Shown: piece after piece, positions 1 through 44,728 of the stretch | Layout: every line of letters begins with the position of its first letter | Numbering within the stretch: position 1 is the first letter of the stretch | Assembly: GCA_026988515.1 (NCBI GenBank) | Contig: JALSLA010000064.1 | Coordinates: forward strand, 1 to 44,728 | Source: Helicobacteraceae bacterium | GTDB taxonomy: Bacteria > Campylobacterota > Campylobacteria > Campylobacterales > Sulfurimonadaceae | Direction of reading: 5' to 3' | DNA length: 44,728 bases | Position numbers and translations under genes: made by a program | The notes under the pieces: model-generated | The model's database searches: none | The model's input: the letters and a program-made list of their open reading frames with translations, nothing else | What the model was told of the DNA's origin: nothing

Positions 1-57
1 AATGTACCGCTTAAAGTCTCATTAAACATGGGTGCGACCTGGGGTGAATTAAAATAA
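1..57 (+). CDS. polA: DNA polymerase I, C-terminal tail (partial)
   Basis: The first 57 bases read in frame 1 as 18 residues and a TAA stop. The pattern VPLKV...GATWGELK resembles the extreme C-terminus of family A DNA polymerase I, where a VPLKV strand precedes a G-x-x-W-x-E/D-x-K tail. Only the last residues are inside the window, so domains cannot be checked. The tail match is short and the call is moderate; the gene is certainly a plus-strand CDS entering from the left. Confidence 0.55.
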   Translation, partial: NVPLKVSLNMGATWGELK

Positions 58-112
58 GCTTTACAAAAAATCTACTTAAGTTGACATTATAAGATGATTA
101 GCAAACGGTGAA

Positions 113-118
113 TACAAT
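113..118 (+). promoter_or_regulatory. possible -10 box upstream of ccsBA
   Basis: TACAAT lies 31 bases before the ccsBA start in the short gap after the preceding gene. Campylobacterota sigma-70 promoters often show only a -10 box, so the lack of a well-spaced -35 is not decisive. Weak support. Confidence 0.3.
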
Positions 119-149
119 ACGTAATACCATCACGATAAAGAGAGTATGA

Positions 150-3100
150 ATGAGAGACTTTTTAAAGTTATTGGGCTCCATGAAAACCATGGCAGTACTG
201 ATGCTGATTTTTGCTGTTGCAATAGGGTATGCAACATTTATTGAAAATGACTACGGTACGATGACCGCCAAAGCAGAGGTTTATAATGCGTTGTGGTTTG
301 AGTTACTGCTGGGACTGTTGTCGGTAAATTTAATATATAATATTATTCAATATAAAATGTATCGGAAGGAGAAGTTTTTAGTTTTTTTGTTTCATGTGTC
401 ATTTTTGGTTATCCTTGTTGGCGCGGCAGTGACGCGCTATATCGGTTACGAGGGGATCATGCACATTCGTGAAGGTGAAACCAGCAATACTATGGTGAGT
501 TCAGACAGTTTTGTCAGCATCAGCGTTACAGAAAACAACCGTACGACAACCTTGCAAAAGCCTGTATTGCTTTCAAAATATTCCAGCAACCGTTTTGAAA
601 CGACGGTAGAAAATTTACATGTAAAATTAATAGATTATATTCCCAATGCAGCCTATGTTTTAGTAGATGATGCTCAAGGAAAAGCCATACTGAACCTGAT
701 GATAACCAATGACAAAGTTCCGACACGGGTTCAGCTTGAAGAGGGCGATTTTTTTGAATCCGATGATCTCATTCTCGATTTTAACTCCGGTAATGCATTT
801 GCGGGTACGAAAGAAATTATTCACATTACTCTTGAAGGAGGGCTGCCGAAAATGCAGCATCCGATGGCATTGAACTACCTGCGAATGGATGATAAGGTAA
901 GCGGTGAGCTAAATGCTTCGAGTCGCCAAACATTTGAAACGCGAACACTGTATACTGCGAACAATACCAATTTTGTATTGCGTGATTTTAAACTTCATGC
1001 CACTAAAAAACTTGTATCGGCAACCGTGGGGTCGGGAATGAATAATCGTGAAAGTGACGCGCTTGTTTTTGAGGTCGGTAACGCCGATGTATCACAAAGA
1101 TTTAGCGTTTTTGGAGCAGCCGGTACCTTAGGAAAGGCCGTAACACATTCTATTGCGGGCAAAGAGGTCTCTATTGCCTACGGTGCACGTATTATTGAGC
1201 TGCCGTTTTCGTTGTACTTAAAAGATTTTCAACTCGATCGCTACCCGGGTTCGATGTCACCCGCGTCGTATGCGAGTGAAGTCGTGTTAATTGATGAACG
1301 TCACGATCTCAAGCGGCCGTTTCGTATTTATATGAATCATATATTAAACTATGAAGGATTTCGGTTTTTTCAATCTTCTTACGATATGGATGAAAAAGGT
1401 ACCGTACTCTCTGTTAACAAAGACCCCGGAACGCTCATTACCTACATTGGCTATACCATGCTGACTATAGGAATGTTTCTATCGCCGTTTCTCTTACGCG
1501 GACGCTATCGTAAACTCAATGCAAAGGCAATGAAAGCGGCGCGTGAGCATCAACGTATTGCAGCGATATTTATGATGGTACTGGCAGTTTTTGTCGCAAC
1601 GCCGAGTAAGGCGGAAGCACTGAATCCTATTGTTGAAGAGGTGCTTTCGTTTAACAAGGAACATGCGGATCATTTTGGACGATTGATTGTTCAAGACACT
1701 GCCGGCCGAATGAAGCCTATGGATACGTTGGCATTAGAGGTTGTCAATAAGATTTACCGCTCTGAGAGTATTATGGGGCTCGATGCCAACCAGGTACTTT
1801 TGGGAATGATGATGGCACCGAAAGCATGGCGTGAGATTCGCATGATCAAAACGTCGCATAAAGAGATCAACAACATTATTAACATTAAAGAGGGGAAAAA
1901 AACGGCCTCTTTTTCACAATTTTTTGAATTTCCCGATACGTTGGAAGGGTACAAGTTAGCAACCTATGTCGATGAAGCAACACGAAAATCGCCGGGGAAA
2001 CGTAATAAGTTTGATAAAGCGGTATTAAAAGTAGATGAACGTGTCAATATTGCTTATATGGCATATTCAGGCTCTTTAATGAAAATATGGCCACGTCCGA
2101 ATGATAAAACTCATAAATGGTATGCAACGATTGACGCATTAAAGAACTTTGAAACCGTAGATTCTGAAGGAATCCGAGCTATTGCTATGAACTATTTTAC
2201 GGCAGTCGATGAAGCACGTCACAACGGAGACTGGAGTCGAGCTGATGCGGCCTTGGCGAATATTGAAAAATACCAGCACTTTTACGGCGTTGCCGTTTAT
2301 CCGGATGCGATGAAAGTGGATTTGGAAATTTGGTACAACCATGCACAGCTTTTTGAACGGCTCTGGCCACTTTACTTTTTAGTGGGTTTTGTGCTGCTGA
2401 TATTGTCGTTTGTTAAGATTATGAAACCCTCGTTCCGTATTGCATGGGCATCGAAGAGTGCTTTGGTGCTGCTCATACTCTTTTTTATGGCACACACGGT
2501 CGGTTTAGCCATTCGATGGTATATTTCAGGACATGCCCCGTGGTCCAATGGTTATGAGTCGATGATCTATATTGCATGGGCAACGGTATTTGCCGGTTTT
2601 ATTTTTGCTAAAAATTCGCCCATTACCTTGGCGTCTACCAGTATTTTAACCGGACTTATTTTATTTGTAGCGCATCTGAATTGGATGGATCCTCAAATTA
2701 CGACCTTGGCGCCGGTACTTAATTCTTACTGGCTGAGTATTCATGTTTCTATTATTACGGCAAGTTACGGCTTTTTGGGACTGGGGGCGCTGCTTGGATT
2801 TATTACGCTCATTCTCTTTATTATCAAAAATCCTGCCAATGCGCGTAATATCTCACTCTCTATTAAAGAGCTCAATGCCATTAATGAAATGAGTTTAATA
2901 ATCGGTCTGATTTTGCTGACAGTCGGAAATTTTATGGGAGGCGTTTGGGCCAATGAGAGTTGGGGACGCTATTGGGGGTGGGATCCTAAAGAGACCTGGG
3001 CATTGGTTACCATTTTGGTGTATGCCGTCGTCATTCATTTGCGTTTTATTAAATCACTCTACTCTGACTATATTTACAGCGTAGTGTCACTTTTGGCATT

Positions 3101-3284
3101 TACTTCAGTGATTATGACCTACTTTGGGGTAAACTACTATTTGGCGGGAATGCACTCTTATGCCAAAGGAGATCCGGTACCGATTCCCGATTTTGTTCCG
3201 GTAACGTACGGCATTATCTTTGCCTTTATCATCGTGGCATATATCAAAGAGTATGTGATGAATAAAAAGCCGGCATCAATATAG
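150..3284 (+). CDS. ccsBA: Cytochrome c biogenesis protein CcsBA (ResB-ResC fusion)
   Basis: System II cytochrome c synthetase: it moves haem across the cytoplasmic membrane and attaches it to CXXCH apocytochromes in the periplasm. The 1044-residue protein fuses a ResB/CcsB half (about residues 1-480, with membrane segments near 15-35, 45-65 and 75-95, then a long periplasmic domain) to a linker with a hydrophobic segment near 470-490 and a ResC/CcsA half (about 735-1044, multiple membrane segments). The CcsA half carries the tryptophan-rich haem-handling motif WGRYWGWDPKETWALV near residue 940. The length fits the single-chain fusion usual in Campylobacterota. The ATG at 150 is preceded by an AAGAGAG ribosome-binding site; another ATG at 146 is out of frame. 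It converges with dnaJ 12 bases away, with a hairpin over both stops. Confidence 0.95.
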   Translation: MRDFLKLLGSMKTMAVLMLIFAVAIGYATFIENDYGTMTAKAEVYNALWFELLLGLLSVNLIYNIIQYKMYRKEKFLVFLFHVSFLVILVGAAVTRYIGYEGIMHIREGETSNTMVSSDSFVSISVTENNRTTTLQKPVLLSKYSSNRFETTVENLHVKLIDYIPNAAYVLVDDAQGKAILNLMITNDKVPTRVQLEEGDFFESDDLILDFNSGNAFAGTKEIIHITLEGGLPKMQHPMALNYLRMDDKVSGELNASSRQTFETRTLYTANNTNFVLRDFKLHATKKLVSATVGSGMNNRESDALVFEVGNADVSQRFSVFGAAGTLGKAVTHSIAGKEVSIAYGARIIELPFSLYLKDFQLDRYPGSMSPASYASEVVLIDERHDLKRPFRIYMNHILNYEGFRFFQSSYDMDEKGTVLSVNKDPGTLITYIGYTMLTIGMFLSPFLLRGRYRKLNAKAMKAAREHQRIAAIFMMVLAVFVATPSKAEALNPIVEEVLSFNKEHADHFGRLIVQDTAGRMKPMDTLALEVVNKIYRSESIMGLDANQVLLGMMMAPKAWREIRMIKTSHKEINNIINIKEGKKTASFSQFFEFPDTLEGYKLATYVDEATRKSPGKRNKFDKAVLKVDERVNIAYMAYSGSLMKIWPRPNDKTHKWYATIDALKNFETVDSEGIRAIAMNYFTAVDEARHNGDWSRADAALANIEKYQHFYGVAVYPDAMKVDLEIWYNHAQLFERLWPLYFLVGFVLLILSFVKIMKPSFRIAWASKSALVLLILFFMAHTVGLAIRWYISGHAPWSNGYESMIYIAWATVFAGFIFAKNSPITLASTSILTGLILFVAHLNWMDPQITTLAPVLNSYWLSIHVSIITASYGFLGLGALLGFITLILFIIKNPANARNISLSIKELNAINEMSLIIGLILLTVGNFMGGVWANESWGRYWGWDPKETWALVTILVYAVVIHLRFIKSLYSDYIYSVVSLLAFTSVIMTYFGVNYYLAGMHSYAKGDPVPIPDFVPVTYGIIFAFIIVAYIKEYVMNKKPASI
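614..625. repeat. TTTACATGTAAA palindrome (inside ccsBA)
   Basis: Perfect 12-base palindrome in coding sequence, read in frame as Leu-His-Val-Lys. It is one copy of a word that recurs through the window. Confidence 0.7.
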
Positions 3285-3300
3285 ATGCAGATGCTTCTAT
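3281..3300. terminator. Hairpin shared by convergent ccsBA and dnaJ
   Basis: ATAGATGCA and TGCTTCTAT flank a GA centre and pair at 8 of 9 positions. The hairpin contains the TAG stop of ccsBA (3282-3284) and the TAG stop of dnaJ (3297-3299, minus strand). No long U tract follows, so efficiency is uncertain; placement suggests a bidirectional terminator. Confidence 0.45.
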
Positions 3301-4412
3301 TTGAACCAGCTTTTGACTCTGTCAAATGTTGATTCAAAAATACCTTCATGCGGTTTGGCTTCATCAAGTCCAAAAGATGCCTGTAGTTTTGAAAGCAACT
3401 CACTCTGCTCATCGGTGAGTTTTTTAGGATAGGTGAGTGTAACTTGCGCAATCAAGTCTCCTTTGCCGTGACCGTGAACATCGGCAATCCCTTCACCTCT
3501 AAAGCGAAAAGTTTGCTTATCTTTCGTGCCGACATCAAGTTGAAGTTCCAACTCACCGGTGAGCGAAGGAATGCTAATGCTTTCACCTAAAATGGCTTGG
3601 GTGAAAAAGACCGGTACTTCCAAATAGACATCATTGTCACGTCGAATAAAATGCTCGTCAGGCTGGACATAAAAAGTGACGTAAAGATCACCCCGCGTAC
3701 CGCTTTTTCCAATATTTCCCTTACCCGATACGCGCAGTCGGTTGTCGCTGTCAACACCGGCAGGAATATTAATAGTGACGGTTTCATTAATCTCTTCAAA
3801 CCCTTGTCCCTGACACTCAGGGCACTGTTCTGCGGCACTGCTGCCTTCACCGTGGCAAGCCGGACAGGTTTGCGAAAAGGTCATAAAACCTTGACGCATA
3901 TAGACTTGGCCTTTACCGCCACACTGATGACAGCTTGTCAGTTTGCCGTTTTTGGCTCCGGTTCCGTTACAGCTGTGACATGATTTTTTATAGCGAAAAT
4001 TGATCTCTTTGTCGCAACCAAAGACTGCTTCATGAAAACTGATCTCCATTTGAGTGGCAAGGTCCAGTGCATATTTATCACCGTTTCGTTGGGATCGACG
4101 GCTACTCCCGCCGCCAAACATCTCTTCAAACATGGAACCCAGATCATCAAAACCGCTAAATCCGGAACTGCGTCCTGCGCCGGCGCCTTGAAGTCCCTCT
4201 TTGCCATAACGGTCATAAAGGCTTCGTTGTTGATCGTCGCTTAAGACCTGATACGCTTCATTGCAAAGTTTGAACTTATGTTCTGCTTCGGCATCATCAG
4301 GGTTGGTATCCGGATGATATTTTTTTGCCATTTTACGATAGGCTTTTTTTATTTCGGTTTTAGTTGCCGATTGTGTCACTTCTAAAATTTCATAATAACT
4401 TAATGCTTCCAC
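3297..4412 (-). CDS. dnaJ: Chaperone protein DnaJ
   Basis: Type I Hsp40 co-chaperone that delivers unfolded proteins to DnaK and stimulates its ATPase in the cytoplasm. The 371-residue protein has the full domain order: a J domain with HPD at residues 33-35, a Gly/Phe-rich stretch near 75-105, four CXXCXGXG zinc repeats ([32 protein letters not shown]) between about 146 and 207, then the C-terminal substrate-binding and dimerisation region. Length and motifs are normal. It stands alone without dnaK or grpE next to it. A TACATGTAAA word lies just upstream of the start. Confidence 0.97.
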
Positions 4413-4423
4413 AGTAAAATACC

Positions 4424-4433
4424 TACATGTAAA
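4424..4433. repeat. TACATGTAAA word upstream of dnaJ
   Basis: Nine-base core match to the recurrent TTACATGTAA palindrome, intergenic, 11 bases upstream of the dnaJ start codon. It could act on dnaJ expression or be a copy of a genome-wide word. Confidence 0.55.
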
Positions 4434-4513
4434 TTTTTTTGGAATTATAGCTTGTTAATGCGTTGTATTCAAGATGTAGCGGTGCAATTAATTAAATCCA
4501 GTCGGGAATATGC

Positions 4514-4519
4514 TACAAT
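4514..4519 (+). promoter_or_regulatory. -10 box for the pilin-like gene
   Basis: TACAAT in the divergent gap between dnaJ and the pilin-like gene, about 50 bases before the ATG at 4571. Only the -10 element is recognisable. Confidence 0.4.
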
Positions 4520-4570
4520 AAGATCATGAGAATTTAGTGAATAAATATGATAGATTTTAAGGATAAAAAG

Positions 4571-5179
4571 ATGAAAAAAGCGTTTACAATGCTTGAACTG
4601 GTCATTGTGATAGTTATTATCGGAATTCTAGCTGCAACGGTGGCTCCGGCATTTCAACGTGATACCAATGCAGAAGCGGCACAACAGTTTGTCAATCATG
4701 TGCGCTATACCCAGCATTTGGCGATGGTTGATGACACGTTTGACCCCAATAGAGCCAACTGGTTTTTAAGTCGCTGGCAGATTCGACTGAACACTGACGG
4801 AAGGTATCTTATTGGCAGTGATGCGAATTTAGACGGAACTCTCGTAGAGGCTGAATTGGCGACCGATCCCATGGACGGAACCAAACGACTCGACGGAGGA
4901 ATGATCGCCTCTGCTGATGCCCGTTCAACAGCATTAAATTTACACAGTGAATACGGTACGAGTGTTGCTTTTTCTGCCGGATGTGCCGGAGCAAACCCTC
5001 TGATTATCTCCTTTGATCATGTAGGTCGTCCTTTACTCGGAGATATTAGCGGTGATGTTGTGGCGTATCCGGCCAATCGCCTGTTGCGTAATGATTGCAA
5101 TATAACATTTAGCGGTGGCAGTGAAGATGACGTGGTTGTGACGATTACTCCTGAGACCGGATATGTCGTTATGCAGTAA
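4571..5179 (+). CDS. Type II secretion / type IV pilin-like prepilin
   Basis: A pseudopilin or minor pilin. The N-terminus is a class III prepilin signal: a short basic leader MKKA, then FTMLELVIVIVIIGILAA, with cleavage expected before the Phe and the conserved Glu five residues into the mature chain; the hydrophobic helix follows. The remaining ~165 residues are a globular periplasmic domain with two cysteines near residues 144 and 182 that could form the C-terminal disulphide common in pilins. I chose the ATG at 4571 (202 residues) because AAGGA lies 7 bases upstream; an ATG at 4547 would add eight charged residues to the leader. No assembly ATPase or prepilin peptidase lies nearby, so its machinery must be encoded elsewhere. 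Specific role unknown. Confidence 0.8.
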   Translation: MKKAFTMLELVIVIVIIGILAATVAPAFQRDTNAEAAQQFVNHVRYTQHLAMVDDTFDPNRANWFLSRWQIRLNTDGRYLIGSDANLDGTLVEAELATDPMDGTKRLDGGMIASADARSTALNLHSEYGTSVAFSAGCAGANPLIISFDHVGRPLLGDISGDVVAYPANRLLRNDCNITFSGGSEDDVVVTITPETGYVVMQ

Positions 5180-5248
5180 AACAATGAAAATTATGCTATA
5201 TTTCATGTTTAAAATTCTGGATCAAAAAAAAATATTTAAGGGAAGCCG

Positions 5249-6601
5249 ATGAAACTGTATGCACCGTGGGAAAAGACATTTAAAAAGATTGCCACTCCGT
5301 TTGAACACTTCTTGCATGCACAGACCACTACCGGTATTGTGTTGATGTTTATGACTGTCATGGCACTCATTTTGGCCAACTCTCCGTTTGCCGAAACGTA
5401 TGCCCATTTTTTCCATACCAAAGTAGATATCTCTTTTGGTGACTGGCATCTTGAGCACAGCGTCCACCATTGGATCAATGACGGACTGATGGCGATTTTT
5501 TTCTTCATTATCGGTCTGGAAATTAAACGAGAGATATTGGTAGGAGAACTTTCTAATATTAAAGTGGCCATGCTCCCGATACTTGCCGCTGTTGGAGGCA
5601 TGGTAGTCCCTGCACTGATCTATACGGGTATTAATTTTGGCGGAGAAGGTGCCGGAGGATGGGGTATTCCGATGGCAACCGATATTGCTTTTGCGATTTC
5701 AGCTTTAGTGCTTCTTGGCAATCGGGTTTCGCCTGCTTTAGTAACGTTCTTGGTGGCATTGGCAATTGTCGATGACCTGGGTGCCGTCATTGTGATTGCG
5801 TTATTTTATACCGATCAGATTCATCTGCTCTCATTGGGTATGGCAGGTTTTTTCTTTTTGGTAATGGTGTTGCTCAACCGTATCGGTATCCATATGATTC
5901 TTCCGTATTTTATCGTAGGGCTTTTTATGTGGTTTTTCATGCTTGAATCGGGCGTTCATGCTACCATTTCCGGCGTTATTGCGGCAATGGCGATACCATC
6001 AAAACCGAAAAGAGCACCGGATGATTTTACCGAGAGTACCCGAACGCAACTGGATGAATATGACAGTTATCCCGTGGGAAAAGAGTACATGTTGCATGAA
6101 AAGCAGAAGGCCATTTTACAAAATATCAAAGATCGTATTGATGAAGTCGGTACGCCGGCATCGCGATTGGAGCATGAGCTGCATCTTCCCGTAGCGCTTA
6201 TTGTCATTCCGTTATTTGCCCTTGCCAATGCCGGTATTTCAATTGACTTCTCGTCTATTGGAGCGACGATTGTAACGCCGGTATCTATGGGAATCATAGC
6301 CGGACTGATAATGGGTAAAGTTTTGGGAATTGCCGGTGTTGCCTGGTTGGCTATTAAACTCGGTATTGCCAAGCTTCCGGAGGGAAGTACGATGAGTCAG
6401 GTTTTTGGTGTTGCATTTCTTGGCGGTATTGGCTTTACCATGTCTATTTTTGTCGCCGATTTGGCCTTTGCCGGTAATGATACGTTGATTTTTCAGGCAA
6501 AAGTCGGCATTCTGTCGGCATCGTTATTTGCAGGACTGTTTGGCTTTTTTTGGCTAAAATATATTGCCGCATCATCCTCAGCAAAGAGCGTCAGTTCATG
6601 A
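5249..6601 (+). CDS. nhaA: Na+/H+ antiporter NhaA
   Basis: Electrogenic cytoplasmic-membrane antiporter that expels Na+ in exchange for protons, for pH and salt homeostasis. The 450-residue protein is multi-spanning and contains the family's paired aspartates in ALAIVDDLGAV (near residues 175-180) plus the ATDIAFAISAL segment before them. A charged loop of roughly 65 residues (about 250-315, PKRAPDD through SRLEHELH) is longer than in E. coli NhaA (388 residues) and accounts for most of the extra length. The ATG at 5249 follows AAGGGAAG. It appears to be monocistronic. Confidence 0.95.
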   Translation: MKLYAPWEKTFKKIATPFEHFLHAQTTTGIVLMFMTVMALILANSPFAETYAHFFHTKVDISFGDWHLEHSVHHWINDGLMAIFFFIIGLEIKREILVGELSNIKVAMLPILAAVGGMVVPALIYTGINFGGEGAGGWGIPMATDIAFAISALVLLGNRVSPALVTFLVALAIVDDLGAVIVIALFYTDQIHLLSLGMAGFFFLVMVLLNRIGIHMILPYFIVGLFMWFFMLESGVHATISGVIAAMAIPSKPKRAPDDFTESTRTQLDEYDSYPVGKEYMLHEKQKAILQNIKDRIDEVGTPASRLEHELHLPVALIVIPLFALANAGISIDFSSIGATIVTPVSMGIIAGLIMGKVLGIAGVAWLAIKLGIAKLPEGSTMSQVFGVAFLGGIGFTMSIFVADLAFAGNDTLIFQAKVGILSASLFAGLFGFFWLKYIAASSSAKSVSS

Positions 6602-6625
6602 TAAAGAGTAATGTACGGTTGACAA

Positions 6626-6651
6626 AAACATAGTACAATGGTGCTATGTTT
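6626..6651 (+). promoter_or_regulatory. Stem-loop enclosing the next gene's start codon
   Basis: AAACATAG (6626-6633) and CTATGTTT (6644-6651) are perfect complements around a 10-base loop. The ATG at 6646 is in the 3' arm. It could hide the start codon, or be the 3' hairpin of nhaA, though no U run follows. Confidence 0.35.
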
Positions 6652-7146
6652 CTAACTTCAAAACGTCTATTGCTCAAATATATTGTATGGCTTGGGATAT
6701 CGTTGGCGGTATCTAGACCTTTACATGCCGAAGGACTCTTTTGGCAGACTATAGCTTTGGTACAGCAGGACCTCTTTCCCGATCAACACACAGTGCCGAC
6801 ACTTCAAGAAATTCATGCTACGACATATTTGCAACGGGTGATGCATGAGAGACGGGTGACTCAAGAGCAGAAAGATTTTATTCGTAACGGTGAGCGGTGG
6901 CTTAACGAAACAGCCAAAGAGCAGTACGATAAACATTACGTTGTATTGAGCAGATCGCAGCGTCAGAAAATATTACATGTAATTTCCAAAGAGCGGTGGG
7001 GTGAGCAGTGGATTACAACTCTGTTGACCTATATTATGGAAGCGATGCTGTGTGATCCGGTATATGGCGGAAACAGTAAAGAAGTCGGCTGGAAGTGGCT
7101 GCAGCACCACTCAGGACTGCCGCGCCCCAAGAAGATGTTGGTATGA
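6646..7146 (+). CDS. Gluconate 2-dehydrogenase subunit 3 family protein
   Basis: Small partner subunit of a GMC-type flavoprotein dehydrogenase. The 166-residue chain begins with a basic stretch and hydrophobic core ending SRPLHA-EG, a Sec-like signal peptide of about 28 residues. The rest is a helical domain with the layout of the Gluconate_2-dh3 family (an early ...FPD... segment and the TTYLQRVMHER and WLNETAKE helices). It overlaps the downstream flavoprotein gene by four bases (ATGA), as expected for two subunits made together. The pair resembles Campylobacter jejuni Cj0414/Cj0415, a periplasmic gluconate dehydrogenase. No twin-arginine motif is visible and no cytochrome c subunit is adjacent. 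The substrate is an inference. Confidence 0.75.
   Translation: MFLTSKRLLLKYIVWLGISLAVSRPLHAEGLFWQTIALVQQDLFPDQHTVPTLQEIHATTYLQRVMHERRVTQEQKDFIRNGERWLNETAKEQYDKHYVVLSRSQRQKILHVISKERWGEQWITTLLTYIMEAMLCDPVYGGNSKEVGWKWLQHHSGLPRPKKMLV
6972..6983. repeat. ATTACATGTAAT palindrome (in coding sequence)
   Basis: Perfect 12-base palindrome in the small-subunit gene, in frame as Leu-His-Val-Ile. It contains the 10-base word TTACATGTAA. Confidence 0.7.
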
Positions 7147-8813
7147 TGTATGATGTCTGTGTTATCGGTAGCGGTGCCGGCGGTGCCCCAATTGCCTATG
7201 AACTTTCAAATGCGGGTTTTAAGGTTGTGGTTTTAGAAAAAGGCCCTTATTACAGCGAGGCGGATTTTACCAAAGATGAGATTGCCGTAAGCCGAAGAGA
7301 TCTGTACACGCCGTTACTCAAAGACGAACAGCACGTTATTAACGAGCGGCTTGCCGACGGCAGTACCAAGCGTTATGTCGGCAGTGAGTACCATTGGAGT
7401 TTTTGGAACGGTTCTATGGTGGGCGGTTCATCCAATTTAATGAGCGGTTTTTTTCATCGTTTAAAGCCAAATGACTTTAGATTGCGCTCGGTTTTTGGTG
7501 CTATTGAGGGTGCCAATGTTGTTGATTGGCCTATTGATTATAAAGTGCTCGAACCCTACTATAGTAAAGTTGAAACAGTTATTGGAGTTTCAGGTCGTGT
7601 CGTGAAACATCCGTTTGCCGAACCGCGCTCAACAGCAACATTTCCATATAAGTCTGTAGCAGAGAACGGTGTAACGCGCTGGTTTGACAAGGCGTGTAAA
7701 GATTTAAACTACAGCAGTATTCCGACTCCCAGAGCGATTTTGCCATATAATGCATTGCAACGTCAGGGGTGCTCATATTCCAATTTTTGCGGTAGTTACG
7801 GTTGTGCTACTGGTGCAAAAGGAAGTGCGCGCGCCGCACTGCTTGAACGTTCTCAGGCAGAAATTATTCCGAATGCCTTTGTTTTTCGACTTGAGAGTAA
7901 TGCTACCGAAGTTATTCAGGCACATTATTATGACCGCGACAAGAAGGCACACACACTAAAGGCTAAAATTTTTGTTCTGGCGGCACAAGCCGTCGAAAGC
8001 AGTCGTCTTTTGTTGAATTCAAAAAGCCGTTACTTTCCCAAGGGTCTTGCCAATAACGGCTCGCAAGTGGGAAAAAACCTTATTTTTTCTGCCGGCGGTG
8101 CGGGAAAAGGGCGATTTGTATTTGAGAAACTCACACAAAAACAGCGTCAAGAGCTAATGGAACCCGGACTCTTTTTTAACCGCTCTCTGCAAGATTGGTA
8201 TGAGTATGAGAGAGAAGGAAAAAAATATAAAGGGGGTACGATTGACTTTCTGTTTGAACATGCGAACATTATTGCACGTGCCACAAGGGAGTTTTACAAC
8301 GATAAGGGGGAACTGCTATGGGGAGAGGCGCTGCAAGAGAAGATACACCGAAAGTTGACAACATCGCGAGTATTGACCTTTGAGGTGTTTAACGACTGGT
8401 TGCCGACCGATTATTGCAGTATCGGTGTTGATGATGCGGTGAAAGACAAGTACGGTGTTCCGGTAGGTGTCATTAACCTTTATGCGCATCCGCACGATGT
8501 AAAGGTAGGTGAGTTTCTGGCTCAAAAAGCAGTGAGCGTTCTTGAGAAAATGGGTGCTGTTGAGATCTCTTACTCGATCTCTTCAAGTCCGCCGCCTAAC
8601 CTCGTAGCCGGGGGATGTCGTTTCGGTACCGATGCCAAGACCTCGGTACTTGATGTCAACTGTAAAGCACATGAACTGGAAAACCTCTATGTGACCGATG
8701 CGAGTTTTATGCCTACAGGAGGGAGCGTCCCGTATACATGGACCATTTATGCCAATGCATTTAGAGTGGCAGAAGTTTTGTTAAAACGTTTACAATCTAC
8801 GAAGACGTCGTAG
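7143..8813 (+). CDS. GMC-family FAD oxidoreductase (gluconate dehydrogenase-like large subunit)
   Basis: FAD-dependent alcohol/polyol dehydrogenase of the glucose-methanol-choline family. The 556-residue protein opens with the dinucleotide-binding motif GSGAGGAPIAYEL (residues 8-20), has a WNGSMVGGSSNLMSG FAD-contact segment near residue 85-100, and ends with the GMC_oxred_C pattern VTDASFMPTGGSVPYTWT. The start at 7143 (ATG overlapping the upstream TGA) is preferred over an in-frame ATG at 7095, which would place 16 unrelated residues before the flavin motif. It carries no signal of its own, so export with the small subunit, if it happens, would be by hitch-hiking. Sugar-acid oxidation is inferred from the gene pair. 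It converges on galU with a 17-base overlap. Confidence 0.85.
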   Translation: MMYDVCVIGSGAGGAPIAYELSNAGFKVVVLEKGPYYSEADFTKDEIAVSRRDLYTPLLKDEQHVINERLADGSTKRYVGSEYHWSFWNGSMVGGSSNLMSGFFHRLKPNDFRLRSVFGAIEGANVVDWPIDYKVLEPYYSKVETVIGVSGRVVKHPFAEPRSTATFPYKSVAENGVTRWFDKACKDLNYSSIPTPRAILPYNALQRQGCSYSNFCGSYGCATGAKGSARAALLERSQAEIIPNAFVFRLESNATEVIQAHYYDRDKKAHTLKAKIFVLAAQAVESSRLLLNSKSRYFPKGLANNGSQVGKNLIFSAGGAGKGRFVFEKLTQKQRQELMEPGLFFNRSLQDWYEYEREGKKYKGGTIDFLFEHANIIARATREFYNDKGELLWGEALQEKIHRKLTTSRVLTFEVFNDWLPTDYCSIGVDDAVKDKYGVPVGVINLYAHPHDVKVGEFLAQKAVSVLEKMGAVEISYSISSSPPPNLVAGGCRFGTDAKTSVLDVNCKAHELENLYVTDASFMPTGGSVPYTWTIYANAFRVAEVLLKRLQSTKTS

Positions 8814-8818
8814 ATTGT
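8792..8818. terminator. Bidirectional hairpin between GMC oxidoreductase and galU
   Basis: ACAATCTACGA (8792-8802), loop AGACG, TCGTAGATTGT (8808-8818): a perfect 11-bp stem. The TAG stop of the flavoprotein gene (8811-8813) and the TAG stop of galU (8797-8799, minus strand) are both in the stem, so each gene's last codons form the hairpin. No long U run on either side. Confidence 0.6.
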
Positions 8819-9636
8819 TCCAGAGCATAAAAGTAGTTGGTGGCTTCAACAAAGCCTTCTACGCTGCCGCAGTCAAATCGTTTTCCCTGAAATTTGTAGG
8901 CGAGAACCATCCCTTTTTTAGCCTGCTCGCATAGCGCGTCGGTAATTTGAAGCTCTCCGTTTTTTCCGGGTTTGGTTGTTTGCAACACGGCAAAAATATC
9001 CGGAGTAAGAATATAGCGGCCGATAATGGCAAAATTTGAAGGAGCTTTGTCGTTGTCAGGCTTTTCGACCATATTGGAGACGACAAAAACATTGTTTTCA
9101 AGTTCATGACCTTCGATGACACCGTATTTGTGTACTTCGTCTTGAGGCACTTCCATGATGGCGACAATACAGCATTTATATTTGTTATACAGATCGATCA
9201 TCTGTCGCAGTACGCCGTCGCCTTCAGGGTTGACACAGAGGTCATCGGCTAAAATGACAGCAAAAGGGTCCTGTTCACCTACCAGAACGTTGCCTTTGAG
9301 AATGGCATCGCCGAGTCCTTTCATTTCGTTTTGACGGGTGTAGGTAAAGGTGCAGTTGGCAATAATGTGGCGAATCTCTTTTAAAAGGATCTCTTTGGAA
9401 GAGTTTTTTATTTGGTGCTCCAGTTCATAAGAGATATCGAAGTGATCGGTAATGGCACGTTTGCCGCGACCGGTAATGACAGCCATAACACTGCATCCGG
9501 CATTCATAGCCTCTTCGACTCCGTATTGAATCAGCGGTTTGGTAAGAATGGGAAGCATCTCTTTGGGCATCGCTTTGGTAGCGGGAAGAAAGCGTGTTCC
9601 GTAGCCTGCGGCGGGAAATAAACATTTTCTAATCAT
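8797..9636 (-). CDS. galU: UTP--glucose-1-phosphate uridylyltransferase GalU
   Basis: Makes UDP-glucose from UTP and glucose-1-phosphate, the precursor for surface polysaccharides and UDP-galactose. The 279-residue protein has the nucleotidyltransferase signature FPAAGYGTRFLPATKAMPKEML at residues 6-27, the ILADDLCVNPEG metal/nucleotide segment near 130, and the VEKP and GKNGELQITDAL segments typical of GalU. The ATG at 9636 has an AGGAGA site six to ten bases upstream; an upstream in-frame ATG at 9744 would run through the tRNA gene and is rejected. It lies 64 bases downstream of tRNA-Leu on the same strand and may be read from the tRNA promoter. Confidence 0.95.
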   Translation of the reverse strand: MIRKCLFPAAGYGTRFLPATKAMPKEMLPILTKPLIQYGVEEAMNAGCSVMAVITGRGKRAITDHFDISYELEHQIKNSSKEILLKEIRHIIANCTFTYTRQNEMKGLGDAILKGNVLVGEQDPFAVILADDLCVNPEGDGVLRQMIDLYNKYKCCIVAIMEVPQDEVHKYGVIEGHELENNVFVVSNMVEKPDNDKAPSNFAIIGRYILTPDIFAVLQTTKPGKNGELQITDALCEQAKKGMVLAYKFQGKRFDCGSVEGFVEATNYFYALEQSTTSS

Positions 9637-9700
9637 ACAATCTCCTGTTGATATTGGGTCGAAATTGTAGCATAGTTTTATAGAAAAAAGAGTGTGTATA

Positions 9701-9787
9701 TGGTACCAGTAGGCGGACTCGAACCGCCACGGCCGTGAAGCCATCGGATTTTGAATCCGACGTGTCTACCAATTTCACCATACTGGC
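9701..9787 (-). tRNA. tRNA-Leu (anticodon CAA)
   Basis: An 87-base minus-strand gene with encoded CCA. The 5' GCCAGTA pairs with TACTGGT at the 3' end (G-U at the first pair), followed by A-CCA. The anticodon arm TCGGA-TTCAAAA-TCCGA gives anticodon CAA, which reads UUG. The long variable arm and the GGCGG-TTCGAGT-CCGCC T-arm fit a type II leucine tRNA. Confidence 0.95.
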
Positions 9788-9805
9788 TTGTGAATGGGGA
9801 ATGAC

Positions 9806-9811
9806 ATCATA
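9806..9811 (-). promoter_or_regulatory. Probable -10 box for tRNA-Leu (and galU)
   Basis: On the minus strand this reads TATGAT, ending 18 bases before the tRNA 5' end, a sensible -10 position with a short leader. Confidence 0.4.
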
Positions 9812-9850
9812 GTTGTTTTTTTCTTAAACTTTTGTAAATACATTGCGAGG

Positions 9851-9877
9851 TAAATATTTTCAGCCACATGTCGATAG
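9851..9877 (+). promoter_or_regulatory. Sigma-28 (FliA) promoter for flgL
   Basis: TAAA at 9851-9854 and CGATAG at 9872-9877 are 17 bases apart, matching the flagellar sigma-28 layout (TAAAGTTT-N11-GCCGATAA, which gives TAAA-N17-CGATAA). It ends 45 bases before the flgL start. Confidence 0.6.
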
Positions 9878-9922
9878 TATCAGTAACAGAGTTAAAAACT
9901 ATAGATAGCGTGGAGGTATGTC

Positions 9923-11809
9923 GTGCGGATTACGAGCGGAATGTACTACAAAAACATCGACACCAGCAATACACAACTCAACAAAGAGCTGTTTGATGTG
10001 AATCGTCAAATTGCTTCGGGTCGTACCATTCAGTATGCTCATGAAGATTCTGAAACATTTTCAAAAACGCTGCGACTCGATGATGAGGTGGCTACACTGA
10101 CGCAAGTTAAAAAAAGTTCACAGGCCGCTTATAAGTTCAGTACGCAAAGCGATACGACAATCGGGGAGATGGAAACGATATTGCGTTCGTTTCGAACGAC
10201 GCTGTTAGCTGCTGCCAATGAGACTAATGCTGCAGAGAGTTATTATGCTTTCGCAGCTGAACTTGAGGGAATGAAAACAAATTTAATGAGTCTTGCCAAT
10301 ACTTCAATTGACGGCAAGTATCTCTTTTCCGGAACCAATACCGGTATAAAACCCATTGATGCAGCGGGAAACTACCGAGGTAATGACGGTGATATGAATG
10401 CATTTTTCGGCAATGATGTGCAACAGAAATATAATATTACGGGACAAGATCTTTTTTTTGGTGAAGAAGGCAGTATACAAAAAGAGGTGAGTACCAATAT
10501 AAAGCTAATTCATGCCACAACTTCTCAGTCCATAACGGCCAGTGACACCATATTGGATTTAATGGACGGCAACAGCGGGGTTCAGAACTTTTACATTCGC
10601 GGTACTCAAAGCGACGGTACTTCCTTTAAAGAGGTGATTACACTCAACGACACCGATACGGTAGATGATCTCTTGAATGGCATATCCAATGCCTACGGCA
10701 ACAGGGTGGATGTCACGATGGCCAACGGCTATATTGTTATTACGGACAAGGTGAGCGGATCGAGTAAACTGGATTTTCATATTGTCGGCAATACAGGAGC
10801 CACGGCTACCGATATTGATACACTCGGCGGTACGGTTAAAGCATTCAATAAAAGTGCGTTAATACCTGCTGCCGCGGCAACGGGTGTTGAAGCAGCTATT
10901 TATGACCGAAACATGTTTACACAAGAAGGAGCAACCGTAACGTCAAATGTTGCTCAAATTGTCTCATCCGACAACAGTATTGCCGTTGATGAAACAGCGT
11001 TGGCCGGTGTATTTTCAAATCTCTCTTCAACACTGCATATTGGAGGTAATCGTATTGACGGCAGTGCATTCAATATTGACATCAGCTTAGGATCTCCGGC
11101 AACGGTGAGCGGTGATTATAATTACAATATTGCCAATGGCGCCGGAGTCGATACCGACGGGGCGGATATGACGTACCGCCAACTGCTTGATGTCATTAAC
11201 ATGGCAATGAACAACAATGTACCTTCTGACAACAATGCCGGTTATCGTGCTGCTATTGAAGCTTCTAATGTGAATTCGAGCGTGAATTTGACACCTGACG
11301 GACGTATTGAATTTGTAGATAAGAACAATATAGTGACGCAGGCAAATCTTACAATATACGATAATAACAGTAACGATTTTACAAACACCAACGGTGCTAT
11401 GGCAACGTTTAATACCAACAATGCCTTAAGTATTCGTGATCCTAAAACCGATTTTTTCGGTGTTATTGATGCGGCTATTTTTGCAGTTAAAGAGGCTCGC
11501 GGTTATCCTGACGGAAATGCAGACAATCCACGAAACAACGGGATCTCCAATGCCTTAAGTATGCTCGATGATCTTTTAGACCATACGGTTCGTATGCAGA
11601 CACAGTCCGGAGCACATTCCAATACGCTGAGTAATGCACAGGAGCGGACGGAGATGTTACTTATTAGTACACAGACCTTGCGTTCGGAAGTGATTGATAC
11701 GGACATAGCAGAAGCCTATTTGCGTTTGGAGCAGCTCAAGCTCAATCAGCAGGCAACACTTTCGACCGTTTCTAAAATCTCTCAGCTCTCATTAGTTAAT
11801 TATCTTTAA
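9923..11809 (+). CDS. flgL: Flagellar hook-associated protein 3 (FlgL, hook-filament junction)
   Basis: Structural protein joining the flagellar hook to the filament, exported by the flagellar type III apparatus. The 628-residue protein starts with the FlgL/flagellin N-terminal helix MRITSGMYYKN, contains the LFSGTNTGIKPI segment near residue 135, has a large variable Asn/Asp/Thr-rich surface domain (about 180-510), and ends with a flagellin-like helix (NTLSNAQERTEMLL through LSQLSLVNYL). It is about twice E. coli FlgL, as usual in Campylobacterota. The start is GTG at 9923 with GGAGG seven bases upstream; an ATG at 9918 is out of frame. A sigma-28 promoter precedes it and a hairpin terminator follows, so it is probably monocistronic. 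Confidence 0.92.
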   Translation: MRITSGMYYKNIDTSNTQLNKELFDVNRQIASGRTIQYAHEDSETFSKTLRLDDEVATLTQVKKSSQAAYKFSTQSDTTIGEMETILRSFRTTLLAAANETNAAESYYAFAAELEGMKTNLMSLANTSIDGKYLFSGTNTGIKPIDAAGNYRGNDGDMNAFFGNDVQQKYNITGQDLFFGEEGSIQKEVSTNIKLIHATTSQSITASDTILDLMDGNSGVQNFYIRGTQSDGTSFKEVITLNDTDTVDDLLNGISNAYGNRVDVTMANGYIVITDKVSGSSKLDFHIVGNTGATATDIDTLGGTVKAFNKSALIPAAAATGVEAAIYDRNMFTQEGATVTSNVAQIVSSDNSIAVDETALAGVFSNLSSTLHIGGNRIDGSAFNIDISLGSPATVSGDYNYNIANGAGVDTDGADMTYRQLLDVINMAMNNNVPSDNNAGYRAAIEASNVNSSVNLTPDGRIEFVDKNNIVTQANLTIYDNNSNDFTNTNGAMATFNTNNALSIRDPKTDFFGVIDAAIFAVKEARGYPDGNADNPRNNGISNALSMLDDLLDHTVRMQTQSGAHSNTLSNAQERTEMLLISTQTLRSEVIDTDIAEAYLRLEQLKLNQQATLSTVSKISQLSLVNYL

Positions 11810-11816
11810 AAATTTG

Positions 11817-11848
11817 TCAAAAAACTCCTGATTATGGAGCTTTTTTGA
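11817..11848 (+). terminator. Rho-independent terminator after flgL
   Basis: TCAAAAAACTCC, loop TGATTAT, then GGAG-C-TTTTTTGA: a stem with one bulged C whose 3' side is a run of six T. It starts eight bases after the flgL stop. Confidence 0.75.
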
Positions 11849-11927
11849 TATACTCTTATTTATTTTTTATTACGTTTTCAAAGGAAATATCATTTTACGT
11901 GATACACTCTTTATTATTACAATAGGG

Positions 11928-14084
11928 TTGCTTCTGTACTTGGGGGTAGCCACCATTCTTTCTGATGCTGAGCTTATCGGAAGTTTCGGTTCTTTAGTGG
12001 CGGCTTACAATCATGAAATTTTTGGTGCGTTGTCGTATGTCTACTTATTGGTTTTAATTATTCCTCTGTACTATTTTTACCGTCATCCTATAGTGAGCGG
12101 CAGAGGGGTTGAACTCACGGTTGCTTATGCTCTGTTTTTTTTCTCCTTGCTTATTTTTCAGGCCATGACGGTAGAGAGCGCTTTACGCGGCAGCTTTGGT
12201 GGTCATTTTGTCGATATGCTTGCTCCTTATATTGGTCTGTTTGGCGTTGGTGTTATCTGGTTGATGACGCTTTCGTTATCGATTATACTCATTGTAGACA
12301 AGGGTGTCGAAGAGCTTTTGCAGCCGATAAAAACATTTATTTTGAATCAAGATGAGGTATCTGAAACAGTGGAAGCGACGCCGGTTGAGCATCACTTGGA
12401 AAAACCTAAGAAAAAAGCGGTATCAAAGAAGAGACCGGCACTTGTAGCAGTTGACGCTGAAGTGCATGAGGAGGTGAAAATACCTTCAACGGAACACGAA
12501 ACCGCTACCGCAATACAGAACGAAGCGTCTGATGCCGTACTGCAAGAAGAGTCTTCCGAGAAGCCGACTATTGTAACATTGGCAAAACAGGTGAAAGAGG
12601 GCAAACATGCTGTTGTTGTTCAAGAACTTGAAGAGAATAAAAAGCTACTTGAACAGATCGATAAAGGAAAAACCGAAAAACCGAAAAACTTTAAATTGCC
12701 GAAACTGGATTTTTTGGCACCGCCACCCAAGCAGAAAAGTGCTATTGATGAAAAAGAGCTTGACGATAAAATACGCCATCTTATTGAGAAGCTGGCGCAA
12801 TTTAAAATTGAAGGCGATGTTATCCGTACGTATGCGGGTCCGGTTGTCTCGACGTTTGAGTTTAAACCCGCAGCACATGTTAAAGTGTCAAAAATTCTTA
12901 ATTTGCAAGATGATTTGGCCATGGCACTTAAAGCGGAGACCATTCGTATTCAGGCACCTATTCCGGGTAAAGATGTTGTCGGTATCGAGATTCCCAATAA
13001 AAGTGTAGAAACCATCTATTTGCGCGAGATTTTTGAAAGCAAACTGTTCAAAGAGGCCTCTTCGCCGTTAACCATTGCACTGGGTAAAGATATTGTCGGT
13101 AAACCGTTTATTACCGATCTTAAAAAATTACCGCACCTCTTAATTGCCGGAACGACCGGTAGCGGCAAGAGTGTGGGTATTAATGCGATGATTTTAAGTC
13201 TGTTGTATAAAAACTCACCGGATCAATTGCGACTGTTGATGATTGACCCGAAAATGCTGGAGTTTTCTATTTATAATGACATTCCGCATCTGCTTACCCC
13301 TGTTATTACGAAATCGAAACAAGCGATTGCGGCTTTAAGCAATATGGTTGGTGAAATGGAGCGGCGATATGCCCTTATGAGCGAAAGTCGTACCAAAAAT
13401 ATTGAAAACTATAATGAAAAAATCAAAAAAGAGGGCGGTGAAGTACTGCCGTACATTGTAGTCATTATTGATGAGTTGGCGGACCTTATGATGACCAGCG
13501 GTAAAGATGTCGAATTCTCCATAGCCCGTTTGGCTCAAATGGCACGAGCGAGCGGTATTCATCTGATTGTAGCCACGCAACGCCCAAGTGTCGATGTTGT
13601 GACAGGACTGATTAAAGCAAATCTTCCTTCACGTATCAGCTACAAAGTAGGCCAGAAGGTCGATAGTAAAATTATCTTGGATTCTCAAGGAGCCGAATCA
13701 CTGTTAGGACGCGGCGATATGTTGTTTACACCGCCGGGTATGAGCGGATTGATTCGACTGCATGCACCGTGGAGTTCCGAAGATGAAATTGAGCATATTG
13801 TTGAGTTTATAAAAGCGCAGCGAGAACCGCAATATAACAATACTTTTTTAAGTGACCCGAACGAAGTGTCGACATCCAGTGACGGTGCGACATTGGCAGA
13901 GCTCGATTCCATGTATGAAGCGGCTAAAAACGTGGTTTTAACAGATAAAAAGACGTCCATTAGTTACTTGCAGCGTAAGCTTCAAATCGGTTATAACCGT
14001 TCAGCCAACATTATAGAACAGCTAGAGCAACGCGGTGTTCTTTCTGCTCCCAACAGTAAAGGAAACCGTGAAATTCTTCAGTAG
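11928..14084 (+). CDS. ftsK: DNA translocase FtsK
   Basis: Membrane-anchored, hexameric DNA pump that clears the chromosome termini from the closing septum and activates dimer resolution. It has an N-terminal membrane part with about four helices (shorter than in E. coli), a Glu/Lys-rich linker (about residues 140-235), a RecA-like motor with Walker A GTTGSGKS near 408-415 and Walker B VVIIDELADLMM near 512, and a C-terminal winged-helix gamma domain that reads KOPS sites (SYLQRKLQIGYNRSANIIEQL). The listed start is the first TTG in frame, but it cuts the first hydrophobic helix and lacks a ribosome-binding site. The frame is open from 11832, and AAGGA at 11881-11885 precedes an ATT at 11892 that would give (M)LRDTLFIITIG. 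The true start may be that ATT. Confidence 0.93.
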   Translation: MLLYLGVATILSDAELIGSFGSLVAAYNHEIFGALSYVYLLVLIIPLYYFYRHPIVSGRGVELTVAYALFFFSLLIFQAMTVESALRGSFGGHFVDMLAPYIGLFGVGVIWLMTLSLSIILIVDKGVEELLQPIKTFILNQDEVSETVEATPVEHHLEKPKKKAVSKKRPALVAVDAEVHEEVKIPSTEHETATAIQNEASDAVLQEESSEKPTIVTLAKQVKEGKHAVVVQELEENKKLLEQIDKGKTEKPKNFKLPKLDFLAPPPKQKSAIDEKELDDKIRHLIEKLAQFKIEGDVIRTYAGPVVSTFEFKPAAHVKVSKILNLQDDLAMALKAETIRIQAPIPGKDVVGIEIPNKSVETIYLREIFESKLFKEASSPLTIALGKDIVGKPFITDLKKLPHLLIAGTTGSGKSVGINAMILSLLYKNSPDQLRLLMIDPKMLEFSIYNDIPHLLTPVITKSKQAIAALSNMVGEMERRYALMSESRTKNIENYNEKIKKEGGEVLPYIVVIIDELADLMMTSGKDVEFSIARLAQMARASGIHLIVATQRPSVDVVTGLIKANLPSRISYKVGQKVDSKIILDSQGAESLLGRGDMLFTPPGMSGLIRLHAPWSSEDEIEHIVEFIKAQREPQYNNTFLSDPNEVSTSSDGATLAELDSMYEAAKNVVLTDKKTSISYLQRKLQIGYNRSANIIEQLEQRGVLSAPNSKGNREILQ

Positions 14085-14172
14085 CTGTTACTGACCTACA
14101 CATCTTTCCAATTACTTTTTGGACTTTTGTGTATATTTGTAACATATTCAACTTCATCAATTGTTCTTTTGA

Positions 14173-14178
14173 TATAAT
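14173..14178 (+). promoter_or_regulatory. -10 box for acnB
   Basis: TATAAT in the context GATATAATCG, 34 bases before the acnB start, in a gap of 128 bases. Consensus -10 without an obvious -35. Confidence 0.5.
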
Positions 14179-14212
14179 CGTGTTTTAAATTTAAATTCAT
14201 GCAGGAGTCATA

Positions 14213-16762
14213 ATGGCTTTTTTAGACGAGTATAAAGCACATGTTGCTGAGCGCGAAACACTAGGCGTTCCACCGCTTCCCCTTTCCGCCGAGCAGACGG
14301 CAGAGGTTATTGAACTGATTAAAAGTAATTGTACAGAGGAGTTGTTAGATCTTCTCACCAATCGTGTTGCTCCGGGTGTTGACGATGCTGCGTATGTCAA
14401 AGCGGCATTTTTAAATGATGTGGCTGCAGAAGCAATTACAGTGAACTGCATTGCTCCTGAGAAAGCAGTTGAAATGCTCGGAATGATGCTTGGAGGCTAC
14501 AATGTCAAGCCTCTCATTGATGCACTCTCTTCTAAAAATGCTACGGTTGTAGCGGCTGCAGTGAAAGCACTCAAGAAAACACTCTTGGTTTATGATGCAT
14601 TTAACGATGTTGAAGAGTTACACAAAGCCGGTAATGCGGCGGCAACCGAAGTGATGACATCATGGGCGAATGCCGAGTGGTTTACATCCAAGCCGAAGTT
14701 GGCAGAAAAAATTACCGTAACGGTATTTAAAGTAGAAGGTGAGACCAATACCGATGACCTGTCGCCGGCTTCAGAAGCATTTACGCGTTCGGATATTCCG
14801 TTACATGCAAATTCTATGTTGACAGCGAAGATGGAAGATCCCATCGGTACCATTGCCGAATTAAAGAAAAAAGGGCATCCGGTAGCGTATGTCGGTGATG
14901 TTGTCGGTACCGGCAGTTCACGTAAATCGGGTATTAACTCGGTACAGTGGCATATGGGTGAAGATATTCCCGGTGTACCCAACAAGCGTACCGGAGGTGT
15001 GGTTTTAGGCAGTACTATTGCTCCTATCTTTTTTGCAACGGCTGAAGATTCGGGTGCGCTTCCTTTAGAGCTCGATGTTACGGGTATGAATACGGGCGAT
15101 GTTATTGATATTTATCCGTATAAAGGCGAGGCCCACAAAGACGGCAAATGTATTGCCACATTTAAACTCAATCCCAACACGATTACCGATGAAGTTCGTG
15201 CCGGCGGTCGTATTCCACTGATTATCGGTCGGGGTTTAACATCGAAAGCGCGTAGTGTACTGGGGATGGGGGCAAGTGATGTTTTCTTGACAGCCGAGCA
15301 ACCTGCTGACACCGGAAAAGGCTTTACTTTAGCACAAAAAATGGTAGGAAAAGCATCCGGTCTTAAAGGCGTTCGTCCGGGTATGTATGTTGAACCTGAG
15401 ATGTCTACCGTCGGTTCTCAAGATACAACCGGTCCCATGACACGTGATGAAATTAAAGAGTTGGCGGCATTGGGCTTTAACGCTGATTTGGTGATGCAGT
15501 CATTTTGTCATACGGCAGCGTATCCGAAACCTTCGGATGTCGTGATGCACCATACTCTTCCGGATTTTATTTCAAACCGTTCCGGTATTGCATTGCGTCC
15601 GGGTGACGGCGTCATTCACTCATGGTTAAATCGGATGGTACTTCCGGATACAGTGGGAACCGGTGCCGATAGTCACACCCGTTTTCCTATTGGCATCTCA
15701 TTTCCGGGTGGTTCGGGAATTGTCGCCTTTGCCGGGGTGACCGGTTCCATGCCGCTTACGATGCCTGAATCGGTGTTGGTACGTTTTAAAGGAGAGTTGC
15801 AACCGGGAATTACGCTACGCGACTTGGTGAATGCCATTCCGCATCAAGCTATTAAAGAGGGGCTTTTGACTGTTGAGAAAAAAGGGAAGAAAAATATTTT
15901 TGCCGGTCGTATTTTAGAGATTGAAGGATTGCCGGATCTTAAAGCAGAGCAGGCATTTGAGCTTTCTGATGCTTCAGCGGAACGAAGCGCGGCGGCATGT
16001 ACGGTTAAGCTTAACAAAGAGCCGGTGCTTGAATATCTTAAATCGAATGTGACGCTGCTCGAGCAGATGATTGAATCGGGTTATGAAGACAAGCGTACCA
16101 TTCAGCGCCGCATTGACAAAATGAAAGAGTGGATTGCCAATCCGGTACTCATGGAAGCCGATGCCGATGCCGAGTATGCTGCCGTTCTTGAAATTGATTT
16201 GAACGAAATTACGGAGCCGATTCTGGCATGTCCTAACGATCCGGATGATGTGGCAACGCTAACTGAAATTTTAGCAGATCCGAAGCGACCGCATATTATT
16301 AATGAGGTGTTTGTCGGGTCGTGTATGACCAACATCGGACACTACCGTGCGCTCGGTGAAGTCCTTAAGGGTGAAGGTGCCGTTCCGACACGCCTGTGGG
16401 TCTGTCCTCCGACAAAAATGGATGAAAAACAGTTGACCGAGGAGGGGTACTATTCGCTCTTTGGGGCTGCCGGTGCACGTACGGAAGTTCCGGGCTGTTC
16501 ACTTTGTATGGGGAATCAGGCACGAGTTGCCGACAACGCGGTTGTTTTTTCGACATCCACACGTAACTTTGACAACCGTTTGGGCAAAGGGGCTCAAGTC
16601 TATCTCGGTTCGGCAGAGCTGGCAGCCGTATGTGCGATGTTGGGATATTTGCCGACAAAAGAGGAGTACTTAAATATTGTTCCAAAAAAGATTGGCGGTA
16701 AAGAAGAAGCCATTTATAAATATCTTAACTTCAACTTGATTCCGGACTATAAGCTGGATTAA
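14213..16762 (+). CDS. acnB: Aconitate hydratase B
   Basis: Interconverts citrate and isocitrate through cis-aconitate in the TCA or reductive TCA cycle, using a [4Fe-4S] cluster. The 849-residue protein matches AcnB (865 in E. coli): an N-terminal HEAT-like domain (to about 160), a swivel domain with the [12 protein letters not shown] segment near 225-240, then the catalytic domains. Cluster cysteines are C704 (in [13 protein letters not shown]) and C762/C765 (CSLCMGNQ). The ATG at 14213 follows GCAGGAG. It has its own promoter and is followed by a large hairpin. Confidence 0.97.
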
Positions 16763-16773
16763 GCTACTTTCCG

Positions 16774-16810
16774 TTTACATGTAAATCATGACCTTGTGAT
16801 TTACATGTAA
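16774..16810. terminator. Bidirectional hairpin after acnB built from two TTACATGTAA palindromes
   Basis: TTACATGTAAATCA (16775-16788) and TGATTTACATGTAA (16797-16810) form a perfect 14-bp stem around an 8-base loop, then TTTTATT. Each arm is itself a copy of the recurrent TTACATGTAA palindrome. It sits between convergent acnB and the hemerythrin/PAS gene and can serve both. Confidence 0.75.
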
Positions 16811-16812
16811 TT

Positions 16813-17799
16813 TTATTCATCCCAATCCAATAAACGACGCTCGCCTTGAAGTTCTCGAATATGAGTAACATCTTGACTCATCTCAATGACTCCACGATAC
16901 GTACGGTTTTCATCACGTACGGCAAAATACTGGATATGAATAAACTTTCCTTTAAATTGAATCCAAAATTCGGCAAGATCCTGTCTGCCGGCCTTAAACT
17001 CTTCTAATATTTTTAAAACCTGGTCAACACTTTTTGGTGGATGACAAAATTTGACTTCACGCCCGATAATTCCGGCGCTTCGCGGAAAAACACGATCTTC
17101 TCCGCGGTTATAAAAGACTACCTGGTCGTTTTCATTGACATACGTAATGTCCACCGGTAGAATTCTAAAAATGGAGTTGACCTGTTCGGGTGTTAAGAAG
17201 CCTTCGTCATAGTGTGTTTTATCATCAATACCAAAAGGCAGCTTGCGACGCTTTGTATCTTCTTTTGGATGAATGTAGGTGTTTTCAGGATAGGGTGGTG
17301 GCGGTGTTTCCAACATCCAGCCGATCTCTTCGTCACCTTCACGAAACTCCTTCCAGTCCTGCTCGCTAAGAAGCTCCATGGCATGAGGAAGCAGTCGGCT
17401 CTCTTCTACCTGCATGATCTGTTCAAGCGAGCGGAACAGTGTTTGACTGGCCGTGATGAGAGTTTCAATATTGTTCTCTTTTAGCTGATGGCGAACGGCT
17501 TTGATTTCATTGCGGATCTGATCATGAAAAGCCCACATGTTTTGAGAAGGACTGGTCCAGCCGTATTGTTCCAAATAGGGAAAAAGTTGATTTTCTTTGC
17601 GTACAAAATGGAGTTCAACTTTTGTAAGTTTATTGAAAAGTTCAGTAAAAAACTCTACATTTTCCGTTATGTCGATGGTTTGAAGCTGATGTATATAATT
17701 ACGTATGAGAAGATTCTCTTCCAGATAGACGCGTACGGGATGTCCGGCGGGAAATTGCTCTTCGTAGGGAGAGGGATTACTGTTTAAAAACTCACTCAT
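16813..17799 (-). CDS. Hemerythrin-like plus PAS domain protein (DUF438-type)
   Basis: Probable cytoplasmic sensor of oxygen, NO or redox state; ligand and output are unknown. The 328-residue protein has an N-terminal helical hemerythrin-like domain (about 25-165) with His and Glu suited to a di-iron site (VELHFVRKENQLFPYLE, AFHDQIRNEIKAV, QVEESRLLPHAMELL). A PAS domain follows (about 205-315: RILPVDITYVNENDQVVFYN ... GVIEMSQDVT), with REVKFCHPPKSV near its middle, whose Cys-His pair might hold a cofactor. No kinase, GGDEF or HTH domain is present. I chose the ATG at 17799 because AAGGAT precedes it; an upstream ATG would add 22 residues. It lies downstream of lolA on the same strand. Confidence 0.75.
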   Translation of the reverse strand: MSEFLNSNPSPYEEQFPAGHPVRVYLEENLLIRNYIHQLQTIDITENVEFFTELFNKLTKVELHFVRKENQLFPYLEQYGWTSPSQNMWAFHDQIRNEIKAVRHQLKENNIETLITASQTLFRSLEQIMQVEESRLLPHAMELLSEQDWKEFREGDEEIGWMLETPPPPYPENTYIHPKEDTKRRKLPFGIDDKTHYDEGFLTPEQVNSIFRILPVDITYVNENDQVVFYNRGEDRVFPRSAGIIGREVKFCHPPKSVDQVLKILEEFKAGRQDLAEFWIQFKGKFIHIQYFAVRDENRTYRGVIEMSQDVTHIRELQGERRLLDWDE

Positions 17800-17879
17800 T
17801 AACGATCCTTGATATTTTTTGGAAGTATAGTTAAAAGAGAGAACTATTGTATTGAGCCACATCAACTCCCAAAGGGAAA

Positions 17880-18395
17880 TTATTTTATAATATCATACGA
17901 TTGAGGGATGGTTGCTTTAAACAGTGTACTGTTAATCTCAAGATTTGAGCGCTGTTTTGAGAAATTAATGGTAACCTTGTTATCAAGCTCATCACGATAG
18001 AAAATAGAAGAGAGCAGGTGATTGTTGTTAAATGTCAGCAGAAACTTTTGGTCATTATAGTGTGCTTCAGCGTGATTTGCATCAATTTTAGCGGCATTGT
18101 TAATAATAGTAAAAATGTCAATATTGTCAGTGACACGCTTTATAATAGCCTGTTCCATCTCGGGTTCAATGACGGTAACAACATCATGGTAGACATAAAT
18201 TTTTTTGTTAACGGGTTTTTTATAGTGCCACAGAGCAAAGTTTGGGCGTTTGGTAATGACACTGCCTTCATAGGTAATAGTTTTATTGTGTTCGTCTTTA
18301 ATGCTTTGGTTGAAATCGGCACTGAAGCTGAATAGCTCATTTTCTACCGCACACAGCATCACACTAAGAGTCAAATAAAGAAACATTATTTTCAT
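17880..18395 (-). CDS. lolA: Outer-membrane lipoprotein carrier LolA-like protein
   Basis: Periplasmic chaperone that takes lipoproteins from the LolCDE transporter to the outer membrane. The product is about 171 residues with an N-terminal signal peptide (MKIMFLYLTLSVMLCAV). The mature part has the LolA fold pattern: FSADFNQSI, YEGSVITKRPNFALWHYKKP and DIFTIINNAAK. The start at 18395 puts the signal peptide at the N-terminus; an in-frame ATG at 18410 adds MYNSL. It is divergent from secA and near a LolC/E permease, which supports the call. A TACATGTAAA word lies just upstream. Confidence 0.8.
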   Translation of the reverse strand: MKIMFLYLTLSVMLCAVENELFSFSADFNQSIKDEHNKTITYEGSVITKRPNFALWHYKKPVNKKIYVYHDVVTVIEPEMEQAIIKRVTDNIDIFTIINNAAKIDANHAEAHYNDQKFLLTFNNNHLLSSIFYRDELDNKVTINFSKQRSNLEINSTLFKATIPQSYDIIK

Positions 18396-18405
18396 AAGCG
18401 AATTA

Positions 18406-18415
18406 TACATGTAAA
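18406..18415. repeat. TACATGTAAA word upstream of lolA
   Basis: Partial copy of the recurrent palindrome in the lolA-secA divergent gap, about 11 bases upstream of the lolA start at 18395. It overlaps the alternative start at 18410. Confidence 0.5.
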
Positions 18416-18501
18416 ATAAATCGTTACGGTAAACAGTAAAGATATTAAATAATATTGCAATAAAAAGTACTCCTTTAGCGAAGGATTGTCTTTAAATGTG
18501 G

Positions 18502-18507
18502 TACAAT
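18502..18507 (+). promoter_or_regulatory. -10 box for secA
   Basis: TACAAT, 38 bases upstream of the secA start in the 149-base gap divergent from lolA. TTGTCT lies 10 bases upstream, too close for a standard -35. Confidence 0.45.
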
Positions 18508-18544
18508 CGCGGTAAAATAAGAGAGAGAGTAGGACAACAATACC

Positions 18545-21115
18545 ATGCTACAGACGATGTTCGGAAAAATATTTGGAACACAAAATGACCGTGAACTAAA
18601 AAAATATAGTAAAAGAGTCAAACAGATCAATGCCTTGGAAGCGCAGTATGAGGCAATGAGCGATGAAGAGCTTCAGCGTGCATTTTTGGCGCTTAAAGAA
18701 CAGGTTAACAACGAAGAAAAATCACTTGATGATGTGTTGGTCGACTCTTTTGCCATTACGCGAGAAGCAAGTAAGCGGGTGTTACATATGCGTCATTTTG
18801 ATGTGCAGTTGATTGGCGGTATGGTGTTGCATGAGGGACGTATTGCTGAAATGAAAACAGGTGAGGGTAAGACATTGGTCGCTACCCTGCCGATTGTACT
18901 CAATGCCATGACAGGCAAAGGGGTGCATCTTGTGACGGTGAACGACTATTTGGCGTCGCGTGACGGCAAAGAGATGGGTGTGCTTTATGAGTTTTTGGGT
19001 TATAGCGTCGGTATTGTTTTAGAAGATATGCATGATCCAGCGATTAAGCGTCAACAATATGAGGCCGATATCACTTACGGAACCAACAATGAGTTTGGTT
19101 TTGACTTTTTACGTGACAATATGAGCTATGCCAAAGAACATATGGTGCAACGAGGTCATCACTTTGTTATTGTGGATGAAGTGGACTCTATTCTCATCGA
19201 TGAGGCGCGTACGCCGTTGATTATTTCAGGACCGACCGATCGTAAGCTCGATAATTACCTGAAAGCGGATGCTGTAGCAAAAGCATTGGTAAAAGATGAG
19301 CATTTCACAGTTGATGAGAAAGATCGGGTTGTCTTGATGACAGAAGAGGGCATTGCCAAGGCCGAAGAACTTTTTGAGGTAGACAACCTCTACTCTTTGG
19401 AGAATTCGGCACTCTCTCACCATGTGGATCAGGCGCTTAAAGCCAATTACCTTTTTGAAATTGATGTCGATTATGTTGTGAAAGACGGAGAGGTGGTGAT
19501 TGTCGATGAATTCACAGGTCGTTTAAGTGAGGGACGACGGTTTTCCGAAGGACTGCATCAGGCCTTGGAAGCTAAAGAGAAAGTGGAAATTAAAGAAGAG
19601 ACACAGACCTTGGCGGATATTACGTTTCAAAACTACTTTCGTATGTATGACAAACTGGCCGGTATGACGGGTACGGCACAGACAGAAGCAACGGAATTTT
19701 CTCAGATTTATGCTCTGGATGTCATTTCAATACCGACGAATGTCCCTATTATTCGTAATGACCTCAATGACTTAATTTATAAAACCGAAGCGGAAAAATT
19801 TGAAGCGGTCATTGCTCAAATAAAAGAGCTTCAACAAAAAGGACAACCCATACTCATTGGTACCGCTTCTATTGAAAAGTCGGAACTGCTGCACGGTTTA
19901 TTAAAAAAAGAGAAGATCGCCCATACCGTACTCAATGCAAAAAATCATGAGCAAGAGGGTGAAATTATTAAGGGTGCCGGTGCTAAAGGAGCGGTGACCA
20001 TTGCAACAAATATGGCAGGACGCGGGGTTGATATTAAAGTCAATGATGAAGTCAAAGCATTGGGAGGCTTATGCATTCTCGGTACCGAGCGTCATGAGAA
20101 TCGGCGTATTGACAATCAGCTGCGAGGACGCTCCGGTCGTCAGGGCGATCCAGGAAAAACCCAGTTTTTCTTAAGCCTGGAAGACAACTTGCTACGTATT
20201 TTCGGATCGGATAAAATCAAAAGCATTATGGAACGTTTAGGCGTTGAAGACGGGGAATACATTGAATCAAAAATGGTGACACGTGCCGTTGAGAAAGCGC
20301 AAAAAAAAGTGGAGAATCTTCATTTTGAAGGGCGTAAAAATATTGTTGAATACGATGATGTTGCCAATGAGCAGCGTAAAATTGTCTACAAATTTCGAAA
20401 TGAATTGCTGGATCCAGACTTTGATATTGGAAATAAAATCAATGAAATCCGTGAGGAGTACCTCTTTAAAACATTGACAGAATGTGATATTTACGAGGGT
20501 GCTTCCCACGAAGACTTTAACTTGGAAAAACTGGCATTGGTGCTTAAAGAAGAGATGAACTTTGATCTTGATATTGATCTGTTAAGCGGTAAAGAGTATG
20601 AAGATGTTGCCGCAGAGCTTATTGCCATGGTGAAGCAGAGTTACGATGATAAAATGTCGGTTCTCGATGCTCAAACCACGGCAAGTATTGAGCAAGAGAT
20701 TTATCTTAAAGCATTAGACAGTGCATGGCGAGAACATTTATATGCTATGGATATGATGAAAACGGGGATTCGTTTACGTGCCTATAACCAAAAAGATCCG
20801 CTGGTAGAGTATAAAAAAGAGAGTTATAACCTCTTTACGGAACTGGTGGAAACTATTAAGTACGAGACCATTAAAACGTTACAGATTATTCAGTTTAAAA
20901 TGCAAGATGCCGAGGCTCAAGCGGAAGCATTTGCCGCAAAGCTCGAGCAAGAGCAGAAGCAGCGTGAGATGCAAATGTCGCTTAACAGCAGTACCGACAA
21001 TGAGCCACAAGGAAAGAAAATTGCTCGAAATGACCCTTGTCCGTGCGGCAGTGGTAAAAAGTATAAGCAGTGTTGCGGTAAAAGCGGTCCGAAAAAAGGT
21101 GCTTTTGCTTCTTGA
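18545..21115 (+). CDS. secA: Protein translocase subunit SecA
   Basis: ATPase motor that drives preproteins through SecYEG. The 856-residue protein shows Walker [13 protein letters not shown] near residue 103-114, the second nucleotide-fold motif [16 protein letters not shown] near 210-225, the preprotein-binding region beyond 225, the helicase motif [11 protein letters not shown] near 530, and a C-terminal zinc SEC-C motif [14 protein letters not shown] near 832-845 that contacts SecB. The ATG at 18545 follows AGGACAA. Its stop overlaps the next gene's TTG start by four bases, so the lipoprotein permease is translationally coupled. Confidence 0.98.
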
Positions 21116-22314
21116 ATACAACATTAGTTCCTTACCTCGTCAAACGTTTTTTACGATTTGATGCCGATCAGCCTTTTATTTTTCTCTCGGCACTATTGGC
21201 ATTTTTAGGTATTGCGCTTGGGGTTATGGTGCTCATTATTGCGATGGCACTCATGAATGGATTTGATAATGAGTTTAAGAAAAAATTGACGGTAATGAAC
21301 TACCCGTTGACAATTTTACCCCGTTTTTTTGGCGGGGTTAATCATGAGTTACTGCTTGATCTGGAAACGCGTTTTCCCGAACTCTCTTTTAGTCCTTACG
21401 TCTCTTCACCGGTCATTGCGCGTAGCGGTAACCAGTTTGAAGGCGGTTATTTGTTTGGGGTTAATTTTAAAGATGAAGTCAAAGTCAACAGTGTAGTCGC
21501 CAAAGCGCTGAAAGAGACAGAACTCAGTAAGTTTGATGTTATTGTCGGAAAAAGTATTGTAGAACAGTACCACCTCTTAGAAGGTGATAAGCTAACCTAT
21601 ATTTTTACCCAAATGGAGCCTGGTGGTTTAGGCGCAACACCGAAAATGAAACGTTTTACGGTACAGGGAAGTTTTGAATCGGGGCTTTCTGCCTACGACA
21701 AAGCGTACAGTTATACAACATTGGAGTCACTGCAAAAAGTGCTGCGTATCCCTTCGAACCAATATGACGGTATTCATATTTTTTCAACTGCTCCACAACA
21801 AGATATTAAAAAAATAGCACCGCTGCTTCCTTCGAGTGTCAGTATCAAAGGGTGGTGGGAAGATAACGCCAATTTTTTTGCCGCGTTGGAGATGGAAAAA
21901 ACCGCACTTTTTATTGTGTTGATGCTCATTATTCTGATTGCTGCCATTAATATTATCTCTTCACTGCTGATGACCGTGATGAATCGGCGTTCCGAGATTG
22001 CACTGCTGATCTCTTTGGGAGCGTCTCAGAGCGAAATTAAAAAGCTGTTTTTAAACTTGGGCATTATTATTGGTGTGGGCGGAATTGTTGCGGGTATTGT
22101 TACCGGTTTAAGCGGTTTATGGATTTTAAGTAATTTTGATATTGTTTCATTGCCTAAAGATGTTTATCCAACCGCAACACTGCCTTTGGATTTAAGTCTT
22201 TTGGACTTCTCTTTTATTGTCAGCGGTGCTTTTGTTATTGTATTGATCTCATCATGGTATCCGGCTAAAAAAGCTTCCGAAGTTGATGTTTTAACGGTAT
22301 TACGAAACGAGTAG
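21112..22314 (+). CDS. LolC/LolE-type lipoprotein-releasing ABC permease
   Basis: Inner-membrane permease of the LolCDE machine, which extracts lipoproteins and hands them to LolA. The 400-residue protein has the MacB/FtsX-like plan: one helix near residues 20-45, a periplasmic domain of about 200 residues, then three helices near 262-285, 310-340 and 360-385. [26 protein letters not shown] matches the LolC/E N-terminus and [15 protein letters not shown] the coupling helix. The start is TTG at 21112, overlapping the secA TGA. No LolD ATPase gene is adjacent. Whether it acts as LolC, LolE or a single form of both cannot be told. Confidence 0.88.
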
Positions 22315-22328
22315 TCAGTGTACTTGTT
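22306..22328. terminator. Hairpin at the abutting stops of lolC/E and the AsmA-like gene
   Basis: AACGAGTA and TACTTGTT pair over 8 bp (one G-U) around loop GTCAGTG. The two convergent stop codons (22312-22314 and 22315-22317) meet with no gap inside it. No U run; a moderate bidirectional terminator candidate. Confidence 0.4.
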
Positions 22329-25300
22329 CAATAAGGTGTACCGGCAGGAGAATGGTACGTTTTAAGAGCTGAAACGGTGCTACAATAATATCTTTGGCAA
22401 CGGCATTGGTGACGGTTGGATCATCAAGTTTTCCTGTGATACTCAGGGTGGTTGAAACCGAACCGTCTTCACCAAACAGCAAATAACCTACAATGGGGAC
22501 CTTGGAGAGTTTGCTTCCCAAATCGGTTTTTAGTGCCAATTGCATATCAATACGGTTTGTTGCAAAGTTAAGTTCGCCGTTACCTTGAATACGCAACTCT
22601 TTTGAGCGAATATTGATATCGTGTATGACAATGTTATTGTTTTCATAGCTAAATCCGGCGTAAGCCTCTTTGACACGCAGTCCTTTTGAGCTGTACTGTG
22701 GCAATGAAAAAGTTGCTAAAGCCGGAAGCGTGTTGACAAAAGCCAACATATTGTTGATGACTTTGTAATCTTTTAAAATGGTTTTTTTGACGCGTAAAAC
22801 CCCCTGAAATTGTTCCGGTTTACCTGAGATATAGAAGTACAGTGAGCCGTTTTGGTGCTCGGCAAGGGCCAGCAAACTGTTCATAAAGGTATCATTAAAT
22901 TTGTCACCGTAAAGGTGGAAATTATTTGCTTCATCTAACTCAAACTGTGCACTTCCTTGAGCATGTTCCAAGGTGGCATAGACAGTTTTTCCCTCTTTGT
23001 ACACATGCATTTCATCAAGAGGTGCTCGCCGTTTTTTGGAGAGGTACAAAAAACTGTCCGTTGCATTTACAATAAGATAATGATTTGACGTATTGCTCTC
23101 TTTTTGGTGCTTGAAAAATTTTAGCAGTTCGGGCAGATTAAACCCGATGTCACTCATCGTCACGGTGGTGGTTTCGGCAATATTTACATGTAATTTATTG
23201 TTGATATCGAGTTGAGTGGTACCGTTGCGGTAGTTGCCCAAGAAGCTATAATCATATTGAAATGTCTCATCATCAACCAGAATAGCGTAAGGGTAATGTA
23301 CCGTGCCATGGAAGGTTGTTGTATTGTTGGTATCGCTATTGCTGTAAATAGTAAGATTACCGTCTGTTACAGCATTGCGTTGCAACAGTGCAGAATGATC
23401 TGAAATTTTGGAGATATCGGGAATATCAACCGACCAGCCTGTTGCTGCAATACATGCCGAAACATTAAGCGCATCAGCTCTTAAGAGGTGCGTGGCATTT
23501 ACCTCCTTGTAACTGATGTTTAGGTCACTGTTGCTGCTGTAGAGATCTTGAGGAAAGGTGTGTATATAACCCAATTGAAACATACCTTCTCTCTTTTGGG
23601 GCATATAGTGGCCTTGAAGTTGAAAATTGATGCGGTCTTGAATGTAAAATTTACTCTTTTCAATAGTAATACGGTGTTTGTCGTATCGTAGAAAAAATGG
23701 TGCTACTTTAAGGTTTTGATGATTGTATTGAAAGTGTCCAAACTGCTCGGTACTGATAGTTAGATCGTCTTTATAGCGAAAGTTGATGGTATAGGATGCA
23801 GGATCGTATAGTGATACCATGTCGTATTGGAGTCTATGGAGTGAAAGATCAATATTGGCAGTATGTTGTGATGCATTGATATCACCGGAGACTTTGGCAT
23901 ATATCTTATTGTCCAAGCTTATTCCAATGTCCGGAAGCATGAGAGAAAAGTCTTCAAAACGAAAGGGGGCTTCAAACGCATCGACATGCATAGCGTACTT
24001 GTCAAACAACCATTGCGACGGACTTAGCGAGAGGATCTCTTTACCCGCTTTAAGCAGATAATTGGCTTGAAGCGGTAGTGTCGACGTGTCGAGCGATACC
24101 CCTTCTACCGTGATGTGTTTAGGGAAAATAGTGAGATTAGCCCGATGTTTTGCCGGATCTAGAAACCCTTGAACATCTGCGTCGATATATGTTTTGTACG
24201 CAATATTGCCATGAATTATGTTTACATGTGTATTGGTTAGTTTTAAAGCAAGATCTTTTACATGTAGCAGTTCTCCTTTAAAAAGTATCTCTCCTTGGCT
24301 TACATTAAAAGTACCGTGAGCTGTCGTATCAAGCGTATGGAGATTAATGTTCAGATTCAAATTGGCTTGCGTGACACCCTGTACCTGTTGCAAGGGCAGT
24401 TGAATATGGTAAGTCTCTAAAATTTTTAAAATATCACTGTCAAGAGCGGTAGCGGTAATAATATGGGCGTCTAAAAAAAATGCATCACCGGAGAAGTCAA
24501 TATCTAAATAACTTTGAGGAAGCAGATGGTGTAAGTAACTGCCGTTATGCGGGCGAATATGAAGGACTCCTTTGTTAAAGTTCAGGGTTGTATGTTCCGT
24601 CACAATAGGGGCAAGTTTCGGTGAAAAGGTATATTGCATTTGCGGCAGGTATGCTTTGGCTTCCAGGGTTGTTAAAAGTGTATCCGGATGGTTAAATTCA
24701 TACACGCCTCGAAGATACTCAAGCCTGTACTCAGAGGCTGTAATATTTTTTACCGCCCATAATGTGATGGTAGGATCAAGTTCAAACGGTTCGACAACAT
24801 GAAGAAGATTTTGTATCGGTACCAATGAGTGAATATTAAATGAGATGGCTTTGGTTGTTGCTGCGGCAATAATGGCAAGATGTGCATCATTGGCAATGCG
24901 ACATTGCAAGGATGCGTTAATGCGTTTGTGATCCATATGCACGTTTAGAGTACCGTTAATGTTTGTATCATACCGATAATGCCGAAAAGATTCCACGTTA
25001 ACATGCAGTTGTCTGTTTTGAAATGAGAGTCGGCTTGAGAGCACCCACTGCGAAGCGTTAGCAGTAAGTACTCCTTCACGGTTAGCATAATAAAAGGAGC
25101 CGTTAACGTCATTTACATGTATTTTGGAAAGATCAATACGCTCAAAAAGTGTTAAAAGTATTTTTGTGTTCTTTAGCAGGCGTTCAATCAGAGCTGCATC
25201 AAAAGAAGTCTGAGACGTTCTAGGATCTATTGAAATTTCGAGTTTATCGACTTTAACTAATAGTTTTTCATTCCATTTAATGTATAATTCTTTTGCTTTT

Positions 25301-25437
25301 ATAGATGGGAAATCAACTTTCTCAATGATAATGCCATGCTGAAGGACAATAAAGAGCGCTATGAATGAGACAGTTAAAAAAATAATAAAGCCTACCAGAG
25401 TGATATGGATAATAGAAATTATTTTATTGATAGTCAT
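22315..25437 (-). CDS. AsmA-like / YhdP-type envelope protein
   Basis: Large protein probably anchored in the inner membrane and spanning the periplasm; AsmA/YhdP/TamB relatives carry phospholipids to the outer membrane. The 1040-residue chain has one N-terminal helix (about residues 8-33), a long beta-rich region with repeated short strands, and a C-terminal AsmA-like domain near 920-1015 (IRSKELRIQGNGELNF, KVPIVGYLLFGEDG, ITGKLDDP). The start at 25437 is the only option that keeps the membrane anchor and has a GAAGAG site upstream. Its first 77 bases are also coding for mltG on the other strand. Four copies or near-copies of the TTACATGT word lie in this gene. Confidence 0.8.
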   Translation of the reverse strand: MTINKIISIIHITLVGFIIFLTVSFIALFIVLQHGIIIEKVDFPSIKAKELYIKWNEKLLVKVDKLEISIDPRTSQTSFDAALIERLLKNTKILLTLFERIDLSKIHVNDVNGSFYYANREGVLTANASQWVLSSRLSFQNRQLHVNVESFRHYRYDTNINGTLNVHMDHKRINASLQCRIANDAHLAIIAAATTKAISFNIHSLVPIQNLLHVVEPFELDPTITLWAVKNITASEYRLEYLRGVYEFNHPDTLLTTLEAKAYLPQMQYTFSPKLAPIVTEHTTLNFNKGVLHIRPHNGSYLHHLLPQSYLDIDFSGDAFFLDAHIITATALDSDILKILETYHIQLPLQQVQGVTQANLNLNINLHTLDTTAHGTFNVSQGEILFKGELLHVKDLALKLTNTHVNIIHGNIAYKTYIDADVQGFLDPAKHRANLTIFPKHITVEGVSLDTSTLPLQANYLLKAGKEILSLSPSQWLFDKYAMHVDAFEAPFRFEDFSLMLPDIGISLDNKIYAKVSGDINASQHTANIDLSLHRLQYDMVSLYDPASYTINFRYKDDLTISTEQFGHFQYNHQNLKVAPFFLRYDKHRITIEKSKFYIQDRINFQLQGHYMPQKREGMFQLGYIHTFPQDLYSSNSDLNISYKEVNATHLLRADALNVSACIAATGWSVDIPDISKISDHSALLQRNAVTDGNLTIYSNSDTNNTTTFHGTVHYPYAILVDDETFQYDYSFLGNYRNGTTQLDINNKLHVNIAETTTVTMSDIGFNLPELLKFFKHQKESNTSNHYLIVNATDSFLYLSKKRRAPLDEMHVYKEGKTVYATLEHAQGSAQFELDEANNFHLYGDKFNDTFMNSLLALAEHQNGSLYFYISGKPEQFQGVLRVKKTILKDYKVINNMLAFVNTLPALATFSLPQYSSKGLRVKEAYAGFSYENNNIVIHDINIRSKELRIQGNGELNFATNRIDMQLALKTDLGSKLSKVPIVGYLLFGEDGSVSTTLSITGKLDDPTVTNAVAKDIIVAPFQLLKRTILLPVHLIEQVH
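23183..23194. repeat. TTTACATGTAAT word (inside the AsmA-like gene)
   Basis: Contains a perfect TTACATGTAA, encoding Leu-His-Val-Asn on the minus strand. Further near-copies in the same gene are at 24222-24229, 24258-24266 and 25113-25121. Confidence 0.65.
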
Positions 25438-26323
25438 TTCACTCTTCTACTATGTAAACTTAAGCATGACCTCCGCTAAGGTTATCTATATACCGCAAGG
25501 TTCTACAAACAAGATTATATCATATCTTCATACAAAAAAAGGGATGGATATTACCCCTATAGACGGCTATATTGCTCGTCTTATCGGTATGCCGCAGCAC
25601 GGCTGGATCTACATTGGCCAAGAGCATCTGACACACGGAGATTTTCTTTATAAATTGGTGACGGCAAAAGCGGCTATGAAAGATTTTACGCTCATTCCCG
25701 GAGAGACTACCTATTTTCTTTTAAAAGATTTGGCAGAGCAGATGGATCTAAACCGTTCCAAACTCATTTACTATTCGCAGCGTCTGAGTCATGTAAAAGA
25801 GGGGGCTTATGTTCCCGACACCTATAAAATACCAATTGGCCTTTCGGAAAGAGAGACGCTGTTGTTGTTGCTCAATCAGTCTCAAAAAAAGATGAGAGCG
25901 TGGTCGGAGAAGATTTTTGGAACTTATAATGAGAAAAAATGGCATCACTATATTATTAAAGCCTCTATTATTCAAAAAGAAGCGTCTTCGATTGAAGATA
26001 TGCCCTACGTTAGCTCCGTCATTAGCAATCGCCTAAAACGCGGTATGAAACTTCAGATGGACGGAACACTCAATTATGGAAAATATTCGCATCAAAAAGT
26101 AACGGCAGAGCGCATTCGCAACGATGAGAGCCGCTACAATACCTACAAGTATGAGGGTATTCCAAAAGAAGCGGTCTGTAATGTTGGGTTAGATGCGATT
26201 AAAGCGGCAATTTTTCCGGAAAAAACAGATTATCTCTATTTTGTACGAACTAAAAAAGGACACCACTCCTATAGTCGTCGCTACTCGGAACATCTTAAAA
26301 AAATCAGAAGTGCTACTAAATGA
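25361..26323 (+). CDS. mltG: Endolytic murein transglycosylase MltG
   Basis: Inner-membrane enzyme that cuts nascent peptidoglycan strands and so sets glycan length. The 320-residue protein has a cytoplasmic N-terminus, one membrane helix (about residues 14-34), a LysM-like region (VIYIPQGSTNKIISYL) and the YceG domain, with the likely catalytic glutamate E207 in IIQKEASSIEDM followed by VISNRLKRGMKLQMDGTLNY. The ATG at 25361 has AAGGAC and AAAGAG upstream; a GTG at 25400 would still keep the helix. Either choice overlaps the divergent AsmA-like gene. It has no recognisable partner gene downstream. Confidence 0.92.
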   Translation: MNETVKKIIKPTRVIWIIEIILLIVISLFYYVNLSMTSAKVIYIPQGSTNKIISYLHTKKGMDITPIDGYIARLIGMPQHGWIYIGQEHLTHGDFLYKLVTAKAAMKDFTLIPGETTYFLLKDLAEQMDLNRSKLIYYSQRLSHVKEGAYVPDTYKIPIGLSERETLLLLLNQSQKKMRAWSEKIFGTYNEKKWHHYIIKASIIQKEASSIEDMPYVSSVISNRLKRGMKLQMDGTLNYGKYSHQKVTAERIRNDESRYNTYKYEGIPKEAVCNVGLDAIKAAIFPEKTDYLYFVRTKKGHHSYSRRYSEHLKKIRSATK

Positions 26324-26468
26324 AACAATTCTGGTGAATCTACCCCCTAAAGTGTTTCATTATTACACATAATACAAACTTCCTCACGCTTTAGTAAAAG
26401 TTATAGAAAATATTATCCTTCCTAGTGATACACTACACCATCTAAAATAACAAAACAGAGGTACAGAC

Positions 26469-28670
26469 ATGTCAAAGATTATTTGGACAGTAATTGATGA
26501 AGCCCCAGCGTTAGCGACTTACTCGCTACTTCCTATTGTAAAAGCATTTGCCAAAGAAGCAGGCGTTGACGTCACGACAAGTGACATTTCACTTGCCGGT
26601 CGTGTTCTTGCAACATTTCCTGAAAGACTTAGCGATGCTCAAAAAGTTCCCGATAATTTAGCTGAACTCGGAAAAGTAGTGCAGCAGCCCGATGGCAATA
26701 TTATCAAGCTGCCAAATATTTCGGCATCAATTCCACAACTTAAAGACTGTATTGCAGAGTTACAGGGCCAGGGATATGACATTCCCAACTATCCTGAAGA
26801 TCCTCAGACAGACGAAGAAAAAGAGATTCAGGCACGTTACTCTACCTGTTTGGGTTCGGCGGTAAACCCGGTACTTCGCGAGGGTAATTCCGACCGACGT
26901 GCGGCTGCCGCAGTTAAAAAGTTTGCTCAAAAAAATCCGCATAAACTGCGACCGTTTGAAAGCCCTTCAAAAGCATACGTTGCTCATATGGAAGGGAAAG
27001 GTGACTTCTATTCTAATGAGCAGTCGGTTATTAAAGAGGGTGCCGGAACAGTAACCATTGAGCTTAACGGTAAATGCCTTAAAGAGCTTAATGATGTTCA
27101 AGACAAAGAAGTGTTAGATGCTACGTTTATGTCTAAAAAAGCATTGCGTGCATTTCTACAGAAAACACTTGATGATGCCAGAGCAAACGGCGTACTTTGG
27201 TCACTCCACCTTAAAGCAACCATGATGAAGGTTTCTGACCCTATTATGTTCGGTCATGCGGTTGAAGTCTATTTTAAAGATGTATTTGACAAATATGCCG
27301 CAGAGTTTAAAGAGATCGGGTACAACTCAAATTTAGGTTTGGGCGACCTGTATAAAAAACTTGAAAAGCTTCCGGCCGATAAAAAAGCAGAGATTGAAGC
27401 GGCCATTATGGCAACATACGACAAGCAACCTCCTATGGCAATGGTAGATTCCGATAACGGCATTACCAACCTTCATGCCTCTAATGATATTATAATTGAT
27501 GCCTCCATGCCGGTTGTGGTTCGTGATGGCGGTAAGATGTGGAATCGAGACGGTAAAACACAAGAGTGTGTTGCTGTTATTCCCGATAGTTCGTATGCGG
27601 TCTTTCACCAAGGCATGGTTGACGACTGTGTCAAAAACGGCCAGTATGACGTAACAACAATGGGTAATGTTGCCAATGTCGGTCTTATGGCGCAAAAAGC
27701 TGAAGAGTACGGTTCACACCCGACGACATTTGAGATTGAAGAAGACGGTGTTGTTGAAGTTAAAGATGACAAGGGCAATGTCTTAATGAGTCACAATGTT
27801 GAAAAAGGTGATATTTGGAGACTCTCTCGCACGAAAGACATTCCCATTAAAGACTGGGTACGTTTGGCGGTAGAGCGCGCGCGACTTACCGGTAATCCGG
27901 CAGTATTTTGGTTAGATGAAAACCGTGCTCACGATGCTAATATTATTAAAAAAGTGAAAGAGTATTTAAAAGATCACGACACCAGCGGTTTGGAGCTTCC
28001 TATTATGGATGTAGCGGCTGCTACGGCATATACCAATGCGCGTGTTCGTGAAGGTAAGGACACTATTTCGGTAACCGGTAACGTTTTGCGTGACCACTTA
28101 ACCGACATGTACCCTATTTTAGAACTGGGAACATCGGCAAAAATGCTCTCCATTGTTCCGTTGATTGCCGGTGGCGGTCTCTTTGAAACCGGTGCAGGCG
28201 GTTCTGCTCCAAAGCACGTTGATCAGTTTTTAGAAGAGGGACATCTTCGTTGGGACTCTTTGGGTGAGTTTTTGGCACTGGCCGAGTCTCTGCGTTTTAT
28301 CTCGCAAAAAAAGAATGACGCGAAATTAGCGGCATTGACCGAAGCATTGGATATTGCCAATGACGGTTATTTAGATAACAACAAAGCTCCGTCACGTAAA
28401 TGTGGTGAGCCTGATAATAAAGCGTCACACTTTTATGTTGCGCAATATTGGGCCAAAGCATTGGCAGCGTCCGATAATGCAGAGTTGGCTGCAAAATTTG
28501 CTCCTGTTGCTAAAGCATTAACAGAAAATGAAGACCTTATTATTTCAGAGCTGTTGGCAATTGAAGGAAAACCTCAAGACATCGGTGGTTATTTCCATCC
28601 TGATGATGCTAAAGCTGAGGTTGCAATGCGCCCATCAGCAACATTAAATGCTATAATTGACTCAATCTAA
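26469..28670 (+). CDS. icd: Isocitrate dehydrogenase, NADP-dependent, monomeric type
   Basis: Interconverts isocitrate and 2-oxoglutarate plus CO2 with NADP(H); in autotrophic Campylobacterota it can run in the carboxylating direction of the reductive TCA cycle. The 733-residue length and the N-terminus ([20 protein letters not shown]) identify the monomeric class, unrelated in length to the ~420-residue dimeric enzyme. Motifs include [16 protein letters not shown] near residue 137 (substrate binding) and [13 protein letters not shown] with [17 protein letters not shown] near 556-580. It has a 145-base upstream gap and is closed by a strong terminator, so it is separate from the mdh operon. 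Confidence 0.97.
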
Positions 28671-28679
28671 ATAAGTACT

Positions 28680-28714
28680 TGAAACAGAGTGAAGGCTCTG
28701 TTTCATCTTTTTTG
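28680..28714 (+). terminator. Rho-independent terminator after icd
   Basis: TGAAACAGAG, loop TGAAGG, CTCTGTTTCA: perfect 10-bp stem followed by TCTTTTTTG. It starts 10 bases after the icd stop. Confidence 0.9.
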
Positions 28715-28862
28715 TAATGCTAGCGGGCACTACAGAAAAGGTGAAAACCTCTACCGTCTTTTTATTATAGGATAGTATGCTTAAGTGTCGTGTGTTTGTA
28801 CAGAATGTTTAAGCGTATTTGATATGAATGATGGGTCTATTATGTAATATCAAGGAGTGCTT

Positions 28863-29822
28863 ATGAGTCAAGGAAAACGAGTTGGAATTGTCGGTGCCGG
28901 AAATGTCGGTGCGACCGTTGCATACTCACTCGCAATGTTGGGATCTGCTCACGAGATAATTTTACGGGACAATAAAATTGAAGTAGCCCGAGGAAAAGCA
29001 TTGGACATGTCACAGGCAGCATCGGCAGTACGTTCACATACTGTTGTCAGTGTTGCCGAAGATATGTCACAGCTGAATAACTGTGACGTCGTAGTAGTGA
29101 CTGCGGGCAGTCCACGTCTTCCGGGAATGAGTCGTGATGACCTGCTAATGATTAATGCTAAAATTACCAAAGAGGTTATTGAAGGCATTGCAAAATATTC
29201 GCCCAATGCCATTATTATTATGGTTTCCAATCCACTCGATGCAATGACCTATGTTGCTCTTAAAGAGAGTGGTTTTGATCGTAGTCGTGTTATTGGTATG
29301 GCGGGCATTTTGGATGGCTCGCGTATGGCATCGTTTATTCAGGAAAAGTTAGGATACGGCGGTGGTCAAATCAGAGCGTCGGTTATGGGGGGACATGGTG
29401 ATGATATGGTACCGTTGCCGCGCTATTCAACAGTAGCCGGAGTACCGCTTTCTGATGTTTTAAGTGAGGATGAAATTTCTGAAATAGTAAAACGAACACG
29501 ACATGGCGGTGCAGAGATCGTAGCACATTTGAAAACAGGTTCGGCTTATTATGCTCCGGCAAAATCAACATCAATTATGGTTGAAGCGATTTTAAAAGAT
29601 ACCAAGCAGATTCATCCGTGTGCGGTCTATTTAGACGGAGAATACGGCTTTAAAGATGTCGTTTCGGGTGTACCGGTCATGCTGGGTGCTAAAGGTGCGG
29701 AGAAAATCATCGAAGTTACGCTTGACGATAAAGAGAAGGCTATGTTTGCAAAATCATGCGCATCGGTACAATCGCTTATAGATACACTCAACAAAAACGA
29801 CTTCTTTAAAGGAGGGAACTAA
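28863..29822 (+). CDS. mdh: Malate dehydrogenase (LDH-like)
   Basis: NAD-dependent interconversion of malate and oxaloacetate. The 319-residue protein opens with the Rossmann motif [17 protein letters not shown], has [12 protein letters not shown] near 82-93 (the Arg pair of the substrate loop marks malate rather than lactate specificity) and the catalytic histidine in [11 protein letters not shown] near 175. I chose ATG 28863 because AAGGAG ends five bases before it; a GTG at 28857 lies within that site. The 192-base gap before it holds the icd terminator and an AT-rich stretch in which I could not fix a promoter. The fumC start follows one base after its stop. Confidence 0.95.
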
Positions 29823-29823
29823 T

Positions 29824-31215
29824 ATGGACTATCGTATTGAAAAAGATACCATGGGAGAGATGAAAGTTCCTGTAGATGCCTATTGGGCAGCACAAACACA
29901 ACGATCCATTCACAATTTTGCAATTGGTGAAGAGACCATGCCTTATGAGATAACGCGTGCGTTTTCCTATTTAAAAAAAGCAGTAGCTCTTGTCAATAAA
30001 GATTTAGGAAAACTTGATGCCAAAAAGGCAGATGCCATTGCTGCTGCCGCCGATGATATGCTTTCGGGAAAACTTGACGGTAATTATCCGCTTGTTGTTT
30101 GGCAAACCGGTTCGGGAACGCAGTCTAATATGAATAACAATGAAGTGTTGGCCAACCGTGCTACGGAAATTCTTGGCGGAGATTTTAGAACGGAAAAATT
30201 AGTACATCCAAATGATGATGTGAATAAGTCGCAATCATCCAACGACACCTATCCGACTGCACTCCATGTTGCAGCGGTTATCTCTATGGAGACACGCGTA
30301 TTGCCGGCGATTGCAAAGCTCAAAGTAACACTGGCTGAAAAATCAAAAGCTTTTGAATCAGTAGTAAAAATTGGTCGTACCCATCTTCAAGATGCAACAC
30401 CGTTGACTCTGGGGCAAGAAATCAGCGGCTGGGTAGAGATGCTAGAGAAGTGTGAAACAATGGCAAAAGAGTCTTTAGAGGCGGTGCGTGAGTTGGCTTT
30501 AGGAGGCACGGCTGTTGGAACCGGTCTTAATGCTCATCCGGAACTTGGAGAACGCGTTGCCGCCAAGCTCACAGAGTTAACGGGACACCGGTTTGTTACG
30601 GCTCCCAATAAGTTTCATGCGCTTACATCGCATGATGCTCTGGTATATTCTCACGGAGCACTAAAGGCACTGGCAGCAGATATGATGAAAATAGCCAATG
30701 ATGTCCGCTGGTTGGCGAGCGGTCCACGTTGCGGTATTGGTGAAATCGAAATTCCGGCCAATGAACCGGGATCTTCAATTATGCCGGGAAAAGTCAACCC
30801 GACACAAGCCGAGGCTGTGACAATGGTGACGTGTCAGGTATTTGGCAATGATGTTGCCATTTCAATGGGTGCATCACAGGGGAACTTTGAACTGAATGTC
30901 TATAAACCGGTGATTGCATATAACTACTTGCAGTCATGCCGTTTGTTAGCCGATTCTATTGTCTCTTTTAATGATAATTGCGCTGTAGGTATAGAGCCGG
31001 TTCGCGAAAAAATTGACCATTTTTTACATAATTCATTGATGTTGGTCACGGCATTAAACCCGTACGTTGGATACGATAATGCTGCCAAAATAGCAAAAAC
31101 AGCTCATGCAAACAATGCTACACTGAAAGAGACAGCTGTTGAACTGGGTCTGCTGACAGCTGAAGAGTTTGATAAATACGTGGTGCCTGAAGAGATGATT
31201 GCACCTAAAGCCTAA
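29824..31215 (+). CDS. fumC: Fumarate hydratase class II
   Basis: Reversible hydration of fumarate to malate. The 463-residue, iron-independent class II enzyme shows the fumarase/aspartase signature [13 protein letters not shown] near 318-330, [19 protein letters not shown] near 97-115 and [16 protein letters not shown] near 184-199. ATG 29824 follows GGAGGG immediately after mdh. The class is notable only because many relatives use the Fe-S class I enzyme. It sits in the mdh-oor cluster as the neighbouring step. Confidence 0.96.
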
Positions 31216-31257
31216 GTGCATAAGCAAATAACTTAAACTTAAACAAGGGAGAGATGA

Positions 31258-32430
31258 ATGAATATACATGAATATCAGGCAAAACAAATTTTTGCTCAGT
31301 ATGATGTGCCGACCCCTCGGGGTATAATTGCCAATACGCCGGATGAGGCAGTCGCAAATGCCAAAGAGCTGGGTGGCGATATTTGGGTTGTTAAAGCCCA
31401 AATTCATGCTGGTGGTCGTGGATTGGGCGGTGGTGTTAAGCTCGCCAAAACTTTAGATGAAGTCAGAGCATTGGCTTCTGAAATCTTAGGGATGACGCTG
31501 GTGACGCACCAAACCGGTCCCGAAGGCAAACTGGTTCAAAAAGTTTACATTGAAGAGGGTGCCGATATTAAAGATGAACTGTATCTTGGTGTGGTGCTTG
31601 ATCGTGCTAAAGAGATGCCGGTGATTATGGCATCGACTGAAGGCGGTATGGCTATTGAAGATGTGGCACATGACACACCCGAAAAGATCATTAAAGTTGC
31701 GGTCGATCCGGCTATCGGTTTTCAGGGATTTCATGGACGTGAATTGGTTTTTGGGTTGGGTATTACCGATAAAAACGAACAAAAAAAACTGATTGATTTT
31801 GCATCAAAACTCTATAAGCTCTATATGGAAAAAGATGCGGAGATGATTGAGATTAACCCGCTTATTAAGACCGGATCGGGAGACTTTTTGGCTCTTGACG
31901 GCAAAATGGGATTTGATGATTCTGCATTGGGACGTCACCCCGATATTGAAGCCATGCGTGACATTTCCGAAGAAGATGCCGACGAGCGAGAAGCATCACA
32001 GTACGGTTTGTCTTATATTGCGCTAGATGGAGAGATAGGCTGTATGGTCAATGGTGCGGGTCTTGCCATGGGTACGATGGATACTATTAACTATATGGGA
32101 GGCACACCGGCAAACTTTTTGGATGTTGGCGGAAGCGCTAATGCGGAAACGGTAGCCAAAGGTTTTGAAATTATTCTTAAAAACCCGAAAGTCAAAGCTA
32201 TTTTTGTAAATATTTTTGGTGGTATCGTCCGTTGTGATCGTATTGCCAACGGTATTTTGGAAGCAACAAAAATTACCGATGTCAACGTACCGGTAATTGT
32301 GCGTCTCGATGGAACCAATGCACCCGAAGCAGCGGAGATTCTTAAAAATGCCAATATTGCCAATATTATTGTCGGAACCGATCTGGGTGACGGTGCCGCA
32401 AAAGCAGTAGCTGCAGCGAAAGGAGCGTAA
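31258..32430 (+). CDS. sucC: Succinyl-CoA synthetase beta subunit
   Basis: ADP-forming succinate--CoA ligase, beta chain; makes or uses succinyl-CoA, the substrate that the downstream Oor enzyme would carboxylate. The 390-residue protein has an ATP-grasp domain (MNIHEYQAKQIF, AQIHAGGRGLGGGVKLA near 44-60, EINPLI near 198) and the C-terminal CoA-ligase domain with FLDVGGSANAETVAKGF near 287-303. ATG 31258 is preferred to ATG 31254 (out of frame); AAGGGAGAG lies upstream. sucD follows after six bases. Confidence 0.97.
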   Translation: MNIHEYQAKQIFAQYDVPTPRGIIANTPDEAVANAKELGGDIWVVKAQIHAGGRGLGGGVKLAKTLDEVRALASEILGMTLVTHQTGPEGKLVQKVYIEEGADIKDELYLGVVLDRAKEMPVIMASTEGGMAIEDVAHDTPEKIIKVAVDPAIGFQGFHGRELVFGLGITDKNEQKKLIDFASKLYKLYMEKDAEMIEINPLIKTGSGDFLALDGKMGFDDSALGRHPDIEAMRDISEEDADEREASQYGLSYIALDGEIGCMVNGAGLAMGTMDTINYMGGTPANFLDVGGSANAETVAKGFEIILKNPKVKAIFVNIFGGIVRCDRIANGILEATKITDVNVPVIVRLDGTNAPEAAEILKNANIANIIVGTDLGDGAAKAVAAAKGA

Positions 32431-32436
32431 TTAAAA

Positions 32437-33312
32437 ATGAGTATTTTAGTTAACAAAGATACAAAAGTAATTGTTCAAGGGTTTACAGGTAAAGAGGGGA
32501 CCTTTCATGCTGAGCAGTGTTTGGCATATGGTACAAAAATTGTTGGTGGTGTCACACCGAACAAAGGAGGCCAAGAGCATCTTGGAAAACCGGTGTTCAA
32601 TACGGTTAAAGAAGCAGTTGCAACTACGGGAGCAACGGTCAGTATGATTTTTGTGCCGCCGGCATTTGTAGCAGATGCCGTAATGGAAGCAGCAGATGCC
32701 AATATTGAGTTGGCGGTGATTATTACCGAAGGTGCTCCGGTACGTGATATGCAAGCAGCCAAAGCCTATGCCGTGAAGCATGGCATGAAAACCATCGGAC
32801 CAAACTGTCCGGGAATTATTACGGCTGAAGAGTGCAAAATAGGTATTATGCCGGGTATGATTTTTAAAAAGGGGAGCGTCGGCCTAATTTCGAAATCGGG
32901 TACCCTTACTTATGAGGGCGCCAATCAGGTATGTAACGAAGGTTACGGTATTTCAACGGCAGTCGGTATTGGTGGCGATCCGATTATTGGTCTTTCGTAT
33001 AAGCAGTTATTACCGATGTTTGAGGCTGATCCGGAAACGGAAGCTATTGTGATGATTGGTGAAATCGGCGGCGATCTTGAAATTCAAGCGGCGGCCTTTA
33101 TCAAAGAGAATATTAAAAAGCCGGTCGTTGCGTTCATAGCCGGTCAAACGGCACCTGCAGGTAAGCGTATGGGTCATGCCGGAGCTATTGTGTCCGGTGG
33201 TGCCGGTACGGCAAAAGAGAAGATGGAGGCCCTAGAGGCAGCGGGCGTCAAGGTGGTTGTAAGTCCCGCTGAAATAGGTAAAGCTGTAGCAGAAGTTTTA
33301 GGAAAAAAGTAA
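32437..33312 (+). CDS. sucD: Succinyl-CoA synthetase alpha subunit
   Basis: Alpha chain of the SucCD heterodimer. The 291-residue protein has a CoA-binding Rossmann domain ([31 protein letters not shown]) and the phosphorylated catalytic histidine in [13 protein letters not shown] near residue 247. [20 protein letters not shown] near 121-140 is a standard family segment. Normal length. It is tightly linked to sucC and followed after two bases by a small HMA-domain gene. Confidence 0.97.
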
Positions 33313-33314
33313 TT

Positions 33315-33614
33315 TTGCGCTATACGGTAGAGGTCAATAACATACGTTGCGAAGGGTGTGCAAATACCATTAAAACGACACTTCAAAAAGAAGGTTTTAG
33401 CGATATTGAGGTTGATCTCTCGTGCGAGCCTCGTAAGGTAACAGTCAATGTTCAAGATGAGGCGTCATCAGCACAATTTAGAGCAATTTTAAGAAAACTA
33501 GGCTATCCTCTTTGTGATGAAAAGATTAGTTTAAGTAATTCAGCTACTCTTAAAGCAAAGAGTTTAGTCTCTTGTGTGGTCGGGAAATTTGGTGTCAATG
33601 ATAATACAGATTAA
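33315..33614 (+). CDS. Small heavy-metal-associated (HMA) domain protein
   Basis: A 99-residue cytoplasmic protein with a ferredoxin-like HMA fold: YTVEVNNIRCEGCANTIKTTL holds the metal-binding CxxC at residues 12-15, followed by the beta-alpha-beta pattern to about residue 70 and a C-terminal tail with one more cysteine (SLVSCVVG). Such domains bind Cu(I), Zn or similar ions. The start is TTG at 33315, two bases after the sucD stop, with GGAAAA in the end of sucD, so translation is probably coupled. Its place between sucCD and oorDABC suggests a link with that operon, but the metal and function are unknown. Confidence 0.8.
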   Translation: MRYTVEVNNIRCEGCANTIKTTLQKEGFSDIEVDLSCEPRKVTVNVQDEASSAQFRAILRKLGYPLCDEKISLSNSATLKAKSLVSCVVGKFGVNDNTD

Positions 33615-33643
33615 ATCTGTGTTTTAACAAATGAGGAGAATAG

Positions 33644-33979
33644 ATGGGAACGTTTAAAACTGAAAACCCAGGGAATCAACCTGTGTGGGTTAATACGAAT
33701 AACTGTAAAGCATGTGATATTTGTGTATCGGTCTGCCCTGCGGGCGTACTCGGCATGAAATATGAATCTACATCAACACTTGGAGCAATGATCTCTATTG
33801 ATCATCCGGAAGCATGCATCGGCTGTAATGAATGCGAATTGACATGTCCGGATTTTGCTATTTATGTAGCCGATAAAAAAGAGTATAAATTTGCAAAACT
33901 CACTGACGATTCCAAAGCGCGTCAAGCTGCTATTATCGCAAACAATTATATGTCACTTAGTGAACAAGGAGTTAAGTAA
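33644..33979 (+). CDS. oorD: 2-oxoglutarate:ferredoxin oxidoreductase delta subunit (2x[4Fe-4S])
   Basis: Electron-transfer subunit of the CoA-acylating 2-oxoglutarate oxidoreductase. The 111-residue protein has two 4Fe-4S motifs, CKACDICVSVCPAG and CIGCNECELTCPDF, as expected for a dicluster ferredoxin subunit. ATG 33644 has GAGGAGA upstream. Its TAA shares one base with the oorA ATG (TAATG). Confidence 0.95.
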   Translation: MGTFKTENPGNQPVWVNTNNCKACDICVSVCPAGVLGMKYESTSTLGAMISIDHPEACIGCNECELTCPDFAIYVADKKEYKFAKLTDDSKARQAAIIANNYMSLSEQGVK

Positions 33980-35115
33980 TGGCGACTAGAGAAATCATAT
34001 CTACAGGGAACCAATTGGCTGCTATTGCAGCAGTCGATGCCGGATGTAAATTTTTTGGAGGCTACCCGATTACACCTTCGTCGGAAGTAATGCATGAGAT
34101 CTCTGATCTTTTGCCGGCAGTCGGAGGTACGTGTATTCAAATGGAAGATGAGATTGCCGGAATTTGTGCAACAATCGGTGCAGCAATGGCGGGAGATCGT
34201 GCGTTAACGGCAACCTCCGGTCCGGGTGTGTCGTTAAAAGCAGAGCAGTTAGGTTTGGCTCAAATGGCAGAGGTACCGTTGGTGCTGGTCAATGTTATGC
34301 GAGGCGGTCCTTCTACGGGTCTTCCGACACGGGTATCACAAGGAGATATTCTTCAGTCTAAAAACCCGTCTCACGGTGACTACAAGTCCATTACGTTTTG
34401 TGCCGGCTCATTAGCTGAGTGTTATACCGAAGTGGTACGTGCTTTCAATGTTGCCGATAGATTTATGCAACCTGTTATAGTTTTATTAGATGAGACTATT
34501 GGACATATGCACGGTAAAGCGATGCTACCGACTCTTGAAGAGGTTCAAGCAGGTATTGTGCCGCGAAAAAGATTTGACGGTCCTGCCGAAGAGTATTTTC
34601 CATACTTGTGTGAAGCAGATGAACCGGCAGTACTGAATCCGATGTTTGAAGGGTATCGCTACCATTTTACCGGTCTTCACCATGATAAAAACGGATTCCC
34701 GACAGAAGAGATTGAAACCTGTCGTAAGCTGATTCAGCGTCTTGAAGATAAAGTAGCACTTCATGAAGATGAAGTCGAGTCTTATGAAGAGTTCATGATG
34801 GACGATGCAGATTTTATGATTATTGCTTACGGTTCTGTCTCATTGGCAGCAAAAGAAGCAATTCGCCACTTAAGAGCTGATGGTATCAAAGCGGGGCTGT
34901 TCCGTCCTATTACTATTTGGCCTTCTCCGGCGAAAAAGATCAAAGAATATACCGACAAAATAGAAAAAGTATTGGTAGTCGAGTTAAATATTGGTCAATT
35001 CCACAGTGAAGTTGAGCGTGCATCGTCACGATTAGATATTGATGGTCTGTTTAAAGTAAACGGTAGACCGATCTCTCCGTATGAGATTGTAAATAAAGTG
35101 AAGGAGATTTTGTAA
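33979..35115 (+). CDS. oorA: 2-oxoglutarate:ferredoxin oxidoreductase alpha subunit
   Basis: Alpha chain of OorDABC, which reversibly links 2-oxoglutarate + CoA to succinyl-CoA + CO2 with low-potential ferredoxin or flavodoxin. The 378-residue protein carries the pyrimidine-binding half (FFGGYPITPSSEVMHEI, QMEDEIAGICATIGAAMAG, TATSGPGVSLKAEQLGLAQM) with the conserved glutamate expected to contact thiamine diphosphate. It overlaps oorD and oorB by one base each (TAATG), which points to coupled translation. Confidence 0.96.
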   Translation: MATREIISTGNQLAAIAAVDAGCKFFGGYPITPSSEVMHEISDLLPAVGGTCIQMEDEIAGICATIGAAMAGDRALTATSGPGVSLKAEQLGLAQMAEVPLVLVNVMRGGPSTGLPTRVSQGDILQSKNPSHGDYKSITFCAGSLAECYTEVVRAFNVADRFMQPVIVLLDETIGHMHGKAMLPTLEEVQAGIVPRKRFDGPAEEYFPYLCEADEPAVLNPMFEGYRYHFTGLHHDKNGFPTEEIETCRKLIQRLEDKVALHEDEVESYEEFMMDDADFMIIAYGSVSLAAKEAIRHLRADGIKAGLFRPITIWPSPAKKIKEYTDKIEKVLVVELNIGQFHSEVERASSRLDIDGLFKVNGRPISPYEIVNKVKEIL

Positions 35116-35972
35116 TGGCATTTAATTACGATAACTATTTAAGACTAGAGAAGATGCCAACACTTTGGTGTTGGGGTTGTGGTGACGGTGTTATTTTAAA
35201 AGCATTTATTAGAGCAATCAATAAAATGGGTGTGGATCAAAATGACGTATGTGTTGTATCTGGAATTGGATGTTCAGGACGATTTTCTTCGTATGTGGAT
35301 TTTAATACCATTCATACAACACACGGAAGAACAGTAGCATATGCTACGGGTGTTAAGCTGGCACGTCCCGACAAACTTGTCGTATGTGTTGCCGGTGACG
35401 GGGATGCTTTGGCTATTGGCGGTAATCATACCATTCACGGCTGTCGACGAAATATTGACATTACCATGATTATTATCAATAACTTTATTTACGGTTTAAC
35501 CAACTCACAAACCTCTCCTACAACGCCGCAAGGAATGTGGACGGTTTCTCAAAAAGCGGGAAATATTGACCCGACGTTTGATACGTGTGAGCTGGCAATT
35601 GCTTCAGGAGCCTCTTTTGTGGCGCGTGAAACCATGCTGGATCCTAAAAAACTTGAGAAAGTACTGATTAAAGCAATGGAACATAAAGGCTTCTCAATGA
35701 TGGAAGTACTTTCAAATTGTCATATTAACTTGGGCCGTAAAAACAAAATGGCATCGGCTATGGAAAATCTTGAATGGATTGACAAAATTACAATATCTAA
35801 AAAGAAATATGATGCATTGAGCGAAGAAGAGCAACTCAATCTCTTTCCGACCGGCGTCTTGAAAGAGGACACGGAAGCTCGTGAATATTGTGATATGTAC
35901 AAAGACATTCAAGATGCACACCAAGGCAAACGCGGTAAGATTACTCAAGACGACTTTAAGAAAAAAATCTAA
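35115..35972 (+). CDS. oorB: 2-oxoglutarate:ferredoxin oxidoreductase beta subunit
   Basis: Thiamine-diphosphate-binding subunit. The 285-residue protein shows LWCWGCGDGVILKAF near 18-32, GIGCSGRFSSYVDF near 50, and the TPP/Mg motif AGDGDALAIGGNHTIH followed by NNFIYGLTNSQTSPTTP near 95-140. Paired with oorA it forms the catalytic core. The stop is nine bases before oorC. Confidence 0.96.
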   Translation: MAFNYDNYLRLEKMPTLWCWGCGDGVILKAFIRAINKMGVDQNDVCVVSGIGCSGRFSSYVDFNTIHTTHGRTVAYATGVKLARPDKLVVCVAGDGDALAIGGNHTIHGCRRNIDITMIIINNFIYGLTNSQTSPTTPQGMWTVSQKAGNIDPTFDTCELAIASGASFVARETMLDPKKLEKVLIKAMEHKGFSMMEVLSNCHINLGRKNKMASAMENLEWIDKITISKKKYDALSEEEQLNLFPTGVLKEDTEAREYCDMYKDIQDAHQGKRGKITQDDFKKKI

Positions 35973-35981
35973 GGAGACACA

Positions 35982-36536
35982 ATGGCACGAACATTAATGA
36001 GATTTACAGGCGTTGGTGGACAAGGTGTTCTTCTTGCCGGTGAAATCTTTGCAGCCGCAAAGATTGCGCTCGGAGGTTATGGACTGAAAACGGCAACATA
36101 TACGTCACAGGTTCGTGGTGGACCTACTGTTGTGGATATCACGCTTGATGATGAAGAGATCTTCTATCCGTATGCTAATGACGGAGAGATCAACTTTATG
36201 CTTTCGGTTGCTGATGTCAGCTATAACCTTTTTAAGAATGGAGTGCAAGAGGGAGGTATTATTGTTGTAGATCCCAATTTAGTACATCCGACCGACGAAG
36301 ATCGTAAAAAATGGACGATTTATGAGATTCCTATTATTACCATTGCAAAAGAAGAGGTAGGTAATGTTATTACCCAATCGGTAGTTGCTTTGGCTATTGC
36401 CAACACTATTATGAATGCGGTCGATAAAGATGTTTTAATAAAAACGATGTTGTCAAAAGTACCGCCTAAAGTTCATGAAGCCAATAAAAAAGCGTATGAA
36501 CTTGGTGAAAAATATGCCAAAGAGGCAATGGCGTAA
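35982..36536 (+). CDS. oorC: 2-oxoglutarate:ferredoxin oxidoreductase gamma subunit
   Basis: Gamma chain of OorDABC, 184 residues. RFTGVGGQGVLLAGEIFAAA and TYTSQVRGGPTVVDITL are the family signatures of the pyruvate/ketoisovalerate oxidoreductase gamma domain. AAGGAGA precedes the ATG. It is the last gene of the cluster; a 20-base perfect palindrome starts 14 bases after its stop. Confidence 0.95.
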   Translation: MARTLMRFTGVGGQGVLLAGEIFAAAKIALGGYGLKTATYTSQVRGGPTVVDITLDDEEIFYPYANDGEINFMLSVADVSYNLFKNGVQEGGIIVVDPNLVHPTDEDRKKWTIYEIPIITIAKEEVGNVITQSVVALAIANTIMNAVDKDVLIKTMLSKVPPKVHEANKKAYELGEKYAKEAMA

Positions 36537-36550
36537 TCTGCGTTAATATT

Positions 36551-36570
36551 GAGTGACCGTACGGTCACTC
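36551..36570. repeat. Perfect 20-bp palindrome between oorC and rnpB
   Basis: GAGTGACCGTACGGTCACTC is fully self-complementary. As RNA it folds into an 8-bp stem with a GTAC loop and could end the oor operon, although the T-rich tract only begins about 12 bases later. As DNA its TGACCGTACGGTCA core resembles TetR-family operators. The sequence does not decide between the two. Confidence 0.6.
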
Positions 36571-36608
36571 GGTTAAAATCTCTCTTTTATCTTTTCTGTT
36601 AAGTTTTT

Positions 36609-36614
36609 TATACT
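36609..36614 (+). promoter_or_regulatory. -10 box for rnpB
   Basis: TATACT after a T-rich stretch, 11 bases before the predicted 5' end of the RNase P RNA, a good -10 spacing. Confidence 0.6.
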
Positions 36615-36625
36615 ATGATTGCACC

Positions 36626-36951
36626 GGTACAACAGGTGATAGCTTAAAGTTTATCTTTAAGAGGAAAGTCCGGGCTGCCGTAAGACAGGGTTCCATCTAA
36701 CGGATGGCCACAGTAATGTGAGGGAAAGTGCAACAGAGAGCAGACTGCCGCATATTGATGCGGTAACGGTGAAAGGGTGGTGTAAGAGACCACCAGTCTC
36801 TGTAGTAATACGGAGAGCTTGTAAACCCAACCTGGCAGCAAAAAACAGATGGTTAGCGTCTTACAATTACTATTGTTTTGCTAAAGATATTTTGTAAGAA
36901 ATATTTGAGATTAATTATCACCCGAGACAGAACCCGGCTTATCGTTGTACC
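36626..36951 (+). ncRNA. rnpB: RNase P RNA (class A)
   Basis: Catalytic RNA that trims tRNA 5' leaders. Conserved blocks are present in order: GAGGAAAGTCCGGGC near 36660, CCACAGTAATGTGAGGGAAAGTGC near 36710-36732, GGTGAAAGGGTGG near 36769, GCTTGTAAACCC near 36818, and GAGACAGAACCCGGCTTAT near 36924-36942, which pairs with the first block to form P4. The ends GGTACAAC and GTTGTACC pair as P1 and set the boundaries to about 326 nt. The 3' end is two bases from the stop of the convergent HDOD gene. Confidence 0.93.
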
Positions 36952-36953
36952 CA

Positions 36954-37784
36954 CTACTGAACGGTTCGTATCTCTTCAAGTTTTTTAATAGTTCGATGCA
37001 GTGCGTTTTCATATACATGACGTTGCGTTTCATCATAAATTGAAAACCCTTCAAGTGCTTTGTGTTTAATATCATCACTGCTCTGATCCCAATTGTTCCA
37101 CATATGATATACGGTTTCCATCATGGCAACAGGTAGTTTCAGGTCTTCAGGTATGGTTTCTGATGAGTCGGTATATTTTAAAATGGTCACAATAGTGCTA
37201 TCGACTTTCCAGTGCTGCAGCATCATGGTAGAGACTTGTAGCGAGCTGACTCCGGTAACTTCTAGTTCTGCTACCCATTCGGGAGTGTCGTTTGCCACTT
37301 TCTTTTTAAAGAGTTCGACTTTATCTTCTTCTATTAAAATATGACTCAAGAGTATTTTTCCAATGCCCGACAAAAATGCTGCCAATTGAAGTTCACTGGC
37401 ATGTTGAGGCTGAATGGAGCGTGTCCACTCCGTCATTAAATTCATCTGCATCAGTGTATTGAAAATAAAGTTACGTTCGGACATATCGTACGCAGAGAGA
37501 TCGAACGGAAAGTTGTTGCGTATCCCAATAAGCAATGCCGTAGAGTAAATAGTAGCCTCTCCAAGCTGTACGCAAGCCGCTGCTATAGAGGTAATCTCTT
37601 TTTTCATGCCATAAAACGGTGTATTGATAAGCCCTAAAATTTTGGCACTTAGCATGGAGTCTGTCTCTACAATTGCAATAATGTCTTTAAGGCTTCTATC
37701 GGGATTTTCTCGTAACTTGCTTAACTGCATGACCGATGTCGGCAGCGGTGGAATGGCGTCAATATAGGTACTAATAGCTAACAT
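36954..37784 (-). CDS. HDOD domain protein
   Basis: A 276-residue single-domain protein of the HDOD family (an HD-related fold lacking the full metal site), often involved in signalling and chemotaxis. The segment IPPLPTSVMQLSKLRENPDRSLKDIIAIVETDSMLSAKILGLIN is split by the typical PxLP...L..L motif near residue 11-30, and FYGMKKEITSIAAACVQLGEATI near 57-80 is the HDOD core. No GGDEF, EAL or response-regulator domain is attached, so its target is unknown. It is divergent from sbcD; its stop codon borders rnpB. Confidence 0.85.
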   Translation of the reverse strand: MLAISTYIDAIPPLPTSVMQLSKLRENPDRSLKDIIAIVETDSMLSAKILGLINTPFYGMKKEITSIAAACVQLGEATIYSTALLIGIRNNFPFDLSAYDMSERNFIFNTLMQMNLMTEWTRSIQPQHASELQLAAFLSGIGKILLSHILIEEDKVELFKKKVANDTPEWVAELEVTGVSSLQVSTMMLQHWKVDSTIVTILKYTDSSETIPEDLKLPVAMMETVYHMWNNWDQSSDDIKHKALEGFSIYDETQRHVYENALHRTIKKLEEIRTVQ

Positions 37785-37821
37785 CGTTCAATATTTTCCG
37801 TCATATAGAGTATTTTGCTCC

Positions 37822-37827
37822 ATTATA
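37822..37827 (-). promoter_or_regulatory. Possible -10 box for the HDOD gene
   Basis: On the minus strand this reads TATAAT, 37 bases upstream of the HDOD start. Confidence 0.4.
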
Positions 37828-37888
37828 TTATTTCTTTATTAACAGATGATTATTATTGTTAACTAAAATATTTTTTAAGTAAAGACTC

Positions 37889-37900
37889 TTTACATGTAAA
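37889..37900. repeat. TTTACATGTAAA palindrome between the HDOD gene and sbcD
   Basis: Perfect 12-base copy of the recurrent word, in the middle of the 238-base divergent gap, so it could affect either gene. Confidence 0.7.
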
Positions 37901-37981
37901 AACTCACGGCTTGCATCAAGTAGATGATATATTTAATGCCTAATTATTGAAATTAATTATTTTTACTAAAGACTTTTAAAG

Positions 37982-37987
37982 TATAAT
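37982..37987 (+). promoter_or_regulatory. -10 box for sbcD
   Basis: Consensus TATAAT after an AT-rich stretch, 35 bases before the sbcD TTG start. Confidence 0.55.
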
Positions 37988-38022
37988 CTTTTGTATAGGA
38001 AAAGTCAGTTAAAGGAAATTTT

Positions 38023-39144
38023 TTGAAGATTGTACATTTTTCAGATACGCATTTAGGTTTTAGTGACTTGGACATTACAAATGATGCAGGTATAAATCGG
38101 CGTGAAGCAGATTTTTACAAAGCATTTGCAGATGTGATTGAAGCTATTATGAAACTAAAACCTGACTATGTTATTCATACGGGTGATCTGTTTCATCGTG
38201 CCTCTCCCTCAAATCGTGCTATTACTTTTGCACTGACACAGCTGAAAAAACTTGAAATACTAAAAATTCCTTGCATTATCATTGCAGGCAATCACTCGAC
38301 ACCCCGTACTTCTACATCGTCACCTATTTTGGAGGCATTGGGTACGTTAGATCATGTCAGAGTCGTTTTCAAACAGAAGTATGAAACAGTGGAGTTTAGT
38401 GACATTGTTTTTCATGCATTGCCTCATATTAATGACGAGCGTATTCTCTCTGATGAACTGGATAAAATCGAAGCATCCATTAACCCAAATAAAAAAAACA
38501 TTTTAATGATGCACTGTTCCGTAGGTGCGCACTATCTTATGCATGAGTTTGGGGAGTGGGTCTATCCCAAAGATAGAGAAGATATATTTGAGAAGATGGA
38601 CTATGTGGCATTGGGGCATTGGCATGGCTTTGGTACTGTAGGCAAACATCCCAATGTCTGCTACGCAGGTTCTACAGAACGCACAAGTAGCAGTGACAAA
38701 CGAGACAATAAAGGCTATGTTCTTTTAGACTTAGAAGATGAAGTAACCATTACACATTACACGATACCTTTGCGTAAATCCCTGACTTTTACGATAGATG
38801 CAGACAAATACGAAGAAGAGACAGCTTCACTTGACCTCTCAGAGATTTCAGATGCGCTGGTAGAAGTGAAGCTTATTAACCTGACGGCATCAAGCTCCAT
38901 AGACATTACCAACAAAGCCTTGGCCGATCTGTTCAAAGAGGCGTTGCATGTCAAAGTCAAACGAGAGTTTAAAGTCGTAGAGGGTGAGCAGATAGAGGGC
39001 AATATGGAGTCTATCTCGTTGGAGTCCTATTTTATTTCACACATACAAGAGAGCATAATAGACAAAGCAGAACAAGATAGACTGACACTTAAAGCCAAAG
39101 AGCTGTTTGCACTTTATGATGAGGTTGACGATGATACTCACTAG
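38023..39144 (+). CDS. sbcD: Exonuclease SbcD (Mre11 family)
   Basis: Mn-dependent nuclease of the SbcCD complex, which opens hairpins and trims blocked double-strand ends. The 373-residue protein has the Mre11 phosphoesterase motifs FSDTHLGFSD (residues 6-15), HTGDLFHRASPSNRA near 52-66, IIAGNHSTP near 86-94, MMHCSVGAHY near 163 and ALGHWHGFG near 198-206. The start is TTG at 38023 with AAAGGA eight bases upstream, the only frame-start near that site. It overlaps sbcC by 14 bases. Confidence 0.93.
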   Translation: MKIVHFSDTHLGFSDLDITNDAGINRREADFYKAFADVIEAIMKLKPDYVIHTGDLFHRASPSNRAITFALTQLKKLEILKIPCIIIAGNHSTPRTSTSSPILEALGTLDHVRVVFKQKYETVEFSDIVFHALPHINDERILSDELDKIEASINPNKKNILMMHCSVGAHYLMHEFGEWVYPKDREDIFEKMDYVALGHWHGFGTVGKHPNVCYAGSTERTSSSDKRDNKGYVLLDLEDEVTITHYTIPLRKSLTFTIDADKYEEETASLDLSEISDALVEVKLINLTASSSIDITNKALADLFKEALHVKVKREFKVVEGEQIEGNMESISLESYFISHIQESIIDKAEQDRLTLKAKELFALYDEVDDDTH

Positions 39145-41497
39145 CCTCCACATGCAAAACTACAAAAAGTACCGTGACTATACACTGGAATTTGTCGAGG
39201 GTTTGACGGGGATTATTGGTCGTAACGGTTCGGGTAAATCTACCATTTTTGACGCCATTACCTTTGCACTCTATGGCGATGTACGAGGCGAGAAAGAGAC
39301 TATTCGCTATGCCAAAGCAGGTGACAAAGATGCCGTATGCGTCACACTGCTTTTTGAGATAGAGGGCAAGAGCTATAAAGTAGTCCGAGAGATGCGAGGC
39401 AAGTCGCTGACAGCCAAAGCGTATCTCTATGATGGTGACAACGCACTCATAGCAGAGAGTGCCAGAGGGGTGACGAGTGAGATCGTAAGACGCATTGGGA
39501 TGAACCGAGATGCTTTTATGCATACGGTCTTTGCTTCACAAAAGGAGCTTACGGCTCTAAGTGGATTAAAAAATGAGGACAGGAAGAAGATTATCCGTAA
39601 ACTTTTGGGGCTTGAGAAGATAGACAAGATAGAGACCGAGATAAAAATGAAACTGAGAGTCTTGAAAAATGAGATAGACGCTGTGGGTGCAGTACTGTTG
39701 TCCGCAGAAGAGGTTAAAAAGTATGAAGAGGAGAAAGAGGCGAAAAGCAAAGAGGCCAAAACTCTTATAAAAGAGGTAGCAAAGGTTGAAAAAGCGTTTG
39801 AAGTCAAGAGTAAAGAGCTGGATGCTTTGGACAAAGCAGTAAAAGCCTTGCAAAAACTCAAAGAGGATTTTGTTAAGCTGGGGTCTGATCTTGACCTGCT
39901 TAAAAAAGGGCTTGAAAATCAAAAAGCCAACTTGGCAAAAGGGCAAGAAAGGCTGAAAGTCCTACAGACAAAAGCGATGCAGTACGAAAAAGAGAAACCG
40001 CTCATAGACGAGTATAAAACGTTTGAAACCACTATAGTGAACTTACAGAAGCAAAAAGAACTTTTTTTAAAGAAAGAGGGGTTGGAAAAAGAGCAGGCTG
40101 TACTTCGCAAACAGTATAAGCAAGATGAAAAAGAGATAGAAGCACTCAAGAAAAAACTCCAAGCCAAACCAGCGCTGTTAAAAGAGCAGGAAGAACAAAA
40201 CAGATTGTTGCAATCTTCTCTATTCAAAGTAAAAGAGTTGGAGTCCAAAGAGAGTACGCTCAAACAGGAGATAGCCAAATACAATGGTCTTATAGAAAAC
40301 ACCAACAAACAAGTAGCCAACATCGAAGCCATAGGCAAAGACTCCAACTGTCCTACCTGCACGCGTCCACTGCTCGATGAGTACGACAATGTCATCGCAT
40401 CTCTCAAAGAGAGCATCACAACGCTGCATAATGACGAGATAGCCAAGAGAGAGACAATACTCAGCAAAATTGTAGCACTTAAAAAGAGTGAAGAGGATGG
40501 CAAGAGAAAAGTAGAAGAGGTATTGAAAACATTGGGCGAAAAACTTAGTGTACTCAGAGCAGATGAAGCAACACTCAAAACCAAAGAAGAAGAGTTCAAA
40601 AGCATTACTGAGACAGGGTTGAAGAACAAAGAAGCCCTTGATGCACTCAAAGAGCTAACGTATGATGCACAGGCACACAGTGATGCTTTGGCGAAAAAAG
40701 AGAAGCTTGAGCCTAAGTACAAAGAGCTGCTGGGGCTTGTAACACTCATCGCACAGATACCTGCACTGGAAAATGAGTTAAAAGCTACAGAAGCAAGCAT
40801 TACTCAAAGCCAAGAGCGTATTAAGAAACAGGAAAAAGCCATAGCAGAGCACAGCTATGATGCCACAGAGCATGAGAAACAGGTAAACCTGTATGATGAG
40901 GTACTTCGGACAAAAACAACCATACAGACGAAACTCTCAGAAGAAAAAGTGAAGCTAAAGGGTGTAGAGGGCGAGATAGTTACGCTCAAAAGCAAACTAA
41001 GCAGAAATGAAGAGCAGAAAAAACAGCTTCAAGCCAAGCTTAATGACAAAAACGACTACGACAAGCTCAAAGCTTTCATGGGTGAGTTTAAAAACAAAAT
41101 AAACTCCCAGATAGCCCCACGCATTAGCCAGCTTGCAAGTGAGATGTACGGGACTATCACCCGAGGGAAGTACCAGCACATAGAAGTGAGTAATGAGTTT
41201 GACTTCTTCATCTACGATGACGGCGTACGCTACCCCATAGAGCGTTTTTCCGGTGGAGAGGTTGACCTTGCCAACTTGGTGCTTCGTATTGCCATTTCCA
41301 AGACACTTAGTGAACTGAGTGGCAGTGGCGGGGTTGGCTTTTTGGCGTTCGATGAAGTGTTCGGCAGTCAAGACGAGGAGCGGCGTTTTGAGATTATGGA
41401 AGCGTTTCATACCATCAAAGAGCAGTATCGGCAGATATTTCTTATTTCTCATGAGAGTGAGATTAAGGAGATGTTTGAGAGGGTAGTGGAGCTGTGA
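39131..41497 (+). CDS. sbcC: Exonuclease subunit SbcC (Rad50-like SMC ATPase)
   Basis: ATPase partner of SbcD. The 788-residue protein has an N-terminal Walker A IIGRNGSGKSTIFDAITF near 28-45, two long coiled-coil arms, the zinc hook CPTC at C407 and C410 almost in the middle, the ABC signature FSGGEVDLANL near 706 and Walker B GFLAFDEVFGSQDEERR near 735. I chose ATG 39131 (MILTSLHMQNYKKYRDY) because it gives the usual Rad50 N-terminus; ATG 39107 adds eight residues. A plausible operon partner, trlF, follows after 28 bases. Confidence 0.95.
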   Translation: MILTSLHMQNYKKYRDYTLEFVEGLTGIIGRNGSGKSTIFDAITFALYGDVRGEKETIRYAKAGDKDAVCVTLLFEIEGKSYKVVREMRGKSLTAKAYLYDGDNALIAESARGVTSEIVRRIGMNRDAFMHTVFASQKELTALSGLKNEDRKKIIRKLLGLEKIDKIETEIKMKLRVLKNEIDAVGAVLLSAEEVKKYEEEKEAKSKEAKTLIKEVAKVEKAFEVKSKELDALDKAVKALQKLKEDFVKLGSDLDLLKKGLENQKANLAKGQERLKVLQTKAMQYEKEKPLIDEYKTFETTIVNLQKQKELFLKKEGLEKEQAVLRKQYKQDEKEIEALKKKLQAKPALLKEQEEQNRLLQSSLFKVKELESKESTLKQEIAKYNGLIENTNKQVANIEAIGKDSNCPTCTRPLLDEYDNVIASLKESITTLHNDEIAKRETILSKIVALKKSEEDGKRKVEEVLKTLGEKLSVLRADEATLKTKEEEFKSITETGLKNKEALDALKELTYDAQAHSDALAKKEKLEPKYKELLGLVTLIAQIPALENELKATEASITQSQERIKKQEKAIAEHSYDATEHEKQVNLYDEVLRTKTTIQTKLSEEKVKLKGVEGEIVTLKSKLSRNEEQKKQLQAKLNDKNDYDKLKAFMGEFKNKINSQIAPRISQLASEMYGTITRGKYQHIEVSNEFDFFIYDDGVRYPIERFSGGEVDLANLVLRIAISKTLSELSGSGGVGFLAFDEVFGSQDEERRFEIMEAFHTIKEQYRQIFLISHESEIKEMFERVVEL

Positions 41498-41525
41498 AAA
41501 AATATAATGAGGGGGAGAAAACTAA

Positions 41526-44330
41526 ATGATAAATAATGGTTCTGAATGGAGAAAATGGGATTTGCATGTACATACACCAGAGTCAATTGTTCATGAATAT
41601 AAATGTAATCAAGATGAAGATATTTGGGACAAATATATAACTGAACTTGAAAATTTGCCATCTGATATAAAAGTTTTAGGTATTAATGATTACTGGTTTT
41701 TAGATGGCTATAAAAAAATAAAAAAATATAAAGAAGAAGATAGAATAAAAAATATTGATTTGGTATTACCAGTTATTGAGTTTAGATTAAGAGATTTTGT
41801 TGGAAGTTCACAACTAAACAAAATAAACTATCATATTATCTTTTCAGATGAGTTATCAATTGAAGAGATAGAAGAAGAGTTTTTAAAAAAACTTGAAATG
41901 ACAGAATATGAAAATCGTTCTTTAACAAGAGATAATTTAATGGCATTTGGGAAAAAAGTTAGAGATGATACACCATTAGACAAGAGGGATACTTTACCAT
42001 CATCGGATTTGCAAGTTGGATTTAATAATTTTACTATTCCTTTGGATAAAATAGATACATTGTTACAAAAAGATTTATTTAAAGATAAATATATAAGAGT
42101 GATAGGGCAAACTGAATGGAATGATTTTAGATGGGATGGTAGTCCAAGTGATAAAAGAGCTTTAATAAATGGTGTAGATTTTGTTTTTTCTGCTTCACCT
42201 ACTGTAGATAGTGCTTTACAATCGAAGCGAAAGTTAGTAGAGCAAGAGGTTAATGATTGTTTACTTCACTGTAGTGATGCACATCAATTTAGTGATGCTA
42301 CACATACAAGTAAAGTACTTGGGCATTGTTATACTTGGATTAAATCAGATACAACATTTGAGGGTCTTAAGCAAGTTATTTATGAGCGACAAAGGTTAAA
42401 ATTATCCGAAACAAACCCTAATCAAAAGAATAGTTATCAATATATAGACAATATAAAACTACACGACGATGGTAATCTTTTTGGAGAACAAATTATAGGT
42501 TTAAGTTCTGATCTTAATGCTATTATAGGTGGAAAATCTTCAGGCAAATCTTTACTATTATATCATTTGGCAAGAACTGTAATGAACCTTGAGAAGTTTA
42601 ACCAAATTTCTCAAATTGAAGGGTTTCAAACATATGGTAATTTACCATCTTTTGAATTAGAAGCAAAATGGGCTGATGGGCATATATCTAAGTTAAGTGG
42701 CAGGGATGACAAAAGACCAATAGTTTATATACCACAAATGTATCTAAATTATATGGCAGAAAAGAAAAGTAGAAATGAAGACTTTAAGCAAACCATTGAT
42801 GATATATTAAAAACTAATGATGGGTATAGTGATTTTATAAATTCTAAAAAACAAGAAATATTAGAATATGAGCAAAGGATTGATAATGGTATAAGAGAAT
42901 ATTTTTCTAACCTGCAAAAGCTAAATATTTTAATTCAAGAATTAAACCAATTAGGTGATAAAGTAGCAATTCAAGTTAATATAGAAAATATAAAGTCTGA
43001 TTTGGAATCTTTAAGAAGTACAGCAGGATTTACCGAAGAAGAAGTATCTACCTACAAGGAACTACAGCAAAATAATCAAGAAATTGTCGGGCGTAGAGAT
43101 ATATTAAATAAGAAAAAAGAATTATTAAATAATTTAAATCAAAAATTAGATCAAATTAAGGGAAAAATTCCTGCATTCATAGATGAGGAATTTAGTGATA
43201 TTAAATTTAATTATCAAGATGAAGAGTTTCAAGAATTTATATCAACAACTATTCATCAAATCAGTACAAAACTTAATGCTTCTTTAGAAGAATATTTGAA
43301 TGGAAATCCTTTTGTAGCAACTGATATTGACACTGAAATAGAACAGATTAATAATACAATAAATCAAAATGATGTAAAACTTAAACCATTAATTGAAAAA
43401 ATTCAAAATTTAAATGCTTTAAGAGCTAAAGAGAAAGAATTATCTGTAGAACAAGATAAAGTTAAAACTATAGATTTAAAACTTCAAGAGATAGAATATC
43501 AAACTCAACAAGTAAATATTCAATCTGTTCTGGATAATTATCAAAATTTATTTAATTGTTATTCTGAGATTGTAGAAAAGCATGAGGAATACAAAAAAAT
43601 ATCCGAATCAATTGATTTAGTAAGTGAAGTTGCTTTTAATAAAGAGTTTTTTGAAAGAGACTTCAGTAATTATATAACAAAGAATAGAAGTTTAGAGAGT
43701 ATTTTTGCAAATTGTGGATTTAGAGCCAATGAGTATCTTTTCAATAAAGATGAACATGTAAATAAGATTCAAACGATTTGCAACATTATTTTGGATGACA
43801 ATCAAGGAGAAATTAGTTTCAATCAATCTAAAACAAAAGAAGAAATTATTAGATCTCTTTTTAAAAATTACTTTGATATATCATATGATTTAATGCAGGG
43901 AACAGATAGGCTTGGACAAATGTCTCCAGGCAAGAAAGGAATAATACTATTTCAATTATTTTTACATATGAGTTCATCTCAAGACCCGATTTTAATAGAT
44001 CAGCCAGAAGATAATCTTGACAATAGAACAGTTTATAAAGAACTAAATGATTTCATAAAAGAGAAAAAGATTCAAAGACAAATTATTATAGTCTCACATA
44101 ATTCAAATTTAGTTGTTTCAACAGATTCTGAAAATGTTATTGTTGCACACCAAAACTCAGATGGGATAAGCCCTAAGTTTGAGTATATAAATGGTTCTCT
44201 TGAAGATACTTTTTTGAAAGAAAATGAAGAGCATATCCTAAAAAAACAGGGAATACGAGAGCATGTATGTGAAATTCTTGAAGGTGGAGTTGAGGCCTTT
44301 AAGAAAAGAGAAAAAAAATATAATATATAA
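41526..44330 (+). CDS. PHP-domain / SMC-like ABC ATPase, TrlF-family type
   Basis: A 934-residue fusion of a PHP phosphoesterase domain and an SMC/RecF-like ABC ATPase, matching the TrlF-family AAA-like ATPases of prokaryotic conflict systems. PHP domain (about 1-290): WDLHVHTPES with H14 and H16, GINDYW with D55 (His of the usual TDH replaced by Tyr), E85 in PVIEF, H103 in NYHII, and HCSDAH at 248-253. ATPase: Walker A GGKSSGKS near 334-341, long coiled coils (about 420-720), signature MSPGKKG near 799, Walker B PILIDQPEDNLDN near 821 and switch VSHNSN near 857. A GAGGGGGAGA site precedes the ATG. Base composition is far more AT-rich and arginine codons mostly AGA, unlike the neighbours, so recent transfer is likely. 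Nuclease activity and a defence role are inferred. Confidence 0.8.
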   Translation: MINNGSEWRKWDLHVHTPESIVHEYKCNQDEDIWDKYITELENLPSDIKVLGINDYWFLDGYKKIKKYKEEDRIKNIDLVLPVIEFRLRDFVGSSQLNKINYHIIFSDELSIEEIEEEFLKKLEMTEYENRSLTRDNLMAFGKKVRDDTPLDKRDTLPSSDLQVGFNNFTIPLDKIDTLLQKDLFKDKYIRVIGQTEWNDFRWDGSPSDKRALINGVDFVFSASPTVDSALQSKRKLVEQEVNDCLLHCSDAHQFSDATHTSKVLGHCYTWIKSDTTFEGLKQVIYERQRLKLSETNPNQKNSYQYIDNIKLHDDGNLFGEQIIGLSSDLNAIIGGKSSGKSLLLYHLARTVMNLEKFNQISQIEGFQTYGNLPSFELEAKWADGHISKLSGRDDKRPIVYIPQMYLNYMAEKKSRNEDFKQTIDDILKTNDGYSDFINSKKQEILEYEQRIDNGIREYFSNLQKLNILIQELNQLGDKVAIQVNIENIKSDLESLRSTAGFTEEEVSTYKELQQNNQEIVGRRDILNKKKELLNNLNQKLDQIKGKIPAFIDEEFSDIKFNYQDEEFQEFISTTIHQISTKLNASLEEYLNGNPFVATDIDTEIEQINNTINQNDVKLKPLIEKIQNLNALRAKEKELSVEQDKVKTIDLKLQEIEYQTQQVNIQSVLDNYQNLFNCYSEIVEKHEEYKKISESIDLVSEVAFNKEFFERDFSNYITKNRSLESIFANCGFRANEYLFNKDEHVNKIQTICNIILDDNQGEISFNQSKTKEEIIRSLFKNYFDISYDLMQGTDRLGQMSPGKKGIILFQLFLHMSSSQDPILIDQPEDNLDNRTVYKELNDFIKEKKIQRQIIIVSHNSNLVVSTDSENVIVAHQNSDGISPKFEYINGSLEDTFLKENEEHILKKQGIREHVCEILEGGVEAFKKREKKYNI

Positions 44331-44388
44331 AAGGGTATATATGCTATTATGTAGATAACAATAATTTAAAAAACATGATAGAAAATAA

Positions 44389-44496
44389 AAAAATGAGTTA
44401 TTTACTTTATCAATAAACAATCAGGCACTCATACTTGAGATGCCAGAAGCTTATAAAAAGTTAGATGGTGTACACAAAATAGAGGGGTCACTATAA
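44389..44496 (+). other. Orphan 35-codon open stretch downstream of trlF
   Basis: Open frame with no clear start codon; it ends in ...ILEMPEAYKKLDGVHKIEGSL and TAA. It looks more protein-like than the AT-rich bases before it and could be the tail of a decayed gene next to the acquired trlF. It is too short to identify and may be chance. Confidence 0.15.
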
Positions 44497-44518
44497 GCAC
44501 AATAAGCAGTCTGTCTCT

Positions 44519-44728
44519 TTACTGCGCATTTAAAAGTGAACGCATCCATGCAATACTAAAACGGACACCGATACCCGTAGCGCCGTAGGGGTGGCAGTCC
44601 CATGCCGATTCGCTGTATGCCGGACCGGCAATGTCAAAGTGCATCCATTTTTGCTTCATCTCATCGTCAATAAAACGGTCTAGAAACATTCCTGCCGTAA
44701 TGGCACCACCGTACGGTTTGGAGCCAAC
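44519..44728 (-). CDS. pepA: Leucyl aminopeptidase, C-terminal part (partial)
   Basis: The last 69 residues of a minus-strand gene that continues past the window. GGAITAGMFLDRFI, WMHFDIAGPAY and PYGATGIGVR are the conserved C-terminal segments of M17 leucyl aminopeptidases (two-metal enzymes that remove N-terminal residues from peptides). The metal ligands lie upstream, outside the window. It converges with trlF. Confidence 0.9.
   Translation of the reverse strand, partial: VGSKPYGGAITAGMFLDRFIDDEMKQKWMHFDIAGPAYSESAWDCHPYGATGIGVRFSIAWMRSLLNAQ

Follow-up and report, generated by a model that had tools for sequence, protein, structure and literature searches.

The window, that is the whole stretch of 44,728 nucleotides analysed here, carries sbcD and sbcC directly upstream of trlF on the same strand, in an operon-like arrangement (Table 1). 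The original observation that trlF follows sbcC on the same strand at a distance of 28 bases was confirmed by the position of the sbcC stop codon and by the uninterrupted trlF reading frame. The product of sbcD matched the Mre11/SbcD profiles of NCBIfam, and an sbcD that is 51-74% identical precedes sbcC at nearly all related loci. For sbcC, translation more likely begins at an in-frame ATG at 39131.

Table 1. Features at the sbcDC-trlF locus, in positions of the window
Feature	Position	Strand	Support
sbcD (Mre11-like nuclease, 373 aa), gene 1 of the operon frame	38023..39144	+	Metallophos PF00149, 2.5e-16
sbcC (Rad50/SMC-like ATPase, at most 796 aa)	39107..41497	+	AAA_23, 3.4e-19; Rad50/SbcC NCBIfam
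sbcC-trlF junction, 28 nt	41498..41525	+	
Shine-Dalgarno-like AGGGGGAG, ahead of the trlF ATG	41510-41517	+	
trlF, intact ORF, 934 aa, cargo of slot 1	41526..44330	+	NF045780, 512.6 bits (cut-off 350)
PHP-fold domain, aa 1-300	41526..42425	+	Domain model, pLDDT 87, pTM 0.88
Walker A GGKSSGKS, aa 335-342	42528..42551	+	
Predicted coiled coil, aa ~434-687	42825..43586	+	Secondary structure in model
ABC signature SPGKKG (aa 800-805), Walker B ILIDQPEDNLD, H-loop H858	43923..44099	+	
Probable DUF2779 remnant (LILEMPEAYKKLDGVH), ~18 codons	44425..44478	+	Matches DUF2779 residues ~427-446
pepA 3' stub, 219 nt, at contig end	44510..44728	-	

The TrlF family profile NF045780 was matched over its entire length (positions 1-944 of 944), and the window protein has the domain order of that family. 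Together with the ATPase motifs and the predicted fold, this upholds the earlier view that the protein fuses a PHP domain to an SMC/ABC-type ATPase with a coiled coil. The ATPase is complete, with Walker A, signature, Walker B and H-loop, and the segment PILIDQPEDNLD (amino acids 821-832) lies among these motifs. In the model of the full-length protein (pLDDT 81) the heads and the coiled coil match the structures of SMC, Rad50, MukB and Wadjet JetC. The scores with the profiles of Ppl (NF042955, 87.4 bits, E 5.9e-25, cut-off 1000) and of the Spaf_1101 family (NF045781, 113.5 bits, cut-off 475) stay below the respective cut-offs.

The PHP domain was undetected by sequence with the Pfam profile PF02811, by which it had been proposed to be checked, but a PHP fold was found by structure comparison. 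The top matches of the isolated domain model were RNase AM and the PHP domains of DNA polymerase III alpha, and the first ten structures were all of the RNase AM or DNA polymerase III PHP type. Among the metal-binding residues suggested originally, H14, H16, E85 and D251 do not vary across 24 homologues, and H103 and H253 are common; D55 does not count among the standard ligands. In the profile alignment, the motif-II histidine of YcdX (H40), a metal ligand, falls opposite Y56. This indicates that the PHP site of TrlF is only partly canonical; a metal site, though reduced, is plausible. A sequence search of the PDB gave no useful match for the whole of TrlF and a weak match of the PHP profile to YcdX, and a search of PHROGs with TrlF gave nothing convincing. 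A tRNA-cleaving role like that of PrrC or RloC was considered and dropped, as no domain of that kind was matched by the window protein; AAA_13 proteins are found behind sbcC in other genomes instead.

The low G+C content that had been noticed by eye is real: trlF has 27.5% G+C (16% at third codon positions, GC3), against 43.2% (48%) for sbcC. The bias towards AGA and TTA was likewise confirmed, as AGA accounts for 23 of 33 arginine codons and TTA for 49 of 88 leucine codons, compared with 8 of 33 and 5 of 92 in sbcC. The GC3 of trlF (0.16) is the lowest among the 24 ORFs of more than 250 aa in the window (next 0.35, median 0.395). Within the family, 10 of 228 genomes encode a TrlF that scores over the cut-off, as do 20 of 397 within the phylum, and three genomes of the same genus have neither TrlF nor an sbcDC of the window type. 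The nearest TrlF to the window copy is 58% identical and comes from a different genus and a different place. The restricted occurrence of trlF in the family, its absence from the same-genus genomes and its foreign composition support its acquisition by transfer, as had been predicted. Nor do the relatives all carry the gene at the same site with matching codon usage, TrlF being present at 9 of 98 sbcC loci. Matches to TrlF were also found on 715 plasmid records, mostly conjugative and mostly enterobacterial, and on the one plasmid examined the gene lies beside those for an ATP-binding protein, a UvrD-type helicase and an Abi protein. TrlF is thus mobile and able to keep the company of defence genes. 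A prophage origin is not favoured, because no place in the phage records covered 80% of TrlF.

An sbcC of the window type is present in 57 of the 228 family genomes. For the comparison of what follows it, 98 distinct sbcC loci were used, 65 of which extend 5 kb or more beyond sbcC. In 43 of these 65, a gene of at least 150 aa lies on the same strand within 400 nt. This position, referred to as slot 1, is occupied by TrlF, Gabija (found twice), Lamassu, a Hachiman-like HamA-HamB pair, an OLD-like protein, SIR2-HerA, Qat, an AAA_13 protein or no cargo. Further occupants are Hel308/HamB-like, NACHT and Roc-COR proteins, a RelA/SpoT protein and an AbiL-like ATPase, and certain sbcC loci are followed by non-defence genes (a Fer4 protein, an Mrp antiporter). 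The 29 identified defence cargos are all encoded on the same strand, at a median distance of 23 nt, and every one of them has a lower G+C content than its own sbcC (mean 0.275 versus 0.396). As a control, the region upstream of sbcD was inspected at 29 loci: none of 171 proteins is such a cargo, apart from one weak match of 98 aa. The location of trlF behind sbcDC stands, but its description as a single-chain analogue beside a two-chain system is incomplete, since the slot also takes unrelated defence genes. Probably, trlF lies behind sbcDC because this position is, in these bacteria, an operon slot at which many different defence genes have come and gone.

Copies of the sbcC 3' end, 93-147 nt long and 86-92% identical, follow the first genes that lie downstream of sbcC in G194, G106, G062 and L275. 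Counted from the end of sbcC, direct copies lie at +1064..1165 and +3749..3775 in L286 (G194), +1071..1216 in L288 (G106), +1024..1144 in L266 (G062) and +2991..3083 in L275; several times they adjoin a RhuM-family gene. A direct duplicate of the sbcC 3' end was sought inside the window and not found. These copies may be traces of cargo entry, and point to recombination at this place.

Comparison of the loci shows that the slot is part of a recurrent putative operon of Campylobacterota, with the order sbcD, sbcC, slot 1, DUF2779, slot 2 and dGTPase, on both chromosomes and plasmids. The cargo is repeatedly followed by a gene for a DUF2779 protein of about 494 aa and then by a dGTPase-like gene. 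Among 36 close DUF2779 genes counted as distinct, 30 have sbcC upstream in the same-strand run, members of a divergent SbcCD lineage included, a figure that is partly biased as many of these loci had been fetched with sbcC; the dGTPase gene lies behind in 14. A fairer count came from a search that used DUF2779 alone: 8 genomes had a window-type SbcCD on the same contig, and a divergent SbcCD (SbcC of 1026-1194 aa) was present at 7 of 12 further close DUF2779 loci. Slot 1 is empty at two loci with divergent SbcCD (L289, L291). No DUF2779 gene was found within 13 kb at 44 of the 65 well-covered sbcC loci. This gene order is also that of plasmids of Aliarcobacter and Arcobacter, on which slot 1 contains Qat, SIR2-HerA or an AAA_13-type gene and slot 2 a helicase or other genes. 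An intact example in one run is the Aliarcobacter cryaerophilus plasmid pACRY43158 (L309, 1-16713), which encodes sbcD, sbcC, a set of Qat-type anti-phage genes, DUF2779, a helicase, an uncharacterised gene and the dGTPase. The interval between DUF2779 and dGTPase, slot 2, holds helicases or other genes at L051, L309, L310, L311 and L297.

DUF2779 (PF11074) has been placed among the RNase H-like proteins; it contains a DUF83/PD-(D/E)XK part and is presumed to be a 3'-5' exonuclease (PMC3985635); a defence role of DUF2779 proteins was not found in the literature searched. A paper on an Arcobacter plasmid lists the frame genes without comment on any system (PMC6690266). A published description of a defence-slot operon of sbcDC, DUF2779 and dGTPase was not found in a search that was thin on subscription papers and preprints. 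The TrlF of the window adds one member to an established family; the modular operon is, as far as the literature shows, undescribed.

TrlF lies directly behind an sbcC of the window type in the window and in G070, G076, G218, G451, G500, G517, L222 and L279, and behind a divergent SbcCD in G574, making 10 intact cases. In G066, a TrlF-like gene is situated behind a 58-codon remnant of sbcC. The gap between sbcC and TrlF is 13-46 nt in most loci, and 184 and 352 nt in two. TrlF was directly behind sbcC in 8 of the 24 genomes with a TrlF over the cut-off, all of which came from searches that did not use sbcC; three of these 8 are single-contig genomes (G218, G451 and G574). The sbcC-linked proteins are scattered on the TrlF tree, with 8 changes, at least 7 of them forced by well-supported branches. 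This indicates that TrlF was joined to sbcDC many times.

Behind the trlF of the window a short segment resembles part of the DUF2779 proteins (Table 1). Nearly all intact DUF2779 neighbours match it at the same residues and in the expected orientation, with nucleotide identities of 77% over 53 nt (L210) and 84% over 38 nt (L067). The DUF2779 profile gave 7.1 bits, a score reached by 2 of 2000 shuffled segments. No intact DUF2779 was found in the genome of the window, and no dGTPase-like ORF was found behind trlF before the contig end, where the true downstream sequence is uncertain. Short as it is, the segment is, in view of its position, probably a DUF2779 remnant; the genome would once have had the standard operon and lost DUF2779, and the window operon would be a decayed copy. 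The adjacent pepA stub shares 98% identity with a complete pepA that lies on another contig of this genome (C79) and has different flanks, and may reflect a contig-end artefact, a strain variant or mixture, or a duplication. The sbcC-pepA interval, proposed originally as the frame for neighbourhood comparison, was found to be untrustworthy and was dropped, pepA being only a stub with a second copy elsewhere.

Operon order, interchange of cargo, repeated entry of TrlF and foreign composition all emerge directly from the comparison. It is likely that trlF belongs to the interchangeable cargo genes that occupy the variable slot of a modular defence operon, and that, by analogy with Ppl, its PHP domain is gated by the ATPase; we infer that TrlF may protect against phages, as a candidate effector. 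Its closest characterised relative is Ppl, reported to be a single-stranded DNA 3'-5' exonuclease that is inhibited by NTPs, is freed when a phage drains nucleotides and needs 3'-OH ends (PMC12904381). As TrlF would, Ppl combines a PHP nuclease and an NTPase in one chain, and the C-terminal ATPases are homologous, although the similarity (87 bits) resides mainly in this ATPase end. From the same two parts and the homologous ATPase, TrlF is expected to be a PHP nuclease that works under ATPase control at the ends of phage nucleic acid. The SMC-like heads and coiled coil would respond to DNA ends or to the nucleotide state and so control the PHP domain. The latter would then degrade nucleic acid, in the most likely case single-stranded DNA from its 3' ends, as reported for the distant relative Ppl. 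Expression of trlF could occur by read-through from the sbcDC promoter. Processing of ends by SbcCD, trimming of 3' ends by DUF2779 and draining of dNTPs by the dGTPase would, speculatively, fit such a trigger.

The family NF045780 was presumably named after trlF of Photorhabdus, in which the gene lies beside trlR and trlG in the trl operon, whereas the window trlF lies beside sbcDC. The Photorhabdus study found no mutations in trlF and showed no role for TrlF (PMC7554251), and nothing on TrlF function beyond that operon paper was found in the literature. The direct neighbour SbcCD (Mre11-Rad50) likewise pairs a nuclease with an SMC-type ATPase; unlike TrlF, it consists of two chains, has a metallophosphoesterase instead of a PHP domain and is a DNA repair enzyme. 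As a single place for many alternative defence genes the sbcC slot resembles the cDHS of Pseudomonas aeruginosa and the hotspots of P2/P4 phages. It differs from hotspots beside core genes in that it lies inside a same-strand operon bounded by nuclease and dNTPase genes, occurs also on plasmids and is framed by proteins that are themselves candidate defence enzymes.

Could the slot be a passive docking site? Recombination, homologous or site-specific, would then be directed to the conserved 3' end of sbcC and let defence genes build up behind it, and the cargo would function without any part played by SbcCD. We give this somewhat less than an even chance. The C-terminus of sbcC (EIKEMFERVVEL) is near invariant, the copies of the sbcC 3' end and the remnant before the TrlF-like gene of G066 agree with such a route, and defence hotspots beside core genes are known (PMC10250203). 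However, the gene order, including DUF2779 and dGTPase behind the slot, persists across two divergent SbcCD lineages, no integrase was identified, and a passive site does not require the strict strand and the short gaps of the identified cargos. Cooperation with SbcCD, or guarding of it, is favoured only slightly over passive docking. In the case of guarding, TrlF and the other cargos would monitor SbcCD (or DUF2779) and be triggered once a phage has blocked it, as has been proposed for Gabija and RecBCD. Several cargos are ATPases that sense DNA ends or the state of repair, and Gabija was reported to act against phages that antagonise RecBCD (PMC12407980; PMC12904381); yet the same cargos also occur without sbcDC, and we consider this specific form rather unlikely.

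It is very improbable that TrlF serves SbcCD as an accessory nuclease in repair and is not a defence gene. Its operon-like position behind sbcC and its SMC-type ATPase fold could be read in that way, but its distribution is patchy, its composition foreign and its place interchangeable with unrelated defence genes, and on conjugative plasmids, where it is often found, it has once been seen beside defence genes. Still more remote is the notion of a native trlF with a low G+C content due to relaxed or biased codon use. All measured sbcC-linked TrlF genes are AT-rich, which is possibly a trait of the family; against this stand the absence of the gene from the same-genus genomes, a GC3 by far the lowest of the window, and the nearest TrlF residing in another genus at another place.

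Beyond the preferred reading of trlF as exchangeable cargo, SbcCD, the DUF2779 nuclease and the dGTPase may form a common defence chassis into which slot genes are plugged as effectors or sensors, which we propose tentatively and hold to be somewhat less probable than its opposite. Phage DNA ends would be made or processed, dNTPs drained and modules exchanged within one immune operon. Should the frame work jointly with its cargo, numerous defence systems now catalogued apart would have SbcCD, DUF2779 and dGTPase as shared partners within a single phylum, and the slot could serve to discover new ones, the uncharacterised genes in it being candidates. Even with passive docking, a sharply bounded defence hotspot would be defined by sbcC. 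The repeated sbcDC-trlF pair makes the function of TrlF directly testable, including whether Mre11-Rad50 feeds defence ATPases or is guarded by them.

Some related arrangements were noted. An RmuC gene (~626 aa; Pfam-tested in L293) replaces sbcDC in L293, L062 and L063 and is followed by SIR2-HerA or a TrlF-like gene, and in L293 then by DUF2779 and dGTPase. A second clade of DUF2779, about 45% identical, follows a GmrSD_N (PF03235) pair and not sbcDC (L306, L307, L308). A Selenomonas plasmid set of ATPase, metallophosphoesterase and DUF2779 was rejected as a distant copy, its ATPase being an AAA protein with an AAA lid and not SbcC. In two genera a 175-aa protein without a Pfam match is encoded between TrlF and DUF2779 (L200:11327-11854 and L056:11478-12008). 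About two thirds of the TrlF genes lie elsewhere, without adjoining sbcDC, and some of those share a downstream partner of 384-395 aa (L057, L058, L059, L198, L201).
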